Assembly (NCBI GenBank): GCA_005116745.1
Contig: SWDS01000006.1
Location: 82,935-146,934 of the forward strand
Source: Nitrospira sp.
Lineage (GTDB): Bacteria > Nitrospirota > Nitrospiria > Nitrospirales > Nitrospiraceae
DNA: 64,000 nucleotides
Reading direction: 5' to 3'
The notes beneath the pieces were generated by a model. That model made no database searches. It was not told the DNA's origin and worked only from the letters and a program-made list of their open reading frames with translations. Below, piece after piece: positions 1-64,000 of this stretch (the first letter of the stretch is position 1; every line of letters starts with the position of its first letter). A program made the position numbers and the translations under genes.

Positions 1-584
1 CTCTCCTCCAGTTCAAGATCACGTTAACCGGGATCCGTCCGCCGATCTGGAGGCGCGTGCTGGTGTCGGAGGGATTGGCTTTGTCCGGGTTGCACGACAT
101 CATCCAGGAGGTGATGGGGTGGACGAACTCGCATTTACACGATTTTCATTGGCGTGAAGACCGGTTTGGTGTGCCAGATCCCGAGTTTGACGAGGAGCGG
201 GTGGTCGATGAGCGCACGGTGACGCTCAAGGAGCTGGGTCTGTCCGTTAAGGACAGGCTGGAATACATGTATGACTTCGGGGATGGGTGGGACCATGTAC
301 TGATGGTGGAACAGGTTCTGGCGGACGGGAAGCACCAGACGCCGGTCTGCCTGAACGGCGCCCGATCCTGCCCTCCCGAAGATTGTGGAGGGGCCTGGGG
401 ATACGAGAACCTTCTGGAGATCCTCAAGGACCCGACACACAAGGAGTATGAGGAATGGAGGACCTGGCTCCCCGAGGACTTCGACCCCGAACGGTTTGAT
501 CTCGCGGAGGTCAACAGCGGGTTGTCGGTGAGACAGTGGACCATCGCTCCTCCCTCCAGGAAGGGACGGAGGAAGAAGGTGTGA
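1..584 (+). CDS. pRiA4b ORF-3-like protein, 5' end outside window
   Basis: The reading frame is open from base 3 and ends at 584, so the gene enters from the left edge. The visible protein carries the hallmarks of the plasmid pRiA4b ORF-3 family: a start resembling 'ITLTGIRPPIWRRV', a central 'YMYDFGDGWDHVLMVE' block and 'CPPEDCGGAWGYENLLEIL'. Two Cys near the middle (NGARSCPPEDCGG) are typical. The biochemical role of this family is unknown; members are frequent on plasmids and genomic islands. It lies 370 bases from the next gene, which is on the opposite strand. Family assignment is confident, function is not. Confidence 0.85.
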   Translation, partial: LLQFKITLTGIRPPIWRRVLVSEGLALSGLHDIIQEVMGWTNSHLHDFHWREDRFGVPDPEFDEERVVDERTVTLKELGLSVKDRLEYMYDFGDGWDHVLMVEQVLADGKHQTPVCLNGARSCPPEDCGGAWGYENLLEILKDPTHKEYEEWRTWLPEDFDPERFDLAEVNSGLSVRQWTIAPPSRKGRRKKV

Positions 585-958
585 GCGGTTCGCTCAGACA
601 ACAGGGACCATCAGAAAGCGCTATTCCCTAAAGGCTGCATACCCAACATTTGACATTATCTCGTTGTCGCTTCTCTTTTATAACTGCCTCAGCTCCCCAG
701 GAAAGGGATTCAAACCTCTCGTGGAGGAGTTTGCCTTATTAAAGACGGTGGAAGACAACCATCTTCTAGATCCCTCTCATCGGAAGTTTTACAACCAAGC
801 AGCCTTCGGCCAACCCTCAGATAGCTAGGTGAGCAGTGGATGACAGTTGTCCCAAACGCGAACGCATGTCTTTCGAAGAGTTGGCCATTTCCAACATGTG
901 GGAGATGGTTACTATTCAAGAGAGAGCGAGGGATACTGAGAGGTAGGTTATGAAACAC
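585..958. other. intergenic stretch, nothing recognised
   Basis: No tRNA, terminator or credible gene is visible in this 374-base gap between two convergent genes. A short minus-strand frame at 710-958 lacks a ribosome binding site and any recognisable motif, so I leave it uncalled. Confidence 0.5.
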
Positions 959-2287
959 TCACTCAAACGGAGTTCCAAAATACGTCAGGAGCCAGAGTGC
1001 AAACAGATAAACGCTAAGAATGGATTGTATTCCTGAAAAAGTGCGGATCAGCCCCTTTGCCCGTAACTCGTAGTTGTCAAATTGCAATCTGGAAATCCAT
1101 GAGCCGAAATTAAAGTCTCGCCACCCGATACGGAATGCAGACAACAAACTAAAATAAAAGCTCCAACAAAAAACCCAAAAGTATTGTCCGCCATCCTCTC
1201 CCAAGCCTTCTGTTATACTTGATCGCCTATTGGCAATGTCATCAAGGCATTCAGTAGGCCATACTTTCCATAAGTCGCTTGGAAGAAAACTCTGCAGGAG
1301 ACACAGGTAATAGAAGACGCTCCAAATTGGAACTAGCATTAACAATAGAACGATGCTACCCATGGGATTTGCCCCATAATCTGTTATCCAGCCTCCCAAA
1401 ATATATGTTTGAAGAAATTGCTCATAGGGTGTGTCATTCGCCATTGCGAACTTTCTCAACGCTGCCGTTAATGCTTTCTGTTCGTTGCGCAGTCCAGACT
1501 CCTTCGCTAGGTTTCGTAGTTTCACCAGGTTTTTAGGGTTTAAGAAAACTATAGTGGATAGACCTTCTGAACCCATTATCAGAGATTCACTAACATTCCT
1601 GGGCTCGAATTCGGCGCGAAAGAATTTGACTCTTGTCAATATTGATCTTTCGAGGTCGATACCTCTTAGATCTGCTGTTGTAAAGTTCACGTCAATAAAG
1701 ACGGTATCCGAGGTCTTGGATGCTTGTAACTTTGCGTCACTTAAGTCTCCACCTAGCAGGCTCGTATGTCTCAAATCCGCAAATTCCAGGTTGGCCTTGT
1801 GAAAATTAGTGCCAAATAAATTACCATTAATCTTCGCCCCCTGTAGCTTCGCGTCGTCGAAAATGGATTCGTGAAGGTCAGCTTCCTCTAAGTTGGCGCC
1901 AGTCAGATTGACTCTGGAAAAATCCGACCAGGTCAAATCGGCACCTGTGAGAACAGCGCCTTTGAATATTCCTGCTGGCGAGGTCGATAGGTCAGCACCA
2001 CACAAATTTGCCTTTCTGTTGTCTTGGTAGGCCTCTTTAGTCATTCTTAATGCTTTGGTCGAGTAGGTTTGAAGCCACTGTGAGTGCTTTTCAAGGACCT
2101 GCTTGATTTCTCTCTCGGAAAGTTTAGCACCACCCCTATATTGACCATCGCATACTAGACGAAAGGGGTGCCCCCTCAATAGCTCAGTTCTTGATCTTGG
2201 CCACAAGTCGGTAATCAATGCGATAGCCTGAATTAAAACTAGGCTGATAAGGACTCCAAAAACTATCTTGTGGTTACGTGTGATCAT
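959..2287 (-). CDS. pentapeptide-repeat membrane protein
   Basis: 442 residues. An N-terminal hydrophobic segment (about residues 8-27) is followed by a polar stretch and then a run of pentapeptide repeats with the A(D/N)LxX rhythm (about 95-230: for example ANLCGADLS, ADLTWSDFS, ANLEEADLH, ANLEFADLR), which fold into a right-handed quadrilateral beta helix. The C-terminal third has three more hydrophobic stretches (around 310-335, 370-390 and 415-435), so the helix is probably tethered to the inner membrane. Local base composition is more AT-rich than the neighbouring element, suggesting a different origin. Function unknown; pentapeptide proteins are not functionally uniform. It is monocistronic here. 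Confidence 0.8.
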   Translation of the reverse strand: MITRNHKIVFGVLISLVLIQAIALITDLWPRSRTELLRGHPFRLVCDGQYRGGAKLSEREIKQVLEKHSQWLQTYSTKALRMTKEAYQDNRKANLCGADLSTSPAGIFKGAVLTGADLTWSDFSRVNLTGANLEEADLHESIFDDAKLQGAKINGNLFGTNFHKANLEFADLRHTSLLGGDLSDAKLQASKTSDTVFIDVNFTTADLRGIDLERSILTRVKFFRAEFEPRNVSESLIMGSEGLSTIVFLNPKNLVKLRNLAKESGLRNEQKALTAALRKFAMANDTPYEQFLQTYILGGWITDYGANPMGSIVLLLMLVPIWSVFYYLCLLQSFLPSDLWKVWPTECLDDIANRRSSITEGLGEDGGQYFWVFCWSFYFSLLSAFRIGWRDFNFGSWISRLQFDNYELRAKGLIRTFSGIQSILSVYLFALWLLTYFGTPFE

Positions 2288-2636
2288 CTACACTTTGCAT
2301 TTCTTCGATGATTACCCTTAAACTGTACGAAGTGTCATAACGGCTAACCATCCGATGACTGCCCCTCGATAGGAAGATTCTGGAATGGATGAGGAGCGTG
2401 GCGCCCAAGGATACCCAGAATTAATTCTAAAATCGAGAAGGTTACTGAACAGTTACCGTGACGCGCATTCTCTCCCACTGACTCGCCATCCTTCGCCAGC
2501 TTTTCCCGTTGTCATATTCCTGTGAACTTAGCTACGATCCAGCGGGAGCAAATGGTTGAGTTGATCCCTCAATCGGCGAACATAGCCTGATGTTCGTGCT
2601 CCCATCTTTCTTCTCAGGCGGCCAGCAGGCGGGCAT
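2288..2636. other. intergenic stretch at the presumed left edge of the integrated element
   Basis: This 349-base gap separates the pentapeptide gene from the first gene of the integrated element. I looked for a copy of the tRNA-Lys 3' end that would mark the outer attachment site and found none here. No gene or clear hairpin is evident. Confidence 0.4.
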
Positions 2637-3047
2637 GTGCCGAAACGCAAGAAGAAACCAGTCAATGACGCCAAGAGGGCCGGGCAGCCCTCCATATTTC
2701 AGCATGCCTGGGTAGCGTGGACACGAGGAGACCGAAACCCGCTGCGTCAAATCCTGGATTTACACGAGAATCAGATTCCGCCTCAGCTCTATGACATTCT
2801 GTATGCCATTGTGGAACATGCCTCAATGCCCACGCAGCCCATGGCCAAAAGAAAGCCAGGCCGCCCGAAAGTATCCACGCGCTACCATTCCGATACTCAA
2901 AGAGACGAGATCGTCAGAACTGTGGCCTGGCTCCGTAAGATCAAACCGAGCATGACAGTGACCCGCGCGAGAGAAGTCGTTGCTGATCGCTATGGAATCA
3001 GCACCAGTCTGGTCGAAAAGTATTGCCTCGCCCTCAGGAAATCCTGA
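2637..3047 (+). CDS. hypothetical element protein with C-terminal HTH-like region
   Basis: 136 residues from a GTG start. The N-terminus is very basic (PKRKKKPVNDAKR), the middle has an acidic helix, and the C-terminal half contains a basic 'GRPKVSTRYH' stretch followed by a helical region (TVTRAREVVADRYGISTSLVEKYCLAL) that looks like a helix-turn-helix. This suggests DNA binding. I do not recognise a named family. It is the first gene of the integrated element and is separated from the next gene by a region with two inverted repeats, so it may be the regulator of the downstream operon; that is inference. Confidence 0.6.
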   Translation: MPKRKKKPVNDAKRAGQPSIFQHAWVAWTRGDRNPLRQILDLHENQIPPQLYDILYAIVEHASMPTQPMAKRKPGRPKVSTRYHSDTQRDEIVRTVAWLRKIKPSMTVTRAREVVADRYGISTSLVEKYCLALRKS

Positions 3048-3086
3048 CGCCCACTAACGTCTCGTAACTCTTGTCCACACACAAAA

Positions 3087-3133
3087 CTCAATAATTCATT
3101 GAGTGGGAACTTGTATAGACACCTTATACAAGT
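3087..3133 (+). promoter_or_regulatory. two inverted repeats before the element's replication operon
   Basis: Two dyads precede the gene at 3140. The first is CTCAAT / ATTGAG (3087-3092, 3098-3103). The second has perfect 9-base arms ACTTGTATA (3109-3117) and TATACAAGT (3125-3133), ending seven bases before the start codon. Their position over the promoter and ribosome-binding region suggests operators for one of the element's own DNA-binding proteins. Confidence 0.55.
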
Positions 3134-3139
3134 AGGGCC

Positions 3140-3322
3140 ATGCCAACACCCACGGATCGTCCACTCCCGGTTGTCTTGCCGGTCCGGCTCTCCAAAGATC
3201 AATACAAGGAACTGGCCGCTCTTGCCGCACTCGATCAGCGCACGCGGTGTTCGATGGTCAGAAAACTAATCACCGAGGCCGCTCGACACCTGAACCAAGA
3301 GCCGCCGAAGGGGGCCGTATGA
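3140..3322 (+). CDS. small ribbon-helix-helix-like protein
   Basis: 60 residues: a short proline-rich lead, a beta-like 'PVVLPVRLSKDQYKEL' segment and a helix pair ending in 'CSMVRKLITEAARHL'. This is the layout of Arc/MetJ (ribbon-helix-helix) DNA-binding proteins, where the strand reads the operator. It directly follows two inverted repeats at 3087-3133, which could be its binding site. Its stop codon overlaps the start of the next gene (ATGA). The fold call rests on pattern only. Confidence 0.65.
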   Translation: MPTPTDRPLPVVLPVRLSKDQYKELAALAALDQRTRCSMVRKLITEAARHLNQEPPKGAV

Positions 3323-3843
3323 CTCAGGTGCTATCTCACATTCTTGAAGCAACGAAGGCATGCCTCTATGGTCCTGATCGTTGGATGGGGCATTGCTTGT
3401 CGCACGGTTCCCGGAAGCATCGAGACCTGTCCATTCGCAGAACAGATGATCGGATCTTGCTCTACGACTTTGCGGGTTGCTCTCTTCCTGAAATTTGTTC
3501 GGCACTGGGCATCCATCAACGGGACCTGTTCCTTGATGCCTCATTCCCTCGTAGCTCCCGCCCGATCCTGAAACTGAAACGTCCTGATCGTGTCGCCAGC
3601 GCCTTTCTTTTTGAACTAGGGGCCCTGGATAGACGCCTACGAGCGGATCGGATTTTGGAAGCCGCTCAGAAGCTTGATGCGGCCACGATGTCCCATGCGC
3701 AACTGGATCGCGCTCTTGGGTACGTGGCCCAGGCCTACGCCGACATTGAGCGAGCGGAAATGTTGGAGCATGTGGCCGATACCTTGCGTGAACGCGACTA
3801 TGCCGAAGGGATGGACCGTGAGCAATCAAGACGCATTGCTTGA
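3319..3843 (+). CDS. primase-type zinc-finger protein, degenerate CHC2-like
   Basis: 174 residues, started at the ATG that overlaps the preceding stop codon. The N-terminal 60 residues match the shape of DnaG/CHC2 zinc fingers of mobile-element primases: 'CLSHGSRKH..LSIRRTDDRILLYDFAGCSLPEICSALGI'. In the usual form two ligand pairs are present (CxxH and CxxC); here the second pair reads DFAGC, so only three of four ligands remain. The rest is helical with no TOPRIM catalytic motif. It probably works with the adjacent ATPase in replication or maintenance of the element, either as an accessory DNA-binding subunit or as a decayed primase. Confidence 0.65.
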   Translation: MTQVLSHILEATKACLYGPDRWMGHCLSHGSRKHRDLSIRRTDDRILLYDFAGCSLPEICSALGIHQRDLFLDASFPRSSRPILKLKRPDRVASAFLFELGALDRRLRADRILEAAQKLDAATMSHAQLDRALGYVAQAYADIERAEMLEHVADTLRERDYAEGMDREQSRRIA

Positions 3844-5071
3844 GATGGAACAGGCGGCCAAGAGTCCGTTAGGACCTGAAGAGCCGAGCATCCTCGATGA
3901 GGTGTACGCCTTTCTCGGTCAATTTGTCGCCTATCCATCTGACGCCGCTCACGTAGCTCATACGCTCTGGGTCGTGCATACCCATCTGATGGATAAGTGG
4001 GATTCAACACCACGAATCGCCTTCCTCTCCCCTGAGCCCGGCTCAGGAAAAACACGGGCCTTGGAAACCACTGAAACGCTCGTCCCTCGCCCTATCGAGG
4101 CGATCAATGCAACACCCGCCTACATGTTCAGGAAAATTTCCGACCCCGCAGGTCTCCCTACGGTGCTGTACGACGAAATTGATACCCTCTTTGGTCCGCG
4201 AGCGAAGGAGAACGAAGAACTGCGGGGCGTGATTAACGCGGGGCATCGACCTGGGGCTCAGGCGGGGAGATGCGTGGTTAAAGGGAAACAGGTGGAAACA
4301 GAAGAGCTGCCTGCCTATTGCGCCGTGGCGATGGCAGGCCTTGGCAACCTGCCTGATTCGATTCTCAGTCGATCGGTCATTATCCGTATGCGACGGCGGG
4401 CACCCAACGAACAGGTGTCACCGTATCGGCGGAAGGTCCATGGGAAACAAGGAAGCATCATCCGAAACAAACTTGAGGCTTGGGCCAATGACATCAAAAA
4501 GACCATCGAGACGAGCCCCCAACTACCGGAAGGCATTGTTGATCGTAATGCTGATGTGTGGGAGGCCCTGATTGCGGTTGCTGATGCGGTGGGCGGTGCC
4601 TGGCCTGAACGTGCCCGCGCATCGGCTGTTTCCCTTGTTTCGGCTTCCGCAGATGACAGGGGGAGCCTTGGACTACGACTCCTGACGGATCTCCGTACAG
4701 TGTTCGGCGATAAAAAGACGCTCTTCACGGTGGATCTTCTGACCGCTCTTCACTCCCTAGAGGAAAGTCCATGGGGTGATCTGAAAGGGCGGCCCTTAGA
4801 CCCCCATCGGCTCTCAACTCTACTCAAACCCTATGGGGTGAAATCTAAGCAAGTCAGGATTGGAGAGAAGAGTCAAAAAGGCTATAGCCTCGACGATCTG
4901 GCGGACGCGTGGATTCGCTATCTTTGCTCGAAGCCCTCTCTGTCACCCCCCGAAGGCGAAACACGCGAAACACAAGAAACCCCTCAGGAGCCAGAGGGTG
5001 GCGTCCCGGTAGGCAGCACCCACGGCCAGGCAAAGGCCGAAACCGAGGAGGTGATCGACCTTGTTGATTGA
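3818..5071 (+). CDS. DUF3631-type P-loop ATPase of an integrative element
   Basis: 417 residues using the GTG at 3818, which has an AAGGG seven bases upstream and overlaps the previous gene by 26 bases. A Walker A is visible (FLSPEPGSGKTRALE, about residues 68-82), followed by 'TVLYDEIDTLFG' as Walker B with D-E, then 'AVAMAGLGNLPDSILSRSVIIRMRRR', an arginine-rich sensor-like block, and a C-terminal region with 'LRLLTDLRTVFG' and 'LDPHRLSTLLKPYGVKSKQVR', typical of DUF3631 proteins. The last 60 residues are acidic and low in complexity. Likely a helicase-like or replication-initiation ATPase of the element, paired with the zinc-finger protein before it. Confidence 0.8.
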   Translation: MSNQDALLEMEQAAKSPLGPEEPSILDEVYAFLGQFVAYPSDAAHVAHTLWVVHTHLMDKWDSTPRIAFLSPEPGSGKTRALETTETLVPRPIEAINATPAYMFRKISDPAGLPTVLYDEIDTLFGPRAKENEELRGVINAGHRPGAQAGRCVVKGKQVETEELPAYCAVAMAGLGNLPDSILSRSVIIRMRRRAPNEQVSPYRRKVHGKQGSIIRNKLEAWANDIKKTIETSPQLPEGIVDRNADVWEALIAVADAVGGAWPERARASAVSLVSASADDRGSLGLRLLTDLRTVFGDKKTLFTVDLLTALHSLEESPWGDLKGRPLDPHRLSTLLKPYGVKSKQVRIGEKSQKGYSLDDLADAWIRYLCSKPSLSPPEGETRETQETPQEPEGGVPVGSTHGQAKAETEEVIDLVD

Positions 5072-5453
5072 AGCCTCCATTCCGCTCCGTGTCCGGCTAC
5101 GGTCTGGCGAAGTCCGCTTGCGACCAGGGCACCCCGTCCGGTTTCACGATGCCGACGGGCGGAAGTTACTCGCCCGTGCGCCTGGGAAGGTCCATTGCGT
5201 GATGCCTGAGCCGCCCCTTCGGTCTGGATGGTTCGTCGCATACCGGAATCAGCGCAACCGACTGCATGACGGCACGGTGAGCCGCTGTGACTGGATCGGG
5301 ACGGGCTGGACAATCCATCTCACGAGCGGTACGGCCATTCCCTTTATGTGGGTGACGAGCGTGAGCAAGACCGATGCAGCGGGCAAGGTCATTGCCGCCT
5401 GGTTGACCAGTCGGCACGGGTTTGACGGCGAACGGGAGAGGGGAAAGCCATGA
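5061..5453 (+). CDS. hypothetical element protein
   Basis: 130 residues from a TTG start that has a strong GAGGAGG ribosome site eight bases upstream and overlaps the ATPase gene by 11 bases. It is rich in beta-like segments and Trp/Arg (RSGWFVAYRNQRNRL, CDWIGTGWTIHLTSG), with no motif I recognise. Tight overlap on both sides places it in the same operon as the ATPase. Function unknown. Confidence 0.6.
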   Translation: MLIEASIPLRVRLRSGEVRLRPGHPVRFHDADGRKLLARAPGKVHCVMPEPPLRSGWFVAYRNQRNRLHDGTVSRCDWIGTGWTIHLTSGTAIPFMWVTSVSKTDAAGKVIAAWLTSRHGFDGERERGKP

Positions 5454-5635
5454 ATCTGTGGAAGCAACGACGCCTGTTCGTCTGTACCGGCTGTGGGGAA
5501 AAGCTGCTTCATGATGCGATGTACCTGCACAGCTTGTTCACCTGTCCTCAGCGACCACGGACGCCGAAACAGATCCTAGAACACTTCTTACTAACTGGCC
5601 GGACGTATTGCCCCACCCCGGAGCGGACGCAATGA
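5450..5635 (+). CDS. small Cys-rich protein of the element
   Basis: 61 residues. The ATG overlaps the preceding stop codon by four bases. It has a CxxC pair (FVCTGCGEK), then 'MYLHSLFTCPQRP' with a further His and Cys spaced like a single zinc finger, and one more Cys near the end. Probably a small zinc-binding, nucleic-acid-associated protein; no family is recognised. Confidence 0.6.
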   Translation: MNLWKQRRLFVCTGCGEKLLHDAMYLHSLFTCPQRPRTPKQILEHFLLTGRTYCPTPERTQ

Positions 5636-5964
5636 TGAACGGCAAGCCGGTAGAAGTTCCCACTGTGGAACAGCTATTTGCCGACCCGTCCAAGGTCCAA
5701 GATCTTCCCGTTACCGTGGTTCAGCATCTCCTGATCCAAGTGACTGCATTACTCCCGCTGTTGGTGGCTAAGTCTCAAAGTGCCGCTGAAAAGAGCCAGG
5801 AGGACCGACTCCTTACCATCGAGGAAGCCGCCTTGGTTTTGGGCATGACCAGAGATCGACTGTACCGAACGGATTACCCCTTCACGATCCGAGACGGCGG
5901 CTTACTTCGGTTTTCTAACAATCGCATTCAATCTTGGATTCGCTCTCGATTGCGCCAGGGATAG
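5632..5964 (+). CDS. excisionase-like HTH protein
   Basis: 110 residues from the ATG at 5632, which overlaps the previous stop; a second ATG follows immediately at 5635. The C-terminal half contains 'LLTIEEAALVLGMTRDRLYRTDYPFTIRDGGLLRFSNNRIQSWI', the MerR/excisionase-type winged helix in which the wing carries the element's direct-repeat specificity. The N-terminal half is a leucine-rich helix likely to mediate dimerisation. Just upstream of the integrase and a ribbon-helix-helix gene, it is the best candidate for the recombination directionality factor. Confidence 0.7.
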   Translation: MMNGKPVEVPTVEQLFADPSKVQDLPVTVVQHLLIQVTALLPLLVAKSQSAAEKSQEDRLLTIEEAALVLGMTRDRLYRTDYPFTIRDGGLLRFSNNRIQSWIRSRLRQG

Positions 5965-5975
5965 GACCTTGCACA

Positions 5976-5998
5976 ATAATACATGCATACGGTATTAT
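5976..5998 (+). promoter_or_regulatory. inverted repeat before the RHH-integrase pair
   Basis: ATAATAC (5976-5982) and GTATTAT (5992-5998) form a 7-base dyad with a 9-base spacer, eight bases before the ATG at 6007. The AT-rich site sits where a promoter and ribosome site must lie, so it is a likely autoregulatory operator of the ribbon-helix-helix protein encoded just after it. Confidence 0.5.
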
Positions 5999-6006
5999 GT
6001 ATTCCC

Positions 6007-6189
6007 ATGAGCCCTAGAGGAAAAAAAAGAACCGAAAAAGAGATCGTCAAGACGACGGTTGAGCTACCACATGACCTCTGGCGGACCGTGAAGGTCCGGG
6101 CAATGGACGAAGGGACAGACCTCCGAGGCATTATTGTTCTTGCGCTGCAACAATATCTTGCTAAGAAGGGCGCGAGACGGGAGGAGTAA
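6007..6189 (+). CDS. CopG-like ribbon-helix-helix protein
   Basis: 60 residues from the ATG at 6007; an upstream in-frame ATG at 5983 lies inside the dyad and is less likely. The protein is a compact RHH: basic N-terminal tail (SPRGKKRTEKEI), a strand 'KTTVELPHDLWRTVKV' and the helix pair ending 'LRGIIVLALQQYLAKKG'. Three bases after its stop the integrase begins, so the two are co-transcribed. A repressor or directionality role for the integrase is plausible. Confidence 0.7.
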   Translation: MSPRGKKRTEKEIVKTTVELPHDLWRTVKVRAMDEGTDLRGIIVLALQQYLAKKGARREE

Positions 6190-6192
6190 CAC

Positions 6193-7428
6193 ATGTCTGA
6201 CCATGATTCGAGAGAGCAAGCCAAACGTGAGTACCAACAGGCACTAGAGAAACTTGCCAAAGTCTTCCCGGAAGCCGCAGTGGGCTTGCCTGGGCCTCAA
6301 CCGACTTCCCCCAGTGGCAACCCCACCACGGCGAAACGGCGCGGACAAGGGCGCGTGTTTCGTCGTGGAACGAAATACTGGATTGCGTATTACGCGAAGC
6401 GAGCAGGTCGCAGTGTGGAGATTCGAGAGCCTGGCGGTCAGACCGAGAAAGAGGCACGCAAGAAACTCACATTTCGATTGAAACAAGTCGGGGCACACGA
6501 TCTCGGCTACGAAGTGCTCAAAGGCCCCCAATCCGAGAAGATCACGATTGAAGACCTGCTCGACCGTTTAGAGAGAAAGTATGAAGAGCTGGGGAAAGAG
6601 CGCCGACGAACGCACTCGCACATGACACACCTGAGAGACTTTTTCGGTGTTGAGCGGGCGATGTCTGTGGCGGAAGGAGGGCGGATCTCAGACTACATTC
6701 GCTTCCGACAGAGAGAACATGCCTCTCCAGGAACCATTAACCGAGAACTCAGAATTCTCAGACGAGCCTACCATGTGGGAGTAGGTGAGAAACGCCTCAA
6801 TCGATCTTCAGTTCCGACGTTTGAGTTACTGCCTGAACACAATATCCGTGAAGGGTTCGTGGAGAAGGGAGCCTTTGAGGCGATTCTCTCCAATCTCAAA
6901 GATCCCGATGTTCGGGATGTGGTGAACTGGGGGTTCTGGTCAGGAATGAGAAAGGGCGAAATCACTAAGCTGCCCTGGTCGTCATTCGATAAGGAAACGT
7001 GGACGATTACCTTGCCCGGTAGAATTACGAAGAACGGAACGCCCCGCAAGCTCGCGCTCGTTGGGACCTATCGCGAGATTATTAAGCGCCGACTCAACGC
7101 CCGTGTGATCGGCTGTGATCTCATCTTTCATCGCAACGGGAAGCCGCTCGGTTCTTTTCGGAAGGCATGGGCGAATGCCTGTAAGAAGGCCGGTGTCGCC
7201 AGCCTTCTGTTTCACGATCTGCGACGATCGGCGATCAGAAATATGGTAAGAGCTGGTGTTGAACGAACCGTGGCACGGACTATTTCCGGTCATAAGACCG
7301 AGGCAATTTTCTCCAGATATGACATCACGAGCGAGGAGGACCTGAAAGACGCGGCTCTCAAGACAGAGGCCTACGTCTCAGCTCTCCCCTCGAAATCGAA
7401 GATCACGCCCTTGGATCAGGTTGGTTGA
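6193..7428 (+). CDS. tyrosine recombinase / integrase
   Basis: 411 residues. The N-terminal arm-type region (about 45-90) carries a basic strand set (GRVFRRGTKYWIAYYAKRAGRSVEIREPGG). The core-binding domain spans about 115-215. The catalytic domain shows the conserved set: Arg in 'SGMRKGEI', the HxxR motif in 'FHDLRRSAIRNMVRAGV', a His in 'SGHKTEA' and the nucleophile Tyr in 'IFSRYDI'. Length and order are those of an active phage/island-type integrase. It lies 74 bases from the 3' end of tRNA-Lys, the usual arrangement when a tRNA 3' end is the attachment site. Confidence 0.92.
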   Translation: MSDHDSREQAKREYQQALEKLAKVFPEAAVGLPGPQPTSPSGNPTTAKRRGQGRVFRRGTKYWIAYYAKRAGRSVEIREPGGQTEKEARKKLTFRLKQVGAHDLGYEVLKGPQSEKITIEDLLDRLERKYEELGKERRRTHSHMTHLRDFFGVERAMSVAEGGRISDYIRFRQREHASPGTINRELRILRRAYHVGVGEKRLNRSSVPTFELLPEHNIREGFVEKGAFEAILSNLKDPDVRDVVNWGFWSGMRKGEITKLPWSSFDKETWTITLPGRITKNGTPRKLALVGTYREIIKRRLNARVIGCDLIFHRNGKPLGSFRKAWANACKKAGVASLLFHDLRRSAIRNMVRAGVERTVARTISGHKTEAIFSRYDITSEEDLKDAALKTEAYVSALPSKSKITPLDQVG

Positions 7429-7429
7429 G

Positions 7430-7451
7430 AACACGGACAAAACACGGACAA
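7430..7451 (+). repeat. tandem 11-base direct repeat behind the integrase
   Basis: AACACGGACAA occurs twice head to tail (7430-7440 and 7441-7451), between the integrase stop and tRNA-Lys. In this position direct repeats commonly serve as integrase arm-type or excisionase sites. Function is inferred from position only. Confidence 0.5.
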
Positions 7452-7501
7452 TTTTGATGATTGGCGAAGTGATGCCATGACGAACCTACTGAATTTAATG
7501 G

Positions 7502-7574
7502 TGAGCCGGCTGGGACTCGAACCCAGGGCCCTCGCCTTAAAAGGGCGATGCTCTACCGACTGAGCTACCGGCTC
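7502..7574 (-). tRNA. tRNA-Lys (anticodon TTT)
   Basis: A complete 73-base cloverleaf on the minus strand: acceptor GAGCCGG pairs with CCGGCTC followed by discriminator A; D arm with AGCTCAGTCGGTAGAGC; anticodon arm with loop CTTTTAA giving TTT; T arm with loop GTTCGAGTCC. CCA is not encoded. The 3' end faces the integrase, consistent with use as an attachment site. Confidence 0.95.
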
Positions 7575-7691
7575 ACAAGAGTGATATGGATACTGGCACT
7601 ACCGTCGTTTGTACATTCGTTCCAACACTGCGACGGACCAACACTGGCCCATCCTAACATTCCTGGCTGACTGATGACCATTGACTAATTT

Positions 7692-9077
<1,386 letters not shown>

Positions 9078-9086
9078 AGGGGCCTC

Positions 9087-9115
9087 ATGGTAGGTGCAGC
9101 CTATTCTTTTGTCAA
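9087..9115 (-). promoter_or_regulatory. probable purA promoter
   Basis: A perfect -35 TTGACA (9115-9110), a 17-base spacer and a -10 TACCAT (9092-9087). The start point would fall near 9080, only a few bases before the terminator hairpin. Assignment is by consensus match. Confidence 0.6.
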
Positions 9116-9278
9116 GATGGTCGTTGCGATACTTTGCATTCAAACCTTTTTACAAGATCATGACACGGTGATGCAACCACAGGTCGGTTGACTGGCTCTA
9201 AGCTGCGTGTTAGCATACGAAGAATTGTTTCAACGCCTCAATTTCCATAGTAATTTCGATCTCTAAATCTCCCAGAGT

Positions 9279-9354
9279 GGGGCTGTAGCGCAGTTGGGAG
9301 CGCGCGTGAATGGCATTCACGAGGTCGCCGGTTCAATCCCGGCCAGCTCCACCA
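9279..9354 (+). tRNA. tRNA-Ala (anticodon GGC)
   Basis: Acceptor GGGGCTG pairs with CAGCTCC with one G-T; D arm GCGC...GCGC; anticodon stem CGTGA/TCACG with loop ATGGCAT, anticodon GGC; T arm GCCGG-TTCAATC-CCGGC; discriminator A at 9351 and an encoded CCA at 9352-9354. Confidence 0.95.
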
Positions 9355-9549
9355 AACATCACTGCCCATGCGCCGGTGGTCGTGATCTCCACACTATGCT
9401 TACTACCACTCGACTATCGAGCTTGCTGAGACCGTCGCTGCAGTTCATCAACTTCAAGCTCTCTCGTCTTCCAACCTCCTAGCTGCTCACGTCAACACGG
9501 TCGGTCTACCTGATCCATCCATTTATGTTCACACGGAAGGTTTGTGCCC

Positions 9550-11391
9550 ATGCTTCAAATTGAATCCGTCAGCAAACAATACTCTACCAAAGTGCTGCTC
9601 GCTGAAGCCTCCGCACATCTTCGCCCAAGTTCACGAGTTGGCTTGGTCGGACCGAACGGCGCTGGGAAAACGACGCTCTTTCGCATGGTCCTTGGTGAAG
9701 AGTCACCGGACGAAGGCTCGGTCCGCAAGCGGCCTCGCCTTCGGATCGGCTACCTCCCACAGGAACTGGAAACGATTACGGGTAAGACGGTCCTCGATGC
9801 TACACATCGCGATGAGTACCCTGAGCACGAGGCAGAGCGCATCCTAATGGGCTTGGGGTTTACGGAGGTTGATTTTAATCGCCCCGTCGAGAAACTGTCT
9901 GGAGGCTATCGAATGCGGGTCGCGTTGGGACATCTGCTCTTGTCCAATCCCGACGTGCTCATGCTGGACGAACCAACCAACCATTTGGACAAGCCGACTC
10001 AGCGCTGGTTCGAGCAGTTTTTGTTGCAATCCGGTATGACGCTGCTGATCATTAGCCACGACACGGCGTTTTTAGATCGCGTCGTCACGCACGTCTGGGA
10101 ACTCCGGCACCATAAGATTGAGGAGTACCGTGGCAACTATTCGCTCTTCTGCAAACTGAAAGCCGAAAAGGATGCTCAACTCCAGGCCTCTGCGGCTCGC
10201 CAATCCAAAGAGGTCGCTCGGGTTCAACAATTTGTTGATCGCTTCCGGTATCAGGCCAACAAGGCCAGCCAAGTCCAATCACGCATCAAGCAGCTCGATA
10301 AGGTCAAACGGATCGAAATACAGCGAGATCCGAAGCGCGTGAAGTTCCGGTTTCCGCTTCCGTCAAGCAGCGGACGCCAGGTATTGGACCTCGCTGGAGC
10401 CAGTAAGCGCTACGGTGAAAAGGTCGTCTACAAAACCCTCGACTTTTCCGTTGAGCGTGGCCAACGTATCGCCCTGGTCGGTGAGAACGGAGCCGGAAAG
10501 AGTACCCTCTTGAAGATGCTCGCCGGCGTTCTCCCTTCCGATACCGGTACCAGAACCGTCGGACACGGCGTGACAGTGCACTACTTCGCCCAGCATCAGG
10601 CGGAAACCTTGAACCCTGAGCACTCGATTCTTGAGTCGCTGGAAGAAGTCACCAGCCATGCTGAAATGAATTTTCTGCGCGGCATCGCCGGCGCCTTCTT
10701 GTTTTCCGGCGACGATCAGAAAAAACTGATCAAGGCATTGAGCGGTGGTGAGCGAAACCGCGTGGCCTTAGCCCGCATGCTGGTCGAGCCCGCCAATACC
10801 TTGCTGCTCGATGAGCCGACGAACCATCTGGACCCAGCCTCTGTGGATATGCTCACAGACGCATTGGCTCAATTCCCCGGGACCATCATCTTCATTTCCC
10901 ATGACCCAACATTTTTGGCACGCATCGCCACCCGGGTCGTTGAGATTGAAGAGGGACAGGCGCGGAACTTCATCGGTGACTACGAGTATTATTTATGGAA
11001 GAAGGCCCAAGAGTTTGAGTCCATTAAAGGAACGAGCGAAGAGCTCGAACGAGCATCGCCTCGCTCCTCTTCAGGCCCTACTCGGGCAATGGAACAGCAA
11101 GTACAGACCAAAGGGCGCGGTGGAGAGCGCCGTGATCTCACCAAGACGCAGACGCGATTGGAGAAACAAGTATCACGCGCCGAAACAGAGATTAGCGAGG
11201 CGGAAGAAAAGATCAAGGCCCGCGAGGCTGAATTGGCTGATCCGAAGCTCTATGAACAGTTCGACCGGTGGAACCTGCTGCACCACGAACAGGCGGAGTG
11301 GAAGGGCGAGCTTGCGCGACTGACTACCCGATGGGAATCCCTGTCGGCTGAACTTGAGAATGTGAAGCAACAGCTCGTGTCGATGGGTTAG
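9550..11391 (+). CDS. ABC-F family ATPase
   Basis: 613 residues from the ATG at 9550; a GTG six bases earlier is possible, but GAAGG at about 9536 is better spaced for the ATG. Two ABC cassettes: Walker A 'GPNGAGKTTL' with signature 'LSGGYRMRVAL' and 'LMLDEPTNHLD' in the first, 'GENGAGKSTL' with 'LSGGERNRVAL' and 'LLLDEPTNHLD' in the second. Between them lies the charged helical linker (P-site tRNA interaction motif region, about 230-270). No membrane domain, so it is a soluble ABC-F protein acting on ribosomes (Uup/EttA-like). The C-terminal ~100 residues form a coiled coil, as in Uup. Exact subclass not decided. Confidence 0.9.
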   Translation: MLQIESVSKQYSTKVLLAEASAHLRPSSRVGLVGPNGAGKTTLFRMVLGEESPDEGSVRKRPRLRIGYLPQELETITGKTVLDATHRDEYPEHEAERILMGLGFTEVDFNRPVEKLSGGYRMRVALGHLLLSNPDVLMLDEPTNHLDKPTQRWFEQFLLQSGMTLLIISHDTAFLDRVVTHVWELRHHKIEEYRGNYSLFCKLKAEKDAQLQASAARQSKEVARVQQFVDRFRYQANKASQVQSRIKQLDKVKRIEIQRDPKRVKFRFPLPSSSGRQVLDLAGASKRYGEKVVYKTLDFSVERGQRIALVGENGAGKSTLLKMLAGVLPSDTGTRTVGHGVTVHYFAQHQAETLNPEHSILESLEEVTSHAEMNFLRGIAGAFLFSGDDQKKLIKALSGGERNRVALARMLVEPANTLLLDEPTNHLDPASVDMLTDALAQFPGTIIFISHDPTFLARIATRVVEIEEGQARNFIGDYEYYLWKKAQEFESIKGTSEELERASPRSSSGPTRAMEQQVQTKGRGGERRDLTKTQTRLEKQVSRAETEISEAEEKIKAREAELADPKLYEQFDRWNLLHHEQAEWKGELARLTTRWESLSAELENVKQQLVSMG

Positions 11392-11460
11392 TACAGCTCA
11401 TCCACACCGTAGATTTGGTGTGCTGACTGTCGATGGCTCACGACGTTGAGGACAAGAATC

Positions 11461-11853
11461 TCAGACGGAGGATTTCAGCGTTTCTTCCAGATAGTAATAC
11501 AGCCAACGGTTCTTCTCTTTCGTCACCAATTCATCCCAGACGACGCCAATCAAGAATCCTTTCTTTTCCCAGGGCCTGACCCAGGCGACAGTCCCATCGA
11601 GTCTTTCCTGTTGTTCAACTCGATCAGAATCGAGGAAGGCAAGCGAGACCGTCACTTTCTCGTTTGATGGGAATCGATCTTTGATGTGAAGTCCGGCCCC
11701 GATCTTGTTGACATTATCCAGGACTGCAGTACAGGCACGCCCACCTTTCTTCGGCGATACCAAGGCAGAACCGACCAAAGTGGCTCGGACAAGCTTCCTC
11801 CGCTCACTCAGTGCAACCACGCTGGCCGATGGTCTTCCTTCCCCTCGCTTCAT
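11461..11853 (-). CDS. PilZ-domain protein
   Basis: 130 residues. It has the two PilZ signatures for cyclic-di-GMP binding: an arginine pair in 'SERRKLVRATL' near residue 17-26 and 'DNVNKIGAGL' (the D/N-x-S-x-x-G type turn) near 46-55. The remainder is a six-stranded beta barrel pattern ending in a helix. Single-domain PilZ proteins act as c-di-GMP-responsive adaptors. Convergent with the ABC-F gene and next to rarA on the same strand without an obvious functional link. Confidence 0.8.
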   Translation of the reverse strand: MKRGEGRPSASVVALSERRKLVRATLVGSALVSPKKGGRACTAVLDNVNKIGAGLHIKDRFPSNEKVTVSLAFLDSDRVEQQERLDGTVAWVRPWEKKGFLIGVVWDELVTKEKNRWLYYYLEETLKSSV

Positions 11854-11903
11854 TGCTCTAAGTATAACCGATTAGACAAGAATGTAAACCAGGACAATCG
11901 GCC

Positions 11904-13199
11904 CTACTTTAGAGGCTTTGGGCGGTAGTACCGTCGATCTTTGAGTGGTAGTGGGAGGTGGGTTTGTTCCGTTTTCGCTGACGGGTCGTCGTGGACATAG
12001 CGGTAGTCGGCTCCATAGCCTAGATCTCTCATCAGAGAAGTTACCGCGTTCCGGAGATGGAGCGGGACCCCCAGATTGCCGTAGGTTTTGGCATCCTTGA
12101 GCGCTTCCAATAGACCGACGTAAGACGCATTGTCTTTGGGCCGCGAAGCCAAGTAGGTGGTCCCTTGTGCCAGGTTGATCTGCGCCTCGGGAAGCCCAAC
12201 GAACTGGACAGCTTGTGCCACCGATGTGGCAATGAGAAGGGCGAGGGGATCAGCATTGCCGATATCCTCCGAGGCAAAGATCACCATACGTCGAGCGATG
12301 AATTTTGGATCTTCGCCGGCATCCAGCATCCTGGCCAACCAGTACAGCGCCCCATTTGGATCAGAATCTCGCAGGCATTTAATGTAAGCCGAAATGACGT
12401 TGTAGTGTTCTTCGCCTGACTTATCGTAGCGCAGGGTCTTGGTGCCCAGTGCCGCTTCCAATATCGCGTCATCAATCACGCGCGCGTCATCTGGTCCTGC
12501 CGGCGCTTGCGTCACCACAAATTCCAACGATGTGAGCAGCGCCCTCGCATCGCCATTGCCGAACGAAATCATTCGTTGGCGTGCCTCCGGTAAGAAGCGC
12601 GCTTCCCATTTCCCCAGCCCGAATTCAACATCGGCAAGCGCGCGATCAAGAATCTGACCTAACGCGTCCTCGGTAAGCGGTTTGAGCACGACGACCAGCG
12701 AACGGGACAAGAGTGGGCTGATCACTTCGAAGGAAGGATTCTCCGTGGTCGCGCCGACGAGAATGATAGTGCCTCGCTCGACATGCGGAAGAAATGCGTC
12801 TTGCTGTGCCTTGTTGAAGCGATGAATTTCATCGACGAATAAGATGGTCCGCTGCCCATTGATCCCTCGGCGTTGGTCAGCTGCCTTGATGATCGTGCGC
12901 AACTCAGGCACGCCGCTGGTCACGGCCGAAAATGGAATAAACTGCGCCTTCGTATGGCGGGCAATCAGATGGGCCAGCGTTGTCTTCCCAGAACCGGGCG
13001 GCCCCCAAAAAATTACGGACGAGAGCTGGTCGGCCTCGATGGCCCGCCGAAGCGGCCGATCTGATGCCGTGATGTCGTCTTGTCCCACGAAATCCGCAAA
13101 CACACGTGGCCGCATGCGCTCGGCAAGCGGAGCCTCGACGGTGTCTTCACGATCTGGAGGCGTGAATAAATCAGGAGCCGGATCACGAGAACGAGTCAT
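11904..13199 (-). CDS. rarA: replication-associated recombination protein A (AAA+ ATPase)
   Basis: 431 residues from the ATG at 13199, which has GAGGAGG six bases upstream; a longer frame to 13292 is unlikely. RarA/MgsA is a clamp-loader-like ATPase acting at stalled forks with SSB. Visible: '[19 protein letters not shown]', Walker A '[16 protein letters not shown]', Walker B '[23 protein letters not shown]', sensor 1 '[13 protein letters not shown]' and '[13 protein letters not shown]', then the tetramerisation region '[28 protein letters not shown]'. Full length. Divergent from the alpha/beta hydrolase. Confidence 0.95.
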
Positions 13200-13279
13200 G
13201 TTCCTCCTCAGTAAAGAGCAGGAATTGTATACGCCGTGCTGGATGATCGCAAATGGCCTCTTGACCCTGCAGGCAGCCG

Positions 13280-14062
13280 ATGGTACGAACACCGCAACTT
13301 ACGGAGCGCACCGTGCACACCCAGGTCAACGGTATTACCCTTGCTTATAACGATCGGGGCTCTGGCCTTTCCATCGTCTTTTGCCATGCTTTTCCGCTTA
13401 ACCGAACGATGTGGGCTGAGCAGGAGAAAGCGTTTTCGTCACAGTTTCGAGTCGTGACGATTGACTTGCGCGGGCATGGAGAATCCGACGCGCCACTCTG
13501 GCGGTATACACTAGACCAAGCCGCCGATGATGTGATCGGGGTGCTTGATCACCTCTCGATCCGGGAGGCGGTTTTCGTCGGACTGTCCATGGGCGGCTAT
13601 ATCCTATTTGCTCTCTACCGAAAGTATGCAGATCGCGTAAAAGGCTTGGTACTTGCTGATACAAGAGCGCAGGCTGCCTATCAAAAGGGACCACCGGCCA
13701 TGGCCGACATTATGATCCCAAAATTGCTGAGCCCCGCGACGATCCAGACGAAGCCGGAGCTCGTCCGACACGTACGTGCAATGATCGAAGGCAATCAGAT
13801 CAGCGGCATCGCGGGAGACTTGATGGCAATGGCTGAACGACCTGATTCCGTCACGCTCTTGAAACACATCACGTGTCCCACCCAGATCATCGTCGGTGAA
13901 CTGGACCTTCCCACTCCACCGTCCGACGCCAAACTCATGGCGGATCAGATTCCCAATGCCCGCTTGACCATCATTCCGGCCGCCGCCCATCTTTCGAACC
14001 TGGAAAAGCCGGACATCTTCAACGATGCTGTACGCGAGTTTATTGGAAATGAGACGAGATAA
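13280..14062 (+). CDS. alpha/beta-fold hydrolase
   Basis: 260 residues. Contains the oxyanion segment 'IVFCHAFPLNRTMW', 'VVTIDLRGHGESD', the nucleophile elbow 'FVGLSMGGY' (Ser), a probable acid in 'IVGELDLPTPP' and the catalytic His in 'AAHLSNLEKP'. This is the layout of 3-oxoadipate enol-lactonase/esterase-like hydrolases; substrate unknown. The ATG at 13280 is used, but a GTG at 13313 preceding 'HTQVNGITLAYNDRG' would remove a tail with no family similarity. Single gene between rarA and folE. Confidence 0.85.
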   Translation: MVRTPQLTERTVHTQVNGITLAYNDRGSGLSIVFCHAFPLNRTMWAEQEKAFSSQFRVVTIDLRGHGESDAPLWRYTLDQAADDVIGVLDHLSIREAVFVGLSMGGYILFALYRKYADRVKGLVLADTRAQAAYQKGPPAMADIMIPKLLSPATIQTKPELVRHVRAMIEGNQISGIAGDLMAMAERPDSVTLLKHITCPTQIIVGELDLPTPPSDAKLMADQIPNARLTIIPAAAHLSNLEKPDIFNDAVREFIGNETR

Positions 14063-14098
14063 CTGCGGTCGGCAATGAGGAAGGCGTATATCCTGGGA

Positions 14099-14746
14099 TC
14101 AGTCCGGATCGCCGACACTGCCGCGGCGAATCAATTTCAGAAATTCCACGCGAGTCTGTGCTTGACTGCGAAATACTCCTAACATGGAGCTGGTGACGGC
14201 GAGCGTGTTCTGTTTTTCCACCCCGCGCATCATCATGCAGAGGTGGCGTGCTTCGACAACGACTCCGACCCCATGAGCGTTTAGCTTGGTGCTGATGGTT
14301 TCGGCGATCTGCACAGTCAACCGTTCTTGAACTTGCAGACGCCTCGCGAAGGTATCGACAATCCGCGGAATCTTGCTCAAACCCACGACTTTCTTATTGG
14401 GTAGGTACCCGACATGGACCCGTCCAAAAAATGGCAGTAAGTGATGCTCGCACATGCTGAAGAAATCGATATCCTTGACGATGACCATCTCGTCGTATTC
14501 GATCGGAAAGAGCGCACCGTTCAACAGATGGTCGATGTCACGCTGATAGCCCTGCGTCATAAACGCCAATGCTTTGGCCACACGTTCGGGCGTTTTCAGC
14601 AAACCGTTGCGTCCCGGTCTTTCCCCCAGGGCGAGCAGCATTTCGGTGACCAGCGACTGGAGTACCGGTAAGTCCGCCGGCTTCCCGCTCCCGCTGGTAT
14701 CCTCAACTGGTTCTCGTCCTTTGTCTTTCTTCCGTTGTTTCCTCAC
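14099..14746 (-). CDS. folE: GTP cyclohydrolase I
   Basis: 215 residues from a GTG start. Converts GTP to 7,8-dihydroneopterin triphosphate, the entry step of folate and of queuosine/pterin synthesis. The first 25 residues are a charged tail; the core has '[13 protein letters not shown]', '[22 protein letters not shown]' with the zinc ligands Cys and His, '[27 protein letters not shown]' and '[16 protein letters not shown]' with the third zinc Cys. It starts 17 bases after the queD-like gene, so the two are one operon, consistent with the shared pterin product. Confidence 0.96.
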
Positions 14747-14763
14747 TCCGTTCCCTCGTCGTT

Positions 14764-15168
14764 TCAGGCGACGCCCGCATACTCGAAGTAGTTGTCTCTC
14801 GTCTCGATAACACCTACTTTATGCAGACACCCCGCAGGCAATTGGGGCGCCAAAATGTCCCAGATCAATTTGACGATGTTCTCCCCGGTGGTCGTGAGTC
14901 CTGCCAGCGCCGGGTCGCTATTGAGGTCACGATGATCGAACCGATCAACAATCCTCTCGTTCACCAGCTGGTCAAGGTCGTTTAGGTCCCACGTCTCTTG
15001 TGCTCCTCCGGTTTTGATCGTAACCAGCACGACGTAATTGTGCCCATGACCATTCGGATTATTACACTTTCCGAACGCAGCCCAATTCTCCTCATGCGAG
15101 AGCTGATCAGTGTGAAGCCTGTGGGCGGCGCAAAATCGATAGCGCCTCGTTACCTGTACCTGCGACAT
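14764..15168 (-). CDS. queD: 6-carboxy-tetrahydropterin synthase / PTPS family
   Basis: 134 residues from the ATG at 15168. QueD makes 6-carboxy-5,6,7,8-tetrahydropterin from dihydroneopterin triphosphate, the product of the adjacent folE. Zinc-binding His residues are visible in 'CAAHRL' and 'NGHGHNYVV'; the catalytic Cys-like '[12 protein letters not shown]', 'DLNDLDQLV', 'DHRDLNSD' and '[13 protein letters not shown]' follow the family order. The upstream hairpin at 15201-15235 separates it from the iscA-like gene. Some PTPS proteins serve folate instead of queuosine, so the exact product is inferred. Confidence 0.88.
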
Positions 15169-15200
15169 TCCAGCATGTGTCTCTGGTGAACGGCATAAAT

Positions 15201-15235
15201 AGCAAGGACCGCTCGGGGTACGAGCGGTCCTTGCT
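15201..15235 (-). terminator. strong hairpin between the IscA-like gene and queD
   Basis: Perfect 15-base arms AGCAAGGACCGCTCG (15201-15215) and its complement (15221-15235) enclose a 5-base loop. On the minus strand a short AT-rich tail (ATTTATG) follows. It likely terminates the nuoF-ferredoxin-iscA transcript before the pterin operon. Confidence 0.75.
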
Positions 15236-15270
15236 GAAAGGTCCAATGCTCGGCATTCTCACGAGGACGC

Positions 15271-15591
15271 TTATGCGCTAAACGAGCTGCCGCAGCCGCA
15301 CGTCGTTTTGGCCTGAGGATTCTTGATCGAAAAGCCAGAACCCTGCACGCTGTCCACATAGTCCACTTCGGCACCTTGAAGCATCGGCGCGCTCTGAGAA
15401 TCCATAATGACCTTCACGTCACCCATCTCGATGACGGTGTCATCCTCGGCCATCTTGGACTCGAAGGCCATGCCGTACTGGTAGCCATTGCACCCACCAC
15501 CACGGACATACACCCGCAGTCCAACGACGTCCTTCTCTTCGGTCATCAGCTCCCGTATCTTCTGTTCCGCAACCTTTGTAATCGTAACCAT
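15271..15591 (-). CDS. A-type iron-sulfur carrier (IscA/ErpA family)
   Basis: 106 residues with an AGGAGG site before the ATG. A-type carriers bind and pass on Fe-S clusters to apo-proteins. The three conserved Cys are present: 'RGGGCNGYQYGM' near residue 34 and the terminal 'TTCGCGSSF'. Length is typical. ErpA is the closest by feel, but IscA and ErpA cannot be told apart from sequence reading alone. It follows nuoF and the ferredoxin on the same strand, so it may supply their clusters. Confidence 0.9.
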   Translation of the reverse strand: MVTITKVAEQKIRELMTEEKDVVGLRVYVRGGGCNGYQYGMAFESKMAEDDTVIEMGDVKVIMDSQSAPMLQGAEVDYVDSVQGSGFSIKNPQAKTTCGCGSSFSA

Positions 15592-15615
15592 TGGCTTCCT
15601 CCTCTATAGATCGAT

Positions 15616-15637
15616 CTAGCTCACCACCGTGAGCTAG
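15616..15637 (-). promoter_or_regulatory. hairpin before the IscA-like gene
   Basis: Perfect 9-base arms CTAGCTCAC (15616-15624) and GTGAGCTAG (15629-15637) with a 4-base loop. It lies between ferredoxin and the IscA-like gene, with no T-run after it, so an mRNA-processing or regulatory role is as likely as termination. Confidence 0.5.
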
Positions 15638-15667
15638 TGTGATAGTCTAACACCTCTTGCTCGAATA

Positions 15668-16003
15668 TCAACCCCATGCTTCGGACGCGGCTATTTTTGG
15701 ATTCTCCCATTTGGCTTCCGGCACACGCACCACAACATCCCCCAAGACACGTGCTTGGCAGGCCAGGCGATGCCATGGCTGCGTCAACGCTTCCCGATCC
15801 AGTAGGTCCTGCTCGTCGAAATCGATCTCCGAGAGATGCTCCTGCCCCATCTGGACCTCCACTCGGCAGGTTGTGCAGGAGGCATTTCCTCCACAGTCGT
15901 AGCTCAATCGAAACCCCACTTCTTTCGCGGCCTGGAGAAGTGAAATGTTCTCTTCTACATCTCCGCTTCGTCCGTCTGAATGAAGAAACGTCACCCGCGG
16001 CAT
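15668..16003 (-). CDS. 2Fe-2S ferredoxin
   Basis: 111 residues from the ATG at 16003, preceded by AGGAGG; eight bases separate it from the nuoF stop. Ferredoxin fold with cluster ligands in 'YDCGGNASCTTCRVEV' (Cys-x5-Cys-x2-Cys) and the fourth Cys in 'RLACQARVLGDVVVRVPE'. Spacing is that of adrenodoxin/Isc-type ferredoxins rather than plant photosystem ferredoxins. Translational coupling with NuoF implies it is the electron partner of that flavoprotein. Confidence 0.92.
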   Translation of the reverse strand: MPRVTFLHSDGRSGDVEENISLLQAAKEVGFRLSYDCGGNASCTTCRVEVQMGQEHLSEIDFDEQDLLDREALTQPWHRLACQARVLGDVVVRVPEAKWENPKIAASEAWG

Positions 16004-16011
16004 GACCCCTC

Positions 16012-17316
16012 CTAGGAATGCACAGCAATCCCGGCTGGTACTTCTTGATAAGGACACCGTTGCAACCGAATATGCTCTTCATACTCGTGACGGAACAGCT
16101 TCAAACTACTTTGCACCAAGACGGAGGCTCCGGTCACGAGCGTGCAGTACCCAGTCCCTTTCACAAAGCCACAGAGCTGCAACATACTATCGAGATCCTT
16201 TTGCGTACCCTGTCCCGCTTCAATTTTCGTCATCAGCGCGGCTAAGTTTATGGTTCCCATCCGACAGGGAGGACATTGGCCACAACTCTCGTTCTTGAAA
16301 AAGTTTGAAAAGTGCAGCGTCTTAGCCACCATGCAGGTCGCATCATCGACAACAATGACACCCGCCGATCCTAACCCCGTACCAGCCTTTTTCAACGAAT
16401 CGAAATCCATAGGCATATCGAGCTGATCCGCTGTTACCATGGAAAACGCTGGGCCACCCGGAAACACGGCTTTGATCTTGCGGCCGTTTGGCACTCCACC
16501 GCCGCATTGTTCAATCAGATCTCGAATCGTCACGCCCATTGGCATCTCGTACACACCTGGTCGATTGATCGATCCACTCAGCGAGAACATCATGGTCCCT
16601 GGACATTTCTCCGTCCCGACCTGCGTAAACCACGAGGCACCCTTATGGAGAATACGAGGGATGTTGCAGAGCGTCTCCACGTTATTGACCAGAGTCGGCT
16701 TGCCATAGAGGCCGAAATCGGTCGGATAGAATGGGGGCTTCTGTCGCGGCATTGCCGGACGACCCTGCATCGACTCGAGCATAGCTGTCTCTTCGCCGGC
16801 GACGTAGCTTCCATGGCCGTCAAAAATCTCCAGCTCAATGTCGATCCCGCTGCCAAGCACATTCTTCCCGATAAACCCACGCTCTCGTGCTTGGGTGATG
16901 GCCTTCTTCAGATTCTGCTGTTCTTCGTGATATTCATGATTGATATAGATGAAGGACGCCTTCGCATTGACCGTGTGGGACGCGATCAGACAGCCTTCGA
17001 TCAACTGATGCGGCAGCGTTTTCAGTAAGTGGCGATCTTTGAACGTACCCGGCTCGTGCTCCCCAGCATTACACACGAAATACCGTTCAGGGACTCGATG
17101 GTTCAGCACCTTGTCCCATTTGATTCCCGTTGGAAATCCTGCACCACCTCGCCCCCGCAGACCGGCTTTTTTGAGCTCGTCAATGACTTGAGTGGCCTTC
17201 AATTCTTTGACACAGCGCTTCCAGGCCTCATAGCCACCAACTTTGAGATACCCCTCAATTTCCCAAGGGGCCCCTTCCATCTGTTGAACAAGGCGTGGTT
17301 CTACGAACGTAGGCAT
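16012..17316 (-). CDS. nuoF: NADH dehydrogenase subunit F-type flavoprotein
   Basis: 434 residues. NuoF oxidises NADH through FMN and passes electrons to a 4Fe-4S cluster. Visible: 'GLRGRGGAGFPTGIKWDKV' (NADH-binding glycines), 'FVCNAGEHEPGTFKD', the FMN segment 'GHGSYVAGEETAMLESMQG', 'NNVETLCNIP' and the cluster motif 'ESCGQCPPCRMGT' with the last Cys in 'LCGFVKGTGYC'. No nuoE or nuoG neighbours; instead a ferredoxin follows. It may therefore be part of a dedicated NADH:ferredoxin module rather than complex I. That last step is inference. Confidence 0.92.
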   Translation of the reverse strand: MPTFVEPRLVQQMEGAPWEIEGYLKVGGYEAWKRCVKELKATQVIDELKKAGLRGRGGAGFPTGIKWDKVLNHRVPERYFVCNAGEHEPGTFKDRHLLKTLPHQLIEGCLIASHTVNAKASFIYINHEYHEEQQNLKKAITQARERGFIGKNVLGSGIDIELEIFDGHGSYVAGEETAMLESMQGRPAMPRQKPPFYPTDFGLYGKPTLVNNVETLCNIPRILHKGASWFTQVGTEKCPGTMMFSLSGSINRPGVYEMPMGVTIRDLIEQCGGGVPNGRKIKAVFPGGPAFSMVTADQLDMPMDFDSLKKAGTGLGSAGVIVVDDATCMVAKTLHFSNFFKNESCGQCPPCRMGTINLAALMTKIEAGQGTQKDLDSMLQLCGFVKGTGYCTLVTGASVLVQSSLKLFRHEYEEHIRLQRCPYQEVPAGIAVHS

Positions 17317-17488
17317 AGCGATACGTCAGTGACTCTTAAAGGTTGAGGCTGTACTATACGGCTCTACCTCTTCATCCGTCAAGGCAACGAACCGAAATGG
17401 GCCTGAATCTCAATCAGTTAGGACTAGGAGACCTACTCAGAGGCTGGGTATAGAGGGGCAGAAGAAATAAGGCCGTGATGCAAAACAT

Positions 17489-17514
17489 GGCCGGTAGGGC
17501 AATCCCCACCGGCC
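17489..17514 (-). terminator. hairpin downstream of the membrane protein gene
   Basis: GGCCGGTAGGG (17489-17499) pairs with CCCCACCGGCC (17504-17514) with one mismatch and a 4-base loop. On the minus strand it follows the stop at 17532 and is followed by ATGTTTTG. It is a plausible terminator for the mdh-membrane-protein transcript. Confidence 0.6.
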
Positions 17515-17531
17515 AAAGAAAGGTACGAGTG

Positions 17532-18119
17532 CTATCTGAAATGGCTTCCAGCTCCCATGAAAAACAGCATGGGAATCGAGAGCATAAAATTCACGCGAGA
17601 AGCTAGCAAGGCGGTCCGTCCCCATTGCGCCATCTCAGGTGGCGCGGGAGTCCCCTGCGCGGCCGCAGTGACGGCGGCAATGATCTTTTTCTGGTTTGGC
17701 CAGATAATGCCGTGGACGTTGCCCATCATGATGATACCGAGCAACCCACCGATTGCCAGGGCCACGGCACCGGTCCCGCCCTTGTGGTACATGTGACCAT
17801 ACAGCAACACCCCTGCCACCACGGTGACAGTGGCTCCATGCCGGAACCAATTGAGGGCAGCCGGCATCAACTTCGGGATCACGACATTCTTAGTCGGCCC
17901 ATCTAGGCTTTTCAAGAACGAGGCATTGATCAAGTTGAAGAAATACAAGAGCCCGATCCAAGTGATCCCAGCCAGGAAGTGCACCCAGCGAAGGATCATC
18001 TGGCCCCAGTCGCCTTCACCCGCACTAATGCCGGTTAAACCCAAATATATCCCTACCAATACGATGGTGAGAACAAATCCCACTCCCATCGTCTGCATCG
18101 GACTTTCAAGAAATTTCAT
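17532..18119 (-). CDS. membrane protein resembling the urate oxidase N-terminal domain
   Basis: 195 residues with about five membrane segments: near residues 10-29, 42-62, 92-109, 118-135 and 172-190. The block 'WVHFLAGITWIGLLYFFNLINASFLK' and the His-rich 'NWFRHGATVTVVAGVLLYGHMYHKG' with 'GNVHGIIWPNQKKI' match the membrane domain found in PuuD-type cytochrome-linked urate oxidases. Here there is no urate-related gene near, so the domain alone is more likely a haem-binding or redox membrane protein of unknown role. Same strand as mdh. Confidence 0.7.
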   Translation of the reverse strand: MKFLESPMQTMGVGFVLTIVLVGIYLGLTGISAGEGDWGQMILRWVHFLAGITWIGLLYFFNLINASFLKSLDGPTKNVVIPKLMPAALNWFRHGATVTVVAGVLLYGHMYHKGGTGAVALAIGGLLGIIMMGNVHGIIWPNQKKIIAAVTAAAQGTPAPPEMAQWGRTALLASRVNFMLSIPMLFFMGAGSHFR

Positions 18120-18259
18120 TGCTCTCTCCTCTGAACGGTTAACTGTCTAACCTATTGTCTGTACTGCAGTGTTTCTTCGAATGTCAAGCGCACGAATGAC
18201 CTTCGTCGGCACGACGCCGGCCGCCCAGAGGCACGTGAGATGATCGTAAAGGAGGTTCC

Positions 18260-19198
18260 TTAGGCCATCAGCCGATCCACGGTACGACAGAGTTCCCGCA
18301 CCGCGTTGGCCGACGTGTCCAACGCCGCCCGCTCATCACTCGTCAGTTCATACTCCAGAATCTGCTCGGCCCCGCCTCGGCCGATCTTCACTGGCACGCC
18401 GACGACGACGTCCTTCAGTCCGTACTCCCCATCACACAAGACCGCGCAAGGCATGACCTGCTTCTCGTCTTTCTGTATCGATTCAACCATCGCCACCGCC
18501 GAAGCGGATGGAGCATAGAAAGCACTGCCCGTTTTCAAGAGACCGACGATTTCAGCTCCACCATCCCGTGTTCGTTTGACGATGGCGTCGAGTTTCTCTT
18601 TCGACATCAGTTCCGACACCGGCCTGCCCCTCACAGTGGTATAGCGCGGCAGCGGCACCATTGTATCGCCGTGTCCGCCCAACACCATGGCCTGGACCTC
18701 CGTAGCCGGTACGTTGAGTTCAGCAGCAATGAAGGTCCGCATTCTCGCCGAGTCCAACACACCCGCCATGCCGATGATTCTCGATTTCGGCAAACCACTG
18801 ACGGAACGCGCCACATGGACCATGGCGTCCAAGGGGTTGGTCACAAGGATCAGGATAATATCCGGAGAGCGAGAGACTAATTCCGAGACAACAGATTTGA
18901 CGATTTTCGCATTCGTCGCCAACAACTCGTCGCGACTCATGCCCGGCTTTCTCGGCATGCCAGACGTGATCACGGCGATCGATGATCCCGCGGTTTCCGT
19001 ATAGGCATTGGTGCCGACCACCTGCGTGCTGTACCCACAGACTGGCCCCGCCTGTGAAATATCGAGCGCCTTGCCCTGTGGAACCCCTTGGGCAATATCG
19101 ACCAAGACCACGTCGTAGAGATTCTTCTCAGCCAACCGCTGCGCCGTCGTTCCCCCGACGTTCCCCGCACCAACTACCGTCACTTTCGTCCGTTCCAT
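18260..19198 (-). CDS. mdh: malate dehydrogenase, lactate-dehydrogenase-like type
   Basis: 312 residues from the ATG at 19198, which is best spaced from GAGG; two further starts lie three and six bases upstream. Interconverts malate and oxaloacetate with NAD. Rossmann loop '[16 protein letters not shown]' and the Asp of 'VVLVDIAQG' give NAD preference; active-site loop '[15 protein letters not shown]' carries the substrate Arg pair; '[12 protein letters not shown]', '[16 protein letters not shown]' (Arg) and the catalytic His in '[12 protein letters not shown]' complete the set. The Arg-x2-Pro-Gly-Met loop marks malate over lactate. Confidence 0.95.
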
Positions 19199-19218
19199 CA
19201 TCACCTCATATCAAGTAT

Positions 19219-19290
19219 CGAGGACTGAGAGCCGAGGACTAAGCCGTTTGAGTTTGGCGTCTCAGCCCTCAGCACTTCGTCCTCAGTCCT
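19219..19290. repeat. imperfect inverted repeat between mdh and the upstream gene
   Basis: AGGACTGAG on the left and CTCAGTCCT on the right flank about 50 bases that contain further GAGGAC/GTCCTC units. It could fold into a long hairpin in the mRNA between the two minus-strand genes. Origin unclear. Confidence 0.4.
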
Positions 19291-19293
19291 AGC

Positions 19294-19698
19294 TTAATGT
19301 CCATGCTCCGTCCAGCCCGCAACTTTAAAGTTGATCGTGCAGATGAAATTATCTTCGTCATAGAAATTGACCTTGATCTTCTTCTTGCCGAATGTTGTTG
19401 CCAGAAACTCTTCCGGATTGTCGACCAGTGCCTGAAAGCCACCCGGAGGATACTCAGCCAAGTCATGAAAGACCACGATCATCCCTTCCTTGACTTCCTG
19501 CAGCACCTTCACTCGGCAACGAGGATAGACGTCCCAGAACTTGGCTTCGATCATCTCCTTCGTCGGCTCCGCACGATCTTCGCCGGGCTTCACCACCTGT
19601 CCAAACTTGGCTAAGCGACGGACATAGGGATACTGATGCCCCGTGAAGAGCTTATACACCCAGGGGGGAACCGTCGGCTTTTCTGTCGAGTTGGTCAT
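19294..19698 (-). CDS. hypothetical cytoplasmic protein
   Basis: 134 residues, no signal peptide or membrane segment. It begins 'TNSTEKPTVPPWVYKLFTGHQYPYVRRL' and ends in beta-like strands 'KKIKVNFYDEDNFICTINFKVAGWTEHGH'. I do not recognise a family. It starts 13 bases after the large VWA gene ends, so both are almost certainly co-transcribed, with mdh next on the same strand. Confidence 0.75.
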   Translation of the reverse strand: MTNSTEKPTVPPWVYKLFTGHQYPYVRRLAKFGQVVKPGEDRAEPTKEMIEAKFWDVYPRCRVKVLQEVKEGMIVVFHDLAEYPPGGFQALVDNPEEFLATTFGKKKIKVNFYDEDNFICTINFKVAGWTEHGH

Positions 19699-19711
19699 AC
19701 GCTTGATGGAG

Positions 19712-22711
19712 TTAGGCTGTCAATTGCCTGTAAATGAGCGGTAGCTTGGTTGGAAGGGCTTCGACACTATGAATGACGCAGTACCGCGCCTCTGCATACA
19801 TGCGATGCAGATAGGTCTCCGCTTCCCGGTCGATCGTGACGCAAAAGGTCTCGACTCCCCGTTGTCGTGCCTCCCGGAGTGCCGCTTTCGTATCTTCCAA
19901 CGAGTATTCATCCTTGTACTGATCATCCAATGGTCTTCCGTCGCTCAACAGCACGAGGACGCGGTTCTTCGCTTCCCGCGCCACCAGCTTCGCCGTGGCA
20001 TGCCGGATCGCCGCCCCGTCTCGATTCTGATGACGAGGAGCCAATCCACCAAGCCGATGAGCCGTTGCCGCCCCGAGTCGGTCGTCGAAGTCTTTGATCG
20101 TGAGAAACTCGACCCTCCCTCGTCCTTGGCCCGAGTAGGCATAAAGTCCATACTGATCACCAACGGCATCCAGCGCTTCACACAGGAGTACCAGACCTTC
20201 CTTCTCAATGTCGATCACCCGCCGACCGGTTCCGAGGTCTCGGCTGGTTGATCCACTGATATCAATGAGGAACACTACTGCTACGTCGCGCTCTCGCTTT
20301 TCCCGTCGGATGTAGAGCCGATCGTCGCCTTCCATGCCTGCCCGCTGTTCCCCTGCTCGTCGGACCACGGCATCGAGATCCACCTCTTCCCCATCAGGTT
20401 GCCCCGCCATGCGGCGGAAGGCTGGAGGACGCAAGCCTTCAAAAAATCGGCGCAGCGACTTGACGGTACTCTGCTGGGAAACCAACGTCTCCGTGACGAA
20501 GTCGTCGGACCCGGAGTCCGCTGGCCGTTCCACCACACGACACCAATTCATCCGGTAATCCTCAATCCGATAGTCCCATTCAGGGTAGAGAATGGCTCGT
20601 TCGCCATGAGCCATTTTTTCCTGTATCTCTTGGGCATCGACCTCAAGGGTCAGGCATTCTTCAACAACCGACGGCAATGATCGCCCTTCGCGTAACATGT
20701 CTTGGCTTCCGGATTCGTGGTCCCCGTTCCGCACCTTTTCTTCCAGCGAACGGTCCGATTCTGTTGGAGGCTTGTGTTGCTGGTCCAACTGTTCCTGACT
20801 CCACGTGATGAACTCCGGATTCATCTCACCGCGATAGACCACATCAGTCACTGCGCGGTATTGGTCGCCTGGCTGCTCCGGTTTTGCCTGTCCCGCTTCC
20901 GCATCCTTCGGCTCCTCCTCGCGTTTCTCTGCCAGTATCATCTCACCGCGAGCCGCCAGCAGCTCTTCCATACGAAGGTAGACCGCATCGACGACACGAA
21001 CTACTTCCTCAGCTGTCGATGTGGTTTTGAGAATGGAGTCGCACATGCTCCAAAGGAGCGTCACTTCTTCTTTGACGGACTTGGGAATCGCAGAATCCGC
21101 CGATTCACCGGTGGAGAGTCTCAAGAGACCGTCAACAACCAACTCCTGTACCGTCAACCCCTGAGCCGGATCACGTGGGGCAATGGATTCCTCTGCCAAT
21201 CGAGCGAGATCACACCGAAGTCCTGGGTACTCGGTTTGCAGCAAGAATTCGATCCGCATATCTTCCAGCACGATCCAGAGATCTCGCACCAGGGCGGGGT
21301 TCGGATAGAGCTGAAACAGAGCAGCCAGCGTATCGGGTCGCACTGCATTGGTTCGACCATAACGCTGTGGCACGGTTTCAACCAAATCAGCCAGGGATTC
21401 GAGCCTGAGTCGATACGTGCCGAATTCCAAGTGCCCAGCTTCATGAGCCGCCATCACGAGATAGAGACGCTCGTTTTCCGCAGCCGTCGGATACCGACGG
21501 AGTAGCGCCGGCAACGAAATGGTACTCCCGTCTCCGCTGACCGTCGCACGGGCTGGGGACGTCACAGAATCAGGAATCGCCGTCACGGCGACATCGGTTC
21601 CACAGAGTCCCTGGACGAACAGTTTCACTCGTCGCGCGACCTGCCGAAACGGCACCCCACTCAAGGCGAGTTCGACCGAAACCAGTGCCTTTCTGGACTC
21701 CATCGAAAAATAGGCACGTGCGCCGTCTGGGCTGTAGGCCGCGACTTCCATCCCAGCCTTAAACCAATTCTCAAATCTCGTGAACGCGTCGGGTCCATGT
21801 CCGATGAGTTGGACAAGTTCGGGGGCACGACGCAGGTACTCGAGTGTCACGTCAGCATGCCTTTCAGCAAGCAACGCGCCGTACCGCAAGAGCCGGATGC
21901 GCCATTCCAGTGACGGCAACATTCCCAAGAGGTCGGGTGATTCTGCGAGCCACGTCATGCTCGACTCGGGAGAATGTTCAGCTAACACAAGGCACAGGGA
22001 CACGACCTTTTCTCGAATGGCCGGGTGTTCGATGTTTCGAAGAATGGCCGGGCTGGTTCTGAGATACTCCATGGTCGCCACGTAGTCTGGCTTCCCGAGG
22101 CTATTCGGTATAATCAATTTCATGCCCAAGGTGGCCCAATCCCTCACACTTTCCAAAGGCAGCACAGGGGCCAGCTTGGAGATCTGTCGGATGAACTCAA
22201 GGCCGACGACGACATTGATCTCGGTCAGTTCAATACCGATATCGAGCCATGAGCGCAATTGGTTCGGGGCGACGGTGCTTAGAATCTGCGGGGCACATCG
22301 AATGTATTCAAGCGCGACATTGGCATCCTGCTCAGCGATTTCCAGACCGATTGTCAGAACCTCGGTGCGTGCATCGACTGGTTCAATCAGCCCGAGAACC
22401 ATGGGACTATCCTTGAAATATTTGAGGGCAGATGCGCCTGAGGATTGTGTCAGGACAACACCCAGATCAAGCCAGAGTAGCGTGTGCGCGAGACCAGCCC
22501 GCTGGTCAAGCTCAGGCAATGCGGCTAGTGCCGCAGTGGCAGATTTCTCAGACAACTCTTGGAGTTCATCGAGCAAGGTGAGCGCCTGTGCCGCGGCATC
22601 CGGTTTACCAGTGGCCTGTGGCAAACGGGTCACCAGCGGCTCTGCAACCGCCAGACTCAACTCGCCGACCAACCGCTGCAGCAAGATCTGTTGACTCGAC
22701 ATATCTGTCAT
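19712..22711 (-). CDS. large NorD/CbbO-like VWA protein
   Basis: 999 residues from the ATG at 22711; a longer frame would run into the divergent gene. The N-terminal half (about 60-370) is a chain of helical repeats with variations on 'LEYIRCAPQIL' (for instance LEFIRQ, MEYLRTSPAIL, LEYLRRAPELV). Near 430 there is an HExxH in 'VMAAHEAGHLEFGTYRL'. The C-terminal ~190 residues are a VWA domain with a MIDAS 'FLIDISGSTSRD' and 'LVLLSDGRPLDD'. NorD and CbbO partner with MoxR-type ATPases (NorQ, CbbQ) to remodel nitric oxide reductase or Rubisco. No such ATPase lies within this window. Client unknown. Confidence 0.85.
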   Translation of the reverse strand: MTDMSSQQILLQRLVGELSLAVAEPLVTRLPQATGKPDAAAQALTLLDELQELSEKSATAALAALPELDQRAGLAHTLLWLDLGVVLTQSSGASALKYFKDSPMVLGLIEPVDARTEVLTIGLEIAEQDANVALEYIRCAPQILSTVAPNQLRSWLDIGIELTEINVVVGLEFIRQISKLAPVLPLESVRDWATLGMKLIIPNSLGKPDYVATMEYLRTSPAILRNIEHPAIREKVVSLCLVLAEHSPESSMTWLAESPDLLGMLPSLEWRIRLLRYGALLAERHADVTLEYLRRAPELVQLIGHGPDAFTRFENWFKAGMEVAAYSPDGARAYFSMESRKALVSVELALSGVPFRQVARRVKLFVQGLCGTDVAVTAIPDSVTSPARATVSGDGSTISLPALLRRYPTAAENERLYLVMAAHEAGHLEFGTYRLRLESLADLVETVPQRYGRTNAVRPDTLAALFQLYPNPALVRDLWIVLEDMRIEFLLQTEYPGLRCDLARLAEESIAPRDPAQGLTVQELVVDGLLRLSTGESADSAIPKSVKEEVTLLWSMCDSILKTTSTAEEVVRVVDAVYLRMEELLAARGEMILAEKREEEPKDAEAGQAKPEQPGDQYRAVTDVVYRGEMNPEFITWSQEQLDQQHKPPTESDRSLEEKVRNGDHESGSQDMLREGRSLPSVVEECLTLEVDAQEIQEKMAHGERAILYPEWDYRIEDYRMNWCRVVERPADSGSDDFVTETLVSQQSTVKSLRRFFEGLRPPAFRRMAGQPDGEEVDLDAVVRRAGEQRAGMEGDDRLYIRREKRERDVAVVFLIDISGSTSRDLGTGRRVIDIEKEGLVLLCEALDAVGDQYGLYAYSGQGRGRVEFLTIKDFDDRLGAATAHRLGGLAPRHQNRDGAAIRHATAKLVAREAKNRVLVLLSDGRPLDDQYKDEYSLEDTKAALREARQRGVETFCVTIDREAETYLHRMYAEARYCVIHSVEALPTKLPLIYRQLTA

Positions 22712-22810
22712 GACTTGGTATGAAATCAGCTGAAGGGACGGATTGTAAAGCAGTGAATTACCCTTGTAAACTAGCGGTTCTTCCCATCGTCGCTCGAGAG
22801 GAGAAGGTCC

Positions 22811-23251
22811 ATGGCTGAGCCGACACAGGAAAGTCTCGAGAAGATACGAAAGTTCATACAAGGGTTTGCCGAGAAAAGCGGAACCATGATGCATCCCAAC
22901 CCTGCCGTGACGGAGGCGGTGGTGAAGGGATTAGCGTCTCATATCGACGAACTCGGGAAACCGCTCTGCCCCTGTAACTTTTATAAGGACAAAGAAGCTG
23001 AAGCCAAGCTCAGACGGTGGATCTGCGCGTGCGATGAGATGCAAATCTATAAGTACTGTCACTGCCTCCTGTTCGTTCGCGAAGACGGGATGCCCATTAC
23101 AGAATATCTACCGGAAGGCCATGAAGGCCGAGAAGTGTATGGTCTGGTCATCGATCCAACTCCTGACAAGGGTCGCGCCCTCAAGCACAAAGCCGTCCAG
23201 GCTCCAACCGAACCAGACGAATCCGCCACAGCCTCAGCTCTCTCGACATGA
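22811..23251 (+). CDS. ferredoxin:thioredoxin reductase, catalytic subunit
   Basis: 146 residues. The catalytic subunit holds a 4Fe-4S cluster next to a redox-active disulfide and passes electrons from ferredoxin to thioredoxin. The invariant cysteine pattern is complete: 'KPLCPCNFYKD' , 'WICACDEMQIYKYCHCLLFV', i.e. CPC, CxC and CHC blocks. The N-terminal helical part and length match bacterial FTR catalytic chains; the last 25 residues are a charged tail. There is no variable-chain gene next to it. It is divergent from the VWA gene by 99 bases. Confidence 0.93.
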   Translation: MAEPTQESLEKIRKFIQGFAEKSGTMMHPNPAVTEAVVKGLASHIDELGKPLCPCNFYKDKEAEAKLRRWICACDEMQIYKYCHCLLFVREDGMPITEYLPEGHEGREVYGLVIDPTPDKGRALKHKAVQAPTEPDESATASALST

Positions 23252-23865
23252 CCTGGCGTGACAGACGACTCACGTGCTGGTTCATCTGTCTATTGCTGAT
23301 CTGCAGCGTCCACGTGGCGCCAGCACAGGCAGTGGTGTCGGGCTCATCGAACCCACCAACCTTCAACGAGAAAGAGCTTTTCGCCTACAGGGCAAAAGGC
23401 CGGGGAAGTGCCGCCGGACAGATATTCTTGCGGGCATCCTCTGGAAAAGCCGTGACTCAGGCGGGGGCCTCGATCTACCTGATTCCAATGGCTTCCTCTA
23501 CTCGCTATTGGTTCGACAAACATGTGCGAGAGAACTCGTGCCCATCAAAGAGCGGAGCATCGTCCCCAGAAAGTCCTGTACCTCATGGGTCGCCTGTGGA
23601 ATGCCTTCGTGAGGTGATGGCCCAACTGCTGACCGATAAGAAACTGATTCCCTATCTTCGCACGACGAGAGCCAATCCAACCGGTCATTTTTGGTTCACG
23701 AAAGTTCCTGCCGGCCGCTATTATGTCGTCAGCCTTCTTGAGGGAAGCGGTGGCGCCCACCAGGATGAACGAGCGGTCGGAATCGCCTGGCTGACCATCG
23801 ACCTCGATGTTGACGAAAAAGCAACCAACCTGGTGGTCACGGACTGCAAAAGCGTTCTCTGTTGA
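23248..23865 (+). CDS. secreted protein of unknown function
   Basis: 205 residues; the ATG overlaps the preceding stop by four bases. The N-terminus is a clear signal peptide (basic DRR start, hydrophobic 'CWFICLLLICSVHV', cleavage near APAQA). The mature part is beta-rich, with 'GQIFLRASSGKAVTQAGASIYLIPMASSTRYWF' and 'TGHFWFTKVPAGRYYVVSLLEG', resembling a carboxypeptidase-regulatory or Ig-like fold. Four Cys could form periplasmic disulfides. Coupling to a thioredoxin reductase gene is suggestive but unproven. Confidence 0.75.
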   Translation: MTWRDRRLTCWFICLLLICSVHVAPAQAVVSGSSNPPTFNEKELFAYRAKGRGSAAGQIFLRASSGKAVTQAGASIYLIPMASSTRYWFDKHVRENSCPSKSGASSPESPVPHGSPVECLREVMAQLLTDKKLIPYLRTTRANPTGHFWFTKVPAGRYYVVSLLEGSGGAHQDERAVGIAWLTIDLDVDEKATNLVVTDCKSVLC

Positions 23866-23976
23866 TCTACACCAGCATCATTTGTCTCCAAATGTGCGAA
23901 GTATCCAGCACGAAAAAACACCACGTCGTGGATCCTGAGTTGCCCGCTCTCTTTGAGAATATTGCGGAGAGAACAT

Positions 23977-24585
23977 ATGCCCTTATCACGTAATAAGGTC
24001 GAATCTCGCTACTTCAACCGGACTGCCAAGCTACCCTATAGTCTCCGCCTGAAGGACTTCGAGATGGCAATGCAAGATATCTACGACTTTTTCTACGACG
24101 TAAATCTTGGCCTTATTGACCGCGGCCTTCACCGCCTGGATGATATGCTTAGAGCCGCAATCATGTCCGGAGTATTGTCGGACATGCTCACTTCGAGCCT
24201 TGCCAAACACTCCCGAAGCCTTACGGTCAATCTTTATCACAACGGCCATCCAGACTTAGTCGTAAACGGCGTGTATCCCGATAACAAAGTCAAGGCCGGA
24301 TCAGAAGGCGTTGAAATTAAGACAACCCGCAAGGCGGGTGGGGCGGTTGATACCCATGGAGCCAGGGATCAATGGATGTGCGTATTCGTCTATGAGGTTG
24401 ATAACACCACTGAGCCCGCCAGAGATAGGCAACCGATGACGATTACTGAGATATACATTGGGCAAGTCACCAGGGATGACTTCCGCAAGAATCAACGAGG
24501 CGAATTAGGTACTCGAACAGCGACCTTGCACAAGAGCGGGATCGAAAAGTTAAGGAGGAATTGGATTTACAAGCGCAGCAAGTGA
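23977..24585 (+). CDS. probable type II restriction endonuclease
   Basis: 202 residues from the ATG at 23977 (GAGAG upstream). A PD-(D/E)xK-type active site is visible: 'HPDLVVNGVYPDNK' at about 91-104 supplies Asp, and 'GVEIKTTRKAGGAVDTHGARDQW' at about 111-133 supplies Glu-x-Lys. The C-terminus is basic (RRNWIYKRSK). It converges on a DNA methyltransferase, and the two coding regions overlap by 19 bases, the standard arrangement of a type II restriction-modification pair. Specificity cannot be read from sequence. Base composition is lower in GC than the flanking genes, suggesting acquisition. Confidence 0.75.
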   Translation: MPLSRNKVESRYFNRTAKLPYSLRLKDFEMAMQDIYDFFYDVNLGLIDRGLHRLDDMLRAAIMSGVLSDMLTSSLAKHSRSLTVNLYHNGHPDLVVNGVYPDNKVKAGSEGVEIKTTRKAGGAVDTHGARDQWMCVFVYEVDNTTEPARDRQPMTITEIYIGQVTRDDFRKNQRGELGTRTATLHKSGIEKLRRNWIYKRSK

Positions 24586-25733
24586 TTGTCCCCGTTTTTG
24601 AACGCTGCCAATCTTGGCAATGCTTTCCTTGCCATCTCAAAATAGTGCGGGTCCTTTTCAATCCCGATACTGGCATATCCCACCGCTTCAGCTGCGGCAA
24701 GTGTCGATCCTGCTCCACAGAATGGATCGAGAATAACCCCTTCTCCAAGCGGAAGCACGCCACGAACTAACGTGCGCAGGAATTGCTGAGGCTTGAGGCT
24801 GGGGTGGGGAGCCATCAGCCGTTCGGATTTATGAGTCGGCGAGGATGGAATGACATCTCCGAACGGTTTATTCAAAGAAGGTCTTCGGAATCCACCTGTT
24901 CTCCACTTCCTTAGATTGTCCTGCACTCTACCTTCCAGAGGCTTACGGAAAACCAGCCACGGCTCCCACATAGAACGCGGCATCACACTGATATCAGGAA
25001 ATTCCTCGTGAGCAGCTTTCGGTCTATCGCCTCCTCGCATGGTCATCACCAAACGAACGATCTCTCCCCTCCTTTCTAGCCCAGCCTTCGCCAGTGCGCC
25101 TGCGACCACGTATGAGAGGAGGGGGTTCGTCGCAACAACAACATTGGCTCCCGGCACCAAAACAGGGATAAGCAACCGTGCCCATTCATGGAAAAACAAC
25201 TCAAGAGACCGAAGGTCTTGTTGAGAGAGAACCGTGAACCGGGGAAGGGGAGATCGCTGAACTCCGTCAAACGAAGGAGGGATGCGCCAGACTCCTCCCT
25301 TTCCTTTCCGTAATTTCTCCTGCTGTTCAGAGGTATATTCAAACAGGCCGTAGGGGGGATCGGTTAAAACGGCGTGTACGGTGTTTGGCTGTTGGTCCCG
25401 CAACCAATTGAAGCAGTCCGTCTCAAGAGCCATGGCTCTTCCGAACGTGAAACTCCTCCAGTAGTCGGGACGTGATTCGGAGACCTTATTCGCCCACACG
25501 TTCGTTGGTGTTGTCAATCCATAATACCCTCTGGCTGTACGGACGAAGATCGATGGCGTATTCAGCCTTAAGTAAGATCGAACGCTTGATCGAGCTGAAT
25601 TGCCAATGAGATCCGCAACGTGCTGTTCAATTGTTTGGAGCGAGGCACCGCTCGGTCTGGCTGTGAGAACTGAAAGAATTGCGTCTCGTACTTCTCCAGG
25701 ACGTCGCTTCTGCTTTATGGTCAATTTGTACAC
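24567..25733 (-). CDS. DNA methyltransferase of a type II restriction-modification system
   Basis: 388 residues from the GTG at 25733; a TTG at 25745 would lie inside the -10 box. The first ~70 residues look like a winged helix (EVRDAILSVLTARPSGASLQTIEQHVADLIG). Motif IV 'LTDPPYGLFEY' is at about 125 and motif I 'ILDPFCGAGSTLAAAEA' at about 335, so the order is IV then I: a beta-class amino-methyltransferase (N6-adenine or N4-cytosine). The DPPY form leans to adenine. The divergent upstream promoter carries an operator palindrome. The start is leaderless if the promoter is placed correctly. Confidence 0.88.
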   Translation of the reverse strand: MYKLTIKQKRRPGEVRDAILSVLTARPSGASLQTIEQHVADLIGNSARSSVRSYLRLNTPSIFVRTARGYYGLTTPTNVWANKVSESRPDYWRSFTFGRAMALETDCFNWLRDQQPNTVHAVLTDPPYGLFEYTSEQQEKLRKGKGGVWRIPPSFDGVQRSPLPRFTVLSQQDLRSLELFFHEWARLLIPVLVPGANVVVATNPLLSYVVAGALAKAGLERRGEIVRLVMTMRGGDRPKAAHEEFPDISVMPRSMWEPWLVFRKPLEGRVQDNLRKWRTGGFRRPSLNKPFGDVIPSSPTHKSERLMAPHPSLKPQQFLRTLVRGVLPLGEGVILDPFCGAGSTLAAAEAVGYASIGIEKDPHYFEMARKALPRLAAFKNGDNHLLRL

Positions 25734-25741
25734 GACGTTAG

Positions 25742-25770
25742 ACAATAAGACGTCTAGACGTCTTTGTCAA
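25742..25770 (-). promoter_or_regulatory. methyltransferase promoter with a perfect palindrome in its spacer
   Basis: On the minus strand: -35 TTGACA (25770-25765), 17-base spacer, -10 TATTGT (25747-25742). The spacer is the 18-base perfect palindrome AAGACGTCTAGACGTCTT (25747-25764), containing GACGTC twice. Further GACGTC sites lie at 25700-25705 and 25819-25824. A protein bound here would block RNA polymerase. Confidence 0.65.
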
Positions 25771-25995
25771 CTGCGCTCGGGTTCATATTGAACAAAGGTC
25801 GCACGTCCTCAGTAACAGGACGTCTCACCCGAGCACTGTACGGACCAGCTCCGGTAATCCGACAATGTCCCACCTATCACGGTAGAGTGACCCATCGGTT
25901 GAGTAATGTCATAATAGCAAAGTGACACAGATTGCGGCCACGGATCCTCACGCTGTCTCTCTTAAGACTGCTGATACCAAGGGACGTCGAATACC

Positions 25996-26679
25996 ATGAG
26001 AATTCTGCTCGTTGAAGACGACGCCGATCTGGCTCAATTCATCAGAAGAGGATTGAAAGAGGAGCACTATGTGGTGGACGTGGCCGCCGACGGTGAAGAA
26101 GGCTTGGCATTGGCGTTGGGTAACGCGTACGATCTGCTGATCTTGGACATTATGCTCCCCAAGCTTGACGGCCTCACCCTCTGCCGCCGTGTTCGAGACA
26201 AGGGATTCATGACTCCGGTGTTGCTTCTGACCGCGCGCAACACGGTGGAGGACAAGGTGTCGGGGTTTGATACCGGCGCAGACCAATTTCTGCCGAAACC
26301 GTTCGCGTTCGTGGAACTGCTGGCTCAAATCCGGGCCCTCTTGCGCCGAGGAAGTCAGCAACCACTGGTCCATCTCCAAGCAGCAGATCTAAAGCTGGAT
26401 CCGGCTTCTCATCGTGTCTGGCGGGCAGGACAAGAAATCGCTCTGACAAATAAAGAGTACGCCCTGCTTGAGTTTCTCTTGCGAAACAAGAACCGTGTGC
26501 TTACGCGAACCGCGATCATTGAACATGTGTGGGATATCAGCTATGACCCCATGACGAACATCGTCGACGCTCATATTCGAGCCTTGCGTGCGAAGATCGA
26601 CCGGGATTTTTCTCCGCCTTTGATCGCAACAGTCCGCGGCGCAGGGTACATGCTTGAGGAGCCGGACTCATCGGCATGA
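25996..26679 (+). CDS. OmpR-family response regulator
   Basis: 227 residues. Receiver domain with the acidic pair 'LLVEDDADL', phosphoacceptor Asp in 'DLLILDIMLPKLDG' (about residue 51), Thr in 'LLLTARNTV' and Lys in 'FLPKPFAF'. The C-terminal winged helix (about 130-225) has 'LTNKEYALLEFLLRNKNRVLTRTAIIEHVWD' and 'VDAHIRALRAKIDR', the DNA-recognition and wing segments of OmpR/PhoB. Closest in style to CusR/IrlR-like metal or stress regulators. It overlaps the sensor kinase gene by four bases. The peptide genes downstream carry 11-base-phased repeats expected for such a regulator. Confidence 0.95.
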   Translation: MRILLVEDDADLAQFIRRGLKEEHYVVDVAADGEEGLALALGNAYDLLILDIMLPKLDGLTLCRRVRDKGFMTPVLLLTARNTVEDKVSGFDTGADQFLPKPFAFVELLAQIRALLRRGSQQPLVHLQAADLKLDPASHRVWRAGQEIALTNKEYALLEFLLRNKNRVLTRTAIIEHVWDISYDPMTNIVDAHIRALRAKIDRDFSPPLIATVRGAGYMLEEPDSSA

Positions 26680-28097
26680 AATCTCTACGCAGTTTGATCA
26701 GTTGGTCCGCCTTCGTCTTGATGGCAGGACTCATCTTGTTTTCCGCGCTCGTGTACGCGGTGAGCGAGGTTCTGCTGCATCGTTTTGTGGATGGACAACT
26801 CTTCGCGTTGGCAGAGACGCTTGCCCAGATCGTGGAGCAGCACCCCGAAATACTCACGCGAAGGGCTCAGGGCGGCGCACTGACCGCCGACGTGCGGCAT
26901 TCCTATGAGCTTCCGGAAGTGCCGCATTCTCTTCAAGTGTTTTCTCCAGACGGTCGGCTCATCTGGACAAGTTCCAACACAGCAGCGCCACCTTCAATTC
27001 CAGCTGACGTGCTTCAACGAGTCGAGCGTGACCACACGGTGTTTGAAACGGTTGACTCGACCAGTGTCCCGGCTCGACACGTATATCTGTCTACCGTACA
27101 AGACGGCCAACTGCGGTATGTTCTGCAGGCACAAACCTCGCTGCTTCATTACCGGGAAACTCTGAATGGCCTTGTGTTTCTGCTCGCCCTCGGGTCCGGA
27201 GCGACGCTGCTTGTCGCCTGGGTCGGCAGCCTCTGGTTGGCAAAGAAGGTGTTGGCCCCAATCGACGCGTTGTGCACGGGCGCCGAAACGATGTCGGAAA
27301 CCGATCTGGGGAAGCGCCTGGCGATGGATTCACCCTATCGAGAATTTCGGCGACTCACCCAGGCGGTCAACTCCGTCTTGGATCAGTTCCAACGCAGTAG
27401 CGAGGTCCAACGGAACTTCTGCGAGATCGCCGCCCATGAGATGAAGACCCCTCTGACCATCCTGCAGGGAAACCTGGAAGTGGCGCTTATGAAAGCGAGG
27501 ACCCCGGAAGAATATCATGAAGTGTTACTCAACAATCTCCAGCAAGTGGATCGGCTCATCGCCTTGACTCGTCCACTCTTGACGCTCGCGAAATTCACTA
27601 GTAGTAAACCTCCGGTCAATCTCCTCCCGCTCGCCGTGGAACCTCTGATTCAAGACCTCGTGGATGAGTTGATGCTATTGGCGGATGACCGTCAGATCAC
27701 CTTGCGGTTTGAATCCCAACCGATTCCCGTCGTACTCGGCGATGCTCAGTGGCTCAAACAAGCATTGATCAATTTACTCGACAATGCGCTGCGGTACACT
27801 CCATCCGGTGGAGCCGTGACCATCCGCCTACAGGCCGTTGGTCACGATGTGACAGTGGCGGTCGAAGACACAGGCCACGGAATCGAACCCGAGAATATTC
27901 CCCATCTGTTCGAGCGATTCTACCGCACCGATTGGGCCAGGGCGAAAGATTCCGCTGGTACCGGGCTTGGACTTCCTATCGTGAAGGAAATCATGGAAGC
28001 CCACGGCGGGAGCATATCCGTCACGAGCGAAGTGAACAAAGGTTCCGTCTTCACACTGCGTCTCCCGGCCCTCGCCCAGCAAAAGGCGCTCGCCTAA
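26676..28097 (+). CDS. sensor histidine kinase
   Basis: 473 residues. First membrane segment at about 8-28 and second at about 165-187 enclose a periplasmic sensor of about 135 residues. HAMP linker follows (WLAKKVLAPIDALCTGAETMSETDLGKRL). The dimerisation helix has the phospho-His in 'FCEIAAHEMKTPLTILQG'; the ATPase domain has N box 'INLLDNALRYTPSGGAV', G1 'VEDTGHGIEP' and G2 'GTGLGLPIV'. Partner of the response regulator that it overlaps. Stimulus unknown; no metal-resistance genes adjoin. Confidence 0.95.
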   Translation: MKSLRSLISWSAFVLMAGLILFSALVYAVSEVLLHRFVDGQLFALAETLAQIVEQHPEILTRRAQGGALTADVRHSYELPEVPHSLQVFSPDGRLIWTSSNTAAPPSIPADVLQRVERDHTVFETVDSTSVPARHVYLSTVQDGQLRYVLQAQTSLLHYRETLNGLVFLLALGSGATLLVAWVGSLWLAKKVLAPIDALCTGAETMSETDLGKRLAMDSPYREFRRLTQAVNSVLDQFQRSSEVQRNFCEIAAHEMKTPLTILQGNLEVALMKARTPEEYHEVLLNNLQQVDRLIALTRPLLTLAKFTSSKPPVNLLPLAVEPLIQDLVDELMLLADDRQITLRFESQPIPVVLGDAQWLKQALINLLDNALRYTPSGGAVTIRLQAVGHDVTVAVEDTGHGIEPENIPHLFERFYRTDWARAKDSAGTGLGLPIVKEIMEAHGGSISVTSEVNKGSVFTLRLPALAQQKALA

Positions 28098-28224
28098 GCC
28101 TTTTAAAATCTTGGCCCTCTCGCCACACAATCTGAGTCAATAGATCCCACAAGCTCTAGGGTTGTTTGCCGTGGGTCGTATTGTGGTGATCTGACCCTTG
28201 TCACCAGCGTAGAAGGGGGCACAC

Positions 28225-28281
28225 ATCATGAAGAACTCTTCACGATCCCCTCATGGAAGCTTCATCTTGGTGGCATATATA
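28225..28281 (+). promoter_or_regulatory. operator/promoter of micro-peptide 1
   Basis: ATCATGAAGA (28225-28234) is followed by TCA triplets at 28240, 28251 and 28262, exactly 11 bases apart, and a -10 like TATATA at 28276-28281. The same arrangement, with identical spacing, precedes the second peptide gene. Eleven-base-phased direct repeats reaching into the -35 region are the usual target of OmpR-type activators. Confidence 0.65.
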
Positions 28282-28313
28282 GGTAGGAAAGCGAAAGGGG
28301 GTGAACAACAATC

Positions 28314-28394
28314 ATGATTTCCTTTATCGAAGTGTTCTTATTGGCCGCCATATTCGGAGTGTTATACGCGATGCTGCAACTTTCGAGCCGGTGA
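28314..28394 (+). CDS. 26-residue single-span membrane peptide (copy 1)
   Basis: ATG at 28314, TGA at 28392, with a GGGGGTGA ribosome site 10 bases upstream. One hydrophobic helix covers nearly the whole peptide (core LLAAIFGVLY), ending in a polar SSR tail. It is an ungapped paralogue of the peptide at 28888: G, V and Y of the core and several hydrophobic positions coincide. Size and layout recall KdpF-like regulatory micro-proteins, but no kdp genes are near. It lies behind a two-component system with a matching operator, so it is probably one of its outputs. Confidence 0.7.
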   Translation: MISFIEVFLLAAIFGVLYAMLQLSSR

Positions 28395-28801
28395 TCCCAC
28401 TCGGATGATGCTGTGGAGTGACCTGCTGGAGACGGGGGCTGGGCAGAGAGGGTCATGCTTGCCAGTCACGTACGCACTTGTGACTCATGCTCGCCCCCGA
28501 CAGAGGAAGTGGTTTCCACATGGTCTGTGAGTCATGCTGTGATCTCGGTTAGTCAGACCTGCAACATCACAGGCGTCTGGTTCGGTCTCACCCTGAGCCC
28601 TTGTTAGTTCGCAGATCCCGATCAGACTGGTCATGCAGTCTGGTAACGCCCTCATCATCCTACAAGTTAGTCCCTGCGTGAGATCTACGGCTTTCTAGAC
28701 ACGGCCTCATTGTTCGGGCAGTTCGTCTTCCAATAGTTTCACGATATTCATCACTTACTGGTGTCACTCGCCGATCAGCTGGCACGTGTTTCGGTCGCCG
28801 A
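28395..28801. other. spacer between the two micro-peptide units
   Basis: No gene is seen. Several hairpins are present: AGTCAC / GTGACT near 28460-28485, and CAGACTG (28623-28629) with CAGTCTG (28636-28642). They could end the first transcript or be part of a non-coding RNA; no T-run is attached. Confidence 0.4.
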
Positions 28802-28858
28802 ATCATGAAGACTTCTTCATAATTTCATCACAGACCCTTCATAGTCGAGAGCTATACT
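28802..28858 (+). promoter_or_regulatory. operator/promoter of micro-peptide 2
   Basis: ATCATGAAGA (28802-28811), TCA triplets at 28817, 28828 and 28839, and TATACT at 28853-28858. Every distance is the same as in the copy at 28225-28281, including 14 bases from the first to the second element and from the last TCA to the -10 box. Confidence 0.65.
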
Positions 28859-28887
28859 TTTCATCAGGTGAAAGGAGGTGAAGATCC

Positions 28888-28971
28888 ATGATGACGATAT
28901 TCTTTGCGTTGCTCGCCCTGACTGCTGTTCTTGGAGTGATGTATAAGGCCGTATATCTTGACCGTGAATAG
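28888..28971 (+). CDS. 27-residue single-span membrane peptide (copy 2)
   Basis: ATG at 28888 (a second ATG follows at once), TAG at 28969, with an ideal AAAGGAGGTGA ribosome site seven bases upstream. One hydrophobic helix (core ALTAVLGVMY) and a charged end (YLDRE). It aligns without gaps to the 26-residue peptide at 28314. The very strong ribosome site argues that this is a real gene. Role unknown; small membrane helices of this type usually bind and tune a larger membrane protein, possibly the neighbouring sensor kinase. Confidence 0.75.
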   Translation: MMTIFFALLALTAVLGVMYKAVYLDRE

Positions 28972-28985
28972 TTAAGGAGAACCGT

Positions 28986-29011
28986 CTCCTCTCTCGACTA
29001 GAGAAGAGGAG
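28986..29011 (+). terminator. hairpin after micro-peptide 2
   Basis: CTCCTCTCTC (28986-28995) pairs with GAGAAGAGGAG (29001-29011) around a 5-base loop with one bulge, 15 bases after the peptide stop. No long T-run follows, so termination is likely but not certain. Confidence 0.5.
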
Positions 29012-29204
29012 GCCGTTGCTCCTTCGAGGTAAGACACCGAGCAGCCGCTCATACCGACACAGCTGCCCACACCGTCTATGGCATCCGCCACCCATGGGCT
29101 GGGCGTGGTACGATTTCCAGGTTGTGTCGGCCGAGTTCGTTAGGGTGAAAGCGGAGGGGATTCTTGATCGTCAACGCGCGTTGACCAAAGATGGAATTTC
29201 CACC

Positions 29205-29678
29205 CTACTTTCGTTCTTTGATCGCTCGTTCCACTTCTCTGCCAGCTTCCCGAGCTTTGATCGATTCTCGACGATCATGCTGTTTCTTCCCTTTGGCTAA
29301 CCCCAGTTCGACCTTGACCTGGCCCCGCTCAGAAAAATAAATGCGGAGCGGGATCAGCGTAAGGCCCTTCTGCTGGGTTTTCCCCAGGAGCTTGTTGATC
29401 TCCTTTCGATGCAGGAGCAATTTGCGGGTCCTGATCGGGTCGTGGTTCATCATGTTGCCGTGACTATAGGGACTAATATGGCAATGATGGAGAAAAACCT
29501 CGCCCTCTTTGACGTCCGCATAACTGTCTTGTAAGTTCACTCGCTTGTCCCGAAGTGATTTCACCTCGGTGCCCTTGAGCACAATTCCGGCCTCGAACTT
29601 TTCTTCGATAAAATAATCGTGGTAGGCCTTCCGATTGGTAGCCACGACCTTCCCCTGATCTTCTGTTTCTTTAGCCAT
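29205..29678 (-). CDS. smpB: SsrA-binding protein SmpB
   Basis: 157 residues. SmpB binds tmRNA and brings it to stalled ribosomes. The signature blocks are present: '[32 protein letters not shown]', '[28 protein letters not shown]', '[15 protein letters not shown]', '[28 protein letters not shown]' and a basic C-terminal tail '[11 protein letters not shown]'. Full length. tmRNA itself is not in this window. Confidence 0.97.
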
Positions 29679-29730
29679 AACTCGACACCGACGCCTTGAT
29701 CTATTTCTCCGCTACCGCCTATGATGCCAC

Positions 29731-30234
29731 ATGGCTGGCCCTCGCACACTCGATTCCTTTGGGAGCATCCTGTCCGGTCTTTCCAAGCGGCTTGGCCTTG
29801 AATCACGACTGCTGGAACTTCGCTTGCAGCGTCGTTGGCATGAGCTCGTGGGCGAACCCATGGCGTCTCATACCTGGCCGGCTCAGATTCGCTTCAAGAA
29901 GCTCTACCTCGTCGTCAGAAATTCCGTCTGGCTCCAACAGTTGACGTTCCTCAAGCCGGCGCTCTTAACGAAGCTGCAGGCAGAGTTCGGGACCGAGTGT
30001 GTGGCCGACATTGCGGGTCGGGTCGGAGAGCTTCCCGCCTCGTCGGAGGCGTCTTCCGCACCTCTCACCACCGATCTTGGGTCACCTCAGCCAGGAGAAT
30101 CTTCAGCTGAGGTGTGCTCACATACCACTGTCATTCAAGATCCTGCGCTCCGTGAGCACTTTAGAAAGGTGATATCGGCTTACCTTGTGCAGGCTCCTCC
30201 TCCACCGGCAAAGAGTCCGTCACGCGTCCCTTGA
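29731..30234 (+). CDS. DUF721 / DciA-like protein
   Basis: 167 residues. The N-terminal ~95 residues match the DUF721 (DciA) pattern: 'WHELVGEPMASHTWPAQIRFKKLYLVVRNSVWLQQLTFLKPALLTKLQAEFG' followed by 'VADIAGRVGELP'. DciA helps load the replicative helicase DnaB in bacteria lacking DnaC/DnaI. The C-terminal part is low in complexity and Pro-rich. Position a few kilobases from gyrA-gyrB-dnaN-dnaA supports a replication role. Its 3' end overlaps the convergent gene by 74 bases. Confidence 0.8.
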   Translation: MAGPRTLDSFGSILSGLSKRLGLESRLLELRLQRRWHELVGEPMASHTWPAQIRFKKLYLVVRNSVWLQQLTFLKPALLTKLQAEFGTECVADIAGRVGELPASSEASSAPLTTDLGSPQPGESSAEVCSHTTVIQDPALREHFRKVISAYLVQAPPPPAKSPSRVP

Positions 30235-30778
30235 AGAGGATCCGTGTGTTGTTGGAGATGTGGCCATTCATAGGGATAGGTCCTACGCCTCCCTCTTCTT
30301 CCTGATCCTGCAATCGATAATACCCGCGCATGTGCCGTTCATAGTCGTTGATGACTGTCGCATCCCCAGCCAGATACTTCGCCAGCACCTCTGGATCGGT
30401 CCAACCGTGGTCGTCGAACACGTAAATCGTGATCTGTCTATACCAACCACTGGGATCGCCTGGAGTGGTGGGGTGGATCTTCATGGGAGCGAAATCGTGC
30501 GTTTGGTGGCCGACCTTTCGAAAACGCTTCACCAGCGATTCGATCTCCTCATTGGAGGTTCCGCGGGGAACGTCCGTGGTGACGATCTGGCTTGATTGTG
30601 CACCGACCGTATAGGGAGGAATCGATCGATCGGGGCGGCTGAGGTACATACCCCCCCAGATCAAGGCGAAAGATCCCACAAAGACGCTCAGTGCGATCTT
30701 GACGACGATATCCATCGGCTTCTTGGTTGTGGGACCGGAGGAAGACGGAGACATAGGAGAAGTCGCTTCCTCGTGCAT
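30161..30778 (-). CDS. membrane-anchored protein of unknown function
   Basis: 205 residues; an in-frame ATG at 30754 is an alternative start. A short cytoplasmic tail, one membrane segment (about 25-47, 'VVKIALSVFVGSFALIWGGMYL'), then a soluble exported domain with 'GWYRQITIYVFDDHGWTDPEVLAKYLAG'. No family recognised. It starts 25 bases after the gyrA stop on the same strand, so it is probably at the end of the gyr operon. Confidence 0.75.
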   Translation of the reverse strand: MHEEATSPMSPSSSGPTTKKPMDIVVKIALSVFVGSFALIWGGMYLSRPDRSIPPYTVGAQSSQIVTTDVPRGTSNEEIESLVKRFRKVGHQTHDFAPMKIHPTTPGDPSGWYRQITIYVFDDHGWTDPEVLAKYLAGDATVINDYERHMRGYYRLQDQEEEGGVGPIPMNGHISNNTRILFKGRVTDSLPVEEEPAQGKPISPF

Positions 30779-30803
30779 GGAACAACTACACGGCTCGGTG
30801 GAA

Positions 30804-33281
30804 TTAGGCTTCGGGGGTGTCTTCCGAACCCGCGTCCTCTCGTTCGATCACTTCCGCCAATCTGGCGACGCCCACCACTCGATCTCCTTCACCGTCGAGA
30901 TCGAGAATGCGGACACCTTGAGTATTCCGGCCAATCTCACGGATATCATCAACTTTGCAACGGAGTACCTTCCCTTGCGCCGCCATCAACATGATTTGGT
31001 CGTCATCTCGTACTTGAAGAAATCCCACCGCCAGACCGTTTCGCTCCGTCGTCTTGACGCTGATGATGCCTTTGCCGCCACGACCCTGGATACGGTATTC
31101 ACCCACAGGTGTTCGTTTGCCGTAGCCACCTTCCGTGACGGTCAAAATGGATGTCGTGGAATCCGGGGTGATGGTTTCCATGCCGATAACTTCATTTCCC
31201 TCTTCGAGGGTGATCCCTTTCACCCCATACGCCGTCCGGCCCATGGATCTCACCTCTTCTTCTTTGAATCGAATGGTGAGGCCCTGCCGTGTCCCGAGAA
31301 GAATTTCCCGCTGTCCATCGGTCAGTTGAACACTGATCAGCTTATCGCCGCTCTCAAGTCCCAAGGCGATGATCCCGCCTTGCCGTGGATTGCTGAACGC
31401 GGACAGTTCCGTCTTTTTGATGATGCCCTTCTTGGTGCCCATCACAATATACCGGTCGTCCCTGAACTCTTTCACCGGCAATGTGGCCGTGACCTTTTCA
31501 TTACTCGACAGCGCGAGCAGATTGACGAGCGCTTTGCCCTTTGCAGCACGGCTGGCCTCAGGAATTTCATGGACCTTTAACCAATACACCTTGCCGGCAT
31601 CCGTGAAAAAGAGCAGTGAATCATGCGTGGAGGCCGTGAAGAGATTCACGACGAAATCTTCCTCCTTGATCCCCATGCCGATCTTGCCTTTTCCTCCTCG
31701 TCGCTGGGCACGATAGAGCGACACGGCATTTCGTTTGATATATCCGGCATGAGAGATCGTGACGATCACTTCTTCTGCTGCAATCAGATCTTCCAGAGTG
31801 ATTTCCGCCTCTTCCTTGACGATCTGTGTCCGTCGCTCGTCCTTATACGCTTCCCGAATTTCGGTCAGCTCGTCCTTAATGATCGTCTGGACCAGTTCCC
31901 GGTTGGCGAGGATGGACTTCAAATACTCGATCTGCCTCAGCACGTCTTGGTACTCTTCGACGAGTTTCGTCCGCTCAAGCTGCGTTAAGCGCTGGAGCCG
32001 CATGTCAAGGATCGCACTAGCCTGGATTTCGGTAAGGCCAAACTCGCGCATCAACCCAGCCCGTGCTTCGTCCGGCGATTGCGACCGACGTATGAGAGCG
32101 ATCACGGCATCGAGATTGTCGAGTGCGATCTTGAGCCCTTCGAGGATATGCGCCCGCTCTTCCGCCTTGCGCAACTCGTAGGCGGTGCGGCGGACGACGA
32201 CTTCCCGTCGGTGATCGAGGAAATGATGCAGAATTTGTTTGAGATTCAGGACTTCCGGACGATTGTTGACCAGCGCCAACATAATAACGCCGAAGGTTGT
32301 TTCAAGAGGGGTGTGTTTGTACAGATTATTCAACACGACCAGCGGGATTTCACCTCGCTTGAGCTCGATGACCACCCGGACCCCCTCACGGTCCGATGAC
32401 TCATCTCGCAAATCGGAGATGCCTTTGATCCGGTCCTCCTGAACCAGCTCGGCAATTTTTTTGATCAACGACACCTTGTTGACTTGATACGGAATCTCCG
32501 TCACAAGGAGCCGTTCACGCTCGGTGCGTTCATCGATCTCTACCACGACTTTTGCCCGCAACTTCAAGAGACCCCGACCGGTCTCGTACGCTGCCTTGAT
32601 CCCGCTCATGCCGTAGATGAACCCAGCCGTTGGAAAATCAGGCCCCGGGATCTTTTTCATCAACTGGGCGATCGTGACGTCTTGATTCTCCAACAGCAGA
32701 AGCAATCCATCGATGATCTCAGCAATGTTGTGCGTCGGGATATTCGTGGCATAGCCGACCGCGATGCCGCCCGCTCCGTTAATGAGGAGATTCGGCACCC
32801 TGCTCGGCAATACCAGTGGCTCCTGTCTCGATTCGTCGTAGTTCGGACCGAAGTCGACGGTTTCCTTGTCGATGTCGGCCAGCATCTCTTCGGCGAGTTT
32901 GGTCATGCGCGCTTCGGTGTAGCGCATCGCGGCCGCTGAATCGCCATCCATCGATCCATAGTTGCCTTGGCCGTCGACGAGGGGATAACGCATGTTGAAG
33001 TTCTGCGCCATCCGCACGAGGGTATCGTAAATGGCCGTATCACCGTGGGGATGATAGTTGCCCATGATCTCACCCACGATCTTGGCTGACTTGCGGTAGG
33101 TCCGATTGGAGGCAAGGCCCATTTCGTTCATACCGAACAGGATGCGGCGATGGACCGGCTTGAGCCCATCGCGGACATCGGGCAATGCGCGTCCTACGAT
33201 GACGCTCATCGCATAATCGAGGTATGACGACTTCATCTCGTCTTCTATCGCGATGTGGCCTAAGCGCTCATCAGGGGGCAT
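30804..33281 (-). CDS. gyrA: DNA gyrase subunit A
   Basis: 825 residues. Subunit A carries the breakage-reunion Tyr in 'AAAMRYTEARMTKLA' and the C-terminal beta-pinwheel that wraps DNA, including a 'QRRGGKGK' GyrA-box-like motif that separates gyrase from topoisomerase IV. In the quinolone region it reads 'HPHGDTAIYDTLVRM', so the position equal to E. coli Ser83 is Thr, as in several naturally less susceptible species. Follows gyrB after about 90 bases on the same strand. Confidence 0.97.
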   Translation of the reverse strand: MPPDERLGHIAIEDEMKSSYLDYAMSVIVGRALPDVRDGLKPVHRRILFGMNEMGLASNRTYRKSAKIVGEIMGNYHPHGDTAIYDTLVRMAQNFNMRYPLVDGQGNYGSMDGDSAAAMRYTEARMTKLAEEMLADIDKETVDFGPNYDESRQEPLVLPSRVPNLLINGAGGIAVGYATNIPTHNIAEIIDGLLLLLENQDVTIAQLMKKIPGPDFPTAGFIYGMSGIKAAYETGRGLLKLRAKVVVEIDERTERERLLVTEIPYQVNKVSLIKKIAELVQEDRIKGISDLRDESSDREGVRVVIELKRGEIPLVVLNNLYKHTPLETTFGVIMLALVNNRPEVLNLKQILHHFLDHRREVVVRRTAYELRKAEERAHILEGLKIALDNLDAVIALIRRSQSPDEARAGLMREFGLTEIQASAILDMRLQRLTQLERTKLVEEYQDVLRQIEYLKSILANRELVQTIIKDELTEIREAYKDERRTQIVKEEAEITLEDLIAAEEVIVTISHAGYIKRNAVSLYRAQRRGGKGKIGMGIKEEDFVVNLFTASTHDSLLFFTDAGKVYWLKVHEIPEASRAAKGKALVNLLALSSNEKVTATLPVKEFRDDRYIVMGTKKGIIKKTELSAFSNPRQGGIIALGLESGDKLISVQLTDGQREILLGTRQGLTIRFKEEEVRSMGRTAYGVKGITLEEGNEVIGMETITPDSTTSILTVTEGGYGKRTPVGEYRIQGRGGKGIISVKTTERNGLAVGFLQVRDDDQIMLMAAQGKVLRCKVDDIREIGRNTQGVRILDLDGEGDRVVGVARLAEVIEREDAGSEDTPEA

Positions 33282-33369
33282 ATTTCCTCATTAATCGTTA
33301 CTCCTGATAATGTGAAACGTAAGGATGTATTCGGTGTGTTCTCTTGTGATTCACGATGAGTGAATCACG

Positions 33370-35931
<2,562 letters not shown>

Positions 35932-37059
35932 CTAAATCTTAATGGGCATGACCACACATTTGAACCCCGGGCTTTCCGGTTCCTGAATCAGACAGGGACT
36001 GAGCGGAGTGTCCATCTGAAGCGAGAGGGTTTCCCCATCCATCACGCTGAAGACATCCAACAGGTAACGGGCATTGAATCCCGTCTGGATGGCCTCTCCT
36101 TCATAGTGGGCTGGCAATTCTTCCGTGGCTTCCCCGTAATCCGGACTGCTGGAAAACAAGGTCATCTTATCGGATGCGAAAGAAACCTTTACCGCGCTAG
36201 CTTTATCCTTGGCCAGTACCGACACCCGACGTAGCGCGCTCTCCAATTCACTTCGACTGACGCTGATCTTCTTGCCGCTTTCTTTTGGGATGACTTGTTG
36301 GTAGTTCGGGTAGTTGCCTTCCATCAACCGAGAGGTCAGCAGCAACCCGCTCTTTCGGAAAATCATGAGGTTTTTCGAAAAACCGATGAGCGGTTCGGTA
36401 TCTACGCCCTCCTCCAAAAGACGGCGGATTTCATGCGCCGCCTTCTTCGGTATGATGGCTTTCATTTCCTGTGGCACACCTTTATTACCGGCTTTTCCGA
36501 CTTCTTGCTCCGCCACTGCCAAACGATGGCCATCTGTGCCGACTAATCGCAACGAGGTTTTTTTGTCGGTCGCAACGAGAGTGACCAAGAGGCCGTTCAA
36601 GATATATCGAGCATCGTTATCCCCGGCGGCAAATAGTGTCTTCCGGATCAATTCCAGAAGGCCCTCTCCTGAGAGCGGTGTCAATCCCTCGCGCTCGATG
36701 GTCGGCAGTGCAGGATATTCGCTGCTGGGAAGGCCGACGACTTTGAATTGGCTCTTCCCGGCTTGGATGGTCGTCCAGTTGTTATCCGTCGACGTCAGTT
36801 CGATGTCGCCAGGGGGTAACTCTTTGACGATCTCGTATAATTTTCTGGCTGAGATGGTGACACCACCAGTCGAGAGAACGGTTCCCTTGTAGAGACCTCG
36901 CAATCCAATTTCGAGGTCGGTCGCGACAATTTCCACCCCATCCTGCTTGGCTTCCAACAAGATATTGGACAGAATCGGCATCGTATTTCGTTTCTCCACG
37001 ACACCTTGGACCCGCTGAAGTCCCGTCAATAACTCATCTCGCCCAATACGTATTTTCAT
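35932..37059 (-). CDS. dnaN: DNA polymerase III sliding clamp, beta subunit
   Basis: 375 residues. Three clamp domains in series: 'GLQRVQGVVEKRNTMPILSNILLEA' in the first, 'FKVVGLPSSEYPALP' and 'DGHRLAVAEQE' in the second, and 'YPNYQQVIP', 'KDKASAVKVSFASDKMTLFSSSPDYGEATEEL', 'FNARYLLDVFSVMDGETLSLQMDTPLSPCLI' in the third, ending in 'VVMPIKI'. Directly follows dnaA on the minus strand (23 bases apart). Confidence 0.97.
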   Translation of the reverse strand: MKIRIGRDELLTGLQRVQGVVEKRNTMPILSNILLEAKQDGVEIVATDLEIGLRGLYKGTVLSTGGVTISARKLYEIVKELPPGDIELTSTDNNWTTIQAGKSQFKVVGLPSSEYPALPTIEREGLTPLSGEGLLELIRKTLFAAGDNDARYILNGLLVTLVATDKKTSLRLVGTDGHRLAVAEQEVGKAGNKGVPQEMKAIIPKKAAHEIRRLLEEGVDTEPLIGFSKNLMIFRKSGLLLTSRLMEGNYPNYQQVIPKESGKKISVSRSELESALRRVSVLAKDKASAVKVSFASDKMTLFSSSPDYGEATEELPAHYEGEAIQTGFNARYLLDVFSVMDGETLSLQMDTPLSPCLIQEPESPGFKCVVMPIKI

Positions 37060-37082
37060 AGAGAATTCTCCCTGCGAAGCTC

Positions 37083-38426
37083 TTAACTACGAAGAATTTG
37101 CTCTTTCAATGTTTCAAGCGTCGCCTGCAACACCGTGTTGGTCTCCTTGGCCTTTGTGACCTGGCGACAGGCGTGAATGATGGTCGTATGATCTTTACCG
37201 CCAAATTGGCGCCCGATTTCGGGGTACGATGAATCAGTCAGCTCTCGACACAGATACATGGCAATCTGTCGAGGATGTACGAGCGTCTTACTCCTGCGGC
37301 GAGATTTCAGCTCCGTCATCTTCACATGAAATTGGGTACAGACCGCTTCTTGAATATCATCCATCGCAACGATCTTTTTCTTATCCCCAATAACATCGCG
37401 CAAGACGGTCTTAGCAAGATCAAGGCTTATCACCTGCCCGGTCAGCGAGGCATAGGCGCCTAGTCGAATCAGGCTGCCTTCCAATTCACGGATATTACTC
37501 TTCATCGTGATCGATAGGAACTGGATGACGTCTTCCGGCAGTTTAAGGCCATCATCTTCTGATTTTTTCCTCAGGATGGCAATGCGGGTCTCCACATCCG
37601 GCGGCTGCAAGTCTGCAATCAATCCCCATTCGAACCGAGATCGTAGACGCTCTTCGATATCCGGCATATCCTTAGGAAAGCGGTCACTTGAGAGAACAAT
37701 CTGCTTATGTCCCTCATATAAGGCATTGAAGGTATGGAAGAATTCTTCCTGTGTGCGTTCCTTCCCGACCAGAAACTGGATATCGTCGATCATCAACATA
37801 TCGATATGTCGATATCGTTTCCGTAAATCCATCATTTTGTCATATCGAATGGAGTTGATGACCTCATTAGTAAATTGCTCTGTCGTCAGATAGGCGATTC
37901 TTAGATCACTCTTTTCAGCGACATGATTTCCAATGGCGTTTAAGAGGTGGGTCTTCCCGAGTCCCACCCCTCCATAAATAAAGAGCGGGTTATAGGTCTG
38001 TCCTGGCTGTTCCGCTACGGCCATACAGGCTGCATGAGCAAATTGGTTGCCGGCACCGACTACGAAGTTCTTAAATATATATTTTGGGTTGAGCTGGATT
38101 CCCCGTCGCGGCTTTGGCTGGGTGACACCTCGCGGCGCAGTCACAACACTCTGTGGTTCAACCTCCTGCACAGTGCTCTTTTGGCGGACGGTGAATGCAA
38201 CACCCATCAGCCCTCCACCACGAGCCGTGGCCATGGCTTCCGCTAATAGCGGTCCATAATGAGCATTCAGCCATTCTCCAAAAAACTTATTCGGAACCCC
38301 AATATGCGCCGTCGAGTCTTCTATCCGGTCGAGATGAACCGGTATAAACCATGTGTCATACACCTGCTTAGGAACTTTCGCCTGGATATACTGCAATGCT
38401 TCTTGCCAAACAGTGTCAATACTCAT
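37083..38426 (-). CDS. dnaA: chromosomal replication initiator DnaA
   Basis: 447 residues. Domain I (1-80), linker, AAA+ domain with Walker A 'YGGVGLGKTHLLNAIGNH' and Walker B 'MLMIDDIQFLVG', sensor motifs, and the DNA-binding domain IV with the signature 'PRQIAMYLCRELTDSSYPEIGRQFGGKDHTTIIHACRQV'. The AT-rich region with DnaA boxes is immediately upstream of its start codon. Confidence 0.98.
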   Translation of the reverse strand: MSIDTVWQEALQYIQAKVPKQVYDTWFIPVHLDRIEDSTAHIGVPNKFFGEWLNAHYGPLLAEAMATARGGGLMGVAFTVRQKSTVQEVEPQSVVTAPRGVTQPKPRRGIQLNPKYIFKNFVVGAGNQFAHAACMAVAEQPGQTYNPLFIYGGVGLGKTHLLNAIGNHVAEKSDLRIAYLTTEQFTNEVINSIRYDKMMDLRKRYRHIDMLMIDDIQFLVGKERTQEEFFHTFNALYEGHKQIVLSSDRFPKDMPDIEERLRSRFEWGLIADLQPPDVETRIAILRKKSEDDGLKLPEDVIQFLSITMKSNIRELEGSLIRLGAYASLTGQVISLDLAKTVLRDVIGDKKKIVAMDDIQEAVCTQFHVKMTELKSRRRSKTLVHPRQIAMYLCRELTDSSYPEIGRQFGGKDHTTIIHACRQVTKAKETNTVLQATLETLKEQILRS

Positions 38427-38756
38427 AACTCGTCAAAACCGCTATACACAGGATTATTCACACTTGTGGATAACTACCATCTACTTCTCTTTATAACGGA
38501 TAAAAAGCGACGCTGAATACCACGTCACACCAGGACATGTCGAGTTATATAAAGAAAATACGATCACTGTCTAATCCCTCTTCACAAGCTTTTCACAGAT
38601 TCCAATGACTTTATAAAGAAACAATCCCCAATGTTATCCTTCTCTATCTAGTAATACTTACTTTATAAAATCAACCACTTCGCAGTTATACTCTCTATTC
38701 ACTTCACTACTACTACTTCTACTACTCCTAACTTTCTTAAGTAACAAACTTCGGAG
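38427..38756. other. probable replication origin (oriC)
   Basis: This AT-rich intergenic region upstream of dnaA has DnaA boxes: TTATTCACA (38454-38462), a perfect TTATCCACA on the minus strand (38465-38473) and a one-mismatch CTATACACA (38442-38450). It also has repeated TTTATAA-type tracts (around 38490, 38540, 38610 and 38660), and a run of CAC/TAC/TTC triplets at 38705-38728 next to a weak box at 38695-38703. That triplet run is the form of the DnaA-trio single-strand-binding element known from Bacillus subtilis. Confidence 0.8.
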
Positions 38757-38978
38757 TCATAGTGCTATGACCTTCGTGCTCCTAAGCAGTATGTCGAGTA
38801 TTTGTTGATACGATACCTTCTCTCCCTCTATGAATTGGGTAGTATTCGTTACACGTAATACTTTTCCTGGAAGAAGAGGATCTTCCAACGAAAGTACCAC
38901 AGCTGAACTTGTCTCGGATAAGAGTGCCTGGGACAGAGTATGGAGTGGAGAACGAACAATATAGACAGCTGACAGCAT
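38757..38978 (-). CDS. DsrH/TusB-like protein
   Basis: 73 residues from the ATG at 38978 with GGAG eight bases upstream. Begins 'LSAVYIVRSPLHTLSQALLSETSSAVVLSLEDPLL' and has a beta-alpha pattern of DsrH/TusB. It is the last of three genes whose products form a DsrEFH/TusBCD-type sulfur-relay complex. The usual ~95-residue length suggests it is slightly short. Assignment rests mainly on the order of the three genes. Confidence 0.6.
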   Translation of the reverse strand: MLSAVYIVRSPLHTLSQALLSETSSAVVLSLEDPLLPGKVLRVTNTTQFIEGEKVSYQQILDILLRSTKVIAL

Positions 38979-38994
38979 AAAGGGAGCTCCTGAC

Positions 38995-39336
38995 TCAAAA
39001 CACGAGTGTGCAGTCCATGGATTGTATAAAGGAGCGGATAGTTTCGTCGTTTTCACGTTTCACGGAAAAGTCATCCTGGACTTCGATAGGATTGTGTATG
39101 TCTTGGATAATAAATTGAATTTCGAGCTGTTTAATAGCAGGAAGATAATTTTCAAGGATCTCAATATCGAGAATATCGTCGGTCTCATCTCCTAAGAGAC
39201 GGGTAGCCTCACCAAGGAGAACAACAGTGGTCATGTGAGATCCAGCCGAAAGGCCAAGTGCAATACGGAGAGCCTCGACAGGCCTATGGGTTTTTCGAGG
39301 ATCTTCCTGAATAACAACGGCAATGTTTTTTGGCAT
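38995..39336 (-). CDS. DsrF/TusC-like protein
   Basis: 113 residues. Starts 'PKNIAVVIQEDPRKTHRPVEALRIALGLSAG', typical of DsrE/F-fold proteins, with 'TTVVLLGEATRLLG' and 'QLEIQFIIQDIHN'. It lies between the other two members of the trio, 11 bases from the first and 16 from the third. Members of this fold hand persulfide sulfur along; the catalytic Cys usually belongs to the DsrE/TusD subunit, and this chain has a single Cys near its end. Confidence 0.65.
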   Translation of the reverse strand: MPKNIAVVIQEDPRKTHRPVEALRIALGLSAGSHMTTVVLLGEATRLLGDETDDILDIEILENYLPAIKQLEIQFIIQDIHNPIEVQDDFSVKRENDETIRSFIQSMDCTLVF

Positions 39337-39347
39337 GGAGAAAATAA

Positions 39348-39668
39348 TCAGGAAAACGATAAAAACGGATCACAGGCCTCAATAATTCCGGACAATACAA
39401 CGAGGCCACAAAGTGACATTTTAGAGTCTATAGTTTCAGTTGGAACGTGGTGTTGTTGACACCCGTAGGCGCAGGCAAAAACGCGGGCCCCTTCTTGAGC
39501 GAGACCTCGGTAGCGGTCGGTGTGAATATTCTTCACACCTTCATCAATAAGATATAAGTAAACCTCGTGGCCAGCATCAAGAGCTGCGTGCGCGAGACCG
39601 TGCACAGTCTCAGCACTAGTGTGTGATGGGGGAAGAGCTAGGAGAAAACCAATCTTCTTTGAATCCAC
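39348..39668 (-). CDS. DsrE/TusD-like protein
   Basis: 106 residues. 'KKIGFLLALPPSHTSAETVHGLAHAALDAGHEVYLYLIDEGV' is the DsrE beta-alpha-beta start; the candidate active Cys is in 'GARVFACAYGCQQHHV', at the position of the TusD/DsrE persulfide Cys. First gene of the minus-strand trio. No DsrC/TusE gene is next to it, so where the sulfur goes is not shown here. Confidence 0.75.
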   Translation of the reverse strand: MDSKKIGFLLALPPSHTSAETVHGLAHAALDAGHEVYLYLIDEGVKNIHTDRYRGLAQEGARVFACAYGCQQHHVPTETIDSKMSLCGLVVLSGIIEACDPFLSFS

Positions 39669-39762
39669 AGGAATTTATGATGAATTATATATAGTTATGT
39701 ACTATATCCACCAGTTGAGATTAAGTGGTTTTTAGGGGAAAGTCAATCCGAAAAAGCGGGCT

Positions 39763-41025
39763 TCAGGAGCTTAGAAGGAGAGACTGAATCTGAGGACCTA
39801 ACGAGGAGAGATTCACGTCATATTGTACCTTCGTCTCCATATCGCGAAGAACAGCCGATCCCTTCACGACTTCATCATCCCCGATGATAAGAGTGAAGCG
39901 AGACGCAAGACGGTCAGCTTGTCGTAAGTGAGCCTTCAGGGTTGTGGATCGAAAATCGGAGACTGCGCGGAGTCCAGCAAGACGAAGTTCTTCCAGTGCT
40001 GTAAGACCTGCCATAGCACCATGGCTACCGAAGCCGGCAACATAGATAGCTAGATCTTCCGGTGCTCTTGCTGTTGTGGACTCAGGCAACAACATAGACA
40101 TTCTTTCAAGGCCGATAGCAAAACCAACAGCAGGAGTGGGCGGCCCTCCGAGAGTTTCAACCAACTGATCATAGCGTCCACCTGCGCCTACGGCATTTTG
40201 AGCACCTAAATTGGTCGCAGTAACCTCAAAGGTGGTGAGGTTATAGTAATCAAGGCCTCGCACCAGCCGATGATTCAACGAGTACGGTATCTTAATGGCA
40301 TCGAGACCAGTGAGGACTTGTGTGAAGTATGAACGAGCTGCCTCAGAAAGTGAGTCGCCTAGGCGGGGTGCGGTTTCTGTAATTGCCCGACACTCGGGGA
40401 CTTTGCAGTCCAGAACTCGCAGCGGGTTGGCGTCGATGCGGTGCCGGCAATTTGCACACAGGCCGGACTCCTGTTGTCTAAGGTAAGTCACGAGGTGAGG
40501 TCGATAGTTGTCTCGATCAGCGGTATAGCCTAGGTTGTTAATCTCCAAGGTGAGACTGGGGAGATTAAGGTCGGACAGGATCCTCCAGAGGAGGGCAATG
40601 ACCTCGACATCGGCTCGGGGATCCGCCATACCAATCGACTCGACGCCAAATTGATGAAATTGTCTGAGCCGGCCAGCTTGGGGACGCTCGTGACGAAACA
40701 TGGGCCCGAAATAGAAATACTTCTGAGGAACGGGGATCGCGGCCCGATTGTGTTCGATATAGGCTCGGACAGTCCCAGCAGTCCCTTCCGGCCGAAGAGT
40801 GAGAGATGTGCCATCGCGATCTGGGAAGGTGTACATCTCTTTCTCAACAATGTCCGTCGAGGCGCCGATGCTCCGCGCAAACAAGGTCGTCACTTCAAAG
40901 ATCGGAATACGAATTTCATGAAATCCATACCGGCCTGCCCATCGCCTGGCAGTTTCTTCGATGAGGCGCCAACGGGGGGTCTCTTCCGGTAACAGATCTT
41001 TCACACCTTTAATGCCTTTAATCAT
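39763..41025 (-). CDS. hisS: histidyl-tRNA synthetase
   Basis: 420 residues from the ATG at 41025, where the family-typical 'IKGIKGVKDLLPEETP' begins; the open frame continues upstream without similarity. Class II core: motif 1 around 'GFHEIRIPIFEVTTLFARSIG', motif 2 'TLRPEGTAGTVRAYIEH' with 'FYFGPMFRHERPQAGRLRQFHQFGVE', HisA motifs 'RGLDYYNLTTFEV' and motif 3 'GFAIGLERM', then the C-terminal anticodon-binding domain. Charges tRNA-His. Confidence 0.97.
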   Translation of the reverse strand: MIKGIKGVKDLLPEETPRWRLIEETARRWAGRYGFHEIRIPIFEVTTLFARSIGASTDIVEKEMYTFPDRDGTSLTLRPEGTAGTVRAYIEHNRAAIPVPQKYFYFGPMFRHERPQAGRLRQFHQFGVESIGMADPRADVEVIALLWRILSDLNLPSLTLEINNLGYTADRDNYRPHLVTYLRQQESGLCANCRHRIDANPLRVLDCKVPECRAITETAPRLGDSLSEAARSYFTQVLTGLDAIKIPYSLNHRLVRGLDYYNLTTFEVTATNLGAQNAVGAGGRYDQLVETLGGPPTPAVGFAIGLERMSMLLPESTTARAPEDLAIYVAGFGSHGAMAGLTALEELRLAGLRAVSDFRSTTLKAHLRQADRLASRFTLIIGDDEVVKGSAVLRDMETKVQYDVNLSSLGPQIQSLLLSS

Positions 41026-41187
41026 GAAAAACGGCCGCCTCCTGCTCCCATGGTACGTCACACAGCATGATTTGCGCGGACTATAGCGGCGCCTTCTGAG
41101 GCAAGTCAACGGACTTGAGCTTGCGCCATCCTGAATCGAGAGGTATAGTGCGCGGCCTACGGTTTAATCCGATGTGAAAGACCTTCT

Positions 41188-42675
41188 ATGAGTCAGGATC
41201 AATCAGGTCGCCGGGTCATGGCCATCGCGCCTATGCCGCCGGAAAAATCCGCTTACGCGTTGGCACGTTACAGTCGATCGCCGGACTCCATCGAACAGAG
41301 TATTCGGTGGGTGCATGGCCATTCCTCGGAAAAGTTCTGGGAGCAGTTTTATTTCGATTACGGTCATGCGTCGATCGCCGACCTCGGCCACGTCGTCATC
41401 TGTTTTGAAGAGATCTCGGAGCTCGCCGCCATTCGTCTGGAGGACGAGCCGCTCTGGGACGGTCAGGCTAAATCGAGCCGCTATCAGAACTTTGCCGCGA
41501 GCCGGTGGTTTGTGCCGGGCCAGATTCGAGGGAGCGAAACCGAGGCAGTCTATGAAGGCATTCTCCGCAGTCTGTCCGAAATTTATCGATTGCTGCACGA
41601 TCCCTTGATCGCGTACCTCTCCGAACGGGACCCGCGTCCGGAGTCCATGAAGCCGGCCGATTATCAGCGGACGATCGCGGCACGTGCCTTCGATGTCACC
41701 CGGTACCTGCTTCCTCTTGCGGCCAAGACGAATGTTGGGCAAGTCGTCAGCATCCGGACGTTGGAAAAACAGATGACGCGCCTGTTATCGTCGCAATTGC
41801 CAGAACTGCGGGCGATCGGCGAGGATTTGAAAGAAGCCTGCCAACGTCCGCCAGTGAATCTATGGGGCGAGCTCTGCGGTCAGACCGCTGGCCTGAGTGA
41901 TCCATTGGCTCCGACACTCGCGCGGCATGCCACGGCAAATACCTATCAGGAATCGGTCTACTCCGACTTGGCCCGCCATGCGAAAGAAGTCTTGCGCGGA
42001 GCAGGGCTCGATCAGCCTGGTACCTGGGGTACGGTCGAGTCCGTCGAGTTGCTTGATCCGCACCATCCGCTGGACGAAATTGTTGCGACGCTCCTCTATC
42101 GCGTGTCGCAGGCCCCGTACCGGAAGATCCTCGAGGTCGTGAAAGAGTGGTCTGAGAGGGAGAAACACGCGACCATCGAAGTAGCCACGAGACAGCGCGG
42201 GCCATATGATGAACTCATCAAGGAATTCCGGAGTGGCTACGCATTCAACTTTGATATTCTCATGGACATCGGTGCCTGGCGGGATATGCATCGCCATCGA
42301 CGGTGCCAGCAGGTGCAGCAGAACTTCACGACCGTTCACGGCTATGAGATCCCGCCACCGTTGATCGACGCTGGCTTGGATCAGGAATATCGGCAGGCGA
42401 TGGATGCCGTGCGAAACGACATCGAACTGCTCAAGAAAAAGGACCAAGAAGCCTCGCTCTATGCCATTCCGTTCGGCTTCAAGGTGCGCTGTTTGTTTAA
42501 GATGGACTATGCCGAGGCGGAATATATTGCCAAGCTCCGGTCCGGTGTGAAAGGCCATTGGTCGTATCGAACCGTCGCCTGGCAGATGAAGCAGCAGCTG
42601 GCCAAGAAATTTCCCTTCCTCGGCGAAGGCATTCAGGCGACACCGCCTGATGTCGAAGACGCACTGACCCGATAA
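41188..42675 (+). CDS. double-length ThyX-like (flavin-dependent thymidylate synthase family) protein
   Basis: 495 residues, about twice a standard ThyX. The N-terminal half has 'FYFDYGHASIADLGHVVICFEEISELAAIRLEDEPLWDGQAKSSRYQNFA' and the C-terminal half 'DIGAWRDMHRHRRCQQVQQNFTTVHGYEIP', each echoing part of the ThyX core. The defining RHRxxSxNExSxRY motif is split and altered: 'SSRYQ' in the first half, 'RHRRCQQVQQ' in the second. Whether it makes dTMP with FAD is therefore uncertain. Next to a TPR gene, 16 bases downstream. Confidence 0.75.
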   Translation: MSQDQSGRRVMAIAPMPPEKSAYALARYSRSPDSIEQSIRWVHGHSSEKFWEQFYFDYGHASIADLGHVVICFEEISELAAIRLEDEPLWDGQAKSSRYQNFAASRWFVPGQIRGSETEAVYEGILRSLSEIYRLLHDPLIAYLSERDPRPESMKPADYQRTIAARAFDVTRYLLPLAAKTNVGQVVSIRTLEKQMTRLLSSQLPELRAIGEDLKEACQRPPVNLWGELCGQTAGLSDPLAPTLARHATANTYQESVYSDLARHAKEVLRGAGLDQPGTWGTVESVELLDPHHPLDEIVATLLYRVSQAPYRKILEVVKEWSEREKHATIEVATRQRGPYDELIKEFRSGYAFNFDILMDIGAWRDMHRHRRCQQVQQNFTTVHGYEIPPPLIDAGLDQEYRQAMDAVRNDIELLKKKDQEASLYAIPFGFKVRCLFKMDYAEAEYIAKLRSGVKGHWSYRTVAWQMKQQLAKKFPFLGEGIQATPPDVEDALTR

Positions 42676-42691
42676 GACTTTCACATCGCGT

Positions 42692-43723
42692 ATGAACACC
42701 CATCAGCAACAATGCGAAACGGCCATCGTGGCCGGAGCATGGGACACCGTGTTTGCCGAGGCGATGGCCTGGAGTCGAGACCCGGATGGAGCGAAGGATC
42801 CGTGTCCGCTGTTTGCCCGCAACGTCGTGTATCTCATGCAGGGACGGTTTGCCGATGCCTGGAAAACCCATGCGCTGTGTCTCGAAGCCGCGCAGGACAT
42901 CACGGTGGTGGGGGAGTGGGTGAACGATCTGCTCAGCCGGCAGATGGAGTCCGGCTACGTGCATTTGATCAAGGGTTTGTTTCTTGCGCAGTCAGGTCAA
43001 TCGGAACAATCCATGCGATCGTACACGGAGGCCGCTCGATTGCTTCCGCAATCTGCCCATCCGCACTACTTTCTGGCCCAGATTCACGAACGGGCCGGCC
43101 ATCCGGAAATGGCAATCAAGGAATATCGCGAGGCGGTTCGGCTGGCTCCCGACTTTGCCCCGGCACGGATGAATCTCGGTGTCACCTATCAAGACCAAGG
43201 TCGACTCGAGATGGCGATCAAAGAATACCGGGAGGTGGTCAGACTCACCCCCAACGATTCGGCCGCACACTCCAATCTCGCCTGTGCTCTGGCAGAACAG
43301 GGGAAGATGGAACCGGCGGTGCAATCCTACAAGACGGCGCTGAAACTGAACCCACAGGACGCTGAAGTCCACTTCGCGCTGGGCGGACTCTACGAAACGC
43401 GCGGACGCCTGGACCTGGCCCAAAAGAGTTATCAAGACGCGCTCAATGCCAATCCAGACTTTGGTGCTGCCCATTCCGCGCTCGGTTGGCTCGCCTTAGG
43501 CAAGCATCAGCTTCAAGAAGCATCGGATATCTTCAGCCGGGCGCTCAAGTGCAATGAGGAAGACGCGCGGGCCTATCACGGCATCGCTGAAATCTATGCG
43601 ATCCGAGGGAAGCGCCAGAGCGCGATGGAAAACTACACCAAGGCGATGAAGTACTATCAAGACCCTGAAAAGAGAAATCAGATCATGAATCAGCTGTTTC
43701 AGGAAGGGCAGGTGGGAGATTGA
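42692..43723 (+). CDS. tetratricopeptide-repeat protein
   Basis: 343 residues. After a helical lead of about 110 residues, at least six consecutive 34-residue TPR units run to the end (for example 'AHPHYFLAQIHERAGHPEMAIKEYREAVRLAP', 'FAPARMNLGVTYQDQGRLEMAIKEYREVVRLTP', 'AEVHFALGGLYETRGRLDLAQKSYQDALNANP'). No signal peptide, so cytoplasmic. A protein-interaction scaffold; partner unknown. Probably co-transcribed with the ThyX-like gene. Confidence 0.85.
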   Translation: MNTHQQQCETAIVAGAWDTVFAEAMAWSRDPDGAKDPCPLFARNVVYLMQGRFADAWKTHALCLEAAQDITVVGEWVNDLLSRQMESGYVHLIKGLFLAQSGQSEQSMRSYTEAARLLPQSAHPHYFLAQIHERAGHPEMAIKEYREAVRLAPDFAPARMNLGVTYQDQGRLEMAIKEYREVVRLTPNDSAAHSNLACALAEQGKMEPAVQSYKTALKLNPQDAEVHFALGGLYETRGRLDLAQKSYQDALNANPDFGAAHSALGWLALGKHQLQEASDIFSRALKCNEEDARAYHGIAEIYAIRGKRQSAMENYTKAMKYYQDPEKRNQIMNQLFQEGQVGD

Positions 43724-43728
43724 GGGTT

Positions 43729-43821
43729 GGGACCAATCGAGTAGGTCCTTTGCTCGCGGAGCCCCCACGATGAAGCGGTGGTCGCTCGACGCGCGCAGTC
43801 AGGCCCCACTCGATTAGTCCC
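43729..43821. repeat. 93-base element with imperfect terminal inverted repeats
   Basis: GGGACCAATCGAGT (from 43729) and its near complement ACTCGATTAGTCCC (ending 43821) bound about 60 bases containing GC-rich material. The arms match over 15 of 17 positions. It sits between a TPR gene and a hypothetical gene and might be a miniature mobile element or a structured RNA. Confidence 0.5.
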
Positions 43822-43908
43822 ATGGGGTCGGAGGAGAAAAGAACTTGCACGGTTGAACGAAAAAATCGTAGGTCCTTCAGGTGCGAAAGGAAGAAATCAT
43901 CAAGGAGA

Positions 43909-44424
43909 ATGCAGGTAGTGGAAGGGATGAGGTGCGTCGATCAAGTGAAGAAGTGGCAGATTTATATTCGGGAAGCCAAGACACAGGCCGAGTTCGCCCG
44001 TCGTTGCTACGAGGCGTTCCAAGAAGCTGAAAGAGTCTCTGCTGTGACAGATGTTTTCTTCCATCTTCATCATTTTCTGGTACACGCGATCAATATTGAT
44101 CGGATTCTTGACGCAAAGCCCGGGACAGATCGTCACACAATACTCGCTGGTCATGTGGAGCTCTCAGGTATTGACCTCAGGCCATTCAAAAGGCTGCGAA
44201 ATCACCTTGAGCATTTCGACGAACGCCTGGATCGGTGGGTGCGCGAATTCGATGGTCATGCTTTCTTCGACATGAACATTATGACGGGTGCTAAGGGATT
44301 CCCAGAGAAGGCGTTTCTCCGGGCTCTAGATGGAGAGACGTTCAAGTTTCTTGGCGAAGACTACAACATGACCAACCTATATCACATCGTACTTGAGATC
44401 GACCGCCGGTTAACAGCGGCATAG
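43909..44424 (+). CDS. hypothetical protein with a HEPN-like RX4H motif
   Basis: 171 residues from the ATG at 43909; the frame is open from 43822, but the upstream part is basic and without a ribosome site. It is largely helical. The stretch 'FKRLRNHLEHFDERLDRW' contains R-N-x2-x-H spacing (Rx4H) as in HEPN-domain nucleases, and 'AVTDVFFHLHHFLVHAINIDRIL' precedes it. No antitoxin partner is evident; the small minus-strand gene at 44535 faces the other way. HEPN assignment is tentative. Confidence 0.55.
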   Translation: MQVVEGMRCVDQVKKWQIYIREAKTQAEFARRCYEAFQEAERVSAVTDVFFHLHHFLVHAINIDRILDAKPGTDRHTILAGHVELSGIDLRPFKRLRNHLEHFDERLDRWVREFDGHAFFDMNIMTGAKGFPEKAFLRALDGETFKFLGEDYNMTNLYHIVLEIDRRLTAA

Positions 44425-44534
44425 TCTGGGTGCTAGTCGGAAGTTCGCAGTGATCGTAGACACGGTGAGTAAGGTAATTTGTACGTTGAGTTAGAGAGGG
44501 GCCAACAATACAGCGCGCGGAAACTTGGGAGGTG

Positions 44535-44804
44535 TTACAGCTCTCTGATCGCACCCTGTAGGACTGTAATCTGGGTGGTCGGATCGCCTGTCGCTTTCAG
44601 TTCGTTGCGGATCTGATCCTTCAGGTAGGATGAATAGCCGACACGGTCGATTAGGAGGTCGAGAAATCGCTCGACCGGTAATAGGCTTTGTTCCTTGAGT
44701 TCATCGATGGTCTCGTCACTCACCGGCACGTATGAGCTGCCGATGTGGAAAACCACGTTATAGTGCCGATCTGTAGCAATTCGTTCAAATCTCAAGCCCT
44801 TCAC
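44535..44804 (-). CDS. small hypothetical protein
   Basis: 89 residues, soluble, with 'GLRFERIATDRHYNVVFHIGSSYVPVSDETIDELKEQ' and a helical C-terminus 'RVGYSSYLKDQIRNELKA'. No recognised domain. It ends 110 bases from the HEPN-like gene on the other strand. The inverted-repeat element at 44819-44944 lies just upstream of its start codon and may affect its promoter. Confidence 0.55.
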   Translation of the reverse strand: MKGLRFERIATDRHYNVVFHIGSSYVPVSDETIDELKEQSLLPVERFLDLLIDRVGYSSYLKDQIRNELKATGDPTTQITVLQGAIREL

Positions 44805-44818
44805 AGATTCCTCCTCGG

Positions 44819-44944
44819 CAGGATATTGAAAAAATCCCCTGCCAGCTTCGTTCTCGCATCGATCAACGCTTCAACATACGAAGAAGTATGTCTCAGCATC
44901 TCGCTCGCTGAGGCCTCGCTGGACGGTCGTTTTGAACGTCCTGC
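44819..44944. repeat. dispersed inverted-repeat element, copy 1
   Basis: About 126 bases beginning CAGGATATTGAAAAA and ending AACGTCCTG. It aligns along its whole length with the copy at 60490-60613 (shared blocks include GTTCTC, CTCGCTCGCTG, GGCCT.GCTGG, CGTCCTGCAA). The ends are inverted repeats of about 25 bases with mismatches. No gene inside. It has the look of a miniature non-autonomous transposon or a palindromic interspersed repeat. Confidence 0.7.
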
Positions 44945-45088
44945 AAATGCTAATACAAGCCACTTATTCTAGACAAGTTCAGGTCGTGAAGACAAGGGCA
45001 ACCATCGAGCGCCAGCGGTGGACAGTCATTGCAATGGGCCTTTATCATGACATTCCGTTGCCATGACGTGCGGAGGTTGTCAGTCGGT

Positions 45089-46543
45089 ATGACAGGCACA
45101 GAACTCATTGAATTGTGGATCACCTGCCTTGAAGCGGAGCGAATCCGTTTGGCCGAGACAGGGCAGGATGCTCCTGTCGTGGCGTCGCAAGGCCGCCTGG
45201 TGCACACAACCGGCGGGCTCCATCTGTACGAATTTATCGTGCCTGCTGACGTCCAACTCTCCGTTGACCTTCCGGTATCCGTCGTCCCTGCCGATGAGGC
45301 GGACACGACAGAAGGAATTGTCCTGCGGCAGGCCGGGAACAGCTTATCCGTCCAACTGGTCGATGCCCTCGGACGCGAAATCCATTCTGTGACCCTTGTT
45401 CCAGATCAGGCCGGCCTTGTCGGCACGTCAGCCTCCCGCCTGAAAGATATGTTGGCGAAGCCAGACCTGTATCACCTTGGGCCAACCGAGCGGTTGGCGT
45501 CGCTGCTGCAGATGCAGGACGTTGAGGCTGAGGTCTTCCCCTCCGCCGCATCCGTCTTCACAACCGTGTGGTCGGATGACCGACCAGTCCGGCGTCAAAA
45601 GCTGGGGAATCTAGCGATGGAGCTGATTCGCGCCAACAAGCGCATCCTCCTCATCAGCCCAGACCACCTTGCGTGCGATGAGATGGTGGGGATGGTGGGG
45701 CGTACCATGAAGGCCGGTGGACTGAATCACACAACGTGGATCACTCGGTATGAACTTCCGATTGCCTCGAAGGCCGGCGGCATCGATCTTCATGAACTGG
45801 GGTTCGAAGCCCAAATGCATCAATTTTATGCCAAATCGCAAGGCAACAAGGCCTCCTTGAAACACAAGTATGACCGCTTCAGAGAGCTCGCCCCGTTTTT
45901 GTCTCAGAAGGAAGCGAAACAAAAAGATCTGGACGAAGTCCGCTTACTGGAATGGCGCCTCGTCACACAATTGCGAGACCTTCAAGTGAAGATGGCCGAT
46001 GTCCAGAAGACGCTCAAGGACTTCGAGCACCTACCTCTGTTTCAACGTTTGACAATGCAAGCGGTCGGGAAGAATGCAGAATCCCTCAAACAATACTGCG
46101 TGCTGTATCAGGGTCAGATGGATCAACTGAACAACGAACTCGATGTCGCCAAAGGCCGCATTCAGCAGCTTGCTCCGGAGGCGGCCGTACCCAGCGGGAG
46201 GCGGGCTGAGTTCGAGGAACTCCAAGAACAGATCGCCAAACTGGGGGGAACCAAGAAGGTCCGCGAGTTACTGGCGGCCGAAGAACATCCAAACCGCCAG
46301 GCCTTCATTCAGAATCGACGCCTCGTCGCGGCCACACCCATGCGGGTTGCGAGCGATCCCCTATTCAGCCGGGTGCGCTTCGATGTCCTGATGATCGATG
46401 AGGCCCCGAGGATTGCCGCCCCTTCACTCTTGGCTGCAGCCGGACTCGTACGTGAACGCATTATCGTCAGTGGCGATCCTCGTGAGATCGCTACCATCGG
46501 GCAATGGGCCATGCCTGGGCCGGCCATCCGTGCCGCACCGTGA
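45089..46543 (+). CDS. helicase-like protein without a usable Walker A, probably truncated
   Basis: 484 residues from the ATG at 45089 (GGAGG about 12 bases upstream). The C-terminal block 'FDVLMIDEAPRIAAPSLLAAAGLVRERIIVSGDPREIATIG' is motif II and III of superfamily 1 helicases of the Senataxin/Upf1 type. The expected Walker A region reads 'SVFTTVWSDDRPVRRQKLGNLAMEL', with no GxxGxGKT, and the protein stops just after motif III, so the second RecA domain is missing. A central coiled coil spans about 290-390. It is either a diverged regulator or a decaying gene. Confidence 0.6.
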   Translation: MTGTELIELWITCLEAERIRLAETGQDAPVVASQGRLVHTTGGLHLYEFIVPADVQLSVDLPVSVVPADEADTTEGIVLRQAGNSLSVQLVDALGREIHSVTLVPDQAGLVGTSASRLKDMLAKPDLYHLGPTERLASLLQMQDVEAEVFPSAASVFTTVWSDDRPVRRQKLGNLAMELIRANKRILLISPDHLACDEMVGMVGRTMKAGGLNHTTWITRYELPIASKAGGIDLHELGFEAQMHQFYAKSQGNKASLKHKYDRFRELAPFLSQKEAKQKDLDEVRLLEWRLVTQLRDLQVKMADVQKTLKDFEHLPLFQRLTMQAVGKNAESLKQYCVLYQGQMDQLNNELDVAKGRIQQLAPEAAVPSGRRAEFEELQEQIAKLGGTKKVRELLAAEEHPNRQAFIQNRRLVAATPMRVASDPLFSRVRFDVLMIDEAPRIAAPSLLAAAGLVRERIIVSGDPREIATIGQWAMPGPAIRAAP

Positions 46544-46760
46544 AATGGTGGCACCAACGTTTGCTTGACGCCGATGAGGAGAATTCAGGATAATCCGTCT
46601 CCCTGGTAGTTCATCAGTCTGGTTCTTGATGTCGGGTTGCTCAGAAATGGATCGGAGCAAGGCCGCAAAGAGCTTCGACCTCAAAGGCTACGCTGTTGAT
46701 GCGTTGAGGGGGATGGGCGACTGAGAACGCCGCGGGGAGACATTGTTTAGCAACCTGTAT

Positions 46761-46847
46761 GCCGAAGTGGCGAAACTGGCAGACGCACTAGATTCAGGGT
46801 CTAGCGCCCGCAAGGGTGTGCGGGTTCAAATCCCGCCTTCGGCACCA
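46761..46847 (+). tRNA. tRNA-Leu (anticodon CAG)
   Basis: Class II tRNA of 87 bases. Acceptor GCCGAAG pairs with CTTCGGC; anticodon stem CTAGA/TCTAG with loop TTCAGGG gives CAG; a long variable arm (GCGCCCGCAAGGGTGTG) precedes the T arm CGGG-TTCAAAT-CCCG. Discriminator A at 46844 and CCA at 46845-46847 are encoded. Confidence 0.95.
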
Positions 46848-46969
46848 CATCTTCTTTCCCGCTCCTATCAATAGGGTTCATCATTTAGAGCCCTTCATGT
46901 GTGGCGCCCGGTAATGGCCCTTCAGGGGTCGTTTGGGGCCGAATTGTGAAGTAATTGTCAAGTGAGCGG

Positions 46970-48313
46970 TTAGGTGCTAGCTGCATTGCGTAGCTTTTTC
47001 ATCATTTTGTCTGCTTGAAGAAAAACAAATTCCTTGCCTTGTTTCTCCTTTTTTAAAAATCCTTTGTGTGTAAGATCAAGCAGATCATTTCTTGATGTTT
47101 GGTAAACAATACCGTGAGTATTTCGGTGGGTATCAAATGTGTAGATCTCATGAGGATGCTGGATTGCATGAGAAAGGAGACTCCTTTGACGAACATTTAA
47201 ACCAGGATGTTTTTTAAGAGCCGCGCTCAGTCCAGCCATTTCTTTCTGCTTCCTCCTAATATAGTCCTGCACATCCTCGCAAGCCTGTTTAATGGCCTTG
47301 AGATTGTAAAAGAGGAAATAGGTCAAGTCGTTATCATCCGTCTCGGTATAGAGATAAGCTCGGACATACTGAGCAGGGGCTTTTTGCATGTATCGAGATA
47401 TTGCCAGATACTCAAATAAGAGATAATCCCGGGATAGGAGGAACCAATACATCAAAGCTCTGGCCGTTCTTCCGTTGCCGTCATTGAAAGGATGGTCATA
47501 TGCTAGCCAAAAATGAAGTAAAACTGCCTTTACAACTGGATGAATCCACGTACTCATAGAATTCTCATTTGCAAAATCGCAAAACGCTTTCAGGCGGTCA
47601 GGCAAGGCCTTAAAGTCAGGAGGTACGTGGACAATTTCTCCCCTGTATTCGATTACGACATCATTGTTTTCTCTTAGCTGTCCGGAATCTTCTGGGTGAT
47701 CCAGGGTGCCTTCCGTGATTCTCTGATGTATTTCTCTTACGAGAGCCTGCGTTAATGTTGTCTTTTCCTTTTCTCTTATAAATTGCATTGTCTCCCAATT
47801 GTTGAGAATCATTTGTTCGTTTCTATCTTTGGGCTTCCTTCCTGTCCTGAGCAATTCTTTTGCTTTTTGGGTCGTGGTTGCGGCTCCTTCAAGTTGACTA
47901 GAAGCGATTGCTTCATCCATGAGCGATCTGATTATGAATTGCTCTTTGTCGGGTAAAGGGTTTGAAGTATCTGTTAAAAGGTTTCCCCCACCCCATACAT
48001 CTACATTGTGAAGGTCTCGCTGAAGGCTGTCCGGAATAGAGTAAACGAATGGGGTTTCTTTCTTGTCGTTAAAGGGAGCTTTCTTAAAATTGGCGGTTCG
48101 ACCAAATTTTATTAGAGCCCAGGCCTCTTCGTATGAGAACCCTTCTGGTACCTTCCAATATCTAAAATCTTGCCAAGAGACATAGGAGTCGTTGGACTTT
48201 CGAATGAATTCTTGAATCTCTGGTTTTCTGTACGCATCGAGAAATTTTGAGAAGGTCTCGGGATTCTTCCGGAGCAGTTTTAAAAACTCTGGGGGCTTTA
48301 CGATAATAGACAT
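46970..48313 (-). CDS. Fic-domain AMP transferase
   Basis: 447 residues. The Fic motif 'HPFNDGNGRTARALMY' (HPFx(D/E)GNGRxxR) is complete, and the autoinhibitory helix motif 'SSQLEGAATT' ([S/T]xxxE[G/N]) lies in front of it at about residue 140, so this is a class II, self-inhibited enzyme that transfers AMP to target proteins. A C-terminal winged helix (about 385-447, 'RNDLLDLTHKGFLKKEKQGKEFVFLQ') is typical of Fic proteins acting on transcription or topology targets. AT-rich codon use unlike the neighbours suggests horizontal gain. Its promoter region holds repeated GTACTA sites. Confidence 0.93.
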   Translation of the reverse strand: MSIIVKPPEFLKLLRKNPETFSKFLDAYRKPEIQEFIRKSNDSYVSWQDFRYWKVPEGFSYEEAWALIKFGRTANFKKAPFNDKKETPFVYSIPDSLQRDLHNVDVWGGGNLLTDTSNPLPDKEQFIIRSLMDEAIASSQLEGAATTTQKAKELLRTGRKPKDRNEQMILNNWETMQFIREKEKTTLTQALVREIHQRITEGTLDHPEDSGQLRENNDVVIEYRGEIVHVPPDFKALPDRLKAFCDFANENSMSTWIHPVVKAVLLHFWLAYDHPFNDGNGRTARALMYWFLLSRDYLLFEYLAISRYMQKAPAQYVRAYLYTETDDNDLTYFLFYNLKAIKQACEDVQDYIRRKQKEMAGLSAALKKHPGLNVRQRSLLSHAIQHPHEIYTFDTHRNTHGIVYQTSRNDLLDLTHKGFLKKEKQGKEFVFLQADKMMKKLRNAAST

Positions 48314-48335
48314 ATGGGACTCTAGATACTAAAAA

Positions 48336-48402
48336 GTACTACTTTTTTATAATTTAGTAGTTGATAGATGTCAACATGTACTAATTTATTAAAGAATAGT
48401 AC
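48336..48402 (-). promoter_or_regulatory. GTACTA repeats in the fic promoter region
   Basis: GTACTA at 48336-48341 and 48378-48383 and its inverse TAGTAC at 48397-48402, all in a strongly AT-rich stretch just upstream of the Fic start. Possible operator for the Fic protein's own winged helix or another repressor. Confidence 0.4.
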
Positions 48403-48552
48403 AAATCAATATTTACAAAATAATCACAATGTAAAACAATGTGTTACATGACGATTCCGAGAGGGGAGGAGAAAGAAGCATTAGTAGATGAAAATGGTAA
48501 CCGGTCAAATAGGATATGATATGCAGTGTTATTTTGCAGGATATAGATATCC

Positions 48553-48841
48553 TTATGGTGAGACTTCTAATCTTGGAGAGGCAAAGGAGTTTTGATCAGT
48601 ATCTAGGACCCTCACGGCAGAAGAGAGGTGTTTAGGGCTCAAGTGAGCGTATCTGAGCGTCATAGTCGGCGATGTATGCCCGAGAAGGTTACTCACCGTC
48701 ACTAACGGTACGCCGCGCATTATGAGCCAGGACGCAAAGGTATGGCGCGGAGGTCATGGAAGTGGAAATCCGTCAGTCCTGAAGCCTCACAGGCCCGGTC
48801 AAAACCATGTCTCACATCGTCCCATCGATGCGCAGCAGAAT
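48553..48841 (-). pseudogene. tyrosine recombinase 3' fragment, frameshifted
   Basis: Reading the minus strand from 48841: '..RWDDVRHGFDRACEASGL' then 'TDFHFHDLR', then after a 2-base insertion near 48748 the frame resumes as '[12 protein letters not shown]' , '[17 protein letters not shown]', '[16 protein letters not shown]' and ends at a TAA at 48553. This is the catalytic C-terminus of an integrase (HxxR, LLGHTS, nucleophile Tyr in LRYAHLS). The N-terminal two thirds are absent. It marks a decayed island near tRNA-Leu and the Fic gene. Confidence 0.85.
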
Positions 48842-48997
48842 TGTGGTACGTTCCTATTTCTCAATATTAAGGGGGCATCGTTTTTTCGTTACACTTTAAC
48901 ACCGGTTAACACTCCCTCAGACGTCTGGTTTGGCTGAATTGTCACGTATCTGTCGAGCGAGCTCGCAGTTATCCATCCTAATGAGGAGCCGTCTATC

Positions 48998-49228
48998 ATG
49001 GTCTCACCAGGGGTTTACCGTCATCATAAAGGTCAGGACTATGAAGTCTTGGGGGTCGCCAAACATTCAGAAACGGAAGAAGAGTTTGTCGTGTATCGGG
49101 CGTTGTATGGCGATCGAGGCCTCTGGGTAAGACCCCTTGCCATGTTTACTGAGAGCGTCGATAAAGGAGGCGTATCCGTTCCGCGCTTTTCACGAATAGA
49201 TGAGAAAACGGGAGAAGACAAGACTTGA
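48998..49228 (+). CDS. DUF1653 family protein
   Basis: 76 residues from the ATG at 48998 with GAGGAG upstream. Nearly the whole chain matches DUF1653: 'PGVYRHHKGQDYEVLGVAKHSETEEEFVVYRALYGDRGLWVRPLAMFTE'. A small beta-barrel protein of unknown function found in many bacteria. Stands alone. Confidence 0.9.
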   Translation: MVSPGVYRHHKGQDYEVLGVAKHSETEEEFVVYRALYGDRGLWVRPLAMFTESVDKGGVSVPRFSRIDEKTGEDKT

Positions 49229-49553
49229 AGACGGTTTGGGTAGTCGAAGGCGCCTATTCACTGACCCAGCGACACCATTTCAAGTCTTTCCTTCCCTCGT
49301 CATGATGGAGCCTGTCCTGCTTGATGCCTTTGTGGACTCATCAACCGCCACGTACTGTTCCTACTAACGTTCCACGTATCATCATCAGCCCCAAAATGAT
49401 ATTTTGGTGACAGTTTGGTCCGGTTCAACAACAATGAGCTCTGTCCTGAGGGATCCACTTGCAGAGAATGTGAAGGCTCAAGAAGCCGTTATCAGGTTAC
49501 CTCTGGTGAATCGGTCGGCATCAGGAGAAATGACTAGGATGACAGGTAGGAAC
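49229..49553. other. intergenic stretch, nothing recognised
   Basis: Between the DUF1653 gene and the signal peptide of the Sel1 protein I see no RNA gene or hairpin. The frame of the Sel1 gene extends backwards through part of this stretch, but without a signal peptide or ribosome site. Confidence 0.45.
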
Positions 49554-50111
49554 ATGATGAGAGGATTCGTGCTCGTGGGAGTCTTGATCCTGAGCAGTGC
49601 CGCGATTGCGGTGGCGGCGGAACCCCTGACCGGAAATCCCAAGCCAGTGGCCCCTCAGAAATCGATTCCTCTGGCTGGGGAGGAGCCATATGAGGCGTTG
49701 AAGCGTGGAGATTTCAGGGTCGCTGCGGGACTCTTTTACCCCTTGGCCCAACGTGGGGATGCACGAGCTCAGTATAATCTCGGGCTGCTGTATGGCAGCG
49801 GTCTGGGTGTGGATCAAGACTACCAGGCGGCACTGAAATGGCATCGCATGGCGGCGGTCCAAGGCCATGCAGGAGGCCAAAACGAACTTGCACAGATGTA
49901 TGCGAAGGGACAGGGCGTTCAACCAAATCAGGTTCTGGCCTATGTGTGGTTCAGCACGGCAATTGCGTCGTCGAGTAGCGGGTCGAAAACTGAAATCACG
50001 AAGGATCGAGATCGTACGGCCTCACGCATGACGCCGGAGCAGATCACAAAAGCGCAGCAGATGGCGCAGCAGTGCGAGGAGTCGAAGTTTAAGAAATGCG
50101 GCGAGAAATAA
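49554..50111 (+). CDS. exported Sel1-repeat protein
   Basis: 185 residues from the ATG at 49554 (TAGGAAC in front). Signal peptide 'MRGFVLVGVLILSSAAIAVAAEP', cleavage likely after AVAA. Then at least two Sel1 repeats ('RGDARAQYNLGLLYGSGLGVDQDYQAALKWHRMAAVQG' and 'HAGGQNELAQMYAKGQGVQPNQVLAYVWFSTAIAS'), a periplasmic protein-interaction fold. Ends with two Cys in a charged tail. Partner unknown. Confidence 0.85.
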   Translation: MMRGFVLVGVLILSSAAIAVAAEPLTGNPKPVAPQKSIPLAGEEPYEALKRGDFRVAAGLFYPLAQRGDARAQYNLGLLYGSGLGVDQDYQAALKWHRMAAVQGHAGGQNELAQMYAKGQGVQPNQVLAYVWFSTAIASSSSGSKTEITKDRDRTASRMTPEQITKAQQMAQQCEESKFKKCGEK

Positions 50112-50321
50112 GGCTACGAGCCAGAATTTGAAGTCACGCTTTCAGCGACCGCACCCTACCCCACTAGTATTTCATCCCAGTGCGAGCCGTTGAGCCGAGA
50201 TCTATCCGACCTGGTCTTCGTCCTGTGGCCAAAACATAACGCGAATTTCTGACCTCTCCCAGGGCCTTCTTCGCAAGGTACTATGGTAAGAGACGACCCT
50301 AATGAACAACCAGCGAGCAAG

Positions 50322-51038
50322 TTAAACCGTTTCGTGGCGGTCGATGACGAGCAGGGCCTCATGTTCAGAGGGTAGATGGGCAAGTGAACTCCACCAAGGC
50401 GGTGGCTCGCTGGGATGTGGAGGGCTCCAGTCTTTGCTATCACCGGTCGAGGTCGGGTTGAAGCTTGTTCGAACCAACAGACGTGTGGCATTGAATTCAG
50501 CACCACGAAGATCGGGTATTCGCCCTCGGACACTCTCGATCATCTGGATGAGTTCAGGCGGAGGCGAACATTCTCCAGCGTATGGATGACCACCAGTTGC
50601 TCTCGTAATGACCAGAGCGGCGACTGGATTTGGCGTCGCGCAGCCCACCCACCTGCATGAAGCGTGAGCGAGTATCAAGGTACTCACCAGCTTGGTACCG
50701 AGTCCCTTGCGACGATGTTCCGGTTCTACGGCAAGAGGATCAATCCAAACCATGAGTCCCTGAGGAGACTCAATGGTTCTGCCATAGATGTATCCCATTG
50801 CTGAACTGGTAGAATCTTCGAATCCAATGATGAGATCTGTTGTCCCTTGGAGCCGTTCGCGAGTTGTTTTTGGGCCCAGTCGATAAGGTTGGCCGGTCTT
50901 TGGATTCGTCCCAAAACTATGGGAGAAAATATGCGCCACCGCTGCGACGAGAGTTGAGTCCTTGGCAGCGTGAGGAGCTGAATGACGCTCGAGTCTGTAG
51001 GTAAAACCTGACACCCTAGGTCTTGGAGTGACGCTCAA
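50322..51038 (-). CDS. GNAT family N-acetyltransferase (intact copy)
   Basis: 238 residues from a TTG at 51038, within the end of the neighbouring paralogue. Acetyl-CoA binding motif A is 'IDPLAVEPEHRRKGLGTKLVSTLI'; flanking blocks 'SFGTNPKTGQPYRLGPKTTRERL' and 'VGCATPNPVAALVITRATGGHPYAGEC' are shared with the disrupted gene upstream. C-terminus 'LPSEHEALLVIDRH'. Substrate unknown. It is the second of two tandem duplicates. Confidence 0.85.
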   Translation of the reverse strand: MSVTPRPRVSGFTYRLERHSAPHAAKDSTLVAAVAHIFSHSFGTNPKTGQPYRLGPKTTRERLQGTTDLIIGFEDSTSSAMGYIYGRTIESPQGLMVWIDPLAVEPEHRRKGLGTKLVSTLILAHASCRWVGCATPNPVAALVITRATGGHPYAGECSPPPELIQMIESVRGRIPDLRGAEFNATRLLVRTSFNPTSTGDSKDWSPPHPSEPPPWWSSLAHLPSEHEALLVIDRHETV

Positions 51039-51092
51039 TGACGATTAAGGCTTCATACTCATTTGGTAAATGCTCAATCGTGCTCCACCAGC

Positions 51093-52264
51093 TAGTGTAG
51101 TGAATCATAAGTAGCTTGATTTATTATCTGGCGTGAGTATCCTCTGTTCCCCAGGAGGATCACCCCATGCGCATCGCCCCCGCCATTGAGCTGATGGCCC
51201 ATGAACGCCAGCAACTCGCGCAGTGGGCGCGTGGTCGCCGGACGCCCGCACGATTGGTGCTTCGCGCCAAAATTGTGTTGTTGGCGGCTGCAGGCCACGA
51301 CAACCACCAGATTGCTGCCGCCGTGGCCACAAGTCGGCAAACCGTGGGCCTCTGGCGGCACCGCTTCGTGACGCAGCGCCTGCCCGGCCTCGCCCAGGAT
51401 GCTCCCCGCGGCGGACGTCCCCTCAAGGCCCGTCAGACCCTCACCGCGCGCATTCTGAAGACGACGACCCAGACGAAGCCGCCTGCGGCGACCCACTGGT
51501 CCACCCGCACCTTGGCGCGGCACCTGCGCACAAATCCCACGTTCGTGCAGCGAGTCTGGAAGGCCCATGGCTTGCAGCCCCACCGAGTTCGAACCTTCAA
51601 GCTCAGCCGGGATCCGCACTTCCAGGACAAACTGGAGGATGTGGTGGGCCTCTATCTGAACCCGCCCGAACATGCCGTGGTCCTGTGCGTGGATGAGAAG
51701 AGCCAGATCCAAGCTCTGGATCGCACCCAACCCGGCTTACCTCTCAAGCCCGGTCGCTGCGGCACGCTGACACACGACTATAAGCGCCATGGCACCACCA
51801 CGCTCTTTGCCGCTCTGAATGTGGCCGAAGGCGCGATCATCTCCACCTGCCAGCCCCGCCATCGGCACCAGGAATGGCTGCGGTTCTTACGGCTGATTGA
51901 TCAGCAGATTCCTCAGGACAAAGCCCTGCATCTGATCGCCGACAACTATGCCACCCACAAACACCCCACAGTCCAACGGTGGCTGATACGGCACCCACGC
52001 GTCCACATGCACTTTACCCCGACCAGTAGCTCGTGGCTCAATCTGGTGGAGCGGGTCTTTGGCGACCTGACGGCCAAACAACTTCGGCGCGGCGTGTTCC
52101 GCAGTGTCCCGGAACTGATTGCGGCGATTGACGCGTACATCACTCAGCGCAATGCCCATCCCACCCCCTTTGTGTGGACTAAATCCGCCCAAGAAATCGT
52201 CGCAAAAGTGAATCGGGCTAAGGTCGCCCTGGATAAGACAAGAACAGCATGAAGCACTACACTA
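51093..52264 (+). mobile_element. IS630-family insertion sequence
   Basis: About 1.17 kb with terminal repeats TAGTGTAGTG...TCAT (left, 51093) and its inverse ending CACTACACTA (52264), flanked by the TA duplication typical of IS630/Tc1-mariner. It encodes one transposase. No decay is visible in the ends or the gene, so insertion looks recent. Confidence 0.92.
51167..52252 (+). CDS. IS630-family DDE transposase
   Basis: 361 residues. N-terminal HTH ([22 protein letters not shown]), then the DDE catalytic domain: first Asp in '[18 protein letters not shown]', second Asp in '[14 protein letters not shown]', and the final Glu in '[18 protein letters not shown]'. Complete and in frame. It sits inside an acetyltransferase gene on the opposite strand. 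Confidence 0.95.
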
Positions 52265-52962
52265 GGTTCAGGCTGTGAGTTACGAGCATACCATTCACGC
52301 TGATCCGAGCGGGATAGTGGGCTGAAGCCAGTCTTGATGGTGAAGTTTGATTCTCCGATGGAGCAGCCACGCAGATCAAAACAGTCTTGTCGAATCTCTT
52401 TCAGTAACTGAATCAATCGATGGGGCACGCCGCATTCCCCGACAAACATCGTGCCCTCGATAACACGACTGACCACTAACGCAGCAATGGGGTTCGGTGT
52501 AGCACACCCCATTCGTGGGGCAGTCTTTGTTATCTCAGTAAACGCCTGGACCAGTGAGGTTGCTACACCTTGTCGTCGATAGATTGGCAATACAGCCATC
52601 GATTCAATCCAGGCGATTCGGCCCAAGGAAGACGGGATTTCCTTCCCGAACAAATAGCCGATTCCCGCACCAGATCCACCGGCAAGAAATACATAGTCTG
52701 TTTGCAATAAGCGTTCAGTGACAGATTTGGGGCCCAACCTGTACGGTCTTCCGTCTGGGCGATATCCGAAGCTTTCGTTAAAGATCTGTGATATGCGCCG
52801 AACGGTTTCCTCGCACGCTGCCGCTTGATATCCGGCCAGTAATTCTAGAGCTGGGGTATCACTTGCTGGTTGGATAAATGGCTCTGTATCAAGTGGACGA
52901 GGTTGGTACGAGGTTTTTTCGGAAGCAAGATCAGATGGAGCAGCGAGATCAAATAGATCCAT

Positions 52963-53276
52963 AGTTCATGACCAAGGTGGGTATGGGCGTTGTATAGCAG
53001 TATCTATATCAAGTCAAGCATTCACACCTCTTCCGCAGCCGGCCTCCGACTCGGCTTAGTCGAACCATTTCATTCTTCTGCGCTCCGGGCAAATAGTAAC
53101 GCGCGGCTCTCATGATGTCTCAGCAGTTCCGCTGGTCGTTGGGCTGATGTCAACCATTTGCGTATCTCAATTCGAGGGTTTCCCTCCCTTGCGTTCATCG
53201 GGGAAATGCGTAGAATCTAGCGCCCATGCCTAGTGTGATAGCCGGAAGGCTTCGCTTCGTATTATGTTATGAGACC
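52963..53276. other. intergenic stretch, nothing recognised
   Basis: A 314-base divergent gap between the split GNAT gene and the TIR protein. It must hold both promoters, but I see no convincing -35/-10 pair, RNA gene or repeat. Confidence 0.4.
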
Positions 53277-54500
53277 ATGAGCAAGATTCTGATTTCGTAT
53301 CGCCGTGAAGATAGCGCCGATGTCACCGGTCGGATCTACGACCGGCTCATCCAGGTATTTCCACAATCGGTCTTTCGAGATGTTGATTCAATTCCCTTGG
53401 GGGTCGACTTTCGCACCTATCTGGATGAACAGGTGGCGAAGTGCGATGTGTTCCTCGCGGTGATCGGGCGGGATTGGATGAAGGCCAAAGGCCGCAAGGG
53501 AAAGTCCAGACTCGAAGACCCTAGCGATTTCGTGCGGATTGAAATCGAGTCGGCGTTGAAGCGTCAGATTCCGGTGATTCCTGTCTTGGTCGGCGGTGCC
53601 AAGATTCCTGAGGCGCAGCGGCTACCGACCAGCATTCAAGACGTGTCGTACCGGAACGGCATTGTCGTCCGCCCTGATCCCGATTTTCATAAGGACATGG
53701 ATCGGTTGATTGCACACCTCAAGCAACCGGTTCCGAGCCTCCGCGAGCCACAGACGGAACCAACGACACAAGCAAAGGCCGTTCTCACGGGGCAACAACT
53801 CGTTTCACAGGCTGCACCAGCAGACATGGTGAAAGTACCCAAAGGGCCCTTCCGGTACGGCGAGGAGAAAACCCGCGAAACGATCGATCATGACTATTGG
53901 ATCGATCAGTATCCTGTAACGAACCAGAAGTATGGAGAATTTGTTCTGGATAGTGGCTACACTCAGCAGAAGTACGGGTCACCTGAAGGGTGGCAGTGGA
54001 AAACGAGCAAGAGCATTACCTACCGGGAATATTGGAATAACGAGGAATGGAACAAATCCGATTATCCTGTTGTGGGGGTGAGCTACTACGAAGCGGAAGC
54101 CTACGCGAAGTGGGCCGGCAAACGCCTCCCCGCCGAGCAGGAGTGGGAAAAGGCCGCCCGAAGCGAAGACGCTCGAAAGTATCCCTGGGGCAAAGAGTTC
54201 GATAAAAGTAGATGTAACAGTAGCGAATCAGGCATTGGTCATACGACCCCAGTGCCCCAGTATTCAAATGGGGTGAGTCCCTATGGCTGTTATGACATGG
54301 CAGGTAATGTCTTGGAGTGGTGTGCGAGTTGGTATGACGAAAGCCTGAGCCGGCGCGTGGTCCGAGGCGGCTCCTGGGGCAACAGGCCGATGCTCCTGCG
54401 TGTCTCAAATCGGGACTGGTTCCTTGCCAGCTTCCGGGACGGCACCATCGGCTTCCGCCTTGTCCAGGACGTTTCCAACCCTTTATACTTTGCTCTTTGA
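53277..54500 (+). CDS. TIR domain fused to a sulfatase-modifying-factor (FGE-like) domain
   Basis: 407 residues from the ATG at 53277. Residues 1-140 are a bacterial TIR domain: 'ILISYRREDSADVTGRIYDRLIQ', 'VFRDVDSIPLGVDFRTYLDE', 'CDVFLAVIGRDW', and 'DFVRIEIESALKRQIPVIPVLV', which keeps the helix Glu used for NAD cleavage in active TIRs. About 185-400 is the C-type-lectin-like SUMF1 fold: 'DYWIDQYPVTNQKYGEFV', 'PVVGVSYYEAEAYAKWAGKRLPAEQEWEKAAR', 'YPWG', 'GCYDMAGNVLEWCASWY', 'RVVRGGSWGNRP', 'GFRLV'. The Cys pair needed for formylglycine synthesis is not seen, so this half is probably a ligand sensor. Function as immune effector is inference. Confidence 0.88.
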   Translation: MSKILISYRREDSADVTGRIYDRLIQVFPQSVFRDVDSIPLGVDFRTYLDEQVAKCDVFLAVIGRDWMKAKGRKGKSRLEDPSDFVRIEIESALKRQIPVIPVLVGGAKIPEAQRLPTSIQDVSYRNGIVVRPDPDFHKDMDRLIAHLKQPVPSLREPQTEPTTQAKAVLTGQQLVSQAAPADMVKVPKGPFRYGEEKTRETIDHDYWIDQYPVTNQKYGEFVLDSGYTQQKYGSPEGWQWKTSKSITYREYWNNEEWNKSDYPVVGVSYYEAEAYAKWAGKRLPAEQEWEKAARSEDARKYPWGKEFDKSRCNSSESGIGHTTPVPQYSNGVSPYGCYDMAGNVLEWCASWYDESLSRRVVRGGSWGNRPMLLRVSNRDWFLASFRDGTIGFRLVQDVSNPLYFAL

Positions 54501-54557
54501 CCCTTTGCCTCCGAGGGCTCCATCACACAAGAAGCACCTTGACGACTGATGCTTCAA

Positions 54558-54577
54558 TCATGCATATTGATGCATAT
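54558..54577 (+). promoter_or_regulatory. repeat overlapping the vapB start
   Basis: ATGCAT occurs at about 54559 and 54569, within CATGCAT-ATTG-ATGCATATG immediately before and over the start codon of the antitoxin gene. Such short dyads at VapB starts are usual VapBC autorepression sites. Confidence 0.5.
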
Positions 54578-54767
54578 GCGCACGACACTCAACATTGACG
54601 ATCAGCTCCTCAAGCGCGCAGGCCAACTCACCGGCGTTCACGAAAAAACGCAGCTTGTGCGCTTGGGACTTGAGGCACTCATTTCGCGCGAAGCCGCCAA
54701 GCGGCTCGCACGACTGGGGGGCAGTGACCCCCAGCTCAAAGAAATCCGCCGCCGCCGGTCTGCCTAG
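54576..54767 (+). CDS. vapB: VapB-type antitoxin
   Basis: 63 residues from the ATG at 54576. The start 'RTTLNIDDQLLKRAGQLTGVHEKTQLVRLGLEALISREAAKRLARLGG' is the standard VapB (type II antitoxin) ribbon-helix-helix domain, followed by the short toxin-wrapping tail 'DPQLKEIRRRRS'. Binds its own promoter with VapC. Separated from vapC by two bases. Confidence 0.92.
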   Translation: MRTTLNIDDQLLKRAGQLTGVHEKTQLVRLGLEALISREAAKRLARLGGSDPQLKEIRRRRSA

Positions 54768-54769
54768 GC

Positions 54770-55141
54770 ATGCCCACGCTAGTGGACACGTCCGTGTGGA
54801 TCGATCATTTTCGATCCGACTCCTCCGTGCTCCGACGCTTACTGGACGAAGACCTGGTCCTCTGTCACCCGCTCGTCATCGGAGAAGTCGCATGCGGCAA
54901 CATGAAACATCGATCGATGGTGCTCGAGTCCATGGCGGTCCTGCCTACGACACCCACGATCGACTATCAGGAGATCCTCTCGTTTATCGACAGCCACAAA
55001 CTCTTTGGGCAGGGCTTAGGGTGGATCGACGTGCATCTCCTTGCCTCTGCCGTGCTCCAGCACGTAACACTCTGGACCCTCGATCAGTCTTTAGGGCACG
55101 CTGCCAGAAAGTTGCGCTGTAGCTTTGAATTGCCCCGTTGA
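54770..55141 (+). CDS. vapC: VapC-type PIN-domain toxin
   Basis: 123 residues. PIN ribonuclease with the four acidic residues of the Mg site: Asp in 'TLVDTSVWIDHFR', Glu in 'VIGEVACGN', Asp in 'GLGWIDVHLLASAVL' and Asp in 'LWTLDQSLGHAARKL'. Together with VapB it forms a type II toxin-antitoxin pair; the RNA target is not known. Confidence 0.93.
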   Translation: MPTLVDTSVWIDHFRSDSSVLRRLLDEDLVLCHPLVIGEVACGNMKHRSMVLESMAVLPTTPTIDYQEILSFIDSHKLFGQGLGWIDVHLLASAVLQHVTLWTLDQSLGHAARKLRCSFELPR

Positions 55142-55203
55142 TCGACGCGTCTATCGGTGCTTCGACCGGGATGAACCGGCACGAAAGACCGATCCTTTTC
55201 GAT

Positions 55204-56523
55204 CTATGATGATCGTAGCGTTCTGATCGCTTCGAGCGTCGTCTCAATTTCCTTCGGTGAGTTGATGAGGCTCGGGGCGAGCCGGACGTATTTCGTTGCG
55301 TAAGGTGTCACGCTGCCGACGATGCCGCGTTGTCGGAGCTTCTCCATCACGGCGCGAGGCTCCATGCCGGCTACCTCGAAACACACGATCCCCGCCGACA
55401 GATCTTGCGACATCGGGGTATGGAGCGTGACATGCGGCATGGTTGCCAAGCCCTGCTTCAGCTGCTGGTTGAGCTCATAGATCCGCTTCGTCACCTTGGA
55501 TTTTCCGATGGTCTGATGAAACGTAAAGGCTTCGTCCAGCGCCCATCTGTGTTCAAACGAATGGAACCCTCCGGGGGTCATGTGCACTGATGGGGAAAGG
55601 TCTTTTGACGATTTGTTCTCCATCCAGAGCTCATAGGCCTGCCCACTAAAGGTCGGGATCGTTGCCCTGGTGATCGGCCAGGCCTGTGGGTGGCCCCAAA
55701 CCAAACCGGTTCCACGGGGACCAAACATCCATTTATGGGTCCCGGCAACCAAGAAGTCGCAGCCCAGCTCGGTCACGCGGAAATCCTCGACTCCCAAGGC
55801 ATGGACCCCATCCACGCAGAAGATGATCCGATCCTGTTCATCACGTGAACGATTGATGGCCTGGATCGTGAGTGCCATGTCATGGATCGGCAGTTTCAGT
55901 CCCGTGCTGGAATGGACCCAGGTGACCGCCACGATGCGTGTGGCAGGCGAGATGCCCTTGCGCAGGGACTCGACGATCTCGTTGCGCGAGACGGTCTTCA
56001 GGGCGCGATAGAGGGGTATTTGACGGACTGTGGCGCCGGTTCGTTCGGCGCGGAGACGTAAGGCGGTTTCTGTGGAGTAATGGTCGTGGGTCGTCGTCAA
56101 GATTTCTTGCCCGCTACGCAGTTGTAATCCCCCGTAGAGCAGACCGAGACCCATCGTTGTGCTATCGGTCAAGGCGATGTCTGTGGGATTGCCTCCCAGA
56201 TACTCAGCCGCCGCCTGGAGGACTCGCGCCTCCTGTTTCTCTTCATGTTCAAACCAATAGCCGATTGGGTCTGTGTCCAAGCCGGTTCGGTGCCGTTCGA
56301 TGGCTTCGCGTACTGGTGTGGGATGAGAAGCGAGGAAGAACGCAGCCAAGTGGATAAGCTGTGGAGAGAGGGGAAACTGTGCTCGCAGGTCTTCCCAACT
56401 CTTCAATCGACTTGATGACGTTGCCTGTTCAGCAGAAGCGCGAGGTTGGGCACCAGCCAGTACCGCTGCGCTCAAGGTCAAGCCAGTCCGGACTAGAAAG
56501 CCTCGACGTCCGATGTCGCTCAT
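55204..56523 (-). CDS. Tat-exported PLP enzyme, class V aminotransferase / isopenicillin-N-epimerase-like
   Basis: 439 residues. The N-terminus has a twin-arginine signal 'IGRRGFLVRTGLTLSAAVLAGAQPRASA'. The mature protein has the class V PLP fold: 'IALTDSTTMGLGLLYGGLQL', 'TTHDHYSTETALRLRAERTG', Asp of the pyridine site in 'IIFCVDGVHALGVEDFRV', and the Schiff-base Lys in 'FLVAGTHKWMFGPRGTGLVWG'. Cysteine desulfurase-specific Cys is absent, so an epimerase or lyase-like role is more likely. Export of a folded cofactor enzyme explains the Tat signal. Confidence 0.87.
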   Translation of the reverse strand: MSDIGRRGFLVRTGLTLSAAVLAGAQPRASAEQATSSSRLKSWEDLRAQFPLSPQLIHLAAFFLASHPTPVREAIERHRTGLDTDPIGYWFEHEEKQEARVLQAAAEYLGGNPTDIALTDSTTMGLGLLYGGLQLRSGQEILTTTHDHYSTETALRLRAERTGATVRQIPLYRALKTVSRNEIVESLRKGISPATRIVAVTWVHSSTGLKLPIHDMALTIQAINRSRDEQDRIIFCVDGVHALGVEDFRVTELGCDFLVAGTHKWMFGPRGTGLVWGHPQAWPITRATIPTFSGQAYELWMENKSSKDLSPSVHMTPGGFHSFEHRWALDEAFTFHQTIGKSKVTKRIYELNQQLKQGLATMPHVTLHTPMSQDLSAGIVCFEVAGMEPRAVMEKLRQRGIVGSVTPYATKYVRLAPSLINSPKEIETTLEAIRTLRSS

Positions 56524-56604
56524 AGGATGTCCTCCTCAGCGATGAATCCTCTGTACTGTACTGCTTATTGAGAAAATCAGGCAAGGAGAGGTAGAAACGA
56601 AGCC

Positions 56605-56626
56605 CCTGGCTGGTGAGCCAGCCAGG
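56605..56626 (-). terminator. hairpin after gcvP
   Basis: Perfect 9-base arms CCTGGCTGG (56605-56613) and CCAGCCAGG (56618-56626) with a TGAG loop, between the gcvP stop and the aminotransferase start on the minus strand, followed by a T-containing tail. Confidence 0.6.
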
Positions 56627-56652
56627 AGTCGGACATGGTACAGGAGGTCCTG

Positions 56653-59541
56653 CTAGTTCTGATACGTCTCAATCGGCGGACAGCTGCACACCAGATGGCG
56701 GTCGCCATAGGCCTCGTCGATACGGCTCACGCTCGGCCAGAACTTGCTGCTTCTCAGCCAGGGTGCGGGAAATGCCGCCTGTTCCCGGCTATAGGGACGA
56801 TCCCATTCCGTGGCCGTCACACTCGCGGCGGTATGAGGGGCGTTCTTGAGCACATTATTCGTGCGCGGCTGGCGGCCGTCGACGATCTCCTGAATTTCGG
56901 CGCGGATCAGGATGAGCGCCTCGCAGAACCGATCGAGTTCGCTCTTGGCTTCGCTTTCTGTCGGTTCGATCATGAGGGTACCGGCCACCGGGAACGACAC
57001 GGTTGGGGCATGGAAGCCGTAGTCCATCAATCGCTTGGCGACATCCATCGCTTCGACCCCGGCGCTCTCCTTGAATTCACGGAGATCCAGGATGAACTCG
57101 TGAGCCACCAATCCGGAATCGCCCCGATACAGAATGGGGTAATATTTTTCCATCCGCTTGGCCATGTAGTTGGCATTGAGGATGGCCACCTGTGTGGCTT
57201 TGGTCAATCCGTCCCGCCCCATCAAGGCGATGTACACCCAGGAAATCGGAAGGATGCCCGGGCTGCCGAACGGAGCTGCCGACACAGGACCAATGGCTTG
57301 AGGCCCACCAAGCTTGACCACGGGATGCCCAGGAAGAAAGGGCACGAGATGCCGTGCCACTCCAATCGGTCCCACACCGGGCCCTCCACCTCCATGGGGA
57401 ATACAAAATGTCTTATGGAGGTTGAGATGGCAGACGTCCGCCCCGATGTCCCCTAGGCGGCAGAGGCCCACCATGGCAGTCATATTGGCCCCGTCGATAT
57501 AGACTTGACCGCCATGGGTATGGACGATTTGGCAAATGCGCCGCACACTTGCTTCAAACACCCCGTGAGTTGACGGATAGGTGAGCATCAAGGCTGATAG
57601 TCGATCTCGATATTGAGCGGCCTTGGCTTCCAAGTCGGCGACATCCACGTTTCCGTTTCGATCACATGCGATGACCACCACCGTCATGCCGACCATGGCG
57701 GCGCTAGCGGGATTCGTGCCGTGGGCTGATACGGGGATTAAGCAGACGTCTCGGTGTGTTTCTCCCTTCGCTCGGTGGTATGCCCGAATCATCATCAGGC
57801 CCGAATATTCGCCCTGTGACCCCGCGTTCGGTTGGAGCGAGAACGCTGCAAATCCGGCAATCTCAGACAACCACGATTCGAGTTGTTCGAACAACGTCCG
57901 ATAACCATGTGTTTGTTCAATTGGCGCGAAGGGGTGCAAACGAGCGAACTCCGGCCACGTGACCGGCAGCATTTCCGTGGTGCCGTTCAGCTTCATAGTG
58001 CAGGAACCCAGCGGGATCATGGAGTGGACAAGAGAAAGATCTTTGGCCTGTAGTCTGTGGAGATAGCGGAGCATCTCGTGCTCGGAGTGGTAGCGATGGA
58101 AGACCTCATGCGTCAAGTATTTGCTCGTCCTGGCCAAGGGGGACGAGTAGTTGAGATCGATGGTGTCAGCGAGATCGGAAAGACGGAACGGCAACTGGTC
58201 ATGCCCGACGAAGATGTGCAGGAGACGGTGCACTTCTTCCTCGGAGCTGACTTCATCGAGTGAAATGCCAATGGAACCGTCTTCATAATGTCGGAAATTG
58301 ACTCCGTGTTCGTTCGCCCTGGTCGCTATTTGATCAGCTTGAGCTTTGGGGACCGGTATCCGAACCGTATCGAAGAAGACTTTCGGCAATACGTCGAATC
58401 CAAGCCGACGCAGTCCTTCAGCCAATAGCAACGTAAGGCCGTGTACACGTTCGGCAATCCGACGCAACCCGTCCGGCCCGTGGTACACCGCATACATGGC
58501 GGCCATGACGGCTAACAAGACTTGAGCGGTGCAGATATTACTGGTGGCTTTCTCACGCCGAATATGTTGCTCCCTCGTTTGAAGCGAAAGCCTGATGGCT
58601 GGTTTGCCGGTCACATCCTTCGAGACACCAACGAGGCGACCCGGCACCTGCCGTTTGTATTCCTCTCTGGTCGCCAGAAACGCAGCATGGGGTCCACCGA
58701 AGCCGATGGAAACACCGAAGCGCTGTGTCGAACCGACGGCAATGTCAGCGCCGAATTCCCCAGGTGAGCGGAGCAAGGTCAGGGCGAGAAGGTCAGTGGC
58801 AACCGCGACGAGAACACCAGCCTCATGCGCCTGTGTAACCAATGTGCTGAAATCACTCACATAGCCGTCTGTGGCCGGATACTGTAACAATAGGCCGCAC
58901 AGCTGAGGATGCGAACAATCAACGGACGAGGCGACACCGGTCTTGATGACGATACCCAGAGGCTCGGCTCTGGTCTGCAACACTGCCAAGGTCTGTGGAT
59001 GGCAGTCGTGCGAGACAAAGAATTCATTTCGTTCATCGCCGGTGTTGCGGGCGATCGTGTAACACATCGCCATCGCTTCGGCTGCAGCGGTCGCTTCATC
59101 CAACAGCGAGGCATTCGCCAGCGGGAGACCGGTCAAGTCCGCCACCATGGTCTGGAAGTTCACAAGCGCTTCTAAGCGGCCTTGTGAGATCTCGGCTTGG
59201 TAGGGGGTGTATTGCGTATACCAAGCCGGGTTTTCTAGAATATTTCGCTGGATCACGCCCGGGGTGACGCAATCGTAGTACCCCATGCCGATCAACGATC
59301 GATAGACCTTATTTTGGGATGCGATGTCTTTCAGGCGGGCCAGGACGGCCTGCTCGCCGTCACCGGCTGGAACGTCAAGAGCTCGCCGAAATCGAATATC
59401 AGGAGGAATGGCGGTATCGGTCAATGTGTCGAGCGACAGCAGGCCCAATGTGGCCAGCATCTCCTGAATATCGGCCTCGGTGGGACCTAGGTGCCGGTGA
59501 ATAAAGTCATCAGTCGGTTGGCGCCAATTCTGAGTGGTCAT
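56653..59541 (-). CDS. gcvP: glycine dehydrogenase (decarboxylating), P-protein
   Basis: 962 residues from the ATG at 59541; the frame runs further upstream without similarity. Single-chain P-protein of the glycine cleavage system: both homologous halves are fused. N-terminal '[21 protein letters not shown]', then '[46 protein letters not shown]', and in the second half the PLP Lys in '[26 protein letters not shown]' and '[25 protein letters not shown]'. It decarboxylates glycine and passes the aminomethyl group to lipoyl H-protein. Other gcv genes are not in the window. Confidence 0.97.
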
Positions 59542-59835
59542 GAATTCAGCTACCCTCTGTTCAGGTCGGAGAGAATTTGGTTGCGTGGTGCTCCCTGTCA
59601 ATCGCGGGCAGCGTACCATGGCATCAGTCCTTTTCCAAGAGACCAGGCCCGCTTTTCGGAGATGTTTTCGTGGTCATGACAATTGCTGCGTGGCGAGGAG
59701 GCCTTATCTGAAACAGCCCTCGGGCTCGGCACGTGCTCCGCGGAGTACATCGGCCTGCAGCGCCGCAGGCTTTGATTGCTTTTCACATAATTCACGCTAT
59801 TGTTACCTCATATCTTCAGTCTGGAGAGCTGACCG

Positions 59836-60489
59836 ATGGTCGCCACGAAGCAGGGGACCGCTGAGCGAACCGAGAAGCGAGCGCCGCCACGCTTCTCGAT
59901 GGTAAAAGCCATCGTGATTCTCTTTGTGCTGGGCACCACAGTGGCCATCGGATACGCAGGGTACGCGATTTTCAAGAATCAGAGTCTGGTCAACAAGTTT
60001 CTGGCTCCCCATCTTCCAACAAGTCAGCCCAGCGTGGTGCTCACAGATTCGCAGTTGAAGCCCCTCCAGCCCGATGTCCGTCTGACTCGTGAAGGGATCG
60101 ACCATCTTCTCGACGCACTCGACGAAGCGGTTCGACGAAAAGATGTCGACGGCGTCCTGCGCCACATTGCTCACGACGTGACCATCACCATTCATCTGAA
60201 ACAAGGCCCGCAACAACAGATGGCCATGCTGACGCGGGAAGATTACCGAAAAACGCTCGCCATGAGCTTCGCCTTTCCCAGCGCCCACGACTTCACTCGT
60301 ACGAATACGTCCGTGTCCTTGGCCGTCGATGAACGGAGCGCGAAAGTCTCCTTCAAGTCGACAGAGACGCTTCGCCAGGCCAATCGAGAATTCAAGACGG
60401 AAGGTGAGGAAACGCTGGTCTTCATGATCCGCGATGGCAAGCCCATGATTACCTCTCTCGAACAGACCTTCCCCGGCGATTCGACCTAA
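59836..60489 (+). CDS. membrane-anchored NTF2-like protein
   Basis: 217 residues. Basic N-terminal tail, one membrane segment (about 22-44, 'VKAIVILFVLGTTVAIGYAGYAIF'), then a periplasmic domain with 'EGIDHLLDALDEAVRRKDVDGVLRHIAHDVTITIHL', 'EDYRKTLAMSF' and 'KFKSTETLRQ'-like strands, the pattern of SnoaL/NTF2-type cone folds. Ligand unknown. The dispersed repeat copy 2 begins one base after its stop. Confidence 0.7.
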   Translation: MVATKQGTAERTEKRAPPRFSMVKAIVILFVLGTTVAIGYAGYAIFKNQSLVNKFLAPHLPTSQPSVVLTDSQLKPLQPDVRLTREGIDHLLDALDEAVRRKDVDGVLRHIAHDVTITIHLKQGPQQQMAMLTREDYRKTLAMSFAFPSAHDFTRTNTSVSLAVDERSAKVSFKSTETLRQANREFKTEGEETLVFMIRDGKPMITSLEQTFPGDST

Positions 60490-60613
60490 CAGGATGCGGA
60501 AAAAGACCGCCAGCGGCGTTCTCACATCGCTCAGAAGCTCAACGTACGGCCCAGAGTACGATTCGCCTCTTCGCTCGCTGCGGCCTTGCTGGGCGGCCAT
60601 TTTGCGCATCCTG
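60490..60613. repeat. dispersed inverted-repeat element, copy 2
   Basis: About 124 bases from CAGGATGCGG to GCGCATCCTG. The ends are near-perfect inverted repeats of about 26 bases (CAGGATGCG at the left, CGCATCCTG at the right, then CCGCC/GGCGG and CAGC/GCTG). It aligns end to end with copy 1 at 44819-44944. No coding capacity. Confidence 0.75.
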
Positions 60614-60794
60614 CAAGGCTGTTCAACGTCGTCTCACACCTCAATATCCGTGACGGCGACAGAGATCAACATGAGTTTTTCCGCAGCCTGCTAAGTCCCC
60701 GCTTCGTGACGAGTGAGAGCCACTGTACCCTTCAAGATTCACAGTCATCGGTCTGGTATAATCACCCCGCTGCTCAATATTTGTTGGGGTGTGT
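60614..60794 (+). promoter_or_regulatory. upstream region of the second two-component system
   Basis: A consensus -10 TATAAT lies at 60757-60762, about 33 bases before the response-regulator start. A matching -35 is not obvious, which would fit an activated promoter. Nothing else is seen. Confidence 0.45.
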
Positions 60795-61466
60795 ATGCGC
60801 GTGCTTGTCATAGAAGATGAAACCAAAGTCGGTTGTTTTATTAAGCGGGCTCTCGAAGAAGAGAGCTATGCCGTCGACCTCTTTGAGGACGGTGCCAAGG
60901 GATTGGAAATGGCCCTGGCGACCAACTATGACCTCTTGGTCGTCGACGTGATGCTGCCCTCCATGTCTGGTCTGGATGTGCTGAAGAATATTCGTCGCGA
61001 ACGGGTCCACACACCGGTGCTGATTCTCTCGGCGCAATCCCAGATCGACCAGCGGGTCAAAGGATTGGATGCTGGCGCCGATGATTATCTGACCAAACCG
61101 TTCGCGATCGATGAACTCTTGGCGCGTGTTCGAGCCCTGTTGCGTCGTGGAGCATCTGAAAGCCCTGGAATTCTACAGGTGGATGATCTGATGCTCAATC
61201 CGGCAACCCGTGATGTCACCCGGGGTGGGCAACGCATCGATTTGACGCTGAAAGAGTATGCCTTACTTGAATATCTGATGCGTCACACCGGCCGCGTCCT
61301 CACTCGGCCCATGATCTCCGAACATGTGTGGAATCAAGACTTCGACACCTTTACGAACGTCATCGATGTCTATGTGAACTACCTTCGGAACAAAATCGAT
61401 CGAGGCCGAACCAAGAAACTGATCCATACCATTCGCGGTAGCGGGTATATGCTGAAGGCCGACTAG
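60795..61466 (+). CDS. OmpR-family response regulator
   Basis: 223 residues from the ATG at 60795 (a GTG six bases earlier is possible). Receiver: 'VLVIEDETKV', phospho-Asp in 'DLLVVDVMLPSMSG', 'ILSAQSQID', 'YLTKPFAI'. The DNA-binding winged helix has 'LTLKEYALLEYLMRHTGRVLTRPMISEHVW' and 'VYVNYLRNKIDRG'. It is followed after 93 bases by its sensor kinase, and then by an HtrA protease gene whose promoter has a TTAATC direct repeat with 11-base spacing. Confidence 0.95.
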   Translation: MRVLVIEDETKVGCFIKRALEEESYAVDLFEDGAKGLEMALATNYDLLVVDVMLPSMSGLDVLKNIRRERVHTPVLILSAQSQIDQRVKGLDAGADDYLTKPFAIDELLARVRALLRRGASESPGILQVDDLMLNPATRDVTRGGQRIDLTLKEYALLEYLMRHTGRVLTRPMISEHVWNQDFDTFTNVIDVYVNYLRNKIDRGRTKKLIHTIRGSGYMLKAD

Positions 61467-61559
61467 CGTGAACCTGACACAGGCCCCGTGCGTACGCAGT
61501 GACTTGAGGCGCAGCGAACGGACGGCACGACGTCGTCACCACCGAGCAGGAGCTGATCC

Positions 61560-62963
61560 ATGCCGCTACGCGTCCGGCTGACCCTGTGGTATGGGACCGC
61601 CCTAGCCCTGGTCTTGATCATTTTCTCCGTCGTGCTGTACGCCATTACGGCGAGAAGTCTCCGCGACACCGTCGATGAATCGTTGGAAGATACGGCCATG
61701 ACGGCGGTGCGGTCGCTCGAAGAGCGAGGATTTCTTCCACTGATCAGCGAAGAGGAACTGCTCTCGCAATTTCCTGAACTGACGCGAATCGATAAGTTCT
61801 TCCAGATCTTCAGCCCCTCTGGCACGATCACGATCCGTTCTCCGAATATCAAACAACACGAAGTTCCGCTGAGCCGAACCGCCCTTGATGCCACGTTGGC
61901 CGGACAGAAAATTTTTGAGTCGGCCAAGTATCCTAAGGAGCCTCCGCTGAGGCTGATTTCCGTGCCGATCGTGTATCGAGGCAATCTCCTGTACATCGTG
62001 CAGGTCGGTACGTCGATGGAATCGGTTGGAGAGACACTCCAGCGCTTCCTGGTGCTGCTGGTTGTGGCAATCCCCATCGCCCTGGCTGTGTCTCTGGCAG
62101 GGGGATGGTTCTTGGCAGGACGCGCGTTACGGCCTGTCGATAAGATTACCCTTGCGGCGCAGCGCATTGCCGCTGGGGACTTGAGTCAACGCCTGAGCAT
62201 GCCGGCGGCTCACGACGAAATCGGCCGCCTGGCCGACACCTTCAATAATATGATTGGCCGACTGGATACGTCGTTTCGCCAGATTCGTCAATTCACCAGC
62301 GATGCCTCGCATGAGTTGCGGACTCCTCTGACGGTGATGAAAGGCGAAACAGACCTGGTGTTGCGGCGCCCTCGTTTGCTCGACGACTATAAATCGGTAC
62401 TGGAGAGCAATCTGGAAGAAATTGATCGAATGACGCGAATCGTCGACGAACTGTTGTTTCTCTCACGTGCCGACATGGGTGAAGTCAGAGTGGAGTCGCT
62501 GCCTGTCGCCATGGAGTCGCTGGTGGAGGATATTCATCGTCAGGCCAAGTTGCTTGCGCAGGACCGCCATATTGAAGTCCTGTTGGGAACCGTCATGCCA
62601 GTGGTGGTTCAGGGCGACGACTTGCGGCTTCGTGAGCTGCTGCTCAATCTCGTCGAGAATGCGATGAAGTATTCGCATTCTGACGGGAAGGTCGAGATCG
62701 CGCTGTTGAATGACGGTCGGGAGGCCAGGTTGTCGGTGACAGACCATGGGATCGGTATTGCCCCTGCTGATCATAAGAAGATTTTCCAACGCTTCTTCCG
62801 CACCGACGTTGCCCGAGGCCATACCAAGAAGGGGACGGGTCTCGGCCTCGCCATCTGTGCCTGGATTGCGGAGTTGCAGAAGGGCCGGATAGAAGTCAAA
62901 AGCGATCTTGGTCAGGGATCGACCTTCACCGTTGTCTTACCGCTCGCTCACCCCACTGCTTAG
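61560..62963 (+). CDS. sensor histidine kinase
   Basis: 467 residues. Membrane segments at about 8-28 and 160-182 bracket a periplasmic domain of about 130 residues; HAMP region 'GRALRPVDKITLAAQRIAAGDLSQRL' follows. Dimerisation helix with phospho-His in 'FTSDASHELRTPLTVMKG', N box 'LNLVENAMKYSHSDGKV', G1 'VTDHGIGIAP', G2 'GTGLGLAI'. Partner of the regulator before it; its neighbour is htrA, which suggests an envelope-stress input. Confidence 0.95.
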   Translation: MPLRVRLTLWYGTALALVLIIFSVVLYAITARSLRDTVDESLEDTAMTAVRSLEERGFLPLISEEELLSQFPELTRIDKFFQIFSPSGTITIRSPNIKQHEVPLSRTALDATLAGQKIFESAKYPKEPPLRLISVPIVYRGNLLYIVQVGTSMESVGETLQRFLVLLVVAIPIALAVSLAGGWFLAGRALRPVDKITLAAQRIAAGDLSQRLSMPAAHDEIGRLADTFNNMIGRLDTSFRQIRQFTSDASHELRTPLTVMKGETDLVLRRPRLLDDYKSVLESNLEEIDRMTRIVDELLFLSRADMGEVRVESLPVAMESLVEDIHRQAKLLAQDRHIEVLLGTVMPVVVQGDDLRLRELLLNLVENAMKYSHSDGKVEIALLNDGREARLSVTDHGIGIAPADHKKIFQRFFRTDVARGHTKKGTGLGLAICAWIAELQKGRIEVKSDLGQGSTFTVVLPLAHPTA

Positions 62964-62969
62964 TAAACT

Positions 62970-62986
62970 TTAATCGTTGGTTAATC
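62970..62986 (+). promoter_or_regulatory. TTAATC direct repeat upstream of htrA
   Basis: TTAATC at 62970-62975 and again at 62981-62986, start-to-start 11 bases, about 110 bases before the protease start. This is the usual spacing for a pair of OmpR-family subunits on DNA, and the cognate regulator gene is close by. Confidence 0.5.
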
Positions 62987-63096
62987 TCGTTCTCATCCCA
63001 GGTTGTTATGTTCCTTGCAACTGCAAGGCAGGGGTTACCCGATCGTAAGAACTAGGAATCACGGGTTTCCAATCAACCAGGCTATGGGGAGGGTGT

Positions 63097-64000
63097 ATGT
63101 CATCACATCTGCGTAGGAAGGTCGGGTCCGCGATCGGAATCGGTCTCATGAGTGGAGTCGTGGTTTGGGGTGGGTACTCGTTGAGTGCGCCCCAGGCATC
63201 CAGTGCGCCGACTTCAACTCCAGCGGCCGCGGTCATCACAACTCCCGCGAGCGGGTTCACAGACGTCGCAAGGCAAGTTACACCAGCGGTTGTCAATATT
63301 ACGACGGTCATGACTGAAAGGGTTTCGGACGGATCCCCTCTCCCCGATGAACTACGAGACCGTATGGAGGAATTTTTCGGCAAACCCTTTGACCCACGGC
63401 GTCGGGGGCCGCAACCTCCCGGGGAACATCGAGGACCTCGAAGGGGTCAGGGATCAGGCGTGATCATCTCTGCTGACGGATATGTGTTGACCAACAATCA
63501 TGTGATCGACAAGGCTTATGAAGTACGCGTCACGCTTCCCGACAAGCGAGAATTCAAGGGCAAGATTATCGGAGCTGATCCGAAAAGCGACCTCGCTGTG
63601 GTCAAGATCAACGCCAGCAGTCTTCCCGCCATACCATGGGGCGATGCGTCACAACTACAGGTCGGTGAGTATGTCTTGGCGGTCGGTAATCCCTTCGGGT
63701 TGAATTCCACCGTGACGCTCGGGATCGTCAGCGCTGTTGGCCGCGGCCATATGGGGATCACTCAGTACGAAGACTTTATTCAGACGGATGCCGCTATTAA
63801 TCCCGGTAACTCAGGCGGCGCACTGGTCAACACCAGAGGTGAGCTTGTCGGTATCAATACAGCCATCTTTTCGCAGACGGGTGGGTATCAAGGAGTGGGC
63901 TTCGCGGTCTCTACAACGATGGCCAAGCCGATCTATGAGAGCCTTGTCAAGACCGGTAAGGTGGTCCGAGGGTATCTGGGGATCGGTCTTCAAGACTTGA
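63097..64000 (+). CDS. HtrA/DegP-type serine protease, 3' end outside window
   Basis: 301 codons visible from the ATG at 63097 (GGGAGGG in front), still open at the window end. An N-terminal signal anchor (about 8-30, 'VGSAIGIGLMSGVVVWGGYSL') and an Ala/Pro/Thr-rich linker precede the chymotrypsin fold. The catalytic triad is in place: His in 'VLTNNHVID', Asp in 'SDLAVVKI', Ser in 'NPGNSGGALVN'. The first PDZ domain begins at 'VRGYLGIGLQDL'. It degrades or refolds damaged periplasmic proteins. Next to a two-component system that may control it. Confidence 0.95.
   Translation, partial: MSSHLRRKVGSAIGIGLMSGVVVWGGYSLSAPQASSAPTSTPAAAVITTPASGFTDVARQVTPAVVNITTVMTERVSDGSPLPDELRDRMEEFFGKPFDPRRRGPQPPGEHRGPRRGQGSGVIISADGYVLTNNHVIDKAYEVRVTLPDKREFKGKIIGADPKSDLAVVKINASSLPAIPWGDASQLQVGEYVLAVGNPFGLNSTVTLGIVSAVGRGHMGITQYEDFIQTDAAINPGNSGGALVNTRGELVGINTAIFSQTGGYQGVGFAVSTTMAKPIYESLVKTGKVVRGYLGIGLQDL

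Follow-up and report, generated by a model that had tools for sequence, protein, structure and literature searches.

Twin single-helix micropeptide genes behind a conserved operator in a candidate copper-type regulon of comammox Nitrospira

What are two genes of only 26 and 27 codons doing behind a two-component system in Nitrospira, what controls them, and on what might their products act? We addressed these questions in a 64,000-nucleotide stretch of a Nitrospira sp. genome (contig SWDS01000006.1; hereafter the window), in which the two open reading frames, PEP-A and PEP-B, each encode one hydrophobic helix. An initial annotation, made from the sequence alone, had described them as paralogous genes with strong ribosome sites that follow a response regulator and a sensor kinase, and had guessed that the peptides feed back on the kinase or on a transporter. 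Both frames are present with exactly the translations it gave, the near-perfect ribosome sites are those it had pointed out, and an OmpR-family response regulator (RR) and a HAMP/HisKA sensor histidine kinase (HK) lie directly upstream (Table 1).

Table 1. Features of the PEP-A/PEP-B locus, in coordinates of the window.
Feature	Position	Strand	Description
OmpR-family response regulator (RR)	25996..26679	+	best NCBIfam match cztR_silR_copR (heavy-metal), below cut-off
HAMP/HisKA sensor histidine kinase (HK)	26676..28097	+	best NCBIfam match cztS_silS_copS, below cut-off
PEP-A operator (predicted)	28228..28265	+	ATGAAGAACTCTTCA palindrome and TTCA repeats, 11-bp spacing; 0 mismatches to genus consensus
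PEP-A predicted -10 element	28276..28281	+	TATATA; starts 10 nt after the operator's last half-site
PEP-A ribosome-binding site	28293..28304	+	GAAAGGGGGTGA
PEP-A micropeptide ORF	28314..28394	+	MISFIEVFLLAAIFGVLYAMLQLSSR, 26 aa, single helix
PEP-B operator (predicted)	28805..28842	+	0 mismatches to genus consensus
PEP-B predicted -10 element	28853..28858	+	TATACT; aligned promoter positions
PEP-B ribosome-binding site	28870..28881	+	GAAAGGAGGTGA
PEP-B micropeptide ORF	28888..28971	+	MMTIFFALLALTAVLGVMYKAVYLDRE, 27 aa, single helix
Strong hairpin 3' of PEP-B	28974..29024	+	possible terminator without T tract (folding)

Conservation of the frame and an excess of synonymous change in relatives indicate that the two frames are genes rather than chance, as had been proposed. 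A search of 59 related genomes recovered orthologues of PEP-A, and likewise of PEP-B, in many genomes of the same genus, with identities of up to 96% and no internal stops, so that the frame is kept across Nitrospira. Dozens of distinct PEP-A and PEP-B coding sequences gave a pN/pS of 0.21-0.27 and a median dN/dS of 0.12-0.19, and codon position 3 holds 53-61% of their differences. Several genomes keep PEP-A without PEP-B, and the two are therefore not an obligate pair. Neither peptide gave a significant match in Pfam, NCBIfam, PHROGs or PDB sequence searches; as no Pfam or NCBIfam match appeared even at E<=1, by these profiles they are not KdpF, CydX, AcrZ or members of other named micro-subunit families. 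The region of the hairpin behind PEP-B (28965-29040) folds with a minimum free energy of -31.6 kcal/mol (z -3.0).

What the initial annotation had missed is an almost invariant 38-bp box upstream of each peptide, ATGAAGAnnTCTTCAY-N7-TCAY-N6-TTCAT, in which a palindrome with a two-base centre is combined with TTCA-type half-sites every 11 bp, a repeat spacing known for OmpR/PhoB-family sites. Exactly two copies occur in the window, one per peptide, against an expected 0.01 at up to three mismatches, and the box is found in 47 of the 59 genus genomes, with a reversed-pattern control that returned 0 in all of them. With the box as the only query, a scan of 84,980 genomes of bacteria and archaea yielded 76 stretches, nearly all from Nitrospira or Nitrospirales; most of the sites lie 41-53 nt 5' of an ORF that specifies one hydrophobic helix in 24-32 residues. 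When 77 distinct sites that precede ORFs of peptide size are aligned, positions 49-50, which fall 10 nt past the last half-site, read T and A with 98-100% conservation, and these positions lay outside the pattern used to search for the box. By its placement, this pair is a predicted -10 element standing where PhoB-type activation expects one; no sigma70-type -35/-10 pair was found at the peptide promoters.

The window's own genome has six matches to the core pattern, two of which (L082 and L083) look like chance, with low matrix scores and, for L082, a position inside a coding frame. A few box matches come from records assigned by name to other phyla. Among them, a record with the label Obscuribacterales has a peptide of class D (see below) and may be a mislabelled bin, and two from Chloroflexi (L213, L244) have operator-like boxes with the same 11-bp repeats 5' of lipoprotein genes, which may reflect chance, convergence or a common regulator type. 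In other Nitrospirales (L197, L202, L235, L241), similar boxes stand 5' of nucleotidyltransferase-like genes, targets that suggest a differently composed regulon in sister lineages.

Which regulator would read this box? Of the 59 genus genomes, 43 encode an RR ortholog with 80% identity or more, and the operator was found in 42 of these 43 compared to 5 of the other 16 (Fisher p 1.7e-7, a value that ignores shared ancestry), a positive outcome for the co-occurrence of peptides and regulator that the initial annotation had proposed to check. A same-strand box lies within 3.5 kb downstream of RR at 35 of the 43 loci and on the same contig at 5.5-12.5 kb at 4 more, and a micropeptide ORF stands behind the box at those RR loci, part of the total, whose sequence was read. 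Genomes G033 and G075 represent one lineage in which the box precedes a PepSY-RR-HK operon; their RR homologue is 67-68% identical to ours, and the position of the operator 5' of the PepSY gene next to RR, an apparent autoregulation, ties the operator to this type of RR. No micropeptide was found with the operator in these two genomes. From co-occurrence and proximity, we strongly infer that the box belongs to the adjacent copper-type regulator. Each genome encodes many OmpR-family regulators, and related Pseudomonas copper/zinc regulators use one common box (PMC11195947), as would be expected if one or more other members of the family owned the operator; the co-occurrence with RR and the box beside the same RR type in G033 and G075 make that assignment very unlikely. 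At 60789-62963 (+), the window also holds a second OmpR-type regulator, which shares 50% identity with the first, and behind it an ORF of 467 aa that is presumably its kinase.

RR scored 257.4 bits against TIGR01387, the best of all models but below the curated cut-off of 279.2 bits, and HK scored 250.5 bits against TIGR01386, below its cut-off of 292.55 bits. Across 18 HK orthologues, periplasmic His84 and His158 are invariant, and no conserved periplasmic Met or Cys was found. Our best guess is that HK responds to a copper-type signal, because the heavy-metal models score best, the box has the layout of a CusR box, and the predicted regulon includes a PmoD relative and a copper-enzyme subunit, as described below. 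The shortfall of both proteins against the heavy-metal cut-offs, together with the lack of conserved periplasmic Met or Cys, makes copper no more than a candidate signal.

RR and ammonia-monooxygenase (AMO) genes tend to occur together. Of the sampled Nitrospira genomes, 42 of the 45 that have AMO genes encode a near ortholog of RR, versus 1 of the 14 that lack them, counts that are not corrected for phylogeny. Counted from the regulator, amoA or amoC is present in 42 of the 43 genomes with RR versus 3 of the 16 without (p 1.8e-9, again ignoring shared ancestry), and in 25 of 26 versus 2 of 9 when only genomes at least 90% complete are considered. The gene content of the window's genome, which includes amoA (G000:C8:50735), marks it as a comammox Nitrospira, a group that fares well when copper is low (PMC13374858). 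The operator is not a general mark of AMO genes, an idea that we rejected since the main amo cluster of the window's genome and most other lone amoC copies checked lack it.

Some boxes precede larger genes. One encodes a 220-aa PmoD/AmoD-like protein with a signal-like segment, a C-terminal hydrophobic segment and two conserved Cys, which matches PmoD (PDB 6CPD, E 1.6e-6). The CuA motif of PmoD is Cx7MxHxnC (PMC6189053), and its Met is Leu in the PmoD-like protein tested and Leu or another non-Met residue in relatives. The N-terminus of the PmoD-like protein resembles PEP-B (MMTIFIAIVALSII..., MMTVLLMMAALSALAGVMYRV...): a PEP-B query weakly retrieved two of these N-termini (E 0.02 and 0.45), and nucleotide alignment to PEP-B beat all 2000 mononucleotide shuffles in each of the three tested. 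In several genomes the next gene after the PmoD-like gene is a lone amoC (PF04896, E 1e-105). The window's own genome has a box at G000:C6:544949 (L137:3450-3805) followed by an ORF that starts MAS and ends DPFPSQVNPNAKAGY, which are the ends of AmoC; this lone amoC is broken by a run of 100 N, an apparent assembly gap that leaves its full length unreadable. One of the further lone amoC loci in G024 has a weaker site (score 24.7). A strong operator also precedes a 106-aa protein without known family (MKNVTKGLTLSTS...) in several Nitrospira, including the window's genome (L136:3945-4265 (-), operator at G000:C2:541878).

A further gene behind the box encodes an Slp-family lipoprotein, and its 5' region is either a decayed PEP-B copy or a PEP-B ORF that runs into the gene. 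Such decay or fusion would be expected if the small ORFs were relics, translated leaders that travel with a promoter worth keeping. PEP-B at the home locus does not fit this view: its downstream neighbour, smpB, is encoded on the other strand, and selection on the peptide is strongly purifying. On these grounds we rejected a leader peptide there and take the peptide itself to be selected; as an account of the family, the relic reading is most improbable.

The peptides fall into four related classes, A (IEV-type), B (IFFALLALTAV-type), C (WIIEA/VIEV-type) and D (LIIGVLAV-type). The proposal that PEP-A and PEP-B are paralogues did not hold at the level of direct comparison, where a PEP-A HMM against PEP-B and the reverse gave scores no higher than those of shuffled decoys, and we rejected direct peptide-level homology on that basis. 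The proposal stands in an indirect form: profiles link A to C, C to D and D to B with each step above decoys, with the class D profile all decoys scored below both B and C, and the cassette of operator and ribosome site is duplicated, with 41 nt at 73% identity and 25 nt at 80% identity at the same 577-nt offset. The intermediates and the duplicated cassette support, without proving, common descent of the two peptides. Among 296 genomes drawn from the phylum, clear peptide-profile matches were confined to the genus. Copies of the peptides also occur at scattered loci that have no relation to AMO.

The family has expanded in one Nitrospira genome of two contigs, where G081:C1 has ten peptide-profile matches. 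A class C copy in the window's own genome (MTQWIIEALLLSAILGLTYTVLSLGRK; G000:C1:183798, L040:5790-5873 (-)) adjoins a polyphosphate kinase gene, a CBS-domain gene and a CHAD-like gene, and its relatives lie near PhoB-like and PstS-like genes (L072, L073, L076). This peptide has no operator and instead follows a different conserved stretch (TTCACACAGAATTnGCAC...), possibly the box of another regulator. In L073, the class C peptide is directly preceded by an extra hydrophobic ORF of 31 residues (~5480-5600 (+)), which has a strong ribosome site (MMTSSVVIVGTLVFVTVLGALVKVLAIMGRQ) and makes a second twin arrangement.

Conservation within PEP-A is position-specific. Glu6 and Ile13 are invariant in all 44 distinct variants, Tyr18, Met20 and Gln22 are each altered in only 2 of the 44, and Gly15 is also conserved; small residues form a stripe, A/G-xxx-G-xxx-A/G, and neither peptide contains Cys. 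The stripe, together with an invariant Glu within the membrane segment, suggests that PEP-A packs against a larger membrane protein. These six conserved positions argue for a specific contact and against a role in general stress, in which the induced peptides would change the membrane or respiration in the manner of YohP, TisB or DinQ, possibly slowing growth, with no dedicated partner. Their size and hydrophobicity would suit such a role, and two reports describe stress-induced small membrane proteins with metabolic or membrane effects (PMC12719787, PMC3567139), but on balance we regard it as quite improbable. The strong and open ribosome sites, a 5' structure of the PEP-A mRNA that is not unusual (z +1.2) and does not sequester, the absence of any Rfam hit and no sign of antisense control argue against a type I toxin.

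The reading that we favour, with somewhat less than even confidence, is that PEP-A and PEP-B are single-helix micropeptide genes, each with its own promoter, in a comammox copper-type regulon, and that their products have an accessory role for AMO or a copper protein. The sequence itself carries part of this reading: the conserved operator, the placement of the -10 element, the conservation of the coding sequences, and the joint occurrence of RR, operator and AMO genes. HK would sense a periplasmic metal or copper-redox signal, and phosphorylated RR would bind the palindrome and the 11-bp-spaced TTCA repeats, substitute for the missing -35 element, and activate PEP-A, PEP-B, the lone amoC, the PmoD/AmoD-like protein and some envelope lipoproteins. 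Among the least certain steps, each peptide may insert into the inner membrane as one helix, with its small-residue face and polar residues (Glu6 and Gln22 in PEP-A, Lys20 in PEP-B) packed against a polytopic protein. The likeliest partner would be AmoC/AMO or a protein that handles copper, which the peptide might serve as an accessory or assembly subunit, much as CydX and KdpF serve theirs. AMO and copper proteins are proposed as the class of partner chiefly because the PmoD-like protein encoded upstream of amoC has a PEP-B-like N-terminus, and this N-terminus, along with the operator common to amoC, favours peptides that assist AMO or the handling of copper. A narrower version, which we think unlikely as it stands, makes the peptides new single-helix subunits or assembly factors of comammox AMO or of its copper-delivery partner, made on demand under the copper-type two-component system with a spare AmoC and the PmoD-like protein for enzyme repair or remodelling. 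Counting against the favoured reading are the main amo cluster without an operator, the dispersed peptides at non-AMO loci, the absence of PEP-B from several genomes that keep PEP-A and the Met-less CuA motif.

The peptides' position beside a kinase raises the possibility of MgrB-like feedback, in which a peptide would bind the transmembrane region of HK and damp or raise signalling while other copies tune other sensors. The frequent placement of the box and, where read, of a peptide ORF behind RR is consistent with this possibility, as is the operator, by which the peptides would be targets of the same regulator, and published accounts describe small kinase modulators linked to two-component systems, namely MgrB (PMC8404706) and DUF1127 proteins with PhoR (PMC12501420). 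We nevertheless consider feedback doubtful, since a kinase as the only partner fits poorly with the dispersed copies, of which G081 alone has about ten profile matches, and with a PmoD-like protein whose N-terminus resembles PEP-B, the peptides lack the periplasmic part and the Cys of MgrB, and the distant RR homologues of G033 and G075 have the operator with no peptide found. The earlier view of real, single-helix peptides tied to RR and HK stands, and a wider regulon that it had not recognised, comprising a lone amoC, the PmoD-like protein and Slp, together with the PEP-B-like N-terminus, shifts some of the weight from kinase feedback towards the accessory role.

These data provide a concrete candidate for copper-type control of comammox ammonia oxidation, with a regulator, an exact box and targets. 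The regulon appears to be built largely from membrane peptides of 24-32 residues that multiply in copy number and are so small that annotation may miss them, and some copies appear to have had their promoter co-opted by other genes as the peptide decays. In the literature searched, no paper treats a copper-type regulator of ammonia oxidation in comammox Nitrospira, and none reports Nitrospira micropeptides or this regulon, which is weak evidence because many journals lay outside the search. Induction of tiny membrane proteins by a two-component system is a known theme, as with MgrB and others; the peptide family, its operator, the micropeptide-rich regulon and the tie to comammox ammonia oxidation are apparently unreported.

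MgrB, the feedback peptide of PhoQ, has about 47 residues, a periplasmic part and two cysteines. PEP-A and PEP-B resemble it as small single-helix membrane proteins in what is probably the regulon of the adjacent kinase, and differ in their length of 26-27 residues, their lack of Cys and of a periplasmic domain, and their several paralogues per genome. With KdpF and CydX they share a single helix of fewer than 40 residues with conserved polar and small residues, but they have no Pfam match and no operon with a presumed partner, save the PEP-B-like N-terminus on the PmoD-like protein. That protein in turn resembles PmoD/AmoD in its cysteines, its hydrophobic segments and its match to 6CPD, and departs from it in the extra PEP-B-like N-terminal helix and in the Leu that replaces the Met ligand of the CuA motif. 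RR and HK are most like CusRS, CopRS and CzcRS, whose models TIGR01387 and TIGR01386 they score best against, yet they remain below the family cut-offs, and in place of an efflux operon their predicted targets are micropeptides, a lone amoC and a PmoD-like protein. The box itself shares with the E. coli CusR box (AAAATGACAAnnTTGTCATTTT; PMC11195947) a palindrome with a 2-nt centre and an ATGA-N8-TCAT layout, and is distinguished from it by the half-site, ATGAAGA in place of ATGACAA, and by the additional 11-bp direct repeats.
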